A stretch of DNA of 48,804 bases from contig CAOKRT010000012.1 of the NCBI GenBank assembly GCA_948471205.1, forward strand, positions 1-48,804, in the 5' to 3' direction. How positions within the stretch are numbered: position 1 is the stretch's first letter; every line of letters begins with the position of its first letter. The notes under the pieces were generated by a model, which searched no databases, was not told where the DNA came from, and saw only the letters and a list, made by a program, of their open reading frames with translations. Source of the DNA: an uncultured Oscillospiraceae bacterium (GTDB taxonomy: Bacteria > Bacillota > Clostridia > Oscillospirales > Acutalibacteraceae). The translations under genes and the position numbers were made by a program. This document shows positions 1-48,804 of this stretch, piece by piece.

Positions 1-2
1 CC

Positions 3-92
3 TCTGTTTCTGAATTTATTTCCATTATTGCTTCCGATATTCAGCGTTCTGATGAAGAAAGCGATATGTTTGAAACAAATAATCGGGTTTAA
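3..92 (+). CDS. 3' end of an upstream gene (partial, unknown)
   Basis: An open frame enters from the left edge and stops at TAA 90-92, giving 29 residues rich in Ser, Asp, Glu and Ile that end in TNNRV. Codon use resembles the neighbouring genes. Too little is present to assign a family, and a chance open frame cannot be excluded. The 95 bp up to the next gene are AT-rich. Confidence 0.4.
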   Translation, partial: SVSEFISIIASDIQRSDEESDMFETNNRV

Positions 93-187
93 GACAGCAA
101 ATGTTTGATATTATTTTTACTTTTTCTTTACCTGTGAAATCTTTTCATTGCAAATTATTTATTGTAAAATAGTATACGGTGATATTT

Positions 188-856
188 ATGAAAAAAATAC
201 TGATTGTTGATGATGATGTGAGTATAGGAAACTTGCTTGAAGAAACACTTTCGGCAGACGGCTATCAGATTAACCGTGCCTATTCCGGAACAGAAGCGGT
301 TATGCTGCTTGATAATGCTGTTTTTGATTTGGTGCTTTTGGACCTTATGCTGCCGGGATTAAGCGGGGAAGAGGTTTTGCCTTTAATAAAGGACATGCCT
401 GTTATCGTTATCAGTGCAAAAGCAGAGGTTCAAAACAAAGTCAGCTTGCTTCTCGGCGGCGCAGCCGATTATATTACAAAGCCGTTTAATATTGCAGAGC
501 TTAAAGCAAGAATTTCTGTTCAGCTCAGAAAATCTGAGGTACAGCATTGGGAAAAAGAACTGATATTTCATGAAATAAGGCTTGACACAAAATCACATAT
601 TGTAACGGTAAATGAAAATGATGTGAAGCTTACAAGAACGGAATATGCAATCCTGAAGCTGCTGATGAAAAATCCAGGACAGGTAATAGCCAAGTCTGTT
701 TTACTTGACAGAATCAGCGATGATACGCCCGACTGCACAGAAAGCTCATTGAAAATTCATATAAGCAATCTGCGGAAAAAACTGCGTGAAAAAAACGGCA
801 AAGATTATATAGAAGCAGTATGGGGAATCGGTTTTAAAATGAGACAGTCAGATTAA
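188..856 (+). CDS. OmpR/PhoB-family response regulator
   Basis: A cytoplasmic transcription factor of 222 residues. The receiver domain (about 1-115) has the acidic pair at D8/D9, the phosphoacceptor Asp at about 52 in LLDLMLPG, and the conserved Lys in TKPF. The winged-helix DNA-binding domain spans about 125-220 (LTRTEYAILKLL and a C-terminal GIGFKM wing). A GTG at 179 is in frame, but the ATG at 188 gives the usual MKKILIVDDD start. It heads a cluster with an ABC ATPase, a permease and a histidine kinase, the layout of clostridial modules that sense and export or resist peptides or antibiotics. The substrate cannot be told. The likely target is the promoter just downstream, which carries two TTAACCG repeats. 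Confidence 0.9.
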   Translation: MKKILIVDDDVSIGNLLEETLSADGYQINRAYSGTEAVMLLDNAVFDLVLLDLMLPGLSGEEVLPLIKDMPVIVISAKAEVQNKVSLLLGGAADYITKPFNIAELKARISVQLRKSEVQHWEKELIFHEIRLDTKSHIVTVNENDVKLTRTEYAILKLLMKNPGQVIAKSVLLDRISDDTPDCTESSLKIHISNLRKKLREKNGKDYIEAVWGIGFKMRQSD

Positions 857-880
857 ATTTACAGATTCTTTACGGTTGCC

Positions 881-913
881 TTAACCGATTTCTTAACCGG
901 GTTGGTTTATAAT
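881..913 (+). promoter_or_regulatory. promoter with tandem TTAACCG boxes, upstream of the ABC transporter
   Basis: TTAACCG occurs at 881-887 and again at 893-899, 12 bp apart, followed by a perfect -10 TATAAT at 908-913. No good -35 box sits at the expected distance; the repeats occupy that space. This is what an activator-dependent promoter bound by an OmpR-type dimer would look like, with the regulator encoded immediately upstream. That assignment is inference. Confidence 0.5.
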
Positions 914-940
914 GAAGCAAATCGACTGGAGGTATTACTT

Positions 941-1855
941 ATGGAATATGTTTTAAAAACAGATGCCCTGTGCAAAAATTACAGGCATTTCAAGGCATTG
1001 AGCGGGCTTTCCATGCATGTTCCCAAAGGGGCAATTTACGGCTTTGTTGGGAAAAACGGTGCAGGCAAAACAACACTTATACGTTTGATATGCGGGCTAC
1101 AGAATGCTTCGTTAGGCAGTTACACGCTTTACGGTGTGGAAAACACGGATAAGAATATTGCAAAAGTGCGCAGGCGTATGGGCGCTGTTGTGGAAACACC
1201 TTCTGTTTATCTTGATATGACAGCAAGAGAAAATATGGAAATGCAGTATCGGATAATCGGGCTTCCCGATTTCAGCGGAATGGATGATATATTAAAACTT
1301 GTCGGTCTGCACAACACAGGAAATAAAAAAGCAAAGCATTTTTCGATCGGTATGCGCCAGCGGCTCGGAATTGCCGTTGCCCTTGCAGGAGATCCGGATT
1401 TTTTAGTGCTGGATGAACCTGTAAACGGGCTTGATCCGCAGGGAATTATCGAAATAAGAGAACTGATTATTAAACTGAACCGAGAAAGGCAGATAACCGT
1501 TTTGATTTCAAGCCATATTCTTGATGAACTTTCGCGTTTTGCAACACATTACGGTTTTATTGACGAAGGCAGAATTGTTAAAGAAATCAGTGCTGATGAA
1601 CTGGAATCTGCCTGCAGAAAATGTATGCGCGTTGAGGTGACCAGCACAGCCGTTTTAGCCGGTGTACTGGATGAAATGAAGGTTGATTATAAAATTATAT
1701 CTGCTTCAAAAGCTGATATTTATGCAAAGTTAAATATAACACAGCTTGCAGGCGCACTGTCTGCTGCAGGATGCGAACTGTTTTCCGTTTCGGAGAGGGA
1801 CGAAAGCCTTGAAAGCTATTATGTGAATCTTTTAGGAGGCGGAAGAAATGAATAA
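941..1855 (+). CDS. ABC transporter ATP-binding protein (drug/peptide export type)
   Basis: The cytoplasmic ATPase of a two-gene ABC exporter, 304 residues. Walker A is GKNGAGKTT (37-45), the signature is FSIGMRQRLG, Walker B is FLVLDEP, and the H-loop is SSHIL. The C-terminal ~90 residues are the extension usual in BcrA/lantibiotic-immunity-like ATPases. A frame extends up to 902, but GGAGGT at 928-933 sits 7 nt before ATG 941 and fixes the start. It overlaps the permease gene by 8 nt, so the two are translationally coupled. Substrate unknown. Confidence 0.9.
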   Translation: MEYVLKTDALCKNYRHFKALSGLSMHVPKGAIYGFVGKNGAGKTTLIRLICGLQNASLGSYTLYGVENTDKNIAKVRRRMGAVVETPSVYLDMTARENMEMQYRIIGLPDFSGMDDILKLVGLHNTGNKKAKHFSIGMRQRLGIAVALAGDPDFLVLDEPVNGLDPQGIIEIRELIIKLNRERQITVLISSHILDELSRFATHYGFIDEGRIVKEISADELESACRKCMRVEVTSTAVLAGVLDEMKVDYKIISASKADIYAKLNITQLAGALSAAGCELFSVSERDESLESYYVNLLGGGRNE

Positions 1856-2684
1856 ACTTTTACTGTGTAATTTCAGCCGAATGAAAAAAGATATTGTTTT
1901 ATGGCTTATTTCTGCTGTTGTTTTTATTATCGGTGTATCGGACGCAGTGGGTTCGTTCTGGCAGAACAGCCTGATTGAAAATGCAGAGCAAAAAGCAACA
2001 ATCAATAGTATTCTTTTTGATAATTTACCGTTTTTTGCAGTGATAACCGCAATGTTCAGTGCTTTATATATCGGAAAAGAATACGGCTTCGGAACAATAA
2101 GAAACAAGCTTGTTGCAGGGCATACAAGGGGACGCATTTATCTGTCAAATTATATTGCAGCAGTTACGGGGTCGCTTATTATTTACTGTTCCATGCTGGC
2201 AGGCATACTTTCCGTGGGCATTCCGCTTCTCGGCGGCTGGAAAGGAAGAGCGGGCACTCTGTTTTTGTATATTTTTATCGGTGCTGCTTCCCTAATGGCA
2301 ACTGCGGCGGTTTTAACCATGTTAAGTATGCTTTCGGCAAACAGGGCGGTAACTGCCGTTTTGGCAATTGTACTTGGTTTGGTTCTTATCATTTCGGCAA
2401 GCATTATGTACAATTCCCTTGCACAACCGGAAATGACTAGTGATATGGCAATGACGCTTGACGGAATAAAGATGCTGGAACCAAAGCCCAATCCGTTTTA
2501 TATAGGCGGAACCCGGCGTAGGATATATGAATTTTTACTGCAGTTTCTTCCTGCGGGACAGGGAATTCTGATTGCAAACAATGAAATTACAGTGCCTGTT
2601 CTGAATTTGGTTTGTTCATGTATCATTACTGTTTTTTTCAATGTTTGCGGCGTGTTGGTTTTTAGAAAAAAAGATATAAAATAA
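1848..2684 (+). CDS. ABC-2 type transporter permease
   Basis: An integral membrane protein of 278 residues with about six hydrophobic segments (around 15-37, 60-80, 102-126, 140-165, 170-193 and 255-272). Between the second and third there is the YGFGTIRNKL motif typical of ABC-2 permeases of the antibiotic/lantibiotic self-protection type. It starts inside the end of the ATPase gene and is followed after 13 nt by a histidine kinase, so regulator, ATPase, permease and kinase form one module. No substrate can be read from the sequence. Confidence 0.85.
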   Translation: MNKLLLCNFSRMKKDIVLWLISAVVFIIGVSDAVGSFWQNSLIENAEQKATINSILFDNLPFFAVITAMFSALYIGKEYGFGTIRNKLVAGHTRGRIYLSNYIAAVTGSLIIYCSMLAGILSVGIPLLGGWKGRAGTLFLYIFIGAASLMATAAVLTMLSMLSANRAVTAVLAIVLGLVLIISASIMYNSLAQPEMTSDMAMTLDGIKMLEPKPNPFYIGGTRRRIYEFLLQFLPAGQGILIANNEITVPVLNLVCSCIITVFFNVCGVLVFRKKDIK

Positions 2685-2697
2685 AGGAGAATTCGGT

Positions 2698-3609
2698 TTG
2701 AATTGGCAGTTTGCATTGTCAGGTGTGCTGGCGCTTATTATAATTGTATTGATTATTAAAATATATCTGCTGAAAAAATCTGCCGGTGAAATCAAAAATG
2801 CTTTTACCGAAAGACTTGAAACGGATACAAATACGCTTATTGATATTTCGTCAAGAGACAGGCAGATGCGTGCACTTGCCGGCAGTATAAATACCCAGCT
2901 TCGCGTTTTAAGAAATCAGCGTTGGCGCTTTCAGCAGGGAGATGCTGAACTTAAAAATGCCGTTACCAATATTTCGCATGATTTAAGAACTCCGCTGACG
3001 GCAATATACGGATATCTGGATTTGCTTGAAATGCAGGAAAAATCAGCCGATGCCGAAAGATACTTGAAAATCATACGGGAACGCTGTGAAATGCTGAACC
3101 GGCTTACAGAGGAACTGTTCAGATACTCTGTGGTTATTACAGCAGGCGAACGGCTTAAAACAGAAAACATAATTTTGAATAATGTGCTTGAAGAAAGCGT
3201 GGCTGCCTTTTATGCCACGCTTGTTGCGCATAATATTACGCCGGAAATTATTTTGCCTGAAAAAAAGGTTATTTGTATTGCCGATTCTTCTGCCGTATCA
3301 CGCATATTTTCAAATTTACTGAATAATGCAGTTAAATACAGTGGCGGCGATCTGAAAATTATTCTTAAAGAAAACGGAAGCATTATTTTTGAAAACAAAG
3401 CGCCGGGTCTTGATGATGTGCAGGTGGGCAGATTTTTTGACCGTTTTTATACGGTAGAGGCAGCGCATCAGTCTACAGGGTTAGGGCTTGCCATTACACG
3501 CACACTGGCAGCGCAGATGGGCGGCAAAGCCGTTGCGCAATATCATAGCGGCAGGCTGAAAATTACGGTTGCACTGCCTGCTGTTAAAAATCATACAGAT
3601 GAAATTTAA
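2698..3609 (+). CDS. sensor histidine kinase (single TM segment)
   Basis: A membrane-anchored kinase of 303 residues, likely partner of the regulator at 188. One hydrophobic segment (about 5-24) and no extracellular domain suggest that it senses the membrane or its transporter rather than a free ligand. The H-box is NISHDLRTPL with His94, followed by the N-box LLNNAVKYS, the F-box FFDRFYT and the G2 box GLGLAITR. The start codon is TTG at 2698, chosen because AAGGAG at 2684-2689 lies at the right distance and no suitable ATG exists before the TM segment. Confidence 0.88.
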   Translation: MNWQFALSGVLALIIIVLIIKIYLLKKSAGEIKNAFTERLETDTNTLIDISSRDRQMRALAGSINTQLRVLRNQRWRFQQGDAELKNAVTNISHDLRTPLTAIYGYLDLLEMQEKSADAERYLKIIRERCEMLNRLTEELFRYSVVITAGERLKTENIILNNVLEESVAAFYATLVAHNITPEIILPEKKVICIADSSAVSRIFSNLLNNAVKYSGGDLKIILKENGSIIFENKAPGLDDVQVGRFFDRFYTVEAAHQSTGLGLAITRTLAAQMGGKAVAQYHSGRLKITVALPAVKNHTDEI

Positions 3610-3685
3610 AATGAAAAATATCTCTTTTTATTTTTGTGAAAATATGTTAAAATAAAACTATATAAAATTAAAAAGGGGTAATTTT

Positions 3686-4726
3686 ATGCAGCACGAAATA
3701 ACATCAAAGCAGCGTCTTCTTGATGCAAACGGCAATATTGCCGAGCCGGGATTTGCGAAAAAACTTTTTTGGCAGTACAGCAGGGATGATATCAAAGCCT
3801 CAAAAATGCGTATTAAAGAGTGGGATTATTATTACATAGGCAATCAGGATTATGCGCTGTGTCTTACGCTGGCAGATGCAGGCTATGTAAGCAGCCTTTC
3901 TGTTTCTCATCTTGAATTTGGTGAAAACCCGGTGCAGACCAATGATTCGGAACTTGGTTTTTTTCCTTTGGGCAGGCTGAATCTTCCGGCAACAAGCGAA
4001 GTGGGAAATGTGCATGCAAAGGTTGGCACACTGGATATGTATTTTGATAATGACGGCAGTGTGCGCCATCTTTACGGTTCTTATGAAAATTACTGCAACA
4101 GTAAGAAAACGCTTGTATTTGATATTGTTTTAACTGAATTTCCTGAGGAAAGTATGGTTATAGCAACGCCTTTTGATATGGATAAGCATTTTTACTACAA
4201 TCAGAAAATTAACTGTATGCGTGCAGACGGATATTTTGAATTTGATGGCAAAAGATATGAATTTAACAGGGAAAACGGTTCGCTGGCAACGCTTGACTGG
4301 GGCAGAGGGGTATGGACCTATGACAATACATGGTACTGGGGTTCCGGTCAGATGGTGCTTGAAAGCGGAGATGTTTTCGGATTCAATATCGGCTATGGTT
4401 TCGGAAATACTTCCGCGGCAAGCGAAAATATGTTGTTTTATAACGGAAAATCCCATAAGCTGAAGGATATATCTTTTAATATTCCTATGGAAAACGGAGT
4501 GTATAAATATATGCAGCCGTGGACCTTTACATCTTCGGACGGCAGATTTGAAATGACATTCAAGCCGGTTATTGACAGGCAAGCGCCTGTTGATCTGAAG
4601 CTTATCTGCATGATACCGCACCAGGTTTTCGGATTGATTTCCGGAACGGCTGTGTTGGATGACGGAACGCAGATTATTGTGAAGGACAAACTTGTTTTTG
4701 CGGAACGTGTGCATAACAAATGGTAA
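3686..4726 (+). CDS. DUF2804 family protein
   Basis: A soluble protein of 346 residues matching the DUF2804 family in length and pattern: an N-terminal LLDANGNIAEPGFAK stretch, many aromatic residues, and a central DWGRGVWTYDNTWYWGSG region. No signal peptide or TM segment is visible. Function is unknown; family members resemble lipocalin/beta-barrel carriers or hydrocarbon-modifying proteins, but nothing here proves a reaction. AAAAGGGG precedes the ATG. It stands alone between two regulatory modules and ends in a strong terminator. Confidence 0.8.
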   Translation: MQHEITSKQRLLDANGNIAEPGFAKKLFWQYSRDDIKASKMRIKEWDYYYIGNQDYALCLTLADAGYVSSLSVSHLEFGENPVQTNDSELGFFPLGRLNLPATSEVGNVHAKVGTLDMYFDNDGSVRHLYGSYENYCNSKKTLVFDIVLTEFPEESMVIATPFDMDKHFYYNQKINCMRADGYFEFDGKRYEFNRENGSLATLDWGRGVWTYDNTWYWGSGQMVLESGDVFGFNIGYGFGNTSAASENMLFYNGKSHKLKDISFNIPMENGVYKYMQPWTFTSSDGRFEMTFKPVIDRQAPVDLKLICMIPHQVFGLISGTAVLDDGTQIIVKDKLVFAERVHNKW

Positions 4727-4759
4727 TTTTCGGCGGATTTTCTATTTTCTGTTATTACA

Positions 4760-4784
4760 GGGCGGATAATATCCGCCCTTTTTT
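4760..4784 (+). terminator. intrinsic terminator after the DUF2804 gene
   Basis: GGGCGGAT (4760-4767), loop AAT, ATCCGCCC (4771-4778), then a six-T run. Confidence 0.9.
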
Positions 4785-4897
4785 ATTTTTTCTTAACTTT
4801 TTCATTACCTTGTTTAAATTTTACTGTTGTTTAATACAATTAACGGGTTTAACTTGTGTTCTTAATATGCTACAATACTGGAAGGAGTGATATATGT

Positions 4898-5587
4898 ATG
4901 GAAACAATACTTGTTTGTGATGACGATAAAGCAATACTTGATTCAATTGAGATTTATCTGAAACTGGAAGGCTACAAGGTTTTAAAGGCTGAAAACGGAT
5001 TGGAAGCGCTTGAATTGGTTGAAAAAAATGAAATACACTGTCTTGTGCTTGATATTATGATGCCAAAGCTGGACGGTTTGCAGGCGACTCTCAAAATAAG
5101 GGAAAAGCATAATTTTCCGATTATAATGCTTTCCGCCAAATCGGAAGATACGGATAAAATAGCAGGACTTGGCTTCGGCGCAGATGATTATGTTACAAAG
5201 CCGTTTAATCCGCTTGAACTGGTTGCAAGGGTAAAATCTCAGATAAGAAGATATATTTCTTTTTCGGGATTTGTAAAAAAGGATTCCCAAATTGTTACCG
5301 GCGGGTTGGTGTTGGATACGGCGGCAAAAACAGTTTCTGTGGACGGGGAAAACATCAAACTTACGGCAACGGAATATATGATTCTGGAATATCTGTGCAA
5401 AAATATGGGCAGGGTGCTGTCTTCCGGACAAATATATGAAGCGGTCTGGAATGAACCGTCTTTTCGCTCTGAAAAAACAGTAACGGTACATATTAAGAAT
5501 ATTAGAGAAAAAATTGAAATTAATCCTAAGGACCCGAAATATATTAAGGTGGTGTATGGTCTTGGATACAAAGTGGAAAAAATATAA
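4898..5587 (+). CDS. OmpR/PhoB-family response regulator (second system)
   Basis: 229 residues. The receiver has D8/D9, phosphoacceptor D52 in VLDIMMPK, and the TKPFNP Lys; the winged-helix domain runs from about 130 to the end (LTATEYMILEYL, GLGYKVEK). A longer frame opens at 4856, but GGAAGGAG at 4880-4887 fixes ATG 4898. It overlaps the kinase gene that follows, so the two are coupled. VanR/PhoB-like in general appearance; target genes unknown. Confidence 0.92.
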   Translation: METILVCDDDKAILDSIEIYLKLEGYKVLKAENGLEALELVEKNEIHCLVLDIMMPKLDGLQATLKIREKHNFPIIMLSAKSEDTDKIAGLGFGADDYVTKPFNPLELVARVKSQIRRYISFSGFVKKDSQIVTGGLVLDTAAKTVSVDGENIKLTATEYMILEYLCKNMGRVLSSGQIYEAVWNEPSFRSEKTVTVHIKNIREKIEINPKDPKYIKVVYGLGYKVEKI

Positions 5588-8006
5588 ATTCAGCAGTATA
5601 AATAAATTTTTAACGGTGCTGCTGTCCTGCTTTTTGGCAGCAGTTATGGCAATCAATATGCTGTCGCTTGTGCATTATTGTGTGTTTTTCGTAAATGAAA
5701 GGGATTTTCTGAATCCGGATAAAACGAATTTTTATTCAAATTCGGTATTTGTGGAAAATTTCCATGACGGTATAACGGCAATAGAAAACGCAATAACCGT
5801 TTCTGCAAGAGAACAGAAAAAACAGGATTACATTGATGAATTTCTTAAGAATTATAAGAATGAGGGACTGAAAAACAGATTAAGCGATCAGGAAGTTTTA
5901 AGTATCGTTTACGGAGAAAATGAAGCTTATTCCGGCGACAATCAATCCCAGAACGGTTATTATGAATCCGGCTTTCTGAAGGACGGCAGGCAGTATTATC
6001 AGGGAGACGACGGATATTATTACACCCATTTTATGGTGTATGAAGATCAGTCGCTTGCATTGCCGGATGACAGCAGAGACGGTATAAATTTCGGTCATAA
6101 TGATTCGCGTGCGGTTGATATGATAAGCCTTTATTACAACAACCATCTTGCTTATTATAACGATTATTATGATAATGTGTATGATAAAAATAAAATTGAA
6201 AATATAATCTATTATGCTTCTTTTGGAAAGGAAATTATTACAAATGCTTCTGATAAGGATGCCCTTATAAAAGAGATTGAAAAAGGGACAGGCGATTATA
6301 TTTATTACCATTCGGGCACAGGTGTTTTTTCTTCAAGTGAAAATCTCAAACATTTTGCAACGATGAATGCTTTTAATGCGGAAAACTATTTTCTGAATTC
6401 GCTGAACGATGATTTTGTTGTATATATCAGCATAAATTCCGATTTTACGGCAGAGGACAGCTATCAGTATCTTTATAACGATTATAATAAAGCATGTGAA
6501 ACAGATATTAATTATACAATTATAAATATGCTTATTTCATCGGTTTTACTGATACTTCTTGCGGTTGTTTCATGCCGTCTTGCAGGACATAAAAACGGCA
6601 TGGCTTCCATGGCTAAAACAGACAAAATTCCGGCAGATATACAATTTGTATTAATGGCAGCAGCCGTTGGAATAATCGGTACGGGCATAGGTGCTTTGAT
6701 TTGTGAATACGGTTATATTTTAAGATATCCCAGAAGTCATTTTATCCGCAGTGATATGGTTTTCTATCATTCTGGATGGCTGAATCTGATTGTTTGTATT
6801 GGCTTTATTCTGGCATGGCTTATTCTTTTGGGCTTTGTTGCGTCTGTTTCAAGAGCAGTAAAGGCGGATTATCCCGTGTTCAAGAATATGCTGATTGTAA
6901 AGATTTTCAAGGCAGTTTATAAAGTGCTTTTGTGGATGTTAAAAGGCATTGGCAAAGGTGCAAAATGCTTTGGGAATATGATTGCGGACTATGCATTTAA
7001 ACCGAAAAAACTGCACAAAAGGTCTGTACCCGCGGTTGTTTTGTATACGCTGTTTAATATTGTTTCCATATTTATAATATGGAGCATTGGATTGGATGCG
7101 TCCGGTGTCGTTGCATTTCTTTGTGCTGTTGTGGTTATTGCGGCAGATGCCTATCTGGTTTACAGGGCGGTTAAATATATGAAATCGCTTGATGATATTA
7201 TTGATGCAAGCGAAAACGGCAGCCCTTTGCCTTATAATACGACACAGCTTCCGGCAAGCCTTAAAATTCTTGCTGACAGCCTTGAAAAAACAAATGCCCA
7301 ACTGCAGCAGGCAGTTATTAAAGCAGTTAAGGATGAACGAACCAAAACAGAACTTATAACCAATGTTTCGCATGATTTGAAAACGCCGCTCACTTCTGTT
7401 ATCAATTATATTGACTTGCTTCAGAAGTGCGATATTGAGGATGAGGATGCAAAAAAATACATGGCGGTTATTGCGGAAAAATCCAACAAACTGAAAAGAT
7501 TGATTGAAGATTTGATTGAAGCGTCAAAAGTGTCTTCGGGCAATGTTGCCGTGAATAAAACAATGCTTAATCTGAACGAACTTGCGGCACAGGCTGTGGT
7601 AGAGGAAACCGCGGATATTGAAAAACACAGTCTGCAGGTTATTTTTGAGGAATCGGAAGATAAGCATATCGTGTATGCGGACGGAACAAAGATTTACCGT
7701 GTGTTTGAAAATCTGCTTTCAAATGCAAGAAAATATTCTGCGCCGGGTTCCCGTGTGTATGCAAGGGTATATTCCGATAATGCTTTCGGTTATTTTGAAA
7801 TAAAGAATATTTCAAGGGAACAGCTTAATATTTCTGCCGAAGAATTAACGGAACGCTTTGTAAGGGGAGACCGCTCCAGAAGTCAGGACGGAAACGGACT
7901 TGGATTGTCTATTGCAAAGGAACTCTGCAGACTGAATAACGGTGAACTGATTATTTCCATAGACGGCGATTTGTTTAAGGCAACGGTTAAAATTCCAAAA
8001 CAGTAA
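5556..8006 (+). CDS. large multi-TM sensor histidine kinase
   Basis: 816 residues. After one TM segment (about 17-40) comes an outside domain of some 290 residues that is unusually rich in Tyr, Asp and Asn, then five more TM segments spread over about 315-555, a linker, HisKA with NVSHDLKTPL (His606), and HATPase_c with NLLSNARKYS and NGLGLSIAK. ATG 5556 is preferred over an upstream in-frame ATG (5514) because AAGGTGG lies just before it. It overlaps the regulator gene by 32 nt. The outer domain matches no sensor domain I recognise. Transcription ends at a terminator 12 bp downstream. Confidence 0.88.
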   Translation: MVLDTKWKKYKFSSINKFLTVLLSCFLAAVMAINMLSLVHYCVFFVNERDFLNPDKTNFYSNSVFVENFHDGITAIENAITVSAREQKKQDYIDEFLKNYKNEGLKNRLSDQEVLSIVYGENEAYSGDNQSQNGYYESGFLKDGRQYYQGDDGYYYTHFMVYEDQSLALPDDSRDGINFGHNDSRAVDMISLYYNNHLAYYNDYYDNVYDKNKIENIIYYASFGKEIITNASDKDALIKEIEKGTGDYIYYHSGTGVFSSSENLKHFATMNAFNAENYFLNSLNDDFVVYISINSDFTAEDSYQYLYNDYNKACETDINYTIINMLISSVLLILLAVVSCRLAGHKNGMASMAKTDKIPADIQFVLMAAAVGIIGTGIGALICEYGYILRYPRSHFIRSDMVFYHSGWLNLIVCIGFILAWLILLGFVASVSRAVKADYPVFKNMLIVKIFKAVYKVLLWMLKGIGKGAKCFGNMIADYAFKPKKLHKRSVPAVVLYTLFNIVSIFIIWSIGLDASGVVAFLCAVVVIAADAYLVYRAVKYMKSLDDIIDASENGSPLPYNTTQLPASLKILADSLEKTNAQLQQAVIKAVKDERTKTELITNVSHDLKTPLTSVINYIDLLQKCDIEDEDAKKYMAVIAEKSNKLKRLIEDLIEASKVSSGNVAVNKTMLNLNELAAQAVVEETADIEKHSLQVIFEESEDKHIVYADGTKIYRVFENLLSNARKYSAPGSRVYARVYSDNAFGYFEIKNISREQLNISAEELTERFVRGDRSRSQDGNGLGLSIAKELCRLNNGELIISIDGDLFKATVKIPKQ

Positions 8007-8017
8007 TATATATGAAA

Positions 8018-8039
8018 AGCGGGCATAGCCCGCTTTTTT
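8018..8039 (+). terminator. terminator after the second two-component operon
   Basis: AGCGGGC, loop ATA, GCCCGCT (8018-8034), then a T run. Confidence 0.9.
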
Positions 8040-8082
8040 GATTATGGACATTTACATTATAAGTTCTTTTGTAAAATTTTCG

Positions 8083-8111
8083 TTGACAAATAAATAACAA
8101 TCCCTCATAAT
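8083..8111 (+). promoter_or_regulatory. sigma-A promoter of the MFS gene
   Basis: TTGACA at 8083-8088, 17-bp spacer, CATAAT at 8106-8111, followed by AAGGGGG before ATG 8133. Confidence 0.8.
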
Positions 8112-8132
8112 ACGATATAAGGGGGAATTTTT

Positions 8133-9503
8133 ATGAAAAAGAATGGGTACGGGCTTGGTTCAAAAATATGGTTTAACATTATTATTTTTGGATTTATAGG
8201 GCAGATAGCATGGGCTGTTGAAAATATGTTTTTCAATACGTTTCTTTATAATTCTGTTTATAACGGCGCATCGCAGTCTGCAGTAAACGGTTCTATTGAT
8301 GTTATGAGTGCCATAAGCATTATGGTTGCGGCAAGCGCATCCTTTACCGTGCTGGCAACATTTTTAATGGGAACATTAAGCGATAAAATCGGAAAACGCA
8401 AGCCTTTTATTTCAATAGGATATATTCTTTGGGGTATTGTAACAGCCGTGTTCGGGGTTATATCCAGAGATAATACGGCAAAACTGTTTCAGCTTACGGA
8501 TGAGGTTAAGATTTTAACCGTAACTGTGGCAATGGTTATTGTTATGGACTGTATTATGTCGTTTATCGGCTCAACCGGAAACGATGCAGCATTCAATGCA
8601 TGGGTAACGGATGTTACAAACACAAAAAACCGTGCAACTGTTGAAAGTGTGCTTACCATTCTTCCGCTTGTAGCTACTGCAGGCGTAATGGGGCTTGCAG
8701 GTGCTGTGGAATCTATCGGATATGATGTAATTTTTATCGGTCTCGGTGCTGTTGTTTCAATATGCGGCGTACTGGGTCTGTTTACGGTTAAAGATAAAAA
8801 TGTTCAGGCACAGCCGGGTGAATCCTATTGGAAGGATATTATTTACGGCTTCCGCCCGTCTGTTGTTAAGGAAAATAAAAATCTTTATCTTGCGCTTTCG
8901 GCAAACTGCCTGTGTGCAACTGCGTTTCAGGTGTTTTTTCCGTACATATTCATTTATCTCGGCAATGTAATGAATTTCAGCCTTGATAATGTTCTGGCAT
9001 CGCTTACACCGGCAATTATGGCTGTTGCCGCTGTGGTTGTAATTGTTGCTGTGATTATGATTATATGTGCCGGAAAGCTGATGGATAAGCTTGGAAAAGA
9101 AAAATTTATGGTGGTTTCCATTGTGCTTTATTTCCTGGGGCTGTTTGCTGCAGGGTTTGCTGAAAACATAGTGGTATTCTTTATATGCGCCGTTCCGGCA
9201 CTTCTTGGCTGGGCATTGCTTTCAATTGCCATGAATGCGTCTATACGCGATTTTATGCCGGAGGGAAAAGTGGGCGTATTCCAGGGAATAAGAATTCTGT
9301 TTTTTGTACTTATTCCTATGATTGTCGGTCCGTTTATCGGAAATATTGTGTGCCGTTTTTCTCAGATTACTTATACAAATGAATACGGTGTTGTTACATC
9401 TGCTCCGGGAAATGTTATGTTTTGGGGCGCGGCGGCAGTGGCGGTTTTAACCCTTATTCCGGTGTTTATTTTAAGAAGAAAAATCGGCAAACCGAAGAAG
9501 TAA
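8133..9503 (+). CDS. MFS transporter (GPH/SLC45-like)
   Basis: An integral membrane protein of 456 residues with about 12 hydrophobic segments. The loop after TM2 reads GTLSDKIGKRKPFI, the major facilitator motif A, in the form used by glycoside-pentoside-hexuronide:cation symporters and SLC45-type sugar carriers. It has its own promoter and no glycosidase or kinase next to it, so the substrate cannot be inferred. Two other GPH-like carriers occur in this window (24071 and 30526); this one differs in sequence from both. Confidence 0.82.
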   Translation: MKKNGYGLGSKIWFNIIIFGFIGQIAWAVENMFFNTFLYNSVYNGASQSAVNGSIDVMSAISIMVAASASFTVLATFLMGTLSDKIGKRKPFISIGYILWGIVTAVFGVISRDNTAKLFQLTDEVKILTVTVAMVIVMDCIMSFIGSTGNDAAFNAWVTDVTNTKNRATVESVLTILPLVATAGVMGLAGAVESIGYDVIFIGLGAVVSICGVLGLFTVKDKNVQAQPGESYWKDIIYGFRPSVVKENKNLYLALSANCLCATAFQVFFPYIFIYLGNVMNFSLDNVLASLTPAIMAVAAVVVIVAVIMIICAGKLMDKLGKEKFMVVSIVLYFLGLFAAGFAENIVVFFICAVPALLGWALLSIAMNASIRDFMPEGKVGVFQGIRILFFVLIPMIVGPFIGNIVCRFSQITYTNEYGVVTSAPGNVMFWGAAAVAVLTLIPVFILRRKIGKPKK

Positions 9504-9550
9504 ATGCATTTGCGGGATTAAGCAAAAAAAAGAAATGTTCCTAAAATCTT

Positions 9551-9569
9551 TTTGTTAAGAATTAACAAA
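9551..9569. promoter_or_regulatory. inverted repeat upstream of gap, Rex-like but 1 bp short
   Basis: TTTGTTAA (9551-9558), GAA, TTAACAAA (9562-9569): a perfect inverted repeat whose half-sites equal those of the clostridial Rex operator (TTGTTAA-4 bp-TTAACAA), but with a 3-bp centre. It lies 23 bp before the -35 box of the gap promoter. Confidence 0.45.
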
Positions 9570-9592
9570 GTTTAATAAATGGAAAAAAGTGC

Positions 9593-9621
9593 TTGATATT
9601 CGGGGACAAACAGTATAAAAT
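9593..9621 (+). promoter_or_regulatory. promoter of gap
   Basis: TTGATA at 9593-9598, 17-bp spacer, TAAAAT at 9616-9621. A second TATAAT lies at 9621-9626. Confidence 0.65.
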
Positions 9622-9685
9622 ATAATACGATAAAATATTGCGGGTCAATATTTTAAATAATCAATATTTTTCGGAGGTAATTCCA

Positions 9686-10699
9686 ATGGTAAAGGTTGCT
9701 ATTAACGGTTTTGGCCGTATCGGTCGTCTTGCATTCCGCCAGATGTTCGGAGCTGAAGGTTATGAGGTAGTTGCTATCAATGACCTTACAAGCCCAAAGA
9801 TGCTTGCTCATCTTTTAAAGTATGATTCATCACAGGGTAAGTATGCTCTTGCTGATACAGTTGAAGCTAAGGAAACATCAATTGTTGTAGACGGTAAGGA
9901 AATTGAAATTTATGCAAAGGCAGACGCTTCTGAGCTTCCTTGGGGCGAGCTTGGTGTTGACGTTGTTCTTGAATGCACAGGTTTCTATTGCTCAAAGGAT
10001 AAGGCTTCTGCTCACATTAAGGCAGGTGCCCGCAAGGTTGTTATTTCTGCTCCTGCAGGCAATGATCTTCCAACAGTTGTTTACAATGTAAACCACGAAT
10101 CACTCACAGCCGAGGATACAGTTATTTCTGCTGCTTCATGCACAACAAACTGTCTTGCTCCTATGGCTAAGGCTCTTAACGATTATGCAGAAGTTCAGAG
10201 CGGTATCATGTGCACAATTCACGCTTACACAGGCGATCAGATGACACTTGACGGCCCTCAGAGAAAAGGCGATCTTCGCCGTTCACGTGCTGCTGCTGTT
10301 AATATCGTTCCAAACTCAACAGGTGCTGCAAAGGCTATCGGTCTTGTTATTCCGGAACTTAACGGCAAGCTTATCGGCTCTGCTCAGCGTGTTCCTACAC
10401 CAACAGGTTCAACAACCATTCTTACAGCTGTTGTTAAGGGTGACAATGTAACAGTTGACGGCGTTAATGCTGCTATGAAGGCTGCTGCAAATGAAAGCTT
10501 TGGCTACAACACAGATGAAATCGTTTCTTCAGATATCGTTGGTATGCGCTACGGCTCACTCTTCGATGCTACACAGACAATGGTTCTTCCGATTGCTGAC
10601 GGTCTTTATGAAGTTCAGGTTGTTTCTTGGTATGACAATGAAAACAGCTATACTTCACAGATGGTTCGCACAATCAAGTACTTCTCAGAACTTGGCTAA
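9686..10699 (+). CDS. gap: glyceraldehyde-3-phosphate dehydrogenase
   Basis: Oxidises glyceraldehyde-3-phosphate to 1,3-bisphosphoglycerate with NAD+ and phosphate in glycolysis. 337 residues, usual length. The Rossmann start is [15 protein letters not shown] (Asp about 33) marks NAD preference; the catalytic Cys is Cys152 in [18 protein letters not shown] is near the end. CGGAGG before ATG 9686 selects this start over a longer frame from 9638. Codon choice is strongly biased, as in the butyrate genes and unlike the flanking transporters, which suggests high expression. It has its own promoter and terminator and supplies the NADH used by the downstream pathway. Confidence 0.97.
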
Positions 10700-10731
10700 G
10701 CCGAACTGCTGAAAAAGCAATAAAAACATTT

Positions 10732-10758
10732 CGGAGCGGATTTATCCGCTCCGTTTTT
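10732..10758 (+). terminator. terminator after gap
   Basis: CGGAGCGGA (10732-10740), loop TTTA, TCCGCTCCG (10745-10753), five T. Confidence 0.92.
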
Positions 10759-10946
10759 CTGTTGTTTTTTGGTGCGTATGTTCAGAATAAAAACAGCTTT
10801 GATAATTCATTTCAGTATATTGTTAAATTTTTCACAAGCTAAATTTTGTTTCTTTTTTCACGCAAAACCGCACATAAAATAAGCGCTTTAAAAATGCACA
10901 TATTTTATAAATTTTGTGAATGGAATTTATAATGTTTGCTAAATTT
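10759..10946. other. AT-rich spacer before the butyrate operon
   Basis: The gap-thl interval is 352 bp long. This middle part is AT-rich and holds no coding frame, hairpin or RNA that I can support. The terminator of gap lies before it; the operator and promoter of thl lie after it. Confidence 0.5.
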
Positions 10947-10964
10947 TTGTTAAAATATTGACAA
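10947..10964. promoter_or_regulatory. Rex-type operator at the butyrate operon
   Basis: TTGTTAA-AATA-TTGACAA differs at one position from the clostridial Rex site TTGTTAA-4 bp-TTAACAA. Its right half-site contains the -35 box of the thl promoter, so a bound repressor would block RNA polymerase. Rex senses the NADH/NAD+ ratio and is known to control thl-crt-bcd type operons in clostridia; binding here is inferred. Confidence 0.7.
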
Positions 10965-10986
10965 TCTAATTTTGTCGGGTTATTAT
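10958..10986 (+). promoter_or_regulatory. promoter of the thl-etfA operon
   Basis: Consensus TTGACA at 10958-10963, 17-bp spacer, TATTAT at 10981-10986. Predicted start near 10993, leaving a leader of about 60 nt. Confidence 0.85.
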
Positions 10987-11000
10987 TATACTTGATAATA

Positions 11001-11024
11001 TGCGTATTATATATTATATACGCA
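11001..11024. repeat. imperfect palindrome at the transcription start of thl
   Basis: TGCGTAT (11001-11007) and ATACGCA (11018-11024) flank a 10-bp AT-only centre. It lies just downstream of the predicted start, either as a second operator or as a weak 5' hairpin in the mRNA leader. Confidence 0.45.
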
Positions 11025-11051
11025 AATAAATTTATGTGAGGTAAATAAATT

Positions 11052-12233
11052 ATGGCTAAAAAAATAGTTCTTGCAGGCGCATGCCGCACAGCTATCGGCA
11101 CAATGGGCGGCACTCTCAGCACTACTCCGGCTGCAGAGCTTGGCTCAATCGTTATTAAGGAAGCTCTTAACAGAGCCGGTGTTCCTTCTGATGCAGTAGA
11201 CCATGTATATATGGGCTGTGTAATTCAGGCAGGTCAGGGTCAGAATGTTGCCCGCCAGGCTTCAATCAAAGCAGGTCTTCCGATTGAAACTCCTGCTGTT
11301 ACAATCAATGTTGTATGCGGTTCAGGTCTTAACTGTGTAAACATGGCTGCACAGATGATTCAGGCAGGCGATGCTGATATCGTTGTTGCAGGCGGTATGG
11401 AAAATATGAGCATGGCTCCGTATGCACTCAAGCAGGCTCGCTACGGTTATAGAATGGGTAATGCTCCTATGGTAGATACAATGGTAAACGATGCACTTTG
11501 GGATGCTTTCAATGATTATCATATGGGTATCACAGCAGAGAATGTTTGTGAAAAATACGGCATCACACGTGAAGAACTTGATGAGTTTGCAGCAGTAAGC
11601 CAGCAGAAGGCTGAAAAAGCAATTGCAGACGGCAGATTTAAGGATGAAATCGTTCCTGTTGAAGTTAAGCAGAGAAAGAATACAGTTGTATTTGATACAG
11701 ACGAAGGTCCTCGTCCGGGCACAACTGCAGAAGGTCTTGCAAAGCTCCGTCCGGCATTCAAGAAGGATGGTATTGTTACAGCAGGTAACTCTTCAGGTAT
11801 TAATGACGGCGCAGCAGCAATTGTTGTTATGAGCGAAGAAAAGGCAAAAGAACTTGGTGTTAAGCCAATGGCTACTTGGGTTGCAGGCGCGCTCGGCGGT
11901 GTTGATCCAACAATTATGGGTGTTGGTCCTGTTGCTTCAACAAAGAAGGTTCTTGCTAAAACAGGCATGAGCATTGATGATTTTGATCTTATCGAAGCGA
12001 ACGAAGCTTTCTCAGCACAGTCAATCGCAGTTGGCCGTGATCTTAACTTCGATTTGTCAAAACTTAATGTTAACGGCGGTGCAATTGCTCTTGGTCATCC
12101 GGTTGGTGCATCCGGCTGCCGTATTCTTGTTACGCTTCTTCATGAAATGGAAAAGAGAGATGCAAAAACAGGTCTTGCTACTCTTTGCATCGGCGGCGGA
12201 ATGGGCTGTTCAACTGTTGTTAAGAGAGATTAA
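11052..12233 (+). CDS. thl: acetyl-CoA acetyltransferase (thiolase)
   Basis: Condenses two acetyl-CoA to acetoacetyl-CoA, the first step of butyrate synthesis, in the cytoplasm. 393 residues as usual. The nucleophile is Cys89 in NVVCGSGLN; the acid/base pair is His349 in [10 protein letters not shown] and Cys379 in CIGGGMG. GTGAGG precedes the ATG. It is the first gene of the six-gene operon, and gaps to the next genes are about 15-70 bp. Codon bias indicates high expression; the Rex-type operator overlaps its promoter. Confidence 0.97.
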
Positions 12234-12251
12234 TTTTTGAGGTAAAAAATA

Positions 12252-13037
12252 ATGGAATTTATTAATTATGAGGTTGAGGGTGCGGTTGCAGTTTTAACGA
12301 TCAACCGTCCTAAGGCACTGAATGCTTTAAACAGCGCAGTTCTTGATGAAATAAATGAAGCGCTTGATGCTGTTGATACAGATGCCGTTCGCGCACTTAT
12401 TATTACAGGCGCAGGTGAAAAGTCCTTTGTTGCAGGTGCGGATATTGCAGAGATGAGCACACTTACAAAAGCAGAGGGCGAGGCTTTCGGCAAAAAGGGA
12501 AATGATGTTTTCAGAAAAATTGAAACACTTCCTATTCCTGTTATCGCAGCAATAAACGGCTTTGCTCTTGGCGGCGGCTGCGAAATTTCAATGGCTTGTG
12601 ACATCAGAATCTGTGCTGAAAATGCTGTTTTCGGTCAGCCTGAAGTTGGTCTTGGCATTACACCCGGATTCGGCGGCACACAGCGTCTTGCAAGAACAAT
12701 CGGTGTTGGTATGGCGAAACAGCTTATTTACACAGGCAGAAATATCAAGGCAGCAGAAGCACTTCGCATTGGTCTTGTAAATGCAGTATATCCGCTTGAA
12801 GAGCTTATGGGTGCTGCAAAGAAAATGGCTTCAATTATTGCATCAAATGCACCGATTGCTGTGCGCAACTGTAAAAAGGCTATTAATGACGGTCTTCAGG
12901 TTGATATTGATGAGGCACTTGTTATTGAAGAGAAGCTGTTCGGCGACTGCTTTGAATCAGAGGATCAGAAATACGGTATGGCGTTCTTCCTTGACAGAAA
13001 TAAGGACAAGGTTAAAGAGCCTTTCCAGAATAAATAA
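12252..13037 (+). CDS. crt: crotonase (3-hydroxybutyryl-CoA dehydratase)
   Basis: Dehydrates (S)-3-hydroxybutyryl-CoA to crotonyl-CoA. 261 residues of the enoyl-CoA hydratase fold. The oxyanion-hole segments are AGADIAEM (about 63-70) and NGFALGGGCE; the two catalytic Glu lie in GGCE and in FGQPEVGLGI. GAGGT precedes the ATG. It lies 18 bp after thl and 18 bp before hbd, which fixes its role in the butyrate rather than a beta-oxidation pathway. Confidence 0.95.
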   Translation: MEFINYEVEGAVAVLTINRPKALNALNSAVLDEINEALDAVDTDAVRALIITGAGEKSFVAGADIAEMSTLTKAEGEAFGKKGNDVFRKIETLPIPVIAAINGFALGGGCEISMACDIRICAENAVFGQPEVGLGITPGFGGTQRLARTIGVGMAKQLIYTGRNIKAAEALRIGLVNAVYPLEELMGAAKKMASIIASNAPIAVRNCKKAINDGLQVDIDEALVIEEKLFGDCFESEDQKYGMAFFLDRNKDKVKEPFQNK

Positions 13038-13055
13038 TTAACGGAGGTAATCACA

Positions 13056-13895
13056 ATGAAAGTTGGAATTATTGGTGCAGGCACAATGGGCAGCGGTATT
13101 GCGCAGGCTTTTGCACAGGTAGAAGGTTATGAAGTTGTACTTTGTGACATTAATGAAGAATTTGCTGCAAACGGCAAAAACAGAATTGCAAAGGGCTTTG
13201 AAAAAAGAGTTGCAAAGGGAAAGATGGATCAGGCAAAGGCTGATGCTATCCTTGCAAAAATCACAACAGGTGTTAAGGATATCTGCACAGACTGTGATCT
13301 TGTAATTGAAGCAGCTCTTGAAGTTATGGATGTTAAAAAGCAGACATTTAAAGAATTACAGGCAATTGTTAAGCCTGAATGCATGTTTGCAACAAACACA
13401 TCTTCACTTTCAATCACCGAAATCGGTGCCGGTCTTGACAGACCTCTTATCGGTATGCATTTCTTCAATCCGGCTCCTGTTATGAAGCTTGTTGAAGTAA
13501 TCGCAGGTGCAAATACACCTGATGATATGGTTGCAAAGGTTAAGGCTATTTCAGAAGAAATCGGCAAAGTGCCTGTTGAAGTAAAAGAGGCTCCCGGTTT
13601 TGTTGTAAACAGAATTCTTATTCCGCTTGTTAATGAGGGTATCACAGTTCTCGAAATGGGTATTGCAAGCGCAGAGGATATTGACACTGCTATGAAACTT
13701 GGTGCAAACCATCCTATGGGTCCACTTGAACTCGGCGATTACATAGGTCTTGATATTGTTCTTGCAATTATGGAAGTTATTTATTCTGAAACAGGCGATC
13801 CTAAGTACCGTCCTGCAACACTTCTTAAAAAGATGGTTCGTGCAGGCAAGCTTGGCCGCAAAACAGGTGTTGGCTTCTACGATTACCGCAAGTAA
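13056..13895 (+). CDS. hbd: 3-hydroxybutyryl-CoA dehydrogenase
   Basis: Reduces acetoacetyl-CoA to 3-hydroxybutyryl-CoA with NAD(P)H. 279 residues. The N-terminal Rossmann motif is [14 protein letters not shown]; the acidic residue in LCDIN ends the second strand and favours NADH. The catalytic His is in [16 protein letters not shown], followed by APGFVVNRI and the helical dimerisation domain with [20 protein letters not shown] strong CGGAGGT site precedes it. Third gene of the operon. Confidence 0.96.
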
Positions 13896-13908
13896 TTAAT
13901 ATAAATTT

Positions 13909-13937
13909 ACAGGCCTCTGCCTTAGGCGGAAGCCTGT
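13909..13937 (+). other. intra-operon hairpin between hbd and bcd
   Basis: ACAGGC (13909-13914) pairs with GCCTGT (13932-13937), and inside it TCTGCC pairs with GGCGGA (one G-T) around a TTA loop. No T run follows, so it is probably not a terminator. It may be an mRNA-stabilising or processing site that sets bcd-etf levels apart from thl-crt-hbd. Confidence 0.65.
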
Positions 13938-13963
13938 AACACTGTTAATGGAGGATATATATA

Positions 13964-15118
13964 ATGGATTTTACATTCAGTAAAGAACATGAAATGGCAA
14001 GAAAACTCTTCAGTGATTTTGCAGAAAACGAAGTAAAGCCTCTTGCTATTGAAACAGACGAAACTGAAAAATTCCCTCGTGAAACCGTAACAAAAATGCA
14101 GAAAATCGGTTTTATGGGAATTCCTGTTCCAAAGGAATACGGCGGACAGGGCTGTGACCCGCTCACATATGTAATGTGTGTAGAGGAACTTTCAAAGGTT
14201 TGTGCTACAACAGGTGTTGTTGTTTCTGCGCATACATCGCTCTGCTGTGATCCTATTCTTACATATGGAACAGAAGAGCAGAAGCAGAAATTCCTTGTTC
14301 CGCTTGCAAAGGGTGAAATGCTTGGTGCATTTGCTCTTACAGAGCCGGGTGCAGGTACAGATGCGCAGGGCGCTCAGACAAAGGCAGTGCTTGACGGTGA
14401 TGAATGGGTGCTCAACGGATCAAAATGCTTTATTACCAACGGTAAGGAAGCAGATATTTACATTGTTATTGCAATAACAGATGTTGTTGAAGATAAGCGC
14501 GGCAGAAAGAAAAAACTTTTCTCTGCATTTATCGTTCCAAAAACCGCTCCCGGCTTCCTTTTCGGTACAAAGGAAAAGAAAATGGGTATCCGCGGTTCTG
14601 CTACATATGAACTTATTTTCCAGGATTGCCGAATTCCGAAAGAAAATATCTTAGGCCCTCAGGGCAAAGGTTTCCCGATTGCAATGCATACACTTGACGG
14701 CGGCCGTATCGGTATCGCTTCTCAGGCTCTTGGTATTGCAGAGGGTGCTCTTGACAGAACGGTTGAATATGTTAAGGAAAGAAAGCAGTTCGGCAGATCA
14801 ATTGCCGCTTTCCAGAACACACAGTTCCAGCTTGCAGATATGGCAGCCAGAATTGAAGCAGCAAAGCTTCTTGTTTATAAGGCAGCTATGGCAAAGGCAA
14901 CGCAGAAGGTTTATTCCGTTGAAGCTGCAAAGGCAAAGCTTTTTGCTGCTGAAACAGCTATGGATGTTACAACAAAATGTGTTCAGCTTCTCGGCGGTTA
15001 CGGCTATATCCGTGAATATGAAGTTGAGCGTATGATGCGTGATGCTAAGATTACTGAAATCTACGAAGGTACTTCCGAAGTACAGCGTATGGTTATCAGC
15101 GGCGATTTATTGAAGTAA
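13964..15118 (+). CDS. bcd: butyryl-CoA dehydrogenase
   Basis: Reduces crotonyl-CoA to butyryl-CoA, as the FAD subunit of the cytoplasmic Bcd-EtfAB complex. 384 residues of the acyl-CoA dehydrogenase fold. It has FALTEPGAGTDAQG (FAD binding), CFITNG, ERKQFGRSIAAFQ, QLLGGYGYIREY, and the catalytic Glu in IYEGTSEVQRM. It begins after the hairpin described above with GGAGG before the ATG, and is followed directly by etfB and etfA. In clostridia the complex couples this exergonic reduction to ferredoxin reduction by NADH (flavin-based bifurcation). Confidence 0.96.
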   Translation: MDFTFSKEHEMARKLFSDFAENEVKPLAIETDETEKFPRETVTKMQKIGFMGIPVPKEYGGQGCDPLTYVMCVEELSKVCATTGVVVSAHTSLCCDPILTYGTEEQKQKFLVPLAKGEMLGAFALTEPGAGTDAQGAQTKAVLDGDEWVLNGSKCFITNGKEADIYIVIAITDVVEDKRGRKKKLFSAFIVPKTAPGFLFGTKEKKMGIRGSATYELIFQDCRIPKENILGPQGKGFPIAMHTLDGGRIGIASQALGIAEGALDRTVEYVKERKQFGRSIAAFQNTQFQLADMAARIEAAKLLVYKAAMAKATQKVYSVEAAKAKLFAAETAMDVTTKCVQLLGGYGYIREYEVERMMRDAKITEIYEGTSEVQRMVISGDLLK

Positions 15119-15133
15119 GGAGGGTTATGAAGA

Positions 15134-15919
15134 ATGAAAATAGTAGTTTGTATTAAACAGGTTCCGGATACAAAGGGCGGCGTTCAGTTTAACCCTGACG
15201 GTACTTTAAACAGAGCAGCAATGCTTACCATTATGAACCCGGATGATAAGGCTGGTCTGGAGGCTGCTCTTCGTCTTAAAGATGAATTCGGCGCAGAGGT
15301 TACGGCACTTACAATGGGTCTTCCAAAAGCTGAAGAAGTGCTTCGTGAAGCTATGGCTATGGGCGCTGACAACGGCATTCTTGTTACAGACAGAGTACTC
15401 GGCGGTGCAGACACATGGGCAACTTCAACAACAATTGCCGGTGCACTCCGCAATATAGATTATGATATTATCATCACAGGCCGTCAGGCTATTGACGGTG
15501 ATACAGCGCAGGTTGGTCCGCAGATTGCAGAGCATCTCGGTCTTCCGGTTATCTCTTATGCAGAAGATATTAAGGTAGAGGGCGACAGCGTTATCGTTAA
15601 GCGTCAGTTTGACGACAGATATCATATGCTTAAAGCTAAAATGCCATGTGCCATTACAGCGCTTTCAGAGCTGAATGAGCCAAGATATATGACACCGGGC
15701 GGCATTTTTGATGCTTACAAAAAGGAAATTACCGTTTGGGGCAGAGCAGATCTTAAAGATGTTGACGATTCCAACATCGGTTTAAACGGTTCACCAACTA
15801 AAATTGCCAAGGCTTCTGATAAAGTCAGAAAAGGTGCAGGCGAAACTGTTACTCCTGATTCACCAAAAGAAGCTGCAGAGTATATTTTAAATAAACTCGT
15901 TGAGAAACATATTATCTGA
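15134..15919 (+). CDS. etfB: electron transfer flavoprotein subunit beta
   Basis: The NADH-oxidising side of the EtfAB electron bifurcating flavoprotein for butyryl-CoA dehydrogenase. 261 residues, starting MKIVVCIKQVPDT. It has TALTMGLPKAEEVLREAMAMG and the ETF beta signature ITGRQAIDGDTAQVGPQIAEHL. AAGGAGGG precedes ATG 15134; an ATG 7 nt earlier is out of frame. It is placed between bcd and etfA, 15 bp from each. Confidence 0.96.
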   Translation: MKIVVCIKQVPDTKGGVQFNPDGTLNRAAMLTIMNPDDKAGLEAALRLKDEFGAEVTALTMGLPKAEEVLREAMAMGADNGILVTDRVLGGADTWATSTTIAGALRNIDYDIIITGRQAIDGDTAQVGPQIAEHLGLPVISYAEDIKVEGDSVIVKRQFDDRYHMLKAKMPCAITALSELNEPRYMTPGGIFDAYKKEITVWGRADLKDVDDSNIGLNGSPTKIAKASDKVRKGAGETVTPDSPKEAAEYILNKLVEKHII

Positions 15920-15933
15920 GGAGGGAGAAAGTA

Positions 15934-16980
15934 ATGATTACAGAAAATATCGAACAGTATAAAGGCGTTTACATTTTCGCTCAGCAGGTAGATAATGAAA
16001 TCAGCCCGATTGCTTATGAATTGCTTGGCAAGGCAAAGGATTTGGCGGCTGATCTTAATACAGATGTAACTGCCATTCTTCTTGGCAGCGGTGTTAAAAA
16101 TCTTGCAGATTCACTTGCTGAATACGGCGCAGATAAGGTTATCGTTGTAGACAGTCCTGTTCTTGAAGTTTACAGAACAGAACCTTACACACAGGCACTT
16201 ACAGCAGTTATTAATGAATACAAGCCCGAAATTATGCTTGTTGGCGCAACAGCTATCGGAAGAGATTTGGGTCCGCGTGTATCTGCCAGAGTAGGCACAG
16301 GTCTTACAGCAGACTGCACAGTGCTTGAAATAGGCGATTTCCCTCTTAATCCGCTTCCGAACAGAGAGCAGAAGCACAACCAGCTTCTTATGACCCGTCC
16401 GGCATTCGGCGGCAATACCATTGCTACAATTGCATGTCCGGATAACCGTCCGCAGATGGCAACTGTTCGTCCGGGCGTTATGCAGAAAATTGAAAAAATT
16501 GAAGGCGCAAAGGCAAACATTATTGAATTTAATCCTGCACTTGAAGAAAACAACTGCTATGTTGAAATTCTTGATGTTGTAAAAGAGGTTGCAGCAGCAG
16601 TTGATATTCAGGAAGCAAAAATTCTTGTTTCAGGCGGCCGCGGTGTCGGCAGCAAGGAAAACTTCAAACTGCTTGAAGATCTTGCAGAAGCACTTGATGC
16701 AACTGTTTCCTGCTCAAGAGCAGCAGTTGATAACGGCTGGCTTTCAAAGGATTTACAGGTTGGTCAGACAGGTAAAACGGTTCGTCCGAATGTATATTTT
16801 GCAATCGGTATCAGCGGTGCAATTCAGCACACAGCAGGTATGGAAGAATCAGATATCATCATTGCAATTAATAAGGATGAAACAGCACCTATTTTTGATG
16901 TTGCCGATTACGGTATTGTAGGCGATCTTAACAAGATTGTTCCTATGCTTACCGAAGCAATCAAGGCACAGGTTAAATAA
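15934..16980 (+). CDS. etfA: electron transfer flavoprotein subunit alpha
   Basis: The FAD-binding alpha subunit of the Etf complex, 348 residues. The N-terminal Rossmann-like domain has VGATAIGRDLGPRVSARVGTGL. The C-terminal FAD domain carries VSGGRGVGSKENF, SRAAVDNGW, QVGQTGKTVRP and the YFAIGISGAIQH loop. No ferredoxin-type [4Fe-4S] extension is present at the N-terminus. It is the last gene of the operon; a strong terminator follows 19 bp after the stop. Confidence 0.96.
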   Translation: MITENIEQYKGVYIFAQQVDNEISPIAYELLGKAKDLAADLNTDVTAILLGSGVKNLADSLAEYGADKVIVVDSPVLEVYRTEPYTQALTAVINEYKPEIMLVGATAIGRDLGPRVSARVGTGLTADCTVLEIGDFPLNPLPNREQKHNQLLMTRPAFGGNTIATIACPDNRPQMATVRPGVMQKIEKIEGAKANIIEFNPALEENNCYVEILDVVKEVAAAVDIQEAKILVSGGRGVGSKENFKLLEDLAEALDATVSCSRAAVDNGWLSKDLQVGQTGKTVRPNVYFAIGISGAIQHTAGMEESDIIIAINKDETAPIFDVADYGIVGDLNKIVPMLTEAIKAQVK

Positions 16981-16998
16981 TTTAATTTACATAAAAAA

Positions 16999-17025
16999 GC
17001 GGTCGGATTTTCCGACCGCCTTTTT
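16999..17025 (+). terminator. terminator of the butyrate operon
   Basis: GCGGTCGGA (16999-17007), loop TTT, TCCGACCGC (17011-17019), then CTTTTTG. Confidence 0.92.
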
Positions 17026-17075
17026 GTATTTGTTTCTGTCTATATTTAAAATTACCGTTCCGTTTACCACAACTT

Positions 17076-17106
17076 GAAAAAGAAGCCAATTTTCTTATTG
17101 GCTTCT
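17076..17106 (-). terminator. terminator of the minus-strand surface-protein gene
   Basis: Read on the minus strand: AGAAGCCAAT, loop AAGAAA, ATTGGCTTCT, then TTTTTC. The stem is 10 bp and perfect (17081-17090 with 17097-17106). It lies 50 bp past the stop of the minus-strand gene. Confidence 0.85.
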
Positions 17107-17155
17107 TTCTCTTTTCAAATACTATATTAATTTGTATTCACTCACTTGTCAAGTT

Positions 17156-18343
17156 CTAATTTATATAAGCTGTATATTTCCCACAAGAACATTTTACTAT
17201 TGTATAGTGGTCTAAATCTGGGTGTTCGTTACAATACTTTACCACACCTGCCATAGCTTCATCATATTTGCTATACCACTCTATTTGACCTACATTTCTT
17301 CTGTGATTGCTTCCACCTTCATCACAATAATATGGTGTTGTTGTAGTTGTTGATGAATTACCAATGTTTGATGATGCACCACCATTGTTATTTGAGCCAC
17401 TACTATTTCCACCATTTGATGAAGGCTTTGAAGATGATGGCTTATTGTTATTATTTGATGATACAACCACCTTTTCATTAATTGTTACTTCACTGGTTGC
17501 TTCAACTCCATTTGCTTTTGCCTTAATAGTTGCTTTTCCAGCTTTATAGGCTGTAATATTACCATTTTCGACTTTAGTAACACTTTCATCTGATGAATTC
17601 CATTCTACAGTCTTGTCTTTACCTTTTACTGTAGCTGTAATTGTTGATGTATCACCTACAGTCATATTCAAAGATGTTTTATCAAGCGTAATTGAAGGTT
17701 CAATAACTTTTACTTTTATTTCATATGGTGTTACATTTCCACTCGTATCTGTTGCTAAAATATTAGCAGTATATTCCCCTACTTCTAAATAATTCACATT
17801 TGTATCATCAACAGTAATTGATACTTCCGAAAGATCTGTAGCTTTATATTTGCTTGTAATGTCTTCTTTGCAATCTTTTACAAACTCAATCTCTTTAGGA
17901 TTTATTCCTTCTTCTTCAACAAATACAGGAGCAATGGTATCTTTAACAAAAAGTGAAACTTTCTTTGTTTCGTCCATAGTAAAGATAGTTGCTCCAAAAA
18001 GTTTGTATTCAACCTTATGAACAATATCAATATCATAATCTCCTATATCATAATACATTGGTGTATTATGATTTTTTGAATTAATTACATAAGAAGCATT
18101 ATTAATTTGAATTGAAGTATTACTATTTTTAACATTTGAATATTTTTCAACATCAACTAAATCAGCAATTCTTGGCTCATAAATTTCACCATATTCAACG
18201 GTTACTTCATTCTGTTTAAGTTCCCATTTATTAGCATTTCTTTCAACAATAAACCAGACACCAATAGCAAGGCAAATAAGAGCAATAACGGAAGACACTA
18301 TTGCAATGATTTTATGCTTTTTATTTATTCTTGTTTTTTTCAT
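17156..18343 (-). CDS. membrane-anchored Ig-like (DUF5011/Big_2) surface protein
   Basis: About 395 residues. One TM segment near the N-terminus after a basic stretch (KKTRINKKHK) anchors it with the rest outside. In order: an extracellular beta domain, a DUF5011-like domain beginning DTIAPVF, a Big_2 Ig-like domain (ITLDKTSLNMTVGDTSTIT to TSEVTI), a low-complexity Ser/Asn/Gly linker, and a C-terminal module of about 55 residues with four Cys (YYC, KYC, KCSC) and His. No LPXTG is seen. The start is uncertain: ATG 18343 has a weak GGA upstream, and ATG 18355 and TTG 18367 are alternatives. It begins only about 10-35 bp after the ylmH stop and may share its transcript. Codons are more AT-rich than in the neighbours. 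Role in adhesion is inference. Confidence 0.8.
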   Translation of the reverse strand: MKKTRINKKHKIIAIVSSVIALICLAIGVWFIVERNANKWELKQNEVTVEYGEIYEPRIADLVDVEKYSNVKNSNTSIQINNASYVINSKNHNTPMYYDIGDYDIDIVHKVEYKLFGATIFTMDETKKVSLFVKDTIAPVFVEEEGINPKEIEFVKDCKEDITSKYKATDLSEVSITVDDTNVNYLEVGEYTANILATDTSGNVTPYEIKVKVIEPSITLDKTSLNMTVGDTSTITATVKGKDKTVEWNSSDESVTKVENGNITAYKAGKATIKAKANGVEATSEVTINEKVVVSSNNNNKPSSSKPSSNGGNSSGSNNNGGASSNIGNSSTTTTTPYYCDEGGSNHRRNVGQIEWYSKYDEAMAGVVKYCNEHPDLDHYTIVKCSCGKYTAYIN

Positions 18344-18376
18344 AATCGTATCCATATTTTTGTACAATATTAAAAT

Positions 18377-19105
18377 TTATTTATATATGCCAACAGACAG
18401 TATCAATCTGTTTTTTCTGGTGCTTCCTAATGGACCGTAATAGATAAATCTGCCGTATCCTCTTACGGAAATTATATCGTTTTCTTTAGGTATATGCGAA
18501 AAATTTTCGCAGAGTCTGCTGTTAACATATATTTTTCTTTCATTAAACAATTCCTTAACGGCACTGCGTGAAAAATTATATACTGCCGAAACAATAACAT
18601 CCAGCCGTTCGGAAGCCGCTGTTATATGCTTTTCTTCAGGTTTTTTTACTGCTGTTTCAGGCAGTTTATCAATTACACTGCATTTTACGGATGTATGCTT
18701 TACTTTATTGAGATTTTGAACAATATATTCTGCAATGCTGTTCAGGCATAAGATATATCCGACATTATCTGTAATAACAATATCGCCGAGTACTTCTCGT
18801 TTAATACCAAGTCCCATAAGAGAACCGAGAAAATCTCTGTGTGTAAGTGTATCTGCAAATTTCGGTGATACAGGTTCTGCGGTTACAATGGCTATCGGAA
18901 AAGCGTCCTTTGAAATTTCATACCCGAATGCGGCAATGCATCGTTCTGCCCCGTCATATCCGCCGAACAAACAGCAGTCAATATTAAAATGCAGTGCATG
19001 AAATACACTTTCCTCTTCAAGATTAAGAAAATCGGAAAATGTGGTGTAACATCTTGTTTTTGCTCTGTCGGCAAGTTCCGTAAGTCTTTTTTCAAAAATT
19101 TCCAT
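18377..19105 (-). CDS. ylmH: YlmH-like RNA-binding protein with S4 domain
   Basis: 242 residues. The N-terminal two thirds match YlmH, including LTHRDFLGSLMGLGIKRE and LGDIVI. The S4 RNA-binding domain is at the C-terminus (about 165-235: RLDVIVSAVYNFSRSAVKELF, KIYVN). YlmH usually sits in the division cluster near divIVA; in Bacillus it binds the 50S subunit and has been tied to ribosome-associated quality control. Here it stands outside that cluster, divergent from an asparaginase gene, with only about 70 bp between the starts. Confidence 0.85.
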   Translation of the reverse strand: MEIFEKRLTELADRAKTRCYTTFSDFLNLEEESVFHALHFNIDCCLFGGYDGAERCIAAFGYEISKDAFPIAIVTAEPVSPKFADTLTHRDFLGSLMGLGIKREVLGDIVITDNVGYILCLNSIAEYIVQNLNKVKHTSVKCSVIDKLPETAVKKPEEKHITAASERLDVIVSAVYNFSRSAVKELFNERKIYVNSRLCENFSHIPKENDIISVRGYGRFIYYGPLGSTRKNRLILSVGIYK

Positions 19106-19128
19106 AATTCTATTTTAGTATAATTTCA

Positions 19129-19157
19129 TTGTTTTTTCAATAATAACAGTATATAAT
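19129..19157 (+). promoter_or_regulatory. promoter of the asparaginase gene
   Basis: TTGTTT at 19129-19134, 17-bp spacer, TATAAT at 19152-19157, with GGTGAT before ATG 19173. Confidence 0.65.
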
Positions 19158-19172
19158 TTATTTGGTGATTAC

Positions 19173-20162
19173 ATGAAAATATTGGTTGTATTTACAGGGG
19201 GAACAATCGGTTCTTCCGTTAACGGTGAAATAATTTCTCCTGATACACAGAAGAAAAGTCTTCTGATTAAACTTTACAATGAAAAAAGAAAACACAATAT
19301 TGAATTTAAAACGGTTGAACCTTATTATACGCTGAGCGAAAATAATACCGGCTTAACCATTACAAAGCTTATTTCTGCTGTTTGTGATGAAATTCAAAAC
19401 AATTACAGCGGAATTATTGTTGCACACGGAACAGATACGCTTCAGTACTCCGCCGCGGCATTATCCTATGCACTCGGAAGCAGATGCATACCCGTAATGC
19501 TTGTTTCAAGCAATTATGTGCTGAATGACAGCAGAGCAAACGGACCGGATAATTTTGCCGCCGCTGTGGATTTTATAAAGGGCGGTTACGGAAAAGGCGT
19601 TTTTGTGCCGTACAGAAACAGTGACGGTAAAGTATATATTCACCGAGCCTCCAGACTTTTGCAGCATAATGAGTTTTCCGATGATATATTCAGTATCAAA
19701 AATCATTATTTCGGCAGCTATATAGGTGATACATTTATAAAAAATCCGCACTTCAAGGCGGAAAAGGATGTGGTTTTGCCTTTCGGCAAGGCAGAACTTA
19801 CGGAATTCAGCAAACAGATAAAGGTTATTCAGGCGTATGCGGGCTGTGACTATCCTGCTGTAGATGAAAATATCAGAGCTGTTTTAATAAAAGCTTATCA
19901 TTCAGGCACAATCTGCACAGACAACAGCAGTTTTAAGTATTTTGCAGAGACCTGCAGGCAAAAAAAGATTCCCTGTTATATCTGCGGTGCGGAAAACAGG
20001 GATGTCTATGAAAGCGCAAAGATGTTTGCAGAATACGGATTTACTGTTCTGCCGCCTGCATCATTTATTTCACAGTATGTTAAGCTTTGGATGGCACTTT
20101 CGGTAAATATTGATTTTGAAAGCATTTACAGAAAGTCACTTGGGGAAGATATCTTGCCGTAA
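19173..20162 (+). CDS. asparaginase family protein
   Basis: A probable cytoplasmic L-asparaginase, hydrolysing Asn to Asp and ammonia. 329 residues. Both family motifs are present: the N-terminal TGGTIGS with its nucleophilic Thr, and VAHGTDTLQYSAAAL with the second Thr-Asp pair. DSRANGPDNF follows at the usual place. No signal peptide is present, which argues for the type I cytoplasmic enzyme. Glutaminase or a related amidohydrolase activity cannot be excluded. Own promoter, monocistronic, with a terminator about 100 bp downstream. Confidence 0.87.
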   Translation: MKILVVFTGGTIGSSVNGEIISPDTQKKSLLIKLYNEKRKHNIEFKTVEPYYTLSENNTGLTITKLISAVCDEIQNNYSGIIVAHGTDTLQYSAAALSYALGSRCIPVMLVSSNYVLNDSRANGPDNFAAAVDFIKGGYGKGVFVPYRNSDGKVYIHRASRLLQHNEFSDDIFSIKNHYFGSYIGDTFIKNPHFKAEKDVVLPFGKAELTEFSKQIKVIQAYAGCDYPAVDENIRAVLIKAYHSGTICTDNSSFKYFAETCRQKKIPCYICGAENRDVYESAKMFAEYGFTVLPPASFISQYVKLWMALSVNIDFESIYRKSLGEDILP

Positions 20163-20260
20163 ATTTGAAAAATATACTCAATATTTGTGTTTTCTATAAA
20201 TGTTTATTAAACAGATTATTTTCGGTTTCTTAGGCGGGAATTAACCGTAATAAAAATGAA

Positions 20261-20285
20261 AGGAGGGTGTTATCCCTCCTTTTTT
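20261..20285 (+). terminator. terminator after the asparaginase gene
   Basis: AGGAGGG (20261-20267), loop TGTTAT, CCCTCCT (20274-20280), then six T. It lies next to the 3' end of the convergent minus-strand operon and may serve both strands; the minus-strand T run is weaker. Confidence 0.85.
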
Positions 20286-20291
20286 GTGCTA

Positions 20292-20615
20292 TTATTTATT
20301 GCGCACAACAACTGCAGTGCCTGTGGCGATAACCATAATCATTCCTGCATTGCCGAATGATTCATAGTCAATTTTAACACCAACCACTGCGTTTGCACCC
20401 ATATGTGCCGCTTTGGTTTCCATTTCCCTTAAAGCATCGTTTCTGGCAGTCATCAGTTCTTCTTCATAGCCTGCCGATCTGCCGCCCACAATGTTTCGGA
20501 TGGATGCGCCGAAATCCTTTATAAAGTTAATTCCGGCAACAACCTCGCCTGTTATAATGCCTTTGTATTCAATGATTTCACCGTTTTCAAAGGTGGGTGT
20601 GGTAACACTTATCAT
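20292..20615 (-). CDS. YbjQ/UPF0145 family protein
   Basis: 107 residues matching the YbjQ (UPF0145, heavy-metal-binding-like) family: an N-terminal beta strand, IITGEVVAGINFIKDFGASIRNIVGGRSAGYEEEL, then ARNDALREMETKAAHMGANAVVGVKIDYE and a C-terminal TGTAVVV. The family forms pentameric rings; a biochemical role is not established. AGGAG on the minus strand favours ATG 20615 over TTG 20621. Last gene of the nfeD-SPFH operon. Confidence 0.87.
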   Translation of the reverse strand: MISVTTPTFENGEIIEYKGIITGEVVAGINFIKDFGASIRNIVGGRSAGYEEELMTARNDALREMETKAAHMGANAVVGVKIDYESFGNAGMIMVIATGTAVVVRNK

Positions 20616-20644
20616 ATACAATTCTCCTTCTCGTTGTCTGATGA

Positions 20645-21571
20645 TTATTTTTTCAGCACACCGTCAAGCCCTGCTGCAAGTCCGGCAAGCGACTGAATTT
20701 CACTTGGAATAATGATTTTGGTGGACTGACCGTCTGCGGCTTTCGCAAAGGCTTCCAGTGATTTAATTTTAACAACTGCTTCTGTCGGATCAGCATCTTT
20801 AAGCATTCTGATTCCGTCTGCTTCAGCCTGTTTAATTTTAAGAATTGCCTGTGCCTCACCGTCTGCTTCACGGATTTTCTGCTCACGAACAGCGTCTGCA
20901 CGAAGAATGGCAGACTGCTTTTCAGCTTCAGCTTCCAGTATTTTTGATTCCTTAAAGCCCTGTGCCTCAAGAATTCGGCTTTGCTTGTCACCTTCTGCAC
21001 GAAGAATAGATTCACGGCGTTCACGTTCTGCCTTCATCTGTTTTTCCATTGAATCCTGAATTTCTTTTGGGGGAAGAATGTTTTTAAGTTCTACGCGGTT
21101 TACTTTAATACCCCAGGGATCCGTTGCTTCGTCAAGAATGGATCGGATTTTTGTGTTGATGGTGTCTCTTGATGTAAGCGTAGCATCAAGCTCCAGCTCG
21201 CCTATAATATTACGCAGTGTTGTTGCGGTAAGATTTTCAATGGCGGCAAGCGGCGCTTCCACACCGTAACAGTAGAGTTTGGGATCTGTTATCTGGAAAA
21301 ATACAACGGTATCAATTTTCATTGTAACATTATCTTTTGTGATTACAGCCTGCGGAGCAAAATCCACAACCTGCTCTTTAAGCGAAACGATTTTTGCAAT
21401 TCTTTCAATAAACGGAATTTTGAATTTAAGACCGCCTGCCTCCCATGTGGCAGAATATTTTCCAAGTCTTTCTACAACATATGCCTTTGACTGCGGGATA
21501 ACTTTAATATTGGCAAGCAATATTATAATCAAAACAGCGGCTATAACACCTACAGCAATAATAAATTCCAT
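20645..21571 (-). CDS. SPFH/stomatin-like membrane protein (QmcA type)
   Basis: 308 residues. One N-terminal TM segment (about 3-22) is followed by the SPFH/band 7 domain (VIPQSKAYVVERLGKYSATW to NRVELKNILPP) and a long Ala/Glu-rich coiled coil (about 170-255), ending in a short IIIPSEIQSLAGLAAGL tail. Such proteins oligomerise at the membrane as scaffolds and pair with NfeD proteins; the NfeD partner is encoded 17 bp upstream. A minus-strand AAAGGAG precedes the ATG. Confidence 0.92.
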   Translation of the reverse strand: MEFIIAVGVIAAVLIIILLANIKVIPQSKAYVVERLGKYSATWEAGGLKFKIPFIERIAKIVSLKEQVVDFAPQAVITKDNVTMKIDTVVFFQITDPKLYCYGVEAPLAAIENLTATTLRNIIGELELDATLTSRDTINTKIRSILDEATDPWGIKVNRVELKNILPPKEIQDSMEKQMKAERERRESILRAEGDKQSRILEAQGFKESKILEAEAEKQSAILRADAVREQKIREADGEAQAILKIKQAEADGIRMLKDADPTEAVVKIKSLEAFAKAADGQSTKIIIPSEIQSLAGLAAGLDGVLKK

Positions 21572-21588
21572 AATAATCTCCTTTAAAA

Positions 21589-22026
21589 TTATAAATTGTT
21601 TTGTTCGGCGGCTGAAACAATCAGCTTAACGCCTTCTATTCTGAGTACTTTAACCGGTGTTCCGGCTGAAACGGCAGAACCGTCATCACTTCGGGCAGAC
21701 CATATCTGATTATCCACCTTAACCTGCCCTTTTGCGTTGATATTGGATATATCTTCTGTTACAACAGCGGTTTTGCCTATGTAACGGTCTGCATTGGTTT
21801 TAATATGTTCTTTTTTCAGCGATTTTTTCGCAAGCGGGAAAATCACTGCCAGTGACACCGCTGACACAATGCAGAAAACAGTTGTCTGCACAGCGATGCT
21901 GTCGGTCAGAAAGCTTGTTAAAAGCGCGGCAAGACCGCCAAGCGCAAACCATATGGAAAGCAATTGTGCACTGATTGCTTCCACAATTACGGCAACTGCA
22001 ATTACGGCAATCCATATCCAGATCAT
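21589..22026 (-). CDS. NfeD-like membrane protein
   Basis: 145 residues. Hydrophobic segments lie at about 2-20, 28-45 and 50-68 (WFALGGLAALLTSF); the C-terminal OB-fold domain (about 80-140) has IGKTAVVTEDI and GTPVKVLRIEGVKLIV. This is the short NfeD form, without the ClpP-like protease domain. It is the partner of the SPFH protein downstream. GAGGAGG on the minus strand precedes the ATG. Its likely transcript begins beyond, or reads through, the structured RNA at 22165-22287. Confidence 0.88.
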   Translation of the reverse strand: MIWIWIAVIAVAVIVEAISAQLLSIWFALGGLAALLTSFLTDSIAVQTTVFCIVSAVSLAVIFPLAKKSLKKEHIKTNADRYIGKTAVVTEDISNINAKGQVKVDNQIWSARSDDGSAVSAGTPVKVLRIEGVKLIVSAAEQNNL

Positions 22027-22164
22027 TTCGCAACCTCCTCTTTATTATGTATTTGCTTAAGCATCAGAAAATCGAAGCACTTGTTTCGGTCTTCTAATCC
22101 TTCGGCAAAGTTTTGAAACGGTGTTCAGTTTAAATTATCTGTACCTGCACATAAAAGATTATTT
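22027..22164 (-). other. leader between the structured RNA and nfeD
   Basis: 138 bp between the RNA terminator and the nfeD start. A 10-bp palindrome TGCTTAAGCA lies at 22054-22063. No convincing -35/-10 pair is visible on the minus strand, so nfeD may depend on the promoter at 22294-22322. Confidence 0.4.
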
Positions 22165-22287
22165 TAAAAAAACTCATATACGGAAGCCGCATATGAGTCT
22201 CATTCATTAAAATTTTGCCAGAGGCTTTCATCCCTCGGTTGGTGACAAAATTCGCAATTTTATTTGTGGAATTACTCCCTCAATGTT
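22165..22287 (-). ncRNA. candidate structured RNA / riboswitch-like leader with intrinsic terminator
   Basis: A near-consensus promoter drives about 120 nt of non-coding RNA that ends at a perfect-looking terminator: minus strand ACTCATATGCGG, loop CTT, CCGTATATGAGT, then seven T (22198 to about 22165). Inside are a long-range stem GAATTTTG/CAAAATTT (22253-22246 with 22217-22210), a nested hairpin CCGAGG/CCTCTGG with an 8-nt loop (22238-22218), and a competing local hairpin AAAATT/AATTTT. A TGAG near the 5' end (22282-22279) can pair with CTCA in the 5' arm of the terminator (22197-22194), so two exclusive folds are possible. No known class is recognised; GGGAGTAA near the 5' end faintly recalls yybP-ykoY, but the rest does not. 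It could be a free sRNA or a switch for nfeD. Confidence 0.65.
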
Positions 22288-22293
22288 GAATTG

Positions 22294-22322
22294 ATTATAC
22301 CACAAATTCGACAAAATGTCAA
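22294..22322 (-). promoter_or_regulatory. consensus promoter of the structured RNA
   Basis: Minus strand: TTGACA (22322-22317), 17-bp spacer, TATAAT (22299-22294). All twelve consensus bases match. Its -35 box is 13 bp from the -35 box of the divergent ClC promoter. Confidence 0.88.
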
Positions 22323-22335
22323 TACATTTATTGAG

Positions 22336-22363
22336 TTGACAAAACCCGGCGCTGTCGTATAAT
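22336..22363 (+). promoter_or_regulatory. promoter of the ClC gene
   Basis: TTGACA at 22336-22341, 16-bp spacer, TATAAT at 22358-22363; divergent from the promoter of the structured RNA. Confidence 0.85.
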
Positions 22364-22422
22364 ATAAAAATATAAATTAAAAATAAGCGGAAATTCGGCA
22401 TTGAATTTTTTAGGTGAAAAAT

Positions 22423-23985
22423 ATGAAAGAAAAAGGAAAAACAACTTTCAGAAAAATTGAATACAGCAGAAAAGAAAGTTTTTATCTGATTGTGCGGGGT
22501 ATAGAGGTTGGCATAGCAGCAGGGTTGGTTTGTGTTTTATACCGCTTTCTGCTTTCCAAGGCTGAAGAATATCTTTATGCGGTTATAGAGTATGTTAAAG
22601 GAAATCCGTTTAAAACAGCATTATGGTTGTTTTTACTTTCTCTTCTTGGTGCGGCTGTTTCGTATATTATTAAATGGGAGCCGCTTGCGGGCGGATCGGG
22701 CATACCGCAGGTAACAGGAGAAATAAGAGGGTATTTATCGCATAACTGGCTTCGTGTTATTGCTGCGAAGCTTATCGGAAGCACTGTTTCAATCTTTGCA
22801 GGGCTTTCTCTTGGCAGGGAAGGTCCCAGTATTCAGTTTGGCGCAATGGCGGCTAAAGGCGCAGCAAGAATAACAAAAGCAGATAAAACAACGGAACTGC
22901 GTATGATAAGCTGCGGAGCAGGCGCCGGAATGGCCGCCGCATTCAATTCGCCGCTTGCGGGCATTATGTTTGTGCTTGAAGAAATTCATCACACTTTTGA
23001 CAAGGCCATTCTGTGCATGGGAATTGTGGCAACCATAACCGCTGATTTTGTTTCAAAGCTGTTTTTCGGGCAGGGAACCGTTTTTGATTATAATCCGGAA
23101 AATCTGCCGCTGAGATACTATTGGCTTCTTATTATTTTCGGAATTCTGCTCGGTATTTTCGGTTCTCTTTATAATATGATTATGGTAAAAGGGCAGAATT
23201 TATACAAAAAAATCGGAAAAATTCCCGCATGGCTGAAATTGGCAGTGGTTTTTGCATTGTGCGGCGTTGTCGGTCTTCTGCTTCCCCAGGTGCTTTGCGG
23301 CGGACACAGTATGGTGGATTTTCTTTTGAAAGAGCATCCGTCTGTTTCCGTTATGCTGCTTTTGCTGATTGCAAAGTTTTTTTTCGGTGTTTTCAGTTTC
23401 AGTTCGGGCGCGCCCGGCGGAACGCTTTATCCGATGACGGTTCTGGGCACCTATATAGGCGCTGTTTTCGGCGAAGCGGCAACAAAGGTATTTCATCTTA
23501 ACGGTGATTTATGGGAAGAATTTGTTGTGCTTGGTATGGCAGGGCTTTTTGCGTCTATTGTGCGTGCACCGATTACAGGTGTTATTGTGGTTTTTGAAAT
23601 AACAGGAAATATGGACAGCCTGCTTCCGCTGGCCGCTGTAAGCCTTGTTTCCTATGCTACGGCAAATATGCTCGGTTCAACACCGTTTTATTCATCGCTG
23701 CTCAGCGGAGTTTTAAAAGGAAAAGAAAATGCGCCCGCAGGTTCGGGTGAAAAAGTGCTGCGCACCTTTGTTGTGCCGACAGGCAGTTTGCTGAAAAATA
23801 AAAAAATATCGGACATAGACTGGGGCAAGCATTGTATCATTGTTTCGGTTGAACGCAATGAAAAGCCGATTACACCTAAAGGAGATTTGAAAATTCTGGA
23901 AGGGGATGAACTTGTTTTTCTGATAAGCCAGCGCCGTTTTGCACGGGATATTTCCAGAATTGAAAAAATCGTAAACGGAGAATAA
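22423..23985 (+). CDS. ClC-type chloride/proton antiporter with RCK_C domain
   Basis: An integral membrane protein of 520 residues. The three ClC anion-filter motifs are GGSGIPQ, GREGPSIQ and GAPGGTLYP. The Glu in GREGP (gating glutamate) and the Glu pair in VLEEIHHTF (internal proton glutamate) are both kept, pointing to a 2Cl-/H+ antiporter rather than a channel. The C-terminal ~75 residues (FVVPTGSLLKNKKISDIDWG to GDELVFLIS) are a TrkA-C/RCK_C regulatory domain. ATG 22423 is preferred over GTG 22414, because AGGTGA then has normal spacing. Confidence 0.92.
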   Translation: MKEKGKTTFRKIEYSRKESFYLIVRGIEVGIAAGLVCVLYRFLLSKAEEYLYAVIEYVKGNPFKTALWLFLLSLLGAAVSYIIKWEPLAGGSGIPQVTGEIRGYLSHNWLRVIAAKLIGSTVSIFAGLSLGREGPSIQFGAMAAKGAARITKADKTTELRMISCGAGAGMAAAFNSPLAGIMFVLEEIHHTFDKAILCMGIVATITADFVSKLFFGQGTVFDYNPENLPLRYYWLLIIFGILLGIFGSLYNMIMVKGQNLYKKIGKIPAWLKLAVVFALCGVVGLLLPQVLCGGHSMVDFLLKEHPSVSVMLLLLIAKFFFGVFSFSSGAPGGTLYPMTVLGTYIGAVFGEAATKVFHLNGDLWEEFVVLGMAGLFASIVRAPITGVIVVFEITGNMDSLLPLAAVSLVSYATANMLGSTPFYSSLLSGVLKGKENAPAGSGEKVLRTFVVPTGSLLKNKKISDIDWGKHCIIVSVERNEKPITPKGDLKILEGDELVFLISQRRFARDISRIEKIVNGE

Positions 23986-24009
23986 AAATATAAATAAATT
24001 ATAAAATGA

Positions 24010-24038
24010 TTGATAATTTATTTATTGTTTGTTAAAAT
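24010..24038 (+). promoter_or_regulatory. promoter of the GPH symporter pair
   Basis: TTGATA at 24010-24015, 17-bp spacer, TAAAAT at 24033-24038. Confidence 0.65.
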
Positions 24039-24070
24039 AAATTGAAAAATTCGTGAAAAGGGGTTTCTTT

Positions 24071-25558
24071 ATGTCTGAAATTAAAGAACAAAAAAAGTAC
24101 ATGAAGTTTTCAGAGATTATTACATATGGTATCGGGTTATTTGGCGTTGCCCTTCTGACAGGCTGGATGCCGGACTATACTGCAACATTCTTTGCTGACT
24201 TCGCATTCAAGGGAAAAGGCTTTGACACAGTAACAATGTCAAACGCAATTTCAATGGTATTCCTGGTAGCCGGTGTTGTAGGCGCTGTCTGCGAACTTAT
24301 TATAGGCTATCTTGTAGACCGAACAAGAACAAAATTCGGAAAGGTTAAACCGTGGGTCGGTTTTGGTGTTATTCCGCTTGCTGTAATTTCTCTTCTTGTT
24401 TTTGTTGCGCCGAATACAGGTTCACAGACAATGGCTATTATTTGGATGTTTGTTATTTACAGCCTTTATACTGCGGTTTCCTGTGCGGTTGAAAGTCCTT
24501 CCAACTGTTTTGGATCTCTTTGCTCTCCCAATCCGGGCGAACGCTCAACGGCTATTTCCATTTCATCCTTTCTTCGTTCCGTAGGTCAAAGCGGCGGCAT
24601 GGTGGTTATTATGGTTGTCGGTCTTATTATGAAGGCGGTTATGGGGCAGCAGCAGTTTAAAAATGCCGAAGGTCAGGGTATGGATCTTATCATATCCACT
24701 GCAGTATGTGCACTCGGTCTTATCTTATTTACAATGATTTTCTTTGCAAATAATAAAGAACGTGTTCCGTTTACACAGGAAAAAATCAGTATCAAGGATT
24801 CCATTAAAGTTGTTTTCGGCAACAAGAATCTGCTTATGGTGTCTCTTACAAAGCTTACAGGTTGCGGCAGAGGTGTTTACGGCACAGTTTCTCTTTATAT
24901 TGCCATTTATCTTCTTGGCTCAAAAGATTTAAAGCTGGCACTTCTTTTGCCCATGGGTATCGGAACAGCAGTTGGAACACTGCTTGTTAATTTTGTGCTT
25001 AAAAAGTTTTCAACCAAGAAAACATTTATTTTCTTCTGTATTTACGGCGCAAGCTCACTTGCAATTCTTTATCTTGTTTCAAGTGCAATCGGATTTAATA
25101 AAACACTGATTATTCCGTTTCTTATTATAAATTTCTTCTGCGGACTTCAGCACGGAAATACAAATACCACACCGAATATTATGATTGCGGACTGCGTTGA
25201 TGAAATTGAATATAAAACAGGCAAGCGTCAGGACGGTGTTGCTTATGCAGGCTACGGTCTGTTTTCAAAGGTTGCTTCTGCACTGACAAAAGGTCTTGGC
25301 CCATGGCTGCTTTATACATGGTCACAGTATCAGGTTTCAACAGATGTAAATGTTGCATATGCCGCTCAGACAGATACAACACTTAACAGAATGCTTATGA
25401 TTTACACAATCATTCCGGCAGTGTTTGTTCTTCTTCAGGCCGTGCCCATTTTCTTCTATGACAATGTAGGTAAAAAGAAGGCTATGATTACAGAAGCGCT
25501 TCAGGAACGCCGCGCGGCTGCGGCAGCAGAAAACGGCGATGCCGCCGATGAAGCATAA
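24071..25558 (+). CDS. GPH-family sugar:cation symporter
   Basis: A membrane protein of 495 residues with about 12 TM segments. The family hallmarks are present: an early Asp/charged LVDRTRTKFGKVKPWVGFG loop after TM2 and the late MIADCVDEIEYKTGKRQDGVAYAGYGLFSKV segment. Substrates of this family are glycosides, pentoses or hexuronides. ATG 24071 follows AAAAGGGG; a longer frame starts at GTG 24053. It is followed after 19 bp by a membrane-anchored protein with which it forms a two-gene operon. Confidence 0.88.
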   Translation: MSEIKEQKKYMKFSEIITYGIGLFGVALLTGWMPDYTATFFADFAFKGKGFDTVTMSNAISMVFLVAGVVGAVCELIIGYLVDRTRTKFGKVKPWVGFGVIPLAVISLLVFVAPNTGSQTMAIIWMFVIYSLYTAVSCAVESPSNCFGSLCSPNPGERSTAISISSFLRSVGQSGGMVVIMVVGLIMKAVMGQQQFKNAEGQGMDLIISTAVCALGLILFTMIFFANNKERVPFTQEKISIKDSIKVVFGNKNLLMVSLTKLTGCGRGVYGTVSLYIAIYLLGSKDLKLALLLPMGIGTAVGTLLVNFVLKKFSTKKTFIFFCIYGASSLAILYLVSSAIGFNKTLIIPFLIINFFCGLQHGNTNTTPNIMIADCVDEIEYKTGKRQDGVAYAGYGLFSKVASALTKGLGPWLLYTWSQYQVSTDVNVAYAAQTDTTLNRMLMIYTIIPAVFVLLQAVPIFFYDNVGKKKAMITEALQERRAAAAAENGDAADEA

Positions 25559-25577
25559 ATAAGGGGGGTAATTGATT

Positions 25578-26510
25578 ATGTCTAATGAAAATAAAAAGTT
25601 CAATTACGGTCTCTATGCCGTTACGGTTTTTGCAGCCGTTGCAGTTATTCTTGTTTTAATTACAACATTTACATTTAAAAGCAAGTACGTTGCTTTTGAC
25701 GAAGAAAAAGTTGCCGTTAATTTTACAGATACCATTGCTCAAAAAGGCGACGGCTATAATGCTTACAAATTTACACTCGCTTCAAAAGCAGAAAAATACG
25801 GTGATTTTGTCCGTCAGCAGTTTATGTATCCTGTTATTTATCCCGGATATACGGCAGGAATGGATAAGGATGCGTTTAAAGAACTTCAGGAAAACGGATT
25901 TGATACAGATGCGCATAAATCGGATGCAACAAAAAATGATGACGGAAAGCTTGCCGGTGAGGTTGCAGACAAAATGTATGATTACTATGCCGAACTGATG
26001 CGTACTGTAGGTTGGGACGATTATGCAACCGTTTATACAAATTACTTCAATAAGCTCGCCGAAGTTAGAAAAGAAGTTTTCGGTGACGATTATATGAGCG
26101 ATGAGGTTATGTTTACTGCGCTTGAAGCCAATGTTGCAGCGTACGGAAATTCACTTACCGGAACAGAAAAAAAGCTTGCTGCAGATGAAAAAACAGTTAT
26201 TCAGGAGGAAACAACAGGTTTTTATCAGACTGTTTTCGGAAAAGATTATAAATTTATAACAGAAGCAAAAAATGTTGAAATTATTTCTGATTTAGAAACA
26301 TATAAAGCTTCTCTTTCAGAAGAAGAACTTCAGAAATATGAAATTTCGGCAGATGATATTACCGAAGCGGCAAAGGTACTTGTTGATGTTTCACTGGAAG
26401 ATGGAACCGTGATTGCCTCTGCAGAAATTTATGAGGTAAAAATCGGCAGCACTTGGTATGTTGATAATATTACAACAAATACCCAGGCTTTATATTCTGT
26501 TTCACGCTAA
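25578..26510 (+). CDS. membrane-anchored extracytoplasmic protein, unknown family
   Basis: 310 residues. One N-terminal TM segment (about 12-34) without a lipobox Cys is followed by an acidic, helix-rich, Tyr-containing domain outside the cell. No family is recognised. AGGGGGG before ATG 25578 sets the start. It is transcribed with the GPH symporter and shares its terminator. A role as an accessory or binding subunit of that carrier is a hypothesis from neighbourhood only. Confidence 0.75.
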   Translation: MSNENKKFNYGLYAVTVFAAVAVILVLITTFTFKSKYVAFDEEKVAVNFTDTIAQKGDGYNAYKFTLASKAEKYGDFVRQQFMYPVIYPGYTAGMDKDAFKELQENGFDTDAHKSDATKNDDGKLAGEVADKMYDYYAELMRTVGWDDYATVYTNYFNKLAEVRKEVFGDDYMSDEVMFTALEANVAAYGNSLTGTEKKLAADEKTVIQEETTGFYQTVFGKDYKFITEAKNVEIISDLETYKASLSEEELQKYEISADDITEAAKVLVDVSLEDGTVIASAEIYEVKIGSTWYVDNITTNTQALYSVSR

Positions 26511-26528
26511 AATAAAGAAATACAGTCA

Positions 26529-26558
26529 GCGGACGGCATTTGCCGTCCGCCTTTGTTT
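26529..26558 (+). terminator. terminator of the symporter operon
   Basis: GCGGACGGCA and TGCCGTCCGC (26529-26550) form a 10-bp stem, followed by CTTTGTTTT. Confidence 0.88.
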
Positions 26559-26567
26559 TAATACAAA

Positions 26568-26594
26568 TAAAAAAGACTTCTCGAAAACGAGAAG
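26568..26594 (-). terminator. terminator of ilvE
   Basis: Minus strand: CTTCTCG, loop TTTT, CGAGAAG, then GTCTTTTTT. It lies 17 bp past the stop of the aminotransferase gene, back to back with the plus-strand terminator. Confidence 0.85.
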
Positions 26595-26610
26595 CCCTTT
26601 TAAATACTGT

Positions 26611-27642
26611 TTAATCTATTTTTATTTCATGCACCCATCCTGCAGGACCTTCAATTGTGCCCATCTGAATACCTGTAAGTGTATCATACAGCTTTTTGAT
26701 AACAGGACCCATTTCATTCATACCGCTTGGGAAGCAGATTTCATTGCCATGGTCAACAATTTTGCCTACAGGGCTTATTACAGCCGCTGTGCCGCAAAGT
26801 CCGCATTCTGCAAAATCCTTAACTTCTTCTAATTTTACAGGGCGGTGTTCAACCTTCATGCCAAGAATTTGTTCTGCAACAACACAAAGTGAACGCCTTG
26901 TGATGGATGGAAGAATGGAATCGGATTCAGGAGTAACAATTGTGCCGTCCTTTGTTACAAACAGGAAATTGGCACCGCCAGTTTCTTCAACGTATGTTCT
27001 TGTTGCGGCGTCAAGATACATGTTTTCATCAAAACCGTTATTATGTGCATCAACAATTGCATAAAGGCTCATTGCATAATTAAGTCCTGCCTTAATATGT
27101 CCGGTGCCGTGCGGAGCAGCTCTGTCAAAATCACATACACGAATTGTTATGGGCTTTGCGCCACCTTTAAAATAAGGTCCAACCGGAGTGCAGAACATTC
27201 TGAACTGATATTCGTCAGCAGGTTTAACACCGATAACGGAGTTTGAACCGAACATAAACGGACGTATGTAAAGCGTTGCTCCCGAACCGTAAGGAGGAAC
27301 CCATTCAGCATTGGCTTTAACAACCTTTTCAACTGCTTCTATAAACTTGTCCTCAGGGAAAACAGGCATTTGAAGTCTTCTTGCGGAATCAGCAAGACGG
27401 GCAGCATTTAAATCCGGGCGGAAGCAAACAATTCTGCCGTCAGCGGTTGTGTATGCTTTAAGACCTTCAAAAATGGTTTGTGCATATTGAAGAACGCAGG
27501 CACATTCGCTCATTGTAATGGTGCTTTCCGCTGTAAGAGTGCCGTCGTCCCATTTACCGTCTTTAAAATCGGATACAAATCTGAAATCAGTCGGCATATA
27601 GCCGAAGCCGATATTGGACCAGTCAATATTTTTCTTTTCCAT
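26611..27642 (-). CDS. ilvE: branched-chain amino acid aminotransferase
   Basis: A PLP-dependent transaminase interconverting Leu, Ile and Val with their 2-oxoacids. 343 residues, the length of the fold-type IV bacterial/eukaryotic BCAT form (type II). The PLP Lys is at about 184 in GTGHIKAGLNY; the region before it has RPFMFGSNSVIGVKP, and after it YVEETGGANFLFV, and near the end CGTAAVISPV. ATG 27642 follows GAAAGGAAG; a frame opens earlier at 27660. Monocistronic with its own promoter and terminator. Confidence 0.95.
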   Translation of the reverse strand: MEKKNIDWSNIGFGYMPTDFRFVSDFKDGKWDDGTLTAESTITMSECACVLQYAQTIFEGLKAYTTADGRIVCFRPDLNAARLADSARRLQMPVFPEDKFIEAVEKVVKANAEWVPPYGSGATLYIRPFMFGSNSVIGVKPADEYQFRMFCTPVGPYFKGGAKPITIRVCDFDRAAPHGTGHIKAGLNYAMSLYAIVDAHNNGFDENMYLDAATRTYVEETGGANFLFVTKDGTIVTPESDSILPSITRRSLCVVAEQILGMKVEHRPVKLEEVKDFAECGLCGTAAVISPVGKIVDHGNEICFPSGMNEMGPVIKKLYDTLTGIQMGTIEGPAGWVHEIKID

Positions 27643-27675
27643 AGTAAAACTTCCTTTCAAATGATATATGGTTTA

Positions 27676-27704
27676 ATTTTACTACCATTATTTTCTGTTG
27701 TCAA
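27676..27704 (-). promoter_or_regulatory. promoter of ilvE
   Basis: Minus strand: TTGACA (27704-27699), 17-bp spacer, TAAAAT (27681-27676). The leader would be under 35 nt, too short for a T-box. Confidence 0.8.
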
Positions 27705-27754
27705 CAATTTACGGTGCCGAATTCTTTATTTATATAAATTAAAATATACATACA

Positions 27755-27783
27755 TTGACAAATTTGTTTAAAACTGTTATAAA
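27755..27783 (+). promoter_or_regulatory. promoter of the NSS symporter-flavodiiron operon
   Basis: TTGACA at 27755-27760, 17-bp spacer, TATAAA at 27778-27783. Confidence 0.82.
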
Positions 27784-27815
27784 TAGATTAATATTTTTAA
27801 TACAGAGGTTTTGTT

Positions 27816-29171
27816 ATGGAAAAAAGCAGAAGTAATTTTACAGGCAGCATCGGTTTTATTTTTGCGGCTGCCAGTTCTGCCGTAGGTCTTGGAAATCTGT
27901 GGCGTTTCCCGTATCTTGCCGCAAAATACGGCGGCGGCATTTTTTTACTTGTTTATCTTGTTCTGGCTGTTACATTCGGATTTACTCTTATGATAACGGA
28001 AATTGCAATCGGCAGAAAAACACGCCTGAGCCCTATGGAAGCATTTGGTTCGCTTAATAAAAAATGGAGATGGCTCGGAAAGATTACAACGCTTGTGCCT
28101 GTTCTGATTCTTCCGTATTATTGTGTTATCGGCGGTTGGGTAACAAAATACGGCACAGTTATGATATCGGGTGCGGTTTCGTCGTCGGCAGATGATAATT
28201 ATTTTCCGTCATTTATTTCCGCAACGGCATCGCCGCTTATATTTTTCTTCATTTTTGCTGTTCTTGTTGCGGTTATTATTTTTCTTGGTGTAAATAAAGG
28301 CATTGAAAAATTAGGGAAAATACTTATGCCCATGCTTCTTGTTCTTACAATCGGGCTTACGGTTTTTGTTTTAACAAGAAAAGGTGCAGGTGCCGGCGTG
28401 GCGTATTATCTGAAACCTGATTTCTCAAATTTAAGTATTAAAACAGTGCTTGCGGCGCTCGGTCAGTTATTCTTTTCTATGAGTCTTGCAATGGGAATTA
28501 TGATAACCTACGGTTCTTATGTAAGAAAAGAAGAAAATATTGAAAAATCCGTGCGGCAGATTGAAATGTTTGATACACTGATTGCCTTTCTTGCTGGACT
28601 AATGATAGTGCCTGCTGTTTTTGCATATTCAGGCGGGGATGCAGATGCGCTTGGAAAAGGTCCGAGTCTAATGTTTGTAACACTTCCGAAAGTGTTTAAT
28701 GAAATGCCGTTTGGCGGTGTTGTAGGCGCACTGTTCTTTATTCTTGTGTTTTTTGCTGCGCTTACCAGCGCTGTTTCGGTTATGGAAGCAATTGTAGCCG
28801 GTATTGATGATAAATATCATATAGGCAGAAAAAAAGCAACAGCAATTGTTTTTGTATATGCGGCGGCAATCGGTACATTATGTTCGCTTGGCTTTGGTTT
28901 GCTCAGTAATATTACAGTTATTGGTTTCGGTATTCTGGATTTTCTTGATTTTATGTCAAACAGTGTGCTTATGCCTATTGTGGGAATGCTTACCTGTATT
29001 ATTATCGGCTTTATTGTTAAGCCGAAAGCTGTAATAGATGAGGTTGAGCTGAACGGAAAATTCAAAATGAAGCGTTTTTATACTGTGATGGTAAAATGGA
29101 TAGCACCTATCTGTATTTTAATAATACTTGTGTCATCCATTCTTGATGCGCTTGGAATTGTAAAGCTGTAG
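27816..29171 (+). CDS. neurotransmitter:sodium symporter (NSS) family transporter
   Basis: A Na+-coupled carrier of 451 residues, probably for amino acids. TM1 has the NSS signature AAASSAVGLGNLWRFPYLAA with the unwound Gly-containing stretch; TM3 has PYYCVIGGW; TM6 has a Phe/Ser/Met-rich LGQLFFSMSLAMGIMITYGSY. About 11 TM segments are visible, the short LeuT/MhsT-like bacterial form. The substrate cannot be fixed. The flavodiiron gene begins 28 bp after its stop, so both are probably on one transcript. Confidence 0.92.
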   Translation: MEKSRSNFTGSIGFIFAAASSAVGLGNLWRFPYLAAKYGGGIFLLVYLVLAVTFGFTLMITEIAIGRKTRLSPMEAFGSLNKKWRWLGKITTLVPVLILPYYCVIGGWVTKYGTVMISGAVSSSADDNYFPSFISATASPLIFFFIFAVLVAVIIFLGVNKGIEKLGKILMPMLLVLTIGLTVFVLTRKGAGAGVAYYLKPDFSNLSIKTVLAALGQLFFSMSLAMGIMITYGSYVRKEENIEKSVRQIEMFDTLIAFLAGLMIVPAVFAYSGGDADALGKGPSLMFVTLPKVFNEMPFGGVVGALFFILVFFAALTSAVSVMEAIVAGIDDKYHIGRKKATAIVFVYAAAIGTLCSLGFGLLSNITVIGFGILDFLDFMSNSVLMPIVGMLTCIIIGFIVKPKAVIDEVELNGKFKMKRFYTVMVKWIAPICILIILVSSILDALGIVKL

Positions 29172-29199
29172 AAATTATATAAAACGGAGGATGAATAAA

Positions 29200-30360
29200 A
29201 TGATTAAAGTAACAGAAAGTATAAAATATATCGGTGTTGATGACAAGGATATAGATTTGTTTGAAAGCCAGTATATTGTGCCCAATGGAATTTCATACAA
29301 TTCATATGTGATTCTTGATGAAAAAATTGCAGTTATGGATACAGTTGATGCCAGAAAAACAGATGAATGGTTTGAAAATCTTGAAAAAGAACTTGGCGGA
29401 AGAACGCCGGATTATCTTGTGATATTGCATCTGGAACCGGACCATGCCGCAAATATTCAGAAGCTTACGGAAAAATATCCGTCCGTTACGCTTGTGGGAA
29501 ATGCAAAAACCTTTGCTATGCTTCCGCAGTTCTTTGATATTGATGCATCTGTGAAAAAGCTTACTGTTAAAGAAGGCGATACCCTTTCGCTCGGCACCCA
29601 TAATCTTACATTTGTTATGGCGCCGATGGTGCACTGGCCGGAGGTTATGGTTGCATATGAAAGCAGTGAAAAAGTGCTTTTCTCAGCAGACGGTTTCGGA
29701 AAATTCGGCGCGCTTGACTGTGATGAGGACTGGGCATGCGAAGCAAGACGCTATTATTTCAATATTGTAGGAAAATACGGCGGACCTGTTCAGACACTTC
29801 TTAAAAAAGCGGCAGGGCTTGATATTCAGATCATCTGCCCGCTGCACGGTCCGATATTAACAGAAAATCTTGGATATTACATGAATCTTTATGATATATG
29901 GTCATCATACCGTGCAGAAGCAGAGGGTGTTTTCATTGCTTATGCCTCTATTCACGGAAATACAGCTAAGGCGGCTTTGAAAATGAAAGAAATTCTGGAA
30001 GCAAAGGGCTGTAAAAAGGTTGCTGTTTCAGATTTGTCAAGAGATGATATCGCAGAAGCTGTTGAGGATGCTTTTAAATACGGCAAAATGGTGCTGATGG
30101 CAGCAAGCTATGACGGTGGTGTATTTCCTCCGATGGAAGCATTTCTGCATCATCTTAAAAGCAAGGCATATCAGAACAGAAAGGTTGCTTTGGCTGAAAA
30201 CGGATCATGGGCGCCATGTGCAGCAAAAGCAATGCTTTCCGTGCTGGACTCTATGAAAAATGTTGAAGTATGTGAAAATAAAGTTACAATAAAGTCCGTA
30301 ATGAAAGATGCGGATATTTCTGCAATGGAAGCGCTTGCAGATGCAATTCTGGCTGATTAA
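29200..30360 (+). CDS. flavodiiron protein (A-type flavoprotein, O2/NO reductase)
   Basis: A cytoplasmic oxygen- or NO-reducing enzyme that protects anaerobes. 386 residues. The metallo-beta-lactamase-like domain has a complete diiron ligand set: His77, Glu79, Asp81 (HLEPDH, plus His82), His145 (VHWPEV), Asp164 (SADGFG) and His216 (PLHGP). The C-terminal flavodoxin domain (about 245-386) has the FMN loop AYASIHGNTAKAA. No rubredoxin or NADH oxidoreductase domain is fused, so an outside rubredoxin must donate electrons. GGAGG abuts ATG 29191, so ATG 29200 is the better start. Confidence 0.94.
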   Translation: MIKVTESIKYIGVDDKDIDLFESQYIVPNGISYNSYVILDEKIAVMDTVDARKTDEWFENLEKELGGRTPDYLVILHLEPDHAANIQKLTEKYPSVTLVGNAKTFAMLPQFFDIDASVKKLTVKEGDTLSLGTHNLTFVMAPMVHWPEVMVAYESSEKVLFSADGFGKFGALDCDEDWACEARRYYFNIVGKYGGPVQTLLKKAAGLDIQIICPLHGPILTENLGYYMNLYDIWSSYRAEAEGVFIAYASIHGNTAKAALKMKEILEAKGCKKVAVSDLSRDDIAEAVEDAFKYGKMVLMAASYDGGVFPPMEAFLHHLKSKAYQNRKVALAENGSWAPCAAKAMLSVLDSMKNVEVCENKVTIKSVMKDADISAMEALADAILAD

Positions 30361-30371
30361 TATAAAATGCG

Positions 30372-30401
30372 GCGGATAAGGGATTACCTTATCCGCTTTT
30401 T
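30372..30401 (+). terminator. terminator after the flavodiiron gene
   Basis: GCGGATAAGG (30372-30381), loop GATTA, CCTTATCCGC (30387-30396), five T. Confidence 0.92.
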
Positions 30402-30463
30402 GTTTGTAAAAACCATGCGTTTGCTGCACGGCTGATTTTTTATGAAAATATTTGTAAATGATA

Positions 30464-30492
30464 TTGATAAACATTAATTTTTACATTATAAT
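30464..30492 (+). promoter_or_regulatory. promoter of the third MFS gene
   Basis: TTGATA at 30464-30469, 17-bp spacer, TATAAT at 30487-30492. Confidence 0.75.
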
Positions 30493-30525
30493 CATAAGTG
30501 TAATAAATTTTTGGGAGAGGATATT

Positions 30526-32028
30526 ATGGCACAGGTTAAAACGTATTCGGGAAAAGAGCGTAATATGTACCTTACCGGGCTTTTCGGGCAAAATATGATT
30601 TATAATATTGTAGCAACAGGGCTATATTATTATTTTCAGAATGTAATTTGCCTTCCTGCAATTGCGCTTGGATGGATTTTTGCACTTGCCCGTGTATGGG
30701 ATGCAATTAATGACCCGATTATGGGTTCTATTGTTGATAAAACAAAAAGCAGATGGGGCAAATGCCGCCCGTATCTGATTTTTTCGCCTGTTGTAATCTG
30801 TGTTATTACCTGTGTTGCATTTTTAAACGGAAATTATGCCTCTGCAAAGGCAGACGGCAGAAGCACGGCAATGATTTTCATTGTTGCGTGGGCTGCAATT
30901 TCCTATGTTTTATGGGGTATGTGCTATACGGTGGGCGATATTCCGCTTTGGGGCATCATAAGCCGTATGAGTGAAGATGAAAAAGACAGGTCTACACTTA
31001 TTTCCCTTGCGCGGATTGTTGCCGCAATCGGGGCAGGCGCAGTTGTAATTTCCATTATTGCCGTTTCGCAGGCCGTTAATGGAATGCTTTCCAAGGCAAG
31101 TGATGCGCAGGCAGGTTTTATCATTATAGGCATTGTGTTTACTGTTGTTGCTTCTGTTCTGTTCCAGTTTGCGGGCATAGGTACAAAAGAAAAGGTGCCT
31201 GTATCATCCGAAACAAAAACCATGAAAGAAAGCATTGCACTTATGTGGAACTGTGTTCCGTTCAGACGAGTGCTTATAAGCGGTATTCTTCGCTCTCCAA
31301 TGCAGCTTATGATGATTGTTGCAATGACGCTGTTTACATATTATTACTGCGGCGGAAATCTGACAACGGCATTTACGGATATAAATAAACTTGTTATTGT
31401 TTTAATTATTGCTGGCGGTTTGTTTGCCGGGCAGTTTATTGCAATGGGAGTTTGTCCTTCTCTTTTGAAAAGATTTGATGCGAAAACCGTATACAACCTT
31501 TTCAGCGGTCTTTCGGCAATTCCAATGGCGCTTATTTTTGTGGTATATCTTATAGACCCTGCCGGTCTTGATAAAATTCATTGGGTTATTGTTGAAGGAA
31601 TACTGCTTCTTGGCGCAGGAGCAGGTCTCGGCGGTTCAAGTGTTTGCCAGTCGGTTATGATTTCAGACTGTATTGATTATGAAGAATATCACCATGGCTT
31701 CAGACCGGACGGTGTGTTTTTCAGCGGTCAAAGTTTTATAACAAAGTTTCAGGCCGGCATCGCTTCTATTGTTTCCGCTTATGTTTATGCTGCGGTAGGG
31801 TATACCGATGTAAATATTGCATCTATGAATGCGGCGCTTGAAAACGGTGCAAACTTTGCAGCAGATTATCCGGATTATGCAAAAGCAATGTGGCTTCTTA
31901 TATCCATTCCTCCGGCAATCGGCATGGTTATTTCTATTATTCCTACCCTTAAATATGAACTGGACAGAAAAACACATGATAAAATTCTTGCTGAGCTTGT
32001 GGAAAAGCACAGTCGGGATGCGACATAA
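30526..32028 (+). CDS. GPH-family sugar:cation symporter
   Basis: 500 residues with about 12 TM segments. Family features are clear: WDAINDPIMGSIVDKTKSRWGKCRPYL near TM2, with the cation-site Asp pair, and MISDCIDYEEYHHGFRPDGVFFSGQSF late. It is closer to the classical MelB/YicJ form than the carrier at 24071. GGGAGAGG before ATG 30526 sets the start (TTG 30511 is in frame upstream). Monocistronic, with no sugar-degrading gene alongside. Confidence 0.9.
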   Translation: MAQVKTYSGKERNMYLTGLFGQNMIYNIVATGLYYYFQNVICLPAIALGWIFALARVWDAINDPIMGSIVDKTKSRWGKCRPYLIFSPVVICVITCVAFLNGNYASAKADGRSTAMIFIVAWAAISYVLWGMCYTVGDIPLWGIISRMSEDEKDRSTLISLARIVAAIGAGAVVISIIAVSQAVNGMLSKASDAQAGFIIIGIVFTVVASVLFQFAGIGTKEKVPVSSETKTMKESIALMWNCVPFRRVLISGILRSPMQLMMIVAMTLFTYYYCGGNLTTAFTDINKLVIVLIIAGGLFAGQFIAMGVCPSLLKRFDAKTVYNLFSGLSAIPMALIFVVYLIDPAGLDKIHWVIVEGILLLGAGAGLGGSSVCQSVMISDCIDYEEYHHGFRPDGVFFSGQSFITKFQAGIASIVSAYVYAAVGYTDVNIASMNAALENGANFAADYPDYAKAMWLLISIPPAIGMVISIIPTLKYELDRKTHDKILAELVEKHSRDAT

Positions 32029-32060
32029 TTATAAAATTGCATAAATAGCGGTGCATTTAA

Positions 32061-32089
32061 ACAAGAGAGTTTTTACTCTCTTGTTTTTT
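32061..32089 (+). terminator. terminator after the third MFS gene
   Basis: ACAAGAGAGT (32061-32070), loop TTTT, ACTCTCTTGT (32075-32084), then T run. Confidence 0.9.
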
Positions 32090-32098
32090 ATTTCGCAA

Positions 32099-32132
32099 AG
32101 CGACAATTTTTTTAATCACACCGTCTTATAAT
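32099..32132 (+). promoter_or_regulatory. possible Spo0A-controlled promoter of spoIIE
   Basis: TATAAT at 32127-32132 has no -35 box at 17 bp. AGCGACA at 32099-32105 matches five of seven bases of the 0A box TTCGACA and ends 21 bp before the -10, the unusual spacing known from Spo0A-activated spoIIE/spoIIG promoters of Bacillus. A second weak match, TTCGCAA, abuts it at 32092-32098. Confidence 0.4.
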
Positions 32133-32175
32133 ATCTTGGATGAGGGGAATAATTTAATTTTGCGGATGTGTAAAA

Positions 32176-34287
32176 ATGAAAACTGTTACCCGAAAAAAAG
32201 AAGAATTAACAAAAAAAATCAAAAAAGGAAAATCGGCAGATATAATAACTGCTGCAGCATATTTTATTTTAGGCTTTATTTTAAGCAGTTGTTTTGTACT
32301 CAGAAGTGCATCGCCTTTTTCCATTTCATTTATTTCTGTATCAAAACGAAACGGCTTTTTGTATTCTGCGCTTGGAAGTGCGGCAGGCTATCTGCTGTTT
32401 TGCCCTGAAAGTTTTGCAAGATATGCCGTGGCGGTAGTTATTGTTTCTCTCGGAACTTTTGCTGTATCGCTGGCAGATTTAAAAAATCAGCCGCATCTTC
32501 CTATGCTGATATCCTTTCTCTCTCTGTTTGCAACAGGCATGGTTGTTGATATTAAAACCGGGGCAGTTACCATGCAGTATGCTCTTACTGCGGCTGAAAG
32601 CCTTCTCGGTCTCGGCGGTGCATTTTTCTTTTTTAAAGCAATAAACTGCAATTTTAAACGTTTTCGTTTCAAAGCGCTGCCTGTTTCTGATTTAACGTGT
32701 ATCATTATTTCCTGTGCTGTAATATTGATGAGTCTTTCAAGGCTTACAATCGGAAATGTATCTCCGGCAAGAATGACTGCTGTGCTGATTATACTTCTTA
32801 TAACACGCTATGGTTCGGATAAGCTTGGTATTATTCTTTCGCTTTCTTTTGGTTTATCTCTTGGGCTTGAAAGCCGTGAAACGGTGTTTCTTGCCGGTGC
32901 ATATGCATTTTCCGCACTGCTTGCTGTATTGTTCTGCCCCGTTGGCAAATGGAGTGCGGCATTGTCCTTTACAGTGTCTACGGCACTTTTTGCAATTGCA
33001 TCAGGTTCGCAGACAGGAATCTATATTGCACTTGAAGCTATGGCATCCAGTATCGTTTTTGCGCTGATTCCATCTGCCGCAACAAAAAAAATTGAAGAAT
33101 TTTTTCATGGCAATGATGACATAACACCGGACGGTTCTTTAAGAAAAAGCCTTGTGGTCAGGCTGAAATTTGCTTCTTCGGCAATGACGAATATAAGCGA
33201 ATGCGTAAACGAAGTTCGTGAGAAAATAAATGAAATTCATATTAAAAATGCAGAAAAAAACAAAGATGAACTGACAGAGGAGGAATATATATCACAGGAA
33301 ATAATAAATGCAAAAACAAATGAGATAAGAGTTGTTGCATCAGACCAGTTTTTTTCAATTGCTGATATGCTTGCAGATCTTGCCAAGGAATTTGATGAAG
33401 CGGAATATTTTGATAATATTGCAGCAGGCAGAATCCGCCGCCTTCTTGGCGAATATGAAATTTATCCGAAAAACATATCTGTTATAGAAGATCAGTATGG
33501 CAGAGTAAGAATTGAAATTATGACAAACGGCAGGGAAACCATGCTGTCAAGAGCTGATATTCAAAAGGAAATTTCAAAAATCTGCGGCCGAAATTTTGAA
33601 AAAGGAAAGGTTACTCATTTTCGTGACGATTCTATGATAACCTTTGCGGAAAGGCCGAATTACAGCTTTGAGATAGGCTTTGCGCAGCATAGCGCGGAAG
33701 GCAGGCTGTGCGGAGATACCATTAAACTTGTAAATGACGGCAAGGGTCACAGTATTCTGATTATCAGCGACGGAATGGGCAAAGGCGGCAGAGCGGCTCT
33801 TGACGGTGCGATGGGTGCCGGCCTTCTTTCAAGACTTCTTTCGGCAGGTTTCGGATTTGACAGTGCGCTTAAAGTGGTAAATTCTGCTCTTTTGGTTAAA
33901 TCAAATGAAGAAAGCCTGGCTACAATAGACTGTGCTTCTGTTGATTTATTCACAGGCAGAGTTGATTTGTATAAGGCGGGTGCACCGGCTACGTTTATTG
34001 TTAAAGGCAGCCGTGTAACCAAATGCGAACTGTCCTCAATGCCTGCAGGTATTTTAAGAGGCATTGAATTTGCAAAAAGAACAGCGGTGCTGAGCAGCGG
34101 AAATCTGATTGTTATGACCAGTGACGGCATAACGGAAACCGGCGGAGAATGGCTGCCGGCGCTGTTAAAAGGATTTGAGGGCGTTTCCTGCCAGGAAATA
34201 GCGGATACAGTTTTAAGAGAAGCTCTGAATATTTCAAAAGATAAAAAAGAAGATGACATGAGTATTATTGTTGCACGGCTTAAATAG
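32176..34287 (+). CDS. spoIIE: stage II sporulation protein E (PP2C phosphatase)
   Basis: A membrane-bound PP2C-type phosphatase that dephosphorylates SpoIIAA and so frees sigma-F in the forespore. 703 residues, shorter than the ~827 of B. subtilis. The basic N-terminal tail is followed by about 8-10 TM segments (roughly 23-290), a central domain (about 300-480), and the phosphatase (about 500-703) with metal-site Asp residues in LIISDGMGKGGRAA and MTSDGITETGGEW. The start has only a weak ribosome site. glmS follows after 20 bp. Confidence 0.92.
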   Translation: MKTVTRKKEELTKKIKKGKSADIITAAAYFILGFILSSCFVLRSASPFSISFISVSKRNGFLYSALGSAAGYLLFCPESFARYAVAVVIVSLGTFAVSLADLKNQPHLPMLISFLSLFATGMVVDIKTGAVTMQYALTAAESLLGLGGAFFFFKAINCNFKRFRFKALPVSDLTCIIISCAVILMSLSRLTIGNVSPARMTAVLIILLITRYGSDKLGIILSLSFGLSLGLESRETVFLAGAYAFSALLAVLFCPVGKWSAALSFTVSTALFAIASGSQTGIYIALEAMASSIVFALIPSAATKKIEEFFHGNDDITPDGSLRKSLVVRLKFASSAMTNISECVNEVREKINEIHIKNAEKNKDELTEEEYISQEIINAKTNEIRVVASDQFFSIADMLADLAKEFDEAEYFDNIAAGRIRRLLGEYEIYPKNISVIEDQYGRVRIEIMTNGRETMLSRADIQKEISKICGRNFEKGKVTHFRDDSMITFAERPNYSFEIGFAQHSAEGRLCGDTIKLVNDGKGHSILIISDGMGKGGRAALDGAMGAGLLSRLLSAGFGFDSALKVVNSALLVKSNEESLATIDCASVDLFTGRVDLYKAGAPATFIVKGSRVTKCELSSMPAGILRGIEFAKRTAVLSSGNLIVMTSDGITETGGEWLPALLKGFEGVSCQEIADTVLREALNISKDKKEDDMSIIVARLK

Positions 34288-34307
34288 CGTTTTAAGGAGA
34301 GATTGTG

Positions 34308-36125
34308 ATGTGCGGTATAATAGGATATATAGGCAAAAGCGATGCTACGGGAATTCTTATAAAAGGGCTCAAAGATCTTGAATACAGAGGGTACGACAGC
34401 GGCGGAATCGCTGTTTTAAATAAAAACAGGCTTAATATTGTTAAGGCAAAAGGTGAAATCAGATATCTTGAAGAAAAGCTCGGCAAAAACAGCATTTCGG
34501 GTTCACCGGGTATAGGGCATACCCGCTGGGCCACCCACGGAAAGGCGAATGAAATAAATGCGCATCCGCATTGCTCAAAACACTTTGCAGTTGTGCACAA
34601 TGGAATTATAGAAAATTATAAGGAGATTAAAGAAAGCCTTTCCATGAATGGAATTACATTCGAAAGTGAAACGGATACGGAAGTAATTCCAAAGCTGCTG
34701 GAGCTGAATTATAACGGTGACGTGCTTCATGCAATAAAGAAAACCGTGAAACTGCTTGAAGGTTCCTATGCACTCGGAATTCTTTGTACAGATAATGAAC
34801 AGTCGTTTTACTGTACAAAAAAAGGATCTCCGCTTATTATCGGAGTCGGTGAAGATGAAAATTTTATTGCTTCGGACGTCAATCCGCTTCTTCATTATAC
34901 AAGAAAAGCAATTTATCTTGAGGACGGGGAAACTGCGGAAATAACTGCAGATAAGATTACTGTTTTCAACAGCAGTTTTTCCAAAATTGAAAAAGAAATA
35001 AAAACCATTCAGCTTGATAAAAGTTCGGCAGATAAAGGCAGCTTTGAGCATTTTATGCTTAAAGAAATTTACGAAGAACCTGCTGTTGTAAAAAATTCTC
35101 TTAATGCTGTTACGGATGACGGTGAAGTTGTTTTTTCCGATATGCCGTTTTCTGCCGATGATTTCAGGCAGTTAAACCGTGTATATATTGTGGGGTGCGG
35201 CTCGGCATATCATGTTGGTCTTATAGCAAAATATAATTTTGAAAAGGTAGCGAAGGTTCCGGCATTTGCCGAATATGCCGGAGAATTCAGATATGCGGAT
35301 GCTGTTATTGATGAAAACTGCCTTGTAATTATTATCAGCCAAAGCGGTGAAACGGCAGACAGTCTTGCCGCGCTGAAACAGGCAAAAGAAATGGGCGCAA
35401 AAACAATCAGCATTGTAAATGTGCCCGAAAGCTCCATTGCAAAAATGAGCCATTATAATATTTTAACGCTTGCCGGTGCAGAAGTGGCAGTTGCCACAAC
35501 AAAGGCATTTTCCTGCCAGCTTTGTGTGCTGAATATGCTTTGTCTTTATATTGCAAGACAAAGAAATGCATGCACAGAGGTTTTCAGTGAAATTGCAGTT
35601 AATATGAGCTGTCTTTTGCCCAAAAAAATAGAAAAGATGCTGTTGAAAACAGAAGAATTGAAAAGGCTTGCAAAGGAAATGAAAGATATTGAAAAATGTT
35701 TTTTCCTTGGCAGAAATGTTGACTTCGGCGTTTCTCTTGAGGGTGCATTAAAACTGAAGGAAATCAGCTATATAGATTGCGCGGGTTATCCTGCAAGCGA
35801 ATTGAAGCACGGCACGATAAGTCTTATTGAAAAAGGAACGGTCTGCTTTGGTCTTATAAGCAATAATGAACTTTTGCCGAAAACAGTATCCAATCTAACA
35901 GAAGTTACTGCAAGGGGTGCGAAGGTTATTGTTTTTGCACCTGAAAGTCTTGCAGAAAATCTGGCACAGTTTGAAACCGTTATAACCTTTCCCGATTCCA
36001 TACCGTTTTTAACGCCGTCTATAGAGGTTATTCCGCTTCAACTTCTTGCATATTATGTGGCATACGAAAGAAATTTGCCGATTGATAAGCCGAGAAACCT
36101 TGCAAAATCGGTTACAGTTGAATAA
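34308..36125 (+). CDS. glmS: glutamine-fructose-6-phosphate aminotransferase
   Basis: Makes glucosamine-6-phosphate from fructose-6-phosphate and glutamine, the entry into peptidoglycan and amino-sugar synthesis. 605 residues. ATG 34308 places the catalytic Cys at position 2 (MCGIIGYIG), so the GTG at 34305 is not the start. The glutaminase domain has HTRWATHGK and HNGIIEN; two SIS domains follow (VGCGSAYHVG, SQSGETADS, AEVAVATTKAF), and the end is KPRNLAKSVTVE. With only 20 bp between spoIIE and glmS there is no room for a glmS ribozyme. AAGGAGAG precedes it. Confidence 0.96.
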   Translation: MCGIIGYIGKSDATGILIKGLKDLEYRGYDSGGIAVLNKNRLNIVKAKGEIRYLEEKLGKNSISGSPGIGHTRWATHGKANEINAHPHCSKHFAVVHNGIIENYKEIKESLSMNGITFESETDTEVIPKLLELNYNGDVLHAIKKTVKLLEGSYALGILCTDNEQSFYCTKKGSPLIIGVGEDENFIASDVNPLLHYTRKAIYLEDGETAEITADKITVFNSSFSKIEKEIKTIQLDKSSADKGSFEHFMLKEIYEEPAVVKNSLNAVTDDGEVVFSDMPFSADDFRQLNRVYIVGCGSAYHVGLIAKYNFEKVAKVPAFAEYAGEFRYADAVIDENCLVIIISQSGETADSLAALKQAKEMGAKTISIVNVPESSIAKMSHYNILTLAGAEVAVATTKAFSCQLCVLNMLCLYIARQRNACTEVFSEIAVNMSCLLPKKIEKMLLKTEELKRLAKEMKDIEKCFFLGRNVDFGVSLEGALKLKEISYIDCAGYPASELKHGTISLIEKGTVCFGLISNNELLPKTVSNLTEVTARGAKVIVFAPESLAENLAQFETVITFPDSIPFLTPSIEVIPLQLLAYYVAYERNLPIDKPRNLAKSVTVE

Positions 36126-36140
36126 ATAATATTTATAAAA

Positions 36141-36162
36141 AGCCGTTTTTTAACGGCTTTTT
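36141..36162 (+). terminator. terminator after glmS
   Basis: AGCCGTT (36141-36147), loop TTTT, AACGGCT (36152-36158), then T run. Confidence 0.88.
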
Positions 36163-36209
36163 ATTGTTTAAATTTCATATATATGCTATATTGGTTGCGG
36201 TGATGTATT

Positions 36210-36704
36210 ATGATAAAAATTATGTTTGTCTGCCACGGCAACATATGCCGTTCTCCGATGGCAGAATTTATTTTTAAAGATATGGTGAAAAATGAGGGGC
36301 TCGAAAATCAGATATTTATTTCATCCTCTGCAACAAGCACCGAAGAAATATGGAACGGTATAGGCAATCCTGTTTATCCGCCTGCGAAAGCAGAACTTGC
36401 AAGCCACGGATTATTCTGCGGCGGAAAAAGAGCCGTTCAGCTTAAGCAAAGTGATTATAATGAATATGACCTTTTTGTTGCTATGGACAGTATGAATGTT
36501 CGCAATATAAAGCGGATTTTTCAAAGTGACAGGGATAATAAAATAAAAAAGCTGATGGATTTTACAGAAAGGGGAGGCGATGTTGCAGACCCATGGTATT
36601 CCCGCCGTTTTGATGTTGCTTATAATGATATTTTTGATGGCTGCACGGCACTTTTAAAAGTATTGAAATCAGAACTGAACAGGGAGGAACACAGCCTTTT
36701 TTAA
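36210..36704 (+). CDS. low-molecular-weight protein tyrosine phosphatase
   Basis: 164 residues. The P-loop CHGNICRS (Cys8, Arg14) is at the N-terminus and the general-acid loop DPWYS near residue 130. Such enzymes dephosphorylate tyrosine kinases of capsule systems or phosphoarginine (YwlE type); no BY-kinase or polysaccharide gene is nearby, so the substrate stays open. GGTGATG precedes ATG 36210. Monocistronic. Confidence 0.92.
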   Translation: MIKIMFVCHGNICRSPMAEFIFKDMVKNEGLENQIFISSSATSTEEIWNGIGNPVYPPAKAELASHGLFCGGKRAVQLKQSDYNEYDLFVAMDSMNVRNIKRIFQSDRDNKIKKLMDFTERGGDVADPWYSRRFDVAYNDIFDGCTALLKVLKSELNREEHSLF

Positions 36705-36771
36705 TAAAGCGTTTGAAATAAAAGAACATAAGGCTCAGAGAAATGGGTGTACGAAAAAATATTATATTACA

Positions 36772-36813
36772 AGAGATAAAAAGAAAAACCGCAGTTCAAA
36801 CTGAACTGCGGTT
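36772..36813 (-). terminator. terminator of the ABC-F gene
   Basis: Minus strand: AACCGCAGTTCA, loop GTT, TGAACTGCGGTT, then TTTCTTTTT. The stem is 12 bp and perfect (36787-36798 with 36802-36813). Confidence 0.9.
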
Positions 36814-36818
36814 CTGTT

Positions 36819-38426
36819 TTAATATTTTTTAAGCTGGTCCTCATCAAAGGTTTCAAGAAATTCATCATATGTTCCTTTATGGTCAACAATTTTACTTCCT
36901 GAAATTTCAATAATTCTGTCTGCCACAGTCTGAATAAACTGATGGTCGTGCGAGGTGAACAGAACGGTTTCCGGATAGCGGATCAGTCCGTTATTCAAAG
37001 CAGTGATTGATTCAAGGTCAAGATGGTTGGTAGGCTCATCAAGTATAAGCACATTTGCACCGCTGAGCATCATTTTACAAAGCATGCAGCGTACACGCTC
37101 ACCTCCGGAAAGCACATTGGACATTTTAAGTGCATCATCGCCGCTGAAAAGCATTCTGCCAAGCCAGCTTCTTATATCTGTTTCAAGCGTTTGTGTTGTA
37201 TACTGGCGAAGCCAGTCAATCAGATTAAGGTCAACACCGTCAAAATATTCGCTGTTGTCGCTTGGGAAATAGCTTTGAGAGGTGGTAACGCCCCATTTGA
37301 ATTCGCCTTCATCCGGCTGCATTTCTCCCATAATGATTTTGAAAAGTGTTGTTTTTGCAACAACATCAGAACCTACAAAAGCAACCTTTTCTCTTGGATG
37401 AATCACGAAGGAAATATCGTCAAGCACCTTTCTGTCTCCAATTGTTTTTGTAAGGTGGTCAACACGAAGCAGGTCATTTCCGCATTCTCTGTCAGGTTTA
37501 AAGTCAACATACGGAAAACGCCTTGAAGAAACCGGCATTTCAATCATTTCAAGTGCATCAAGCTGCTTTTTACGGCTGGTTGCCTGCTTTGATTTGGAAG
37601 CATTGGCGCTGAAACGCTGAATGAATTCCTGAAGTTCTTTGATTTTCTGCTCATTCTTTTTATTCTGATCTCTCTGCTGGCGCTGGCGCATCTGCGTGTA
37701 TTCATACCAGAAATCATAGTTGCCCACATACATTTGAATTTTGCCGAAATCCACATCGCATATATGTGTGCACACCTTGTTTAAGAAATGACGGTCATGT
37801 GAAACAACAATAACTGTATTTTCAAAATCAAGCAGGAAGTTTTCAAGCCAGCGGATAGCTGATAAATCAAGATGGTTTGTAGGCTCGTCAAGCAGAAGCA
37901 CATCGGGATTGCCGAATAATGCTTTTGCAAGCAGCACTTTTACCTTTAAATCGGACGGAAGTTCTGCCATTTTCAGATAATGGTATTCATCGGTAACGCC
38001 AAGCTTATTCAGCATAAATTCTGCGTCGGATTCTGCGTTCCAGCCGTCTAAATCGGCGAATTCGGCTTCAAGCTCGCCTGCTCTAATACCGTCCTCTTCG
38101 TTGAAATCGGGTTTGGCGTAAAGTGCATCTTTTTCTTCCATGATTTCTATAAGACGGGGGTTTCCCATTAAAACAGTTCTTACCACTTCATATTCATCGT
38201 ACTTAAAGTGGTCCTGCTCCAAAACGGAAAGCCTTTCGCCGGGCGTCATAAAAACATCGCCCTTCTGCGGCTCCAGATCACCGCTTAAAACTTTTAAAAA
38301 AGTGGATTTTCCCGCACCGTTTGCCCCGATAATTCCATAGCAGTTTCCGGGTGAAAATATAACATTAACTCTTTCAAATAAAGCTTTACCGCCAAACTGA
38401 ACGGTAACATTATTTGCCTGTATCAT
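36819..38426 (-). CDS. ABC-F family ATPase with one degenerate ATP site
   Basis: A cytoplasmic ribosome-associated ATPase of 535 residues, two ABC domains and no TM segment. Domain 1: Walker A GANGAGKST (34-42), Walker B LLLDEP. Domain 2: signature LSGGER (439-444), Walker B LILDEP. A charged linker (about 240-310) between them is the tRNA-interaction region. Two motifs are altered: the domain 1 signature reads LPSDLK (156-161) and the domain 2 Walker A reads GSDVVAKTT (352-360), with Ala before the Lys. Both belong to the same composite nucleotide site. YbiT/YkpA-like in general; resistance or translation-factor role is not decidable. GGAGG precedes ATG 38426. Confidence 0.9.
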   Translation of the reverse strand: MIQANNVTVQFGGKALFERVNVIFSPGNCYGIIGANGAGKSTFLKVLSGDLEPQKGDVFMTPGERLSVLEQDHFKYDEYEVVRTVLMGNPRLIEIMEEKDALYAKPDFNEEDGIRAGELEAEFADLDGWNAESDAEFMLNKLGVTDEYHYLKMAELPSDLKVKVLLAKALFGNPDVLLLDEPTNHLDLSAIRWLENFLLDFENTVIVVSHDRHFLNKVCTHICDVDFGKIQMYVGNYDFWYEYTQMRQRQQRDQNKKNEQKIKELQEFIQRFSANASKSKQATSRKKQLDALEMIEMPVSSRRFPYVDFKPDRECGNDLLRVDHLTKTIGDRKVLDDISFVIHPREKVAFVGSDVVAKTTLFKIIMGEMQPDEGEFKWGVTTSQSYFPSDNSEYFDGVDLNLIDWLRQYTTQTLETDIRSWLGRMLFSGDDALKMSNVLSGGERVRCMLCKMMLSGANVLILDEPTNHLDLESITALNNGLIRYPETVLFTSHDHQFIQTVADRIIEISGSKIVDHKGTYDEFLETFDEDQLKKY

Positions 38427-38573
38427 AATCAGTCCTCCAATGAAATGTTGGATATATTTTACTACACTTATATAGTAAATACAAGCATAAAATTATATTG
38501 GTATGCAAATTGATGAAAATAAAAATGAATATATTTATTTTTTGTAAAATTTCTTTGTTTTATCCCCATGTAT

Positions 38574-38602
38574 TTGACATTATGGACTATATATCATACA
38601 AT
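38574..38602 (+). promoter_or_regulatory. promoter of the small regulator locus, with operator-like repeat
   Basis: TTGACA at 38574-38579, 17-bp spacer, TACAAT at 38597-38602. The spacer and -10 contain GACTATATATCATACAA (38585-38601), which recurs with one change downstream of the first gene. Confidence 0.8.
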
Positions 38603-38807
38603 TTATGTAAAAGAGGTGATAAAAATGGATTATAAAAAAATACTGTTAAAGCTTGCAGAAAAGTATAATGAAACGCCTGAAAATGTTGAAAAAGAAATGG
38701 AAAAGGCAATCAGGTCGGCTGATATTCATTGCGATGTTGAAGAATTTATTTTAAAAGTATCAGACTCCATCATTACAAATATGCAAAACAGACTATAAAT
38801 CATACAA
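38585..38807 (+). repeat. 17-bp direct repeat flanking the small gene
   Basis: GACTATATATCATACAA at 38585-38601 and GACTATAAATCATACAA at 38791-38807, 16 of 17 identical. The first overlaps a promoter; the second overlaps the stop codon of the 57-residue gene. Confidence 0.7.
38625..38798 (+). CDS. small Spo0A C-terminal-domain-like protein
   Basis: 57 residues. AGAGGTGAT precedes ATG 38625, though the frame opens at 38568. The pattern LLKLAEKYNETPENVEKEMEKAIRSAD, then an acidic VEEFI, resembles the short clostridial proteins carrying a Spo0A_C-like segment (in Spo0A: IAKKFNTTASRVERAIRHAI). It is too short to hold the full DNA-binding domain. It is followed by an XRE regulator 76 bp downstream and flanked by near-identical 17-bp repeats. 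Function unknown; a sporulation link is inference. Confidence 0.65.
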   Translation: MDYKKILLKLAEKYNETPENVEKEMEKAIRSADIHCDVEEFILKVSDSIITNMQNRL

Positions 38808-38826
38808 AAAGTATTATATATAGTCT
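38790..38826 (+). other. AT-rich hairpin between the two small genes
   Basis: Two 16-nt arms pair at 14 positions around an AAAAA loop (38806-38810), starting AGACTATA and ending TATAGTCT. No T run follows. It could be an operator with dyad symmetry or an attenuating RNA hairpin before the XRE gene. Confidence 0.6.
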
Positions 38827-38874
38827 AATTACTTCAGACAGAACGGGCAAAATGTTTTTGTCAGGAGTGATTTT

Positions 38875-39117
38875 ATGGATATTCATGAAGCTGCCAAGCA
38901 AAGAATTATTGAACTGTGCAATGAACGCAGTTTAACGATAAGCCGGCTGGCAACAATTTCCGGCGTGCCGCATACCACCATAAAGTCCATTCTGTATAAC
39001 CAAAGTAAAAATACCGGAATCTCTACAATTAAAAAAATTTGTGACGGACTTGAAATAACGGTTGCGGAATTTTTTAATACGGAATTGTTCAATAATCTGG
39101 AACAGGAAATCAAATAG
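38875..39117 (+). CDS. XRE-family transcriptional regulator
   Basis: 80 residues, nearly all one Cro/C1-type helix-turn-helix domain: RIIELCNERSLTISRLATISGVPHTTIKSIL (about 10-42), then ISTIKKICDGLEITVAEFF. AGGAGTGA precedes the ATG. No clear promoter lies between it and the 57-residue gene, so they probably share a transcript. The repeats around that gene are candidate operators for autoregulation. Confidence 0.9.
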   Translation: MDIHEAAKQRIIELCNERSLTISRLATISGVPHTTIKSILYNQSKNTGISTIKKICDGLEITVAEFFNTELFNNLEQEIK

Positions 39118-39128
39118 GATTACATCGG

Positions 39129-39160
39129 GCAGGGCAGTTTTCAGGCTGCCCTGCTTTATT
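39129..39160 (+). terminator. terminator after the XRE gene
   Basis: GCAGGGCAG (39129-39137), loop of 8, CTGCCCTGC (39146-39154), then TTTATTTC. Confidence 0.75.
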
Positions 39161-39197
39161 TCAAAATAAAATAATATATTTAATTTATGTGATTTTA

Positions 39198-39226
39198 TTG
39201 ATTTTGTCTTTTGCAGAATGTATAAT
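39198..39226 (+). promoter_or_regulatory. promoter of the rpe operon
   Basis: TTGATT at 39198-39203, 17-bp spacer, TATAAT at 39221-39226. Confidence 0.7.
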
Positions 39227-39283
39227 ATAATTAATTGTACTTATACAAAATGTGATAATTTATGCAGTTAAGGAATTGGATTT

Positions 39284-39934
39284 ATGGAAATTAAAATTTC
39301 ACCGTCTATGCTTGCTTCGGATTATGCAAATTTGGAAGCAGAACTGAAAAAATGCGAAAATGCAGGAGCAGAACTTATTCATCTGGATGTTATGGACGGT
39401 CATTTTGTGCCGAATATTTCGATAGGTGCACCGGTTATAAAAGCAATGAAATCTGTTTGCAGTGTGCCTTTTGACGTTCATCTTATGATTTCAAACCCGC
39501 TTGACTATATACAGGATTTTGCAGATGCAGGTGCAGATATTATTACTTTCCATATAGAAAGCAGCAGCGATGCCGGAAAAACAATAGATAAAATTATTGA
39601 ATGCGGCTGTAAGGCGGCGGTTGCCGTTAAGCCAGGTACAGATATTGAAACGGTTTTTCCGTTTGCCGACAGATTATCTATGGTGCTTGTTATGACAGTG
39701 GAACCTGGTTTCGGCGGGCAGAGCTTTATGGCGGATATGATGCCTAAAATCGAAAAGATGAGAACAGCATATCCCAATCTTGATATTCAGGTTGACGGCG
39801 GTGTTAATGCCGAAACAATTAAGCTATGCGCAAAGGCAGGCGCAAATGTGTTTGTTGCAGGATCTGCGGTATTTAAAAGTGAAAATCCTGCTGAAACAAT
39901 TTTACTCTTAAAAAAGAATGCAGGTAGCATATGA
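39284..39934 (+). CDS. rpe: ribulose-phosphate 3-epimerase
   Basis: Interconverts ribulose-5-phosphate and xylulose-5-phosphate in the pentose phosphate pathway. 216 residues of TIM-barrel form. Metal and catalytic positions are visible: SPSMLASD, HLDVMDGHFVPN, DVHLMI, MTVEPGFGGQSF and QVDGGVN. Its stop overlaps the start of the next gene by 4 bp (ATGA type), so a cell-envelope gene is translationally coupled to it. Confidence 0.96.
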   Translation: MEIKISPSMLASDYANLEAELKKCENAGAELIHLDVMDGHFVPNISIGAPVIKAMKSVCSVPFDVHLMISNPLDYIQDFADAGADIITFHIESSSDAGKTIDKIIECGCKAAVAVKPGTDIETVFPFADRLSMVLVMTVEPGFGGQSFMADMMPKIEKMRTAYPNLDIQVDGGVNAETIKLCAKAGANVFVAGSAVFKSENPAETILLLKKNAGSI

Positions 39935-41001
39935 GAAGAAAGCGCTTTTACAAAAATGTAAAGCGAAACCAGACATGGACGGAAGCTGTTCAGGGCAGAG
40001 AAATTGATTTTGCCGATAAATATGCCGATAACGGCGTTTATTCGGATAAGTTTGATTATCTCAGACCCAAACAAAAACCAAAATCAAATAAGAAAAAGCT
40101 GAAGAAAAAACTGAAAAGGTTTTTCAGGGCTTTGGCAGCCGTTTTCATCAGCATTGCTGTTGTCGGCGCCGGATACACGGCTATGGATGTTTATATGATA
40201 CGCCACAGAATGCCGAATCCGGATGCGGTTGAATCCGAACAGCAGATGCAGGATGTGAGTCAGGTTTCACTTAATCTTAAATCTGAATATATTGATATTG
40301 TTTCTCTCGACGGTGCAGATATGCTTTCGGCGGTTTTATCCGATGCGGATTTACATTCGTTCAGCAGTGTTGCGTTTGATATTAAGCGTGCAGACGGCAC
40401 AGTCGCTTATAAAAGCAATCTTGCCAATATTCACACATACGGAGCAACTGCCTTTCCTGCGGCACAGTTTCAAAAGTCTGTTGACGAATTGAACCGTGCG
40501 AATGTTTTTCCTGTCGCAGTTGTTTGCTGTTATGCGGACAATATTGTGCCGGCAGCCGATCATACTTTGGCGGTTCTGAATGATGACGGTTCACTTTATG
40601 AGGATTCAGACGGAAACACCTATCTTAATCCGGATTCTGAGGATGTTTACGGATATATCAGGGATATTATTGAAGAAATATATAATCAGGGCATAACGGC
40701 ATTTGTGCTTACGGGTACAGATTTGCCGGCAGAAATAAGCGGCAGTTACGGTGATGGCTTTAAACCGCTTGCGGACCGCCTTTACAGCGATATCGGAACA
40801 GGTCTGAAATTTGTTGAAGCGGTGCATGCGCAGCTCGGTGAAAAATCCGCCGAAGAAAAAAACGATGAGATTTCAAAAAAAATAAAAAATGATTTAACAG
40901 TTAATCAGGTTTATTTTATAACCACATCTGCAGATAAATATTTAATCAAAGAAAAATTGGAGGAAAGCGGAATAGTAAGTTTTATTCTTGCTGATAAGTA
41001 A
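39931..41001 (+). CDS. membrane-anchored DUF4015-like putative glycoside hydrolase
   Basis: 356 residues. A strongly basic cytoplasmic tail (about 1-68) is followed by one TM segment (about 69-88), then an extracellular domain. FDIKRADGTVAYKS, NIHTYGATAF, the PVAVVCCYADN strand, TYLNPDSEDVYGYIRDIIEEIYNQGI and FVLTG follow the order of DUF4015 (putative TIM-barrel glycosyl hydrolase; typical members have FDVKD, IARIVFFKD and WLNPY). The typical FDYIRFP catalytic strand is not conserved here, so activity is doubtful. Coupled to rpe by overlap. Confidence 0.7.
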   Translation: MRRKRFYKNVKRNQTWTEAVQGREIDFADKYADNGVYSDKFDYLRPKQKPKSNKKKLKKKLKRFFRALAAVFISIAVVGAGYTAMDVYMIRHRMPNPDAVESEQQMQDVSQVSLNLKSEYIDIVSLDGADMLSAVLSDADLHSFSSVAFDIKRADGTVAYKSNLANIHTYGATAFPAAQFQKSVDELNRANVFPVAVVCCYADNIVPAADHTLAVLNDDGSLYEDSDGNTYLNPDSEDVYGYIRDIIEEIYNQGITAFVLTGTDLPAEISGSYGDGFKPLADRLYSDIGTGLKFVEAVHAQLGEKSAEEKNDEISKKIKNDLTVNQVYFITTSADKYLIKEKLEESGIVSFILADK

Positions 41002-41002
41002 A

Positions 41003-41863
41003 ATGAAAAAATTGTTTTCTTTTTTATTTGCCGTGATAACGGCGGCAGTTTTTATATCGGGGGCAATCACGGCATTTTCACAGGAATCGCAAACATCGCT
41101 TGTGCCGTTGACCAATGTTCCGTATCTTGAAACAATTTCATTTTCAAATGCTGAAATAGACGGCGGTTTTCAAAAGAATAAAACGCAGTATACCGTTACG
41201 CTTGAAGATCCTGCGGTAAGTCCCACACTTAAAAGCTATCATATAACCGGTGATGCGGCTGTGTTTGTTACATACGGATATGACGGTTTAAATCATCAGA
41301 ATGCAATCATAGTAACGCTCAGTTTTGAAAACGGAAGCGTAATTTATACTTTTAATTACAGCAATGTTTCTGAATTCAAGGTTTCGGATAATGCCAATCT
41401 GATTGGCATTGCAAGCGATTACTGCGAGGTTCAGCCTGCAATTAATGAAACGCAGACAGAGTATAAGCTGTATATTCCGAGCGATCTTACACAGCTTGAT
41501 ATTACGCCTATTACACAGGATGTAAATGCGCATTGTGATCCGCTGAGTATTGAAATAAACAGCAGGCAGGAGCCTGAACTCAGCCTTACCGTTTGTGCGT
41601 CTGACGGAACAACAAAAAACTATCGTTTTAAAGTGCGCCGTGTTGATAAAACAATGGCACAGGTTAAGGAAGAAAAAAACAATCCGGCTTTTATTTCTTT
41701 TGTAGACGGAGAGCTTTTCTATCAGCGCCCGGTTTTTTCTATCATTTTGGGAGCGGCAGCAGCAGGTGTTATTATAATACTGATTATTGTGAAAATAACA
41801 AAAAGAATTACGGTAAATGCTTATGACAGCGAAGAAAAACCGTTCTATTTTGTAAAAGATTAA
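41003..41863 (+). CDS. secreted, C-terminally anchored protein with cadherin-like beta-sandwich domains
   Basis: 286 residues. Signal peptide MKKLFSFLFAVITAAVFISG, then two repeats of the cadherin-like beta-sandwich type (about 40-130 with QYTVTLEDP; about 135-225 with EYKLYIPSDL and KNYRFKVRRV), then one C-terminal TM segment and a basic tail. It probably projects between membrane and wall. ATG 41003 lies one base after the preceding stop; TTG 40988 is in frame upstream but would lengthen the signal region. Co-transcribed with the DUF4015-like gene; joint action is inferred. Confidence 0.75.
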   Translation: MKKLFSFLFAVITAAVFISGAITAFSQESQTSLVPLTNVPYLETISFSNAEIDGGFQKNKTQYTVTLEDPAVSPTLKSYHITGDAAVFVTYGYDGLNHQNAIIVTLSFENGSVIYTFNYSNVSEFKVSDNANLIGIASDYCEVQPAINETQTEYKLYIPSDLTQLDITPITQDVNAHCDPLSIEINSRQEPELSLTVCASDGTTKNYRFKVRRVDKTMAQVKEEKNNPAFISFVDGELFYQRPVFSIILGAAAAGVIIILIIVKITKRITVNAYDSEEKPFYFVKD

Positions 41864-41901
41864 AATCAACGCGGGTTATTATCTAAGAAAGGTGTGATTT
41901 T

Positions 41902-43275
41902 GTGGAATTTAATGAAATGATGGAATATATAGAGCAGCTTCACACCCAGCGCCGCATAGGCGAACTGAAAAAGTATCTTAATGAAATAAACCCGGCAGAT
42001 ATAGCACAGCTTTTGGAAACGGTTGAAAATGAACGTACCCGTGTTTTTCTGTTCAGACTGCTTGCAAAAGAAAATGCAGCGCAGACCTTTGTTGAATTTG
42101 ACGGAGATACGCAGGAAAATCTGATAAGGGCATTTTCGGATACAGAGCTGAAAGAAGTGCTGGATGAGCTTTATATTGACGATGCGGCAGATATTATTGA
42201 GGAAATGCCGGCAACAATTGTGAAACGTATTCTGAAAAATACAGATCCGGAAACAAGGGAAGCTATCAATACAATTCTGAAATATCCCGAAGATTCGGCA
42301 GGTTCTATTATGACCCCCGAATTTGTTGATTTGAAAAAGGATATGACGGTTGAGGATGCCTTTAAACGAATCAGGCGAACAGGTCTTGATAAAGAAACAA
42401 TCTACACTTGCTATGTTACAGACGCGTCAAGGCATCTTATAGGTGTAACAACGGTTAAAGAACTGCTGTTAAGCGATTATGACGATGTTATAGAAGATTT
42501 CATGGAAACCAATGTGATTTCCATAAATACGCTTGATGACAGGGAAACGGCAACGCTGGCCCTTTCCAAGTATGACTTTCTGGCAATGCCTGTTGTTGAT
42601 ATGGAAAACAGGCTTGTGGGCATTATAACCGTTGATGACGCTATTGATGTTATTCAGGAAGAAAATACAGAAGATATTCAGAAAATGGCGGCGATTACGC
42701 CAACGGATACCCCGTATCTTAAAACGGATGTAATTGATTCATGGAAAAAAAGAATTCCGTGGCTTATGCTTCTTATGATTTCCGCAACGCTTACAAGCCA
42801 AATACTTACCACCTTTGAGGATAAGCTTCTCCAGGCTTCGGTGCTTACGGCATTTATTCCCATGCTTATGGGCACAGGCGGAAATTCAGGCGGTCAGTCA
42901 AGTGCTACAATTATTCGTGCGATATCGCTTGATGAAGTCAGGTTTAAGGATATTTTTAAGGTTATTTGGAAAGAATTCCGTATAGGGGCAATAAGCGGGC
43001 TTACACTTGCGGTTGTCTGTTTTATAAAACTGCTTTTGTTTGACCGTATTGTGCTTGGAAATGATGCGGTTACCTTTACCGTTTCTATTGTTATCAGCCT
43101 TACAATTTTGGTTGAAACCATATGCGCAAAAATAATCGGCAGCACGCTTCCGATTATAGCAAAGAAGCTTGGGTTAGACCCGGCCGTGCTGGCAAATCCG
43201 TTCATTACAACTATATCGGATGTTGTTTCGCTTCTTGTTTATTTCGGCTTTGCAGTGCTGATACTTCATTTATAA
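41902..43275 (+). CDS. mgtE: magnesium transporter MgtE
   Basis: A Mg2+ channel of 457 residues. The MgtE N domain (about 20-125) and two CBS domains (about 130-260, MTPEFV and DFLAMPVVD) form the Mg2+ sensor. The C-terminal five-TM domain has GTGGNSGGQSSATIIRA and the pore Asp in TTISDVVSLLVYF. GTG start at 41902 with AAAGGTG upstream. Only 38 bp separate it from the preceding gene, so there is no room for an M-box riboswitch and it is expressed with the rpe operon. Confidence 0.95.
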   Translation: MEFNEMMEYIEQLHTQRRIGELKKYLNEINPADIAQLLETVENERTRVFLFRLLAKENAAQTFVEFDGDTQENLIRAFSDTELKEVLDELYIDDAADIIEEMPATIVKRILKNTDPETREAINTILKYPEDSAGSIMTPEFVDLKKDMTVEDAFKRIRRTGLDKETIYTCYVTDASRHLIGVTTVKELLLSDYDDVIEDFMETNVISINTLDDRETATLALSKYDFLAMPVVDMENRLVGIITVDDAIDVIQEENTEDIQKMAAITPTDTPYLKTDVIDSWKKRIPWLMLLMISATLTSQILTTFEDKLLQASVLTAFIPMLMGTGGNSGGQSSATIIRAISLDEVRFKDIFKVIWKEFRIGAISGLTLAVVCFIKLLLFDRIVLGNDAVTFTVSIVISLTILVETICAKIIGSTLPIIAKKLGLDPAVLANPFITTISDVVSLLVYFGFAVLILHL

Positions 43276-43341
43276 AATGCTGCTAAACTGCGCATAAATT
43301 GTTGACAAATTTCAACAAAACCTATTAGAAATTTTTTGTAT

Positions 43342-43370
43342 TTGACAAGATTTTATTATCTTGTTATACT
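43342..43370 (+). promoter_or_regulatory. promoter of the zapA operon
   Basis: TTGACA at 43342-43347, 17-bp spacer, TATACT at 43365-43370. An inverted repeat ACAAGAT/ATCTTGT (43345-43351 and 43358-43364) fills the space between the two boxes. Confidence 0.82.
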
Positions 43371-43404
43371 AATACTGATTAAATAATAAAACGGAGGCAT
43401 AATG

Positions 43405-43755
43405 ATGACTCAAAAAAATAAAGTTCAGCTTAAAATATGCGGTGCAACATATACCATTGTTACGGAAGACGATCCTGAATATGTTGAAAGCCTCGGCGAG
43501 CTTCTTGATGCGGAAATGAAAAGCATTACAAGTGCAAATCCAAGCCTTTCCTTAATTCAGTGTGCGGTTCTTGTTGCGCTTGATCAGGCAGATAGCTGCA
43601 AAAAGGCTACTGCAGCAGCAGATAATCTTCGTGCACAGATTAAAGATTATATTGAAGATGCCGCAAGATCAAAGATTGAAGTGGATGTTGAAAGAAGAGA
43701 GATAGACAGGCTTAACAGAGAACTTGAAAATCTCAGGAAAAAGTTAAACGGATAA
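43405..43755 (+). CDS. zapA: cell division protein ZapA
   Basis: 116 residues, a Z-ring-associated protein that bundles FtsZ. The N-terminal globular part (KVQLKICGATYTIVTEDDPEYVESLGELLDAEMK) and the C-terminal coiled coil (about 70-115) fit ZapA. GGAGG lies 7 nt before ATG 43405 and 4 nt before ATG 43402; the former spacing is better. The U32 peptidase gene begins 6 nt after its stop. Confidence 0.9.
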   Translation: MTQKNKVQLKICGATYTIVTEDDPEYVESLGELLDAEMKSITSANPSLSLIQCAVLVALDQADSCKKATAAADNLRAQIKDYIEDAARSKIEVDVERREIDRLNRELENLRKKLNG

Positions 43756-43760
43756 TATTT

Positions 43761-45764
43761 ATGAAATTTGAAATTTTAGCTCCTGCCGGTTCGCAGGAGT
43801 CGCTTGCTGCCGGCGTAAGATGCGGTGCAAATGCGGTTTACCTTGGCGGTAAAGTGCTTAATGCCCGCCGTAATGCCGGCAATTTTAATGATGAAGAGCT
43901 TGAAAAGGCCGTTCAATACTGCCATGCAAGAAATGTTAAGGTTTATCTTACGCTTAATACATTATGCAGGGATCAGGAATTGTCTGAGGCATATGAACTG
44001 GTGAAAAAAGCTCTTGTTTTTGGGGTGGATGCTTTTATAGTGCAGGATATCGGTCTTATCAGAATGATAAAAGACTGTTTTCCCCAGGCAAAAATTCACG
44101 GTTCCACACAAATGAGTGTTATGACTGCCGAGGGTGTGAATGCACTTAAAGAAATGGGCGTTTCCCGTGCTGTTCTTCCCAGAGAAATGACGCAGGAAGA
44201 AATTGCCCAAATAAGAGAATGCACAGATATGGAACTGGAAATGTTTGTACACGGCGCACTTTGCATGAGTGTTTCCGGACAGTGCTATCTTTCGGCAATG
44301 CTTGGACAGAGAAGCGGCAACAGAGGTCTTTGTGCCCAGCCCTGCCGGCTTTCTTTTTCTGCAAATAACAGTAACAGTTTTGATTTAAGCCTGAAAGATT
44401 TAAGCCTTATAAGGCAGCTTTCTCAAATAGATAATCTTGGTGTTGTAAGCCTTAAAATAGAGGGCAGAATGAAGCGGCCGGAATATATTGCCGCCGCTGT
44501 TTCATCATTGAAGAAAGCAATAAACGGTGATTATTCCATAAAAGATGAAATCATGCTGAAAAGCGTTTTCAGCAGAAGCGGTTTTACACAGGGTTATTTT
44601 AAAAATGAAATGAACAGGGATATGTTCGGCATAAGGCAGAAAGACGATGTTATTGCCGCAAAGGATGTGCTCAAACAGTTGTCCCATCTTTATGATAATG
44701 AAAATCCGCTTGTGCCGGTTGACATTGCGTTTGAATGCCGAAAAGACAAGGCAGTTCAATTAACTGCACAGGCACTTGGAAAAAAGGTTGTTCTGCATGG
44801 TGAAATTCCCGAAAAGGCGGTTAATAAGCCCATGACAGAGGAAACGCTGAAGCAAAGGCTTTCCAAGCTCGGCGGCACACAGTTTTATGCGGATAATGTA
44901 AAAATAAAGCTTGACGACGGTTTGATAATTTCCGCTTCACATATAAATGCACTGCGAAGGGAAGCTGTTGAAAAGCTGTGCGAAACAGAGAGACGGAAGA
45001 TTGCGTGTTTTCCTCTTCCCGAAATATTGCCGCGTGTAAGGGCAGGTGCACCGTATTTTACGGCAAGATTTTCCGATGCATGCCAGATTCCGGATAAGCA
45101 TCCGTTTGAAAGAATATTTATTCCTATATGGTCTGCCATTGAAGATTTTGTTGATAACAGAGCAGGCGTTGAAATTCCGAGAGGGCTTTTCGGAAAAGAA
45201 AAAGACATTGAAAAAAGGCTGTTGGCACTTAAAAAAATCGGTGTAAAAAATGCTTTGTGCGGGAATATAGGTTCATACAGGCTTGCCGAAAGGCTTGGTT
45301 TTAACGTGTTCGGAGATTTTGGACTTAATGTGTTCAACAGTTTGTCTGCCAATCAGATTCATTCGCCTATTTTATCGTTTGAACTTCAGATAGAAGAGGC
45401 AAACAGAATCAATGCTGAAGATACAGGCGTTGTTGCATACGGAAAGCTTCCGCTTATGCTGACAAGAAACTGCCCGGTAAAAAATAATATCGGCTGCGAA
45501 AACTGCAGGAAACATGGCAGTCTTACGGACAGAAAAGGTATAAAATTTCCGGTTGTATGCTCGCCGTATCCGTGTGTTGAAATTCTGAACAGTGTGCCGC
45601 TCTATATGGCAGACAGAATGCATGAAATAAAAACAAATTTTATTCATTTTTATTTTACGGATGAAAGCGTGCAGGAAATTGACAGAATAATTGCACTTTA
45701 TAATAAAAATAGCAAGGCAGATTTTGATTATACAAGAGGACTTTATTACAGAGGAGTGTTGTAA
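43761..45764 (+). CDS. U32 family peptidase-like protein with DUF3656 (RlhA type)
   Basis: 667 residues. The U32 domain (about 1-310) has LAPAGSQESLAAGVRCGANAVYLGG (shown here in part), ELEMFVHGALCMSVSGQCYLS and GNRGLCAQPCR, with Cys residues for an Fe-S cluster. The middle is DUF3656-like, and more Cys lie near the end (NCPVKNNIGCENC). Members of this long form are now tied to prephenate-dependent RNA hydroxylation (RlhA; TrhP for tRNA) rather than proteolysis. Which RNA is modified here is not decidable. The maf gene starts directly after its stop. Confidence 0.88.
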   Translation: MKFEILAPAGSQESLAAGVRCGANAVYLGGKVLNARRNAGNFNDEELEKAVQYCHARNVKVYLTLNTLCRDQELSEAYELVKKALVFGVDAFIVQDIGLIRMIKDCFPQAKIHGSTQMSVMTAEGVNALKEMGVSRAVLPREMTQEEIAQIRECTDMELEMFVHGALCMSVSGQCYLSAMLGQRSGNRGLCAQPCRLSFSANNSNSFDLSLKDLSLIRQLSQIDNLGVVSLKIEGRMKRPEYIAAAVSSLKKAINGDYSIKDEIMLKSVFSRSGFTQGYFKNEMNRDMFGIRQKDDVIAAKDVLKQLSHLYDNENPLVPVDIAFECRKDKAVQLTAQALGKKVVLHGEIPEKAVNKPMTEETLKQRLSKLGGTQFYADNVKIKLDDGLIISASHINALRREAVEKLCETERRKIACFPLPEILPRVRAGAPYFTARFSDACQIPDKHPFERIFIPIWSAIEDFVDNRAGVEIPRGLFGKEKDIEKRLLALKKIGVKNALCGNIGSYRLAERLGFNVFGDFGLNVFNSLSANQIHSPILSFELQIEEANRINAEDTGVVAYGKLPLMLTRNCPVKNNIGCENCRKHGSLTDRKGIKFPVVCSPYPCVEILNSVPLYMADRMHEIKTNFIHFYFTDESVQEIDRIIALYNKNSKADFDYTRGLYYRGVL

Positions 45765-46331
45765 ATGCTTATATTAGCATCCAAATCACCAAGAAGAAAA
45801 GAACTTTTAAGTTTTATAACTAAGGATTTCATTGTTGTTTCCGAAGAGATTGACGAAACGGTTCCTTCCGATATGACGCCGGAAAATGCTGTGCTTTATC
45901 TCTCAAGAAAAAAGGCAGAGCTTTTTCAGAACAGTGAAGATGTTGTTATCGGTGCAGATACCGTTGTTGTTTTGAACGGAAGAATTCTGGGAAAGCCGGC
46001 GGATGAGGAAGAAGCATTTTCGATGCTGAAAGAGCTGAGCGGAAAAGAACATTCTGTTTTAACAGGCGTAACGCTTATCAGCCCGTCAGGTAAAAAATCA
46101 TTTTATAAGGAAACAAAGGTTAAATTTTTTGAACTTTCAGACGGAGAAATAAGTACCTATATTAAAACAGGCGAATGCATGGATAAAGCAGGCGCTTACG
46201 GCATTCAGGGCTACGGTTCACTTTTTGTTGAAAAAATAGACGGTGATTATTTTAATGTGGTCGGTCTTCCTGTTTCGTCACTGTACAGGGAACTTCAAAA
46301 CCCGTTTTTTAGTAATTTTAATAAAAATTAA
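45765..46331 (+). CDS. maf: Maf family nucleotide pyrophosphatase
   Basis: 188 residues. The N-terminal LILASKSPRRKELLS P-loop-like motif, EIDETVP, and the catalytic GADTVVVLNGRILGKPAD are all present, as are KAGAYGIQGYG and the end region. It removes pyrophosphate from dTTP/UTP or modified nucleotides and is linked to division arrest. ATG follows the U32 stop directly, with its ribosome site (GAGGAGTG) inside the upstream gene. Last recognisable gene before the change in base composition. Confidence 0.94.
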   Translation: MLILASKSPRRKELLSFITKDFIVVSEEIDETVPSDMTPENAVLYLSRKKAELFQNSEDVVIGADTVVVLNGRILGKPADEEEAFSMLKELSGKEHSVLTGVTLISPSGKKSFYKETKVKFFELSDGEISTYIKTGECMDKAGAYGIQGYGSLFVEKIDGDYFNVVGLPVSSLYRELQNPFFSNFNKN

Positions 46332-46407
46332 TATTAATTTGCTGTGCATTTCGCCGAAATTTGTATGAAAAAGTCAAGACTAAATTGCAAAAATTCATAA
46401 AAAAAAT

Positions 46408-47514
46408 TCAAGTAAGACACGCGACGCCTTCCTGGAAAACGGCTTCTGCGGTCCGGAAGCCCAGTATTTCACGGGGATAGTTATTGATCCAGTCTTCGAC
46501 CTTTTGGATCGCTTTCGCTGTGACTTTCCGGAAGTCTGTTCCTTTCGGGAACCAACGGCGGATCATTCTATTCACATTTTCGTTTGATCCTCTTTCGTAT
46601 GACGAATAGGGGTGACAATAGTATATCTTTGTCCTGTTGCCTTTGCGGCGACAGGACTTTTCCATTCCGGCACAGTCAGCGAATTCGGAACCGTTATCGA
46701 CAGTGATCGTTCGAAAGATTTTGCTGAAATTTGCGCCGTATTCACGTTCAAGGCTATCCAGGACGCGGACCACGCTTCGGGCGGTCTGGTCGCGCATAGG
46801 ACGAATGATTTCCCGTCTGGACTTTCTTTCGGTCAGAACCAGAAGGGTTTTCTTTGTTTTCTTCTTGCCTTCGACACAGTCCATTTCCCAGTCACCAACG
46901 ACCGCGCGATCGTCGATTTCTTTCGGGCGGTTTTCGATACTGGTTCCAGCCGGCGGCCGCTTCGCCCTCTTGACTTTGTTATACGGGCGTTTCTTTTGGC
47001 CTTTGACAGGAAGGTTCTTGTTCGTGACAGTCAAAAAGACGCCCTTGTCGATATAAGAATACAAGGTCGATTCACAGATCGACGTTTTGAATTCAAGGCC
47101 CTGTTCCTTAATTTCACCCAAGACGGCGGCCGGCGAATAACCGTCTTCGGCGATTTTCTTTTCGATATGCTGGGCCAGTTCGTGGTCGTTCCCGATTTTC
47201 AAGTCCGGACCTTTTGCGGCCAGGTGTTCACGGTAAGCCGCTTCGGCCATTTCCGGACTGTATCTTTCTTCTTCGGTCAGGTCGGAATTCGTATGAATAT
47301 AACGGCCACGCTTGATTTCGTTGTAGATCGTTTTCAGGTGAACGCCGATTTCGTCAGCGATTTCGATTCTGCTGACGCTGTCGCGCTCCATAGTGATTCC
47401 GGCTATTTGCAGTCTGGCGGCGAAGTCGGCCTGTGACAGTCGCTTCTTCAATCGTGCTTCGCGGATTCTGTTTCCGCTGATGTTCTTCCGGCCTTTATAG
47501 TCATATATTTTCAA
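46408..47514 (-). CDS. IS30-family transposase with XRE-like N-terminus
   Basis: 368 residues. The catalytic DDE set is complete: Asp212 (DWEMDCV), Asp273 (TVDNGSEF) and Glu312 (GSNENVNR), with RRWFPKGTDF after it. Residues 51-70 (EIADEIGVHLKTIYNEIKRG) are the IS30 helix-turn-helix, but residues 14-50 read like the first helices of a Cro/C1 regulator (GNRIREARLKKRLSQADFAA, SVSRIE) in place of the usual IS30 N-terminus. The start is TTG 47514 with GGAAGGAGGT upstream. Codons are G+C-rich and unlike the genes to the left. No convincing terminal inverted repeats were found by eye. Confidence 0.9.
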   Translation of the reverse strand: MKIYDYKGRKNISGNRIREARLKKRLSQADFAARLQIAGITMERDSVSRIEIADEIGVHLKTIYNEIKRGRYIHTNSDLTEEERYSPEMAEAAYREHLAAKGPDLKIGNDHELAQHIEKKIAEDGYSPAAVLGEIKEQGLEFKTSICESTLYSYIDKGVFLTVTNKNLPVKGQKKRPYNKVKRAKRPPAGTSIENRPKEIDDRAVVGDWEMDCVEGKKKTKKTLLVLTERKSRREIIRPMRDQTARSVVRVLDSLEREYGANFSKIFRTITVDNGSEFADCAGMEKSCRRKGNRTKIYYCHPYSSYERGSNENVNRMIRRWFPKGTDFRKVTAKAIQKVEDWINNYPREILGFRTAEAVFQEGVACLT

Positions 47515-47539
47515 GTTGTGACCTCCTTCCCGAAAATTT

Positions 47540-47599
47540 TGTGTTAATGTTCAGCGTCATTCTTGTTTTTAACACATTTTTCACGTATAATTGTGTTAA
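47540..47599. repeat. three TGTGTTAA boxes around the promoter
   Basis: TGTGTTAA at 47540-47547 and 47592-47599, and inverted (TTAACACA) at 47569-47576. The last two bracket the -10 box of the rightward promoter as an inverted repeat. Confidence 0.55.
47563..47591 (+). promoter_or_regulatory. promoter of the PH-like protein gene
   Basis: TTGTTT at 47563-47568, 17-bp spacer, TATAAT at 47586-47591, with AGGAAGGGGGG-like purines before ATG 47644. Confidence 0.65.
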
Positions 47600-47643
47600 A
47601 GGTCAGAACCTTATAAAGTTTACAAGTAGGAAGGGGGGATATA

Positions 47644-48303
47644 ATGCGAATAGTCGCTATTATATTCGGAATCCTGGCCGCGATTGTCGATCTGATCCTG
47701 GTGATTGTGTCGATCGCGGTTCCGGAAGTATCATTGTGGGGCTGGATCGTCGTCTTGACCATTGTCACCGCTGGGCTTTTTTTCAGTGCGAACAAGGTCA
47801 AGAAGCAGAAGGAAGCCAGACAGGCGGCACAAGTGGCCAGAAACACGCCGTTCATGGAAGAAACCGCGATTTCAGCGATCGCACAGGGCGAACTTCCTGT
47901 TGTAACGGGGACGCCGGTTCTTTTGGAAGAAGGCGAAGTCGCCCATTATTACGCGCCGGCGACGAAGATCGTCACGAAGAACAAGGCTGTCGGCCGAACC
48001 GGAAGCGGTGCTGGCGTCCGTGTCCGCGTTGCGAAGGGCGTGTCGGTAAGCACTGGCGGCGGTTCCAGTCGGACGGTTTACGGCGAAGTGACAGAAACCT
48101 ATTCAGGCGCTATCGTTTTAACGAATAGGCGGATCGTCTTCATTCATAACCAGGCCGGTTTCGAATGTAAGATTTCAGCATTGACAGCGGTGACACCTGT
48201 CGACGGCTCTGTCGTCGTACAGGCCGGATCGAAGACATATCAGTTTTCAGTCGCGCGACAGGACCTTTTCGTGTCGGCTCTTTCAATGGTCACCGGAAAA
48301 TAA
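47644..48303 (+). CDS. two-TM protein with PH-like (YokE-type) domain
   Basis: 219 residues. Two TM segments (about 3-25 and 31-50) lie at the N-terminus, then a basic stretch, and a cytoplasmic PH-like beta domain (about 90-215) with a Gly/Ser/Val-rich insert (GVRVRVAKGVSVSTGGG) and TNRRIVFIHN. Function unknown. AAGGGGGGATATA precedes the ATG. Codons are strongly G+C-rich, as in the transposase and amidase genes around it and unlike the chromosome to the left. Confidence 0.75.
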   Translation: MRIVAIIFGILAAIVDLILVIVSIAVPEVSLWGWIVVLTIVTAGLFFSANKVKKQKEARQAAQVARNTPFMEETAISAIAQGELPVVTGTPVLLEEGEVAHYYAPATKIVTKNKAVGRTGSGAGVRVRVAKGVSVSTGGGSSRTVYGEVTETYSGAIVLTNRRIVFIHNQAGFECKISALTAVTPVDGSVVVQAGSKTYQFSVARQDLFVSALSMVTGK

Positions 48304-48340
48304 AAAAGGCGGTCAGGGAATATCCCTGGCCGCTTTCCTT
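48303..48340. terminator. bidirectional terminator between convergent genes
   Basis: GCGGTCAGGGA (48309-48319), loop ATA, TCCCTGGCCGC (48323-48333). The minus-strand copy is followed by six T and ends the amidase gene; the plus-strand side has CTTTCCTTTT. Confidence 0.82.
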
Positions 48341-48346
48341 TTGCCG

Positions 48347-48804
48347 CTATGCTTTTTTCAGGTTTGCCGCATTGACGGCCGCTGTGACTGTCTTTCCGAT
48401 ACCAATGACCACACGGTCGCCGTCGGCTTCGATCACGTCATATTTGTCATAATAGGTCTTGAAGGCTTTCCCTGTGTAGGTGACAGCTTTCAGGACCTTT
48501 ACTTTATCACCCTTCTCGAAAGACTGGGCGGCCTGGGTGTCTGCCGGAATTTTGATTTTCTGGCCGACGCGGATCAGGTTCGCGTTTGCGATCCTGTTAT
48601 AAGCCGCGATCTTCTGATAGGTCGTCCCGTACTTCTGGGCGATCTTCGACAGTGTTTCGCCAGCTTTGACAGTGTGGATCACTTCGCCGGTGGCCGGTTT
48701 ATTCTCTGCCGGCCTTTCGGCACTGGCGCCCAGGCGGCGGTTGACTTCGGCCGCGATTTCACCGTGGCGGTTATACAGGTAGTCGCCAGGACAAGCCTTG
48801 TTTG
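48347..48804 (-). CDS. C-terminal part of a phage-type amidase with LysM domain (partial)
   Basis: The frame is open to the right window edge, about 151 residues. It begins with [11 protein letters not shown], typical of the end of an Amidase_2 (N-acetylmuramoyl-L-alanine amidase) domain, where that Cys is the third zinc ligand. [14 protein letters not shown] closes that domain, then a linker, a LysM domain ([20 protein letters not shown] to GQKIKIP), and a C-terminal SH3-like segment ([24 protein letters not shown]). A GTG at 48682 would give only the LysM part and is not the true start. Such architecture is usual in prophage endolysins. The N-terminal zinc His residues lie outside the window. 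Confidence 0.85.

Follow-up and report, generated by a model that had tools for sequence, protein, structure and literature searches.

Manganese riboswitches in the literature

The closest described systems are the Mn2+ riboswitches of the yybP-ykoY class (Rfam RF00080), among them those of L. lactis yoaB, X. oryzae and E. coli mntP. As excerpts of the structural work describe it, Mn2+ docks loop L1 to loop L3 and stabilises the switch helix P1.1 against strand invasion (PMC11087558, PMC6754395), and the metal is contacted by an invariable L3 adenosine, A41 in the Llac and A48 in the Xory structure (PMC6754395). The leader of E. coli alx has also been reported as a Mn-sensing riboswitch (PMC9603457) and, going by the title of the publication, a P-type Mn2+/Ca2+ ATPase of Streptococcus has been described as controlled by a Mn riboswitch. 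Excerpts of the 2013 regulon survey named no SPFH target (PMC3766115). A literature search for a Mn riboswitch together with SPFH, NfeD, flotillin, stomatin or YbjQ showed no such link among the matches listed, an earlier mention being possible. One paper combines manganese, riboswitch and flotillin (PMC10550928); in its excerpts meeY is under the switch and the flotillins appear only as co-purifying proteins, FloT and FloA of B. subtilis being recovered with the Mn transporters MeeF/MeeY, which are TerC proteins.

Promoter, fold and terminator of the leader

The window analysed here is the whole stretch of 48,804 nt of contig CAOKRT010000012.1, and the leader element occupies 22165-22287 on its minus strand. 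A pattern scan found a sigma-70 type promoter at 22294..22322 (minus strand), with the -35 box TTGACA at 22322-22317 and the -10 box TATAAT at 22299-22294. It matched 12 of 12 consensus bases with a 17-nt spacer and a TG ahead of the -10 box, which agrees with the perfect promoter described in an earlier note on this DNA, and transcription would start near 22287. Folding of the leader gave a z-score of -4.36 against 200 dinucleotide shuffles, none of which folded as well. The intrinsic terminator (22166..22198, minus strand) was absent from the pattern-scan output and was revealed by folding instead, in which 22198-22187 paired with 22183-22172 around a 3-nt loop with a T run at 22172-22166; the 12-bp terminator of the earlier note was thereby recovered with all 12 pairs. 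Part of its 5' arm doubles as the 3' strand of P1.1. Promoter and terminator together would yield an RNA of about 120 nt.

Homology of the leader to manganese riboswitches

The Rfam search of the whole window gave no family at its cut-off, and a lax search of the leader pointed to no riboswitch either, RF00080 being unlisted even at E ≤10. Sub-threshold Rfam matches in the leader (L10 leader, trpB, miRNAs and others) were rejected as chance. The RF00080 model scored E. coli mntP at 41.6 bits, under its cut-off of 45, and E. coli alx was absent from its matches at E ≤0.1. None of 20 loci from the genus, order and class, nine of which lie upstream of MntP, passed the cut-off. Because mntP, alx and these 20 related loci also fail, the RF00080 cut-off was not treated as class-defining, and since the model misses even the two E. 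coli leaders, absence from Rfam means little. From the 0 of 20 result it would seem that many Mn riboswitches in the class of the window escape the Rfam model, and RF00080 may need rebuilding.

A DNA search of 60 genomes gave matches in 11, the window's own genome included, and at loci L008 and L014 a related leader stood ahead of a cation P-type ATPase gene. RF00080 searched over 60 relatives produced weak matches in 12 with none above the cut-off, and most of these resembled coding sequence when judged by eye. The match at locus L015 (20.2 bits) contains GAGGGAGUA, ends with GCGAGACUC and a terminator, and precedes an mntP gene (PF02659, E 1.3e-38); this weak match before mntP provided a clue to the class.

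Two covariance models were then compared with the leaders. A MAFFT alignment of nine elements (A1) misaligned L3, as judged by eye, and model R1 was therefore built from six nfeD-linked aptamers only (alignment A2). R1 scored L014, L008 and L015 at 50.3, 45.7 and 42.4 bits, with E-values from 1e-10 to 2e-8, but the two E. coli leaders, mntP and alx, both went undetected at E ≤10. Model R2 was built from 18 canonical proteobacterial Mn riboswitch leaders, out of 63 extracted by script from 80 loci, and these 18 were chosen with a search pattern in which much of L1 and L3 is preset. With filters off, R2 matched 22191-22286 (minus strand) at a modest 25.0 bits, with E 2.8e-6 in 3 kb and 4.6e-5 over the 48.8-kb window. 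The second-best R2 match in the window (26496-26591, 13.7 bits) was discarded because it overlaps a terminator region between genes. With default filters R2 found 6 of 67 genus elements and missed that of the window; unfiltered, it recovered 12 of 12 order loci, with E no higher than 1.4e-5 for 11. It scored E. coli mntP at 95.4 bits, while E. coli alx was missed by RF00080, R1 and R2 alike. As R1 misses both mntP and alx and R2 misses alx, neither model is a complete detector.

The two-way homology places the element among the yybP-ykoY riboswitches, and in all likelihood it is a divergent transcriptional ON riboswitch of this known class (Mn2+, RF00080), with Mn2+ as the presumed ligand. The earlier note had left the element outside any known class and had proposed Rfam as a check: no family reached the cut-off there, but by R1 and R2 the class is a known one. 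An undescribed riboswitch class, unrelated to the known ones, would fit the lack of any Rfam family at its cut-off in the window, but homology with Mn riboswitches in both directions and the MntP and ATPase contexts make such a class exceedingly improbable. What appears new in the proposed Mn2+ riboswitch, as far as we have seen, is a P4-less variant with a short L3 and SPFH targets.

Elements in relatives and their downstream genes

In 80 genomes of the genus, R1 found 67 places in 56 genomes, among them another copy in the genome of the window itself. The ten nfeD-linked elements scored above 100 bits (six of these were the training sequences) and the other genus elements 25-54 bits. Downstream of the 67 genus elements that were aligned, made up of 66 of these places and L015, were 54 P-type ATPase genes, ten NfeD and SPFH pairs, one MntP gene, one radical SAM gene and one contig end. 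The 54 ATPases formed one blastp cluster, of which three members were checked with Pfam. The radical SAM case (L041:1501-1591, genome G082) is a Mn-riboswitch-type element with 50.9 bits in R1 and 39.4 bits in R2; the radical SAM/SPASM protein that it precedes was not expected as a target.

R1 also matched in 49 of 394 order genomes and 33 of 391 class genomes, the window's own genome being counted in each. Outside the genus 71 places were counted, 45 of the 46 in the order and 26 of the 33 additional ones in the class; those left out were order locus L231 and class loci L298 and L317, in which the script recognised no core, and five other class places. Their downstream genes were 31 P-type ATPases, 28 MntP, eight Na/Ca-exchanger-like genes, one flotillin and three others, so that an ATPase, MntP or exchanger-like gene followed in 67 of 71 places. 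MntP is, by its Pfam name, a Mn efflux family. Labels were assigned by blastp to reference proteins, by Pfam (three loci) or by eye; L221 entered the ATPase count on the strength of a match that is short and weak, and L262, an order match of 26.9 bits that is not aptamer-like, was rejected and counted as other. Elements at about position 1501 with 39.3 bits each in R1 preceded a ferredoxin-like ORF at L314 (G542) and, by about 235 nt, a MerR-like ORF at L239 (G382), both labelled by eye. A strong THF riboswitch (91.9 bits) was found at L235:704-802 (minus strand) near a MntP-linked Mn switch.

Anatomy and conservation of the aptamer

The yybP-ykoY-type (Mn2+) aptamer spans about 96 nt (22191..22286, minus strand), as delimited by the unfiltered R2 match and backed by R1 matches in relatives, and its parts, all on the minus strand, were mapped onto published structures as given in excerpts (PMC6754395, PMC9190785, PMC11087558). 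In the switch helix P1.1 (UGAG/CUCA), the 5' strand at 22279..22282 pairs with 22197-22194. The same pairing had been singled out in the earlier note as TGAG with CTCA, and it proved to be a conserved helix of the class. L1 has its 5' side GGAGUA at 22273..22278 and its 3' side GAGA at 22201-22198, and the full motif reads GGGAGUA at 22279-22273 and GAGAC at 22201-22197. GGGAGTA was found in 66 of 67 genus elements, as was GAGAC (66 of 67). The L1 counterpart GGGGAGUAGC is present in the Rfam consensus of RF00080 and the motif occurs in E. coli mntP as well; the 18 training sequences of R2 carry it because they were selected for it.

Conservation of the stems was assessed in A3, an alignment of 67 rows made of 66 of the 67 genus R1 places and L015, from which L093, cut by a contig end, was excluded. 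Double changes were found in 4 of 4 pairs of P1.2, in which AUUC (22269..22272) pairs with GAAU (22205-22202), and in 5 of 5 pairs of the P2 hairpin CACAA/UUGCG (22253..22268; 22268-22264 with 22257-22253), which has a single A.C mismatch in the window element and A-U or G-C at that place in relatives. P3.1 (22211..22252; 22252-22243 with 22220-22211) has ten pairs, eight with double changes, and encloses L3 and the P3.2 hairpin GAGG/CCUC (22221..22236; 22236-22233 with 22224-22221), in which 3 of 4 pairs showed them. The nested stem-loop recognised earlier corresponds to P3.1 and P3.2. Overall, 97.6% of cells in A3 were paired and 21 of 26 pairs showed double-sided changes, counts that lean in favour of the structure because A3 was fitted to the model structure; 0 of 500 shuffles reached either value and pairing dropped to 29-43% in slid controls. 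Covarying stems, which the earlier note had named as support, were thus present. In the six nfeD-linked rows alone double changes were found in two pairs only, and 22 of 500 shuffles were as high. The local AAAATT/AATTTT hairpin of the earlier note fared differently and was not conserved: 80.6% of cells were paired with no covariation in six sequences, and 3 of its 6 pairs were broken in two or three of them.

The sensor loop L3 reads CCAACC (22237..22242), with A22240 in the position of the Mn-contacting A41/A48. All 66 genus elements resolved by the script, L059 being the exception, have A as the third L3 base, and the CA formed with the preceding C was kept in all 66. L3 had 6 nt in nine of the ten nfeD-linked elements, the tenth having a P3.2 mismatch and a script-scored length of 8; in all 56 resolved genus elements that are not nfeD-linked it was 7-8 nt long. 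This difference raises a second reading, in which fold and switch are the same and the short L3 ([CU]CAACC) alters metal preference or affinity, toward another divalent ion or another Mn2+ range. The separation of the nfeD-linked elements from the others by R1 score, for which six of ten were training sequences, and the annotation of YbjQ as putative heavy-metal-binding are in line with it. On the other hand, the Mn-contacting A and its preceding C are kept in every resolved element, L3 length itself varies from 7 to 8 among the ATPase-linked elements, and P3.2 could restore 7 nt by opening one pair, so that altered metal sensing appears unlikely next to an Mn2+ riboswitch of ordinary preference.

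No P4 was found in the window element, in which just five unpaired bases (22210-22206) separate P3.1 from P1.2. Two genus elements, L091 and L095, have a 6-pair hairpin at the P4 place and MntP-linked members in the class appear P4-less by eye; P4 therefore looks optional and was not used as a membership criterion. No published statement on whether the class needs P4 was found.

Predicted switch mechanism

All 67 genus elements have a terminator with 10 or more pairs that is anchored on the 3' strand of P1.1; among mononucleotide shuffles the figure is 107 of 6700. Some relatives have AAG/CUU as P1.1 in place of GAG/CUC, and the terminator follows suit (e.g. L049). This strand sharing and the covarying stems support the two exclusive folds, and the transcriptional riboswitch they would form, that had been suggested in the earlier note. 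A ribosomal-protein or other leader or attenuator, or an independent small RNA whose 3' end is set by the terminator, was also considered. The L10 leader had the highest sub-threshold Rfam score (20.1 bits, E 0.37) and a transcript of the length given above would suit a small RNA; the L10 score, however, is under half of its cut-off of 44 and the operon holds no ribosomal gene, 65 of the 67 genus elements read into a same-strand P-type ATPase, NfeD/SPFH or MntP gene, and the P1.1 strand is shared with the terminator throughout, which makes readings of this kind very improbable.

For the proposed Mn2+ riboswitch, calculation without ligand favoured the terminator fold, at -29.0 kcal/mol, over the aptamer fold, at -15.6 kcal/mol, which points to a switch that is OFF by default. 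P1.1 was only transient in the nascent RNA, with a pair probability of at most 0.49 among six lengths. Together with the published docking mechanism, these energies predict an ON switch. Without ligand, the nascent RNA would fold the 12-bp terminator and transcription would stop near 22166. Mn2+ bridging L1 and L3 would stabilise P1.1, and since P1.1 holds the strand needed by the terminator, polymerase would read on into nfeD-SPFH-ybjQ. An excess of Mn2+ would then raise this operon for membrane scaffolding and quality control together with the cation P-type ATPase behind the second switch copy of the same genome. Such regulation is predicted from what can be read in the DNA, namely homology, a conserved core, covariation, the P1.1/terminator overlap and gene order.

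Operon, genome context and evolution

The first operon gene is nfeD (21589..22026, minus strand; PF01957, E 1.7e-19), followed on the same strand by a SPFH/Band 7 gene (20645..21571; PF01145, E 4.2e-40), labelled stomatin-like because it is paired with NfeD, and by ybjQ (20292..20615; PF01906, 'putative heavy-metal-binding', E 2e-36) with an ATG start at 20615. A likely operon-end terminator at 20250..20280 (minus strand) was recognised by eye as an AGGAGGG/CCCTCCT inverted repeat with a T-rich tail. To our knowledge, little is understood of what NfeD/SPFH operons do. The earlier remark that a membrane-scaffold operon is an unusual riboswitch target still holds.

A second promoter (22336-22363, plus strand; TTGACA-16-TATAAT, 12 of 12 consensus bases) is divergent and reads toward a CLC channel gene (22414-23985, plus strand; PF00654 and TrkA_C). 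Another CLC channel gene (L015:2669-3142, genome G023) lies about 400 nt past the riboswitch-linked mntP, so that CLC genes adjoin Mn-switch loci at least twice in the genus. No recognisable mntP was found in the window's genome, and its Mn regulon would, by R1, therefore consist of the P-type ATPase and the nfeD operon.

NfeD was present in 71 of 80 genus genomes and the element in 10 of these 71. An unfiltered scan of 29 NfeD loci showed the element before eight, the next best match having 14.6 bits, and the window and G015 bring the carriers to ten; the remaining 40-odd NfeD genomes were covered by the filtered R1 search only. On a tree of NfeD and SPFH (30 rows, one short row dropped) the carriers needed two changes, against 8.6 with shuffled labels, which would correspond either to one gain with a loss in a four-genome branch or to two gains. 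The nfeD-operon leader of L010 (G009; near 237), from a genome nested beside carriers, is aptamer-less; it keeps the promoter and the ACATTAAGGGA start and then continues as a different long leader.

The four aptamer-less genomes nested beside carriers in the tree would also suit a decayed Mn riboswitch, in which sensing was lost and a constitutive attenuator left. Against decay, L1, the CA of L3 and the P1.1/terminator overlap are kept in the ten carriers, and P3.1 has two double changes among the six nfeD-linked rows; a decayed switch is accordingly improbable, and a working Mn2+ riboswitch is preferred.

Flotillin-linked elements and possible role under manganese excess

A switch before a flotillin-family gene was found in two species (G390 and G426) of one genus (g137) in another family, with R1 scores of 43.6 bits (L226/L275 of G390) and 41.4 bits (L276 of G426). 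Of 30 flotillin loci scanned, 28 were without a convincing aptamer, and some of these loci may end short of the leader. A Mn switch before the NfeD/SPFH operon, and before flotillin elsewhere, would supply a concrete inducing signal.

Excerpts of other work report that Mn2+ excess triggers cleavage of MgtE by YqgP, which hands MgtE to FtsH (PMC7231995), and that FtsH has an interaction partner in the stomatin-type SPFH/NfeD pair YbbK/YbbJ of E. coli (PMC2636767). On the basis of these links to FtsH and of the co-purification of flotillins with TerC proteins, we propose that Mn excess may call for membrane-protein quality control or metalation, to which the operon would contribute under Mn stress. 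A wider and more tentative picture, possible but doubtful at present, is that a clade-specific Mn riboswitch with a 6-nt L3 and altered metal tuning controls NfeD/SPFH/YbjQ, that flotillin was independently recruited elsewhere, and that SPFH scaffolds form a recurrent, previously unseen arm of the response to metal excess.

Comparison with known systems

Compared with the yybP-ykoY Mn2+ riboswitches of L. lactis yoaB, X. oryzae and E. coli mntP, the window element has the same L1 (GGGAGUA/GAGAC), the same L3 CA including the adenosine that contacts Mn, a P3.1 with closing pairs of the UCA/UGG type, and a P1.1 switch helix in competition with a terminator. The solved structures have four helices, whereas the window element has no P4 helix or four-way junction; the Mn-binding structures have a 7-nt L3, whereas here it is the 6-nt CCAACC. 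It is also below Rfam detection, and its target is nfeD-SPFH-ybjQ, not a transporter. The ATPase-linked copy in the same genome, L059 (G000:C3:90502-90609; 48.0 bits in R1), likewise has no P4. ATPase-linked genus elements share the P1.1/terminator layout of the window element but differ in an L3 of 7-8 nt starting ACA, in other P2 and P3 sequences and in their target, a cation P-type ATPase. The flotillin-linked element L226 is alike in having promoter, aptamer and terminator before a SPFH-family gene (promoter and terminator by eye), and it differs in a 7-nt L3 (by eye), in Band_7 and Flot domains of the protein, and in belonging to another lineage.
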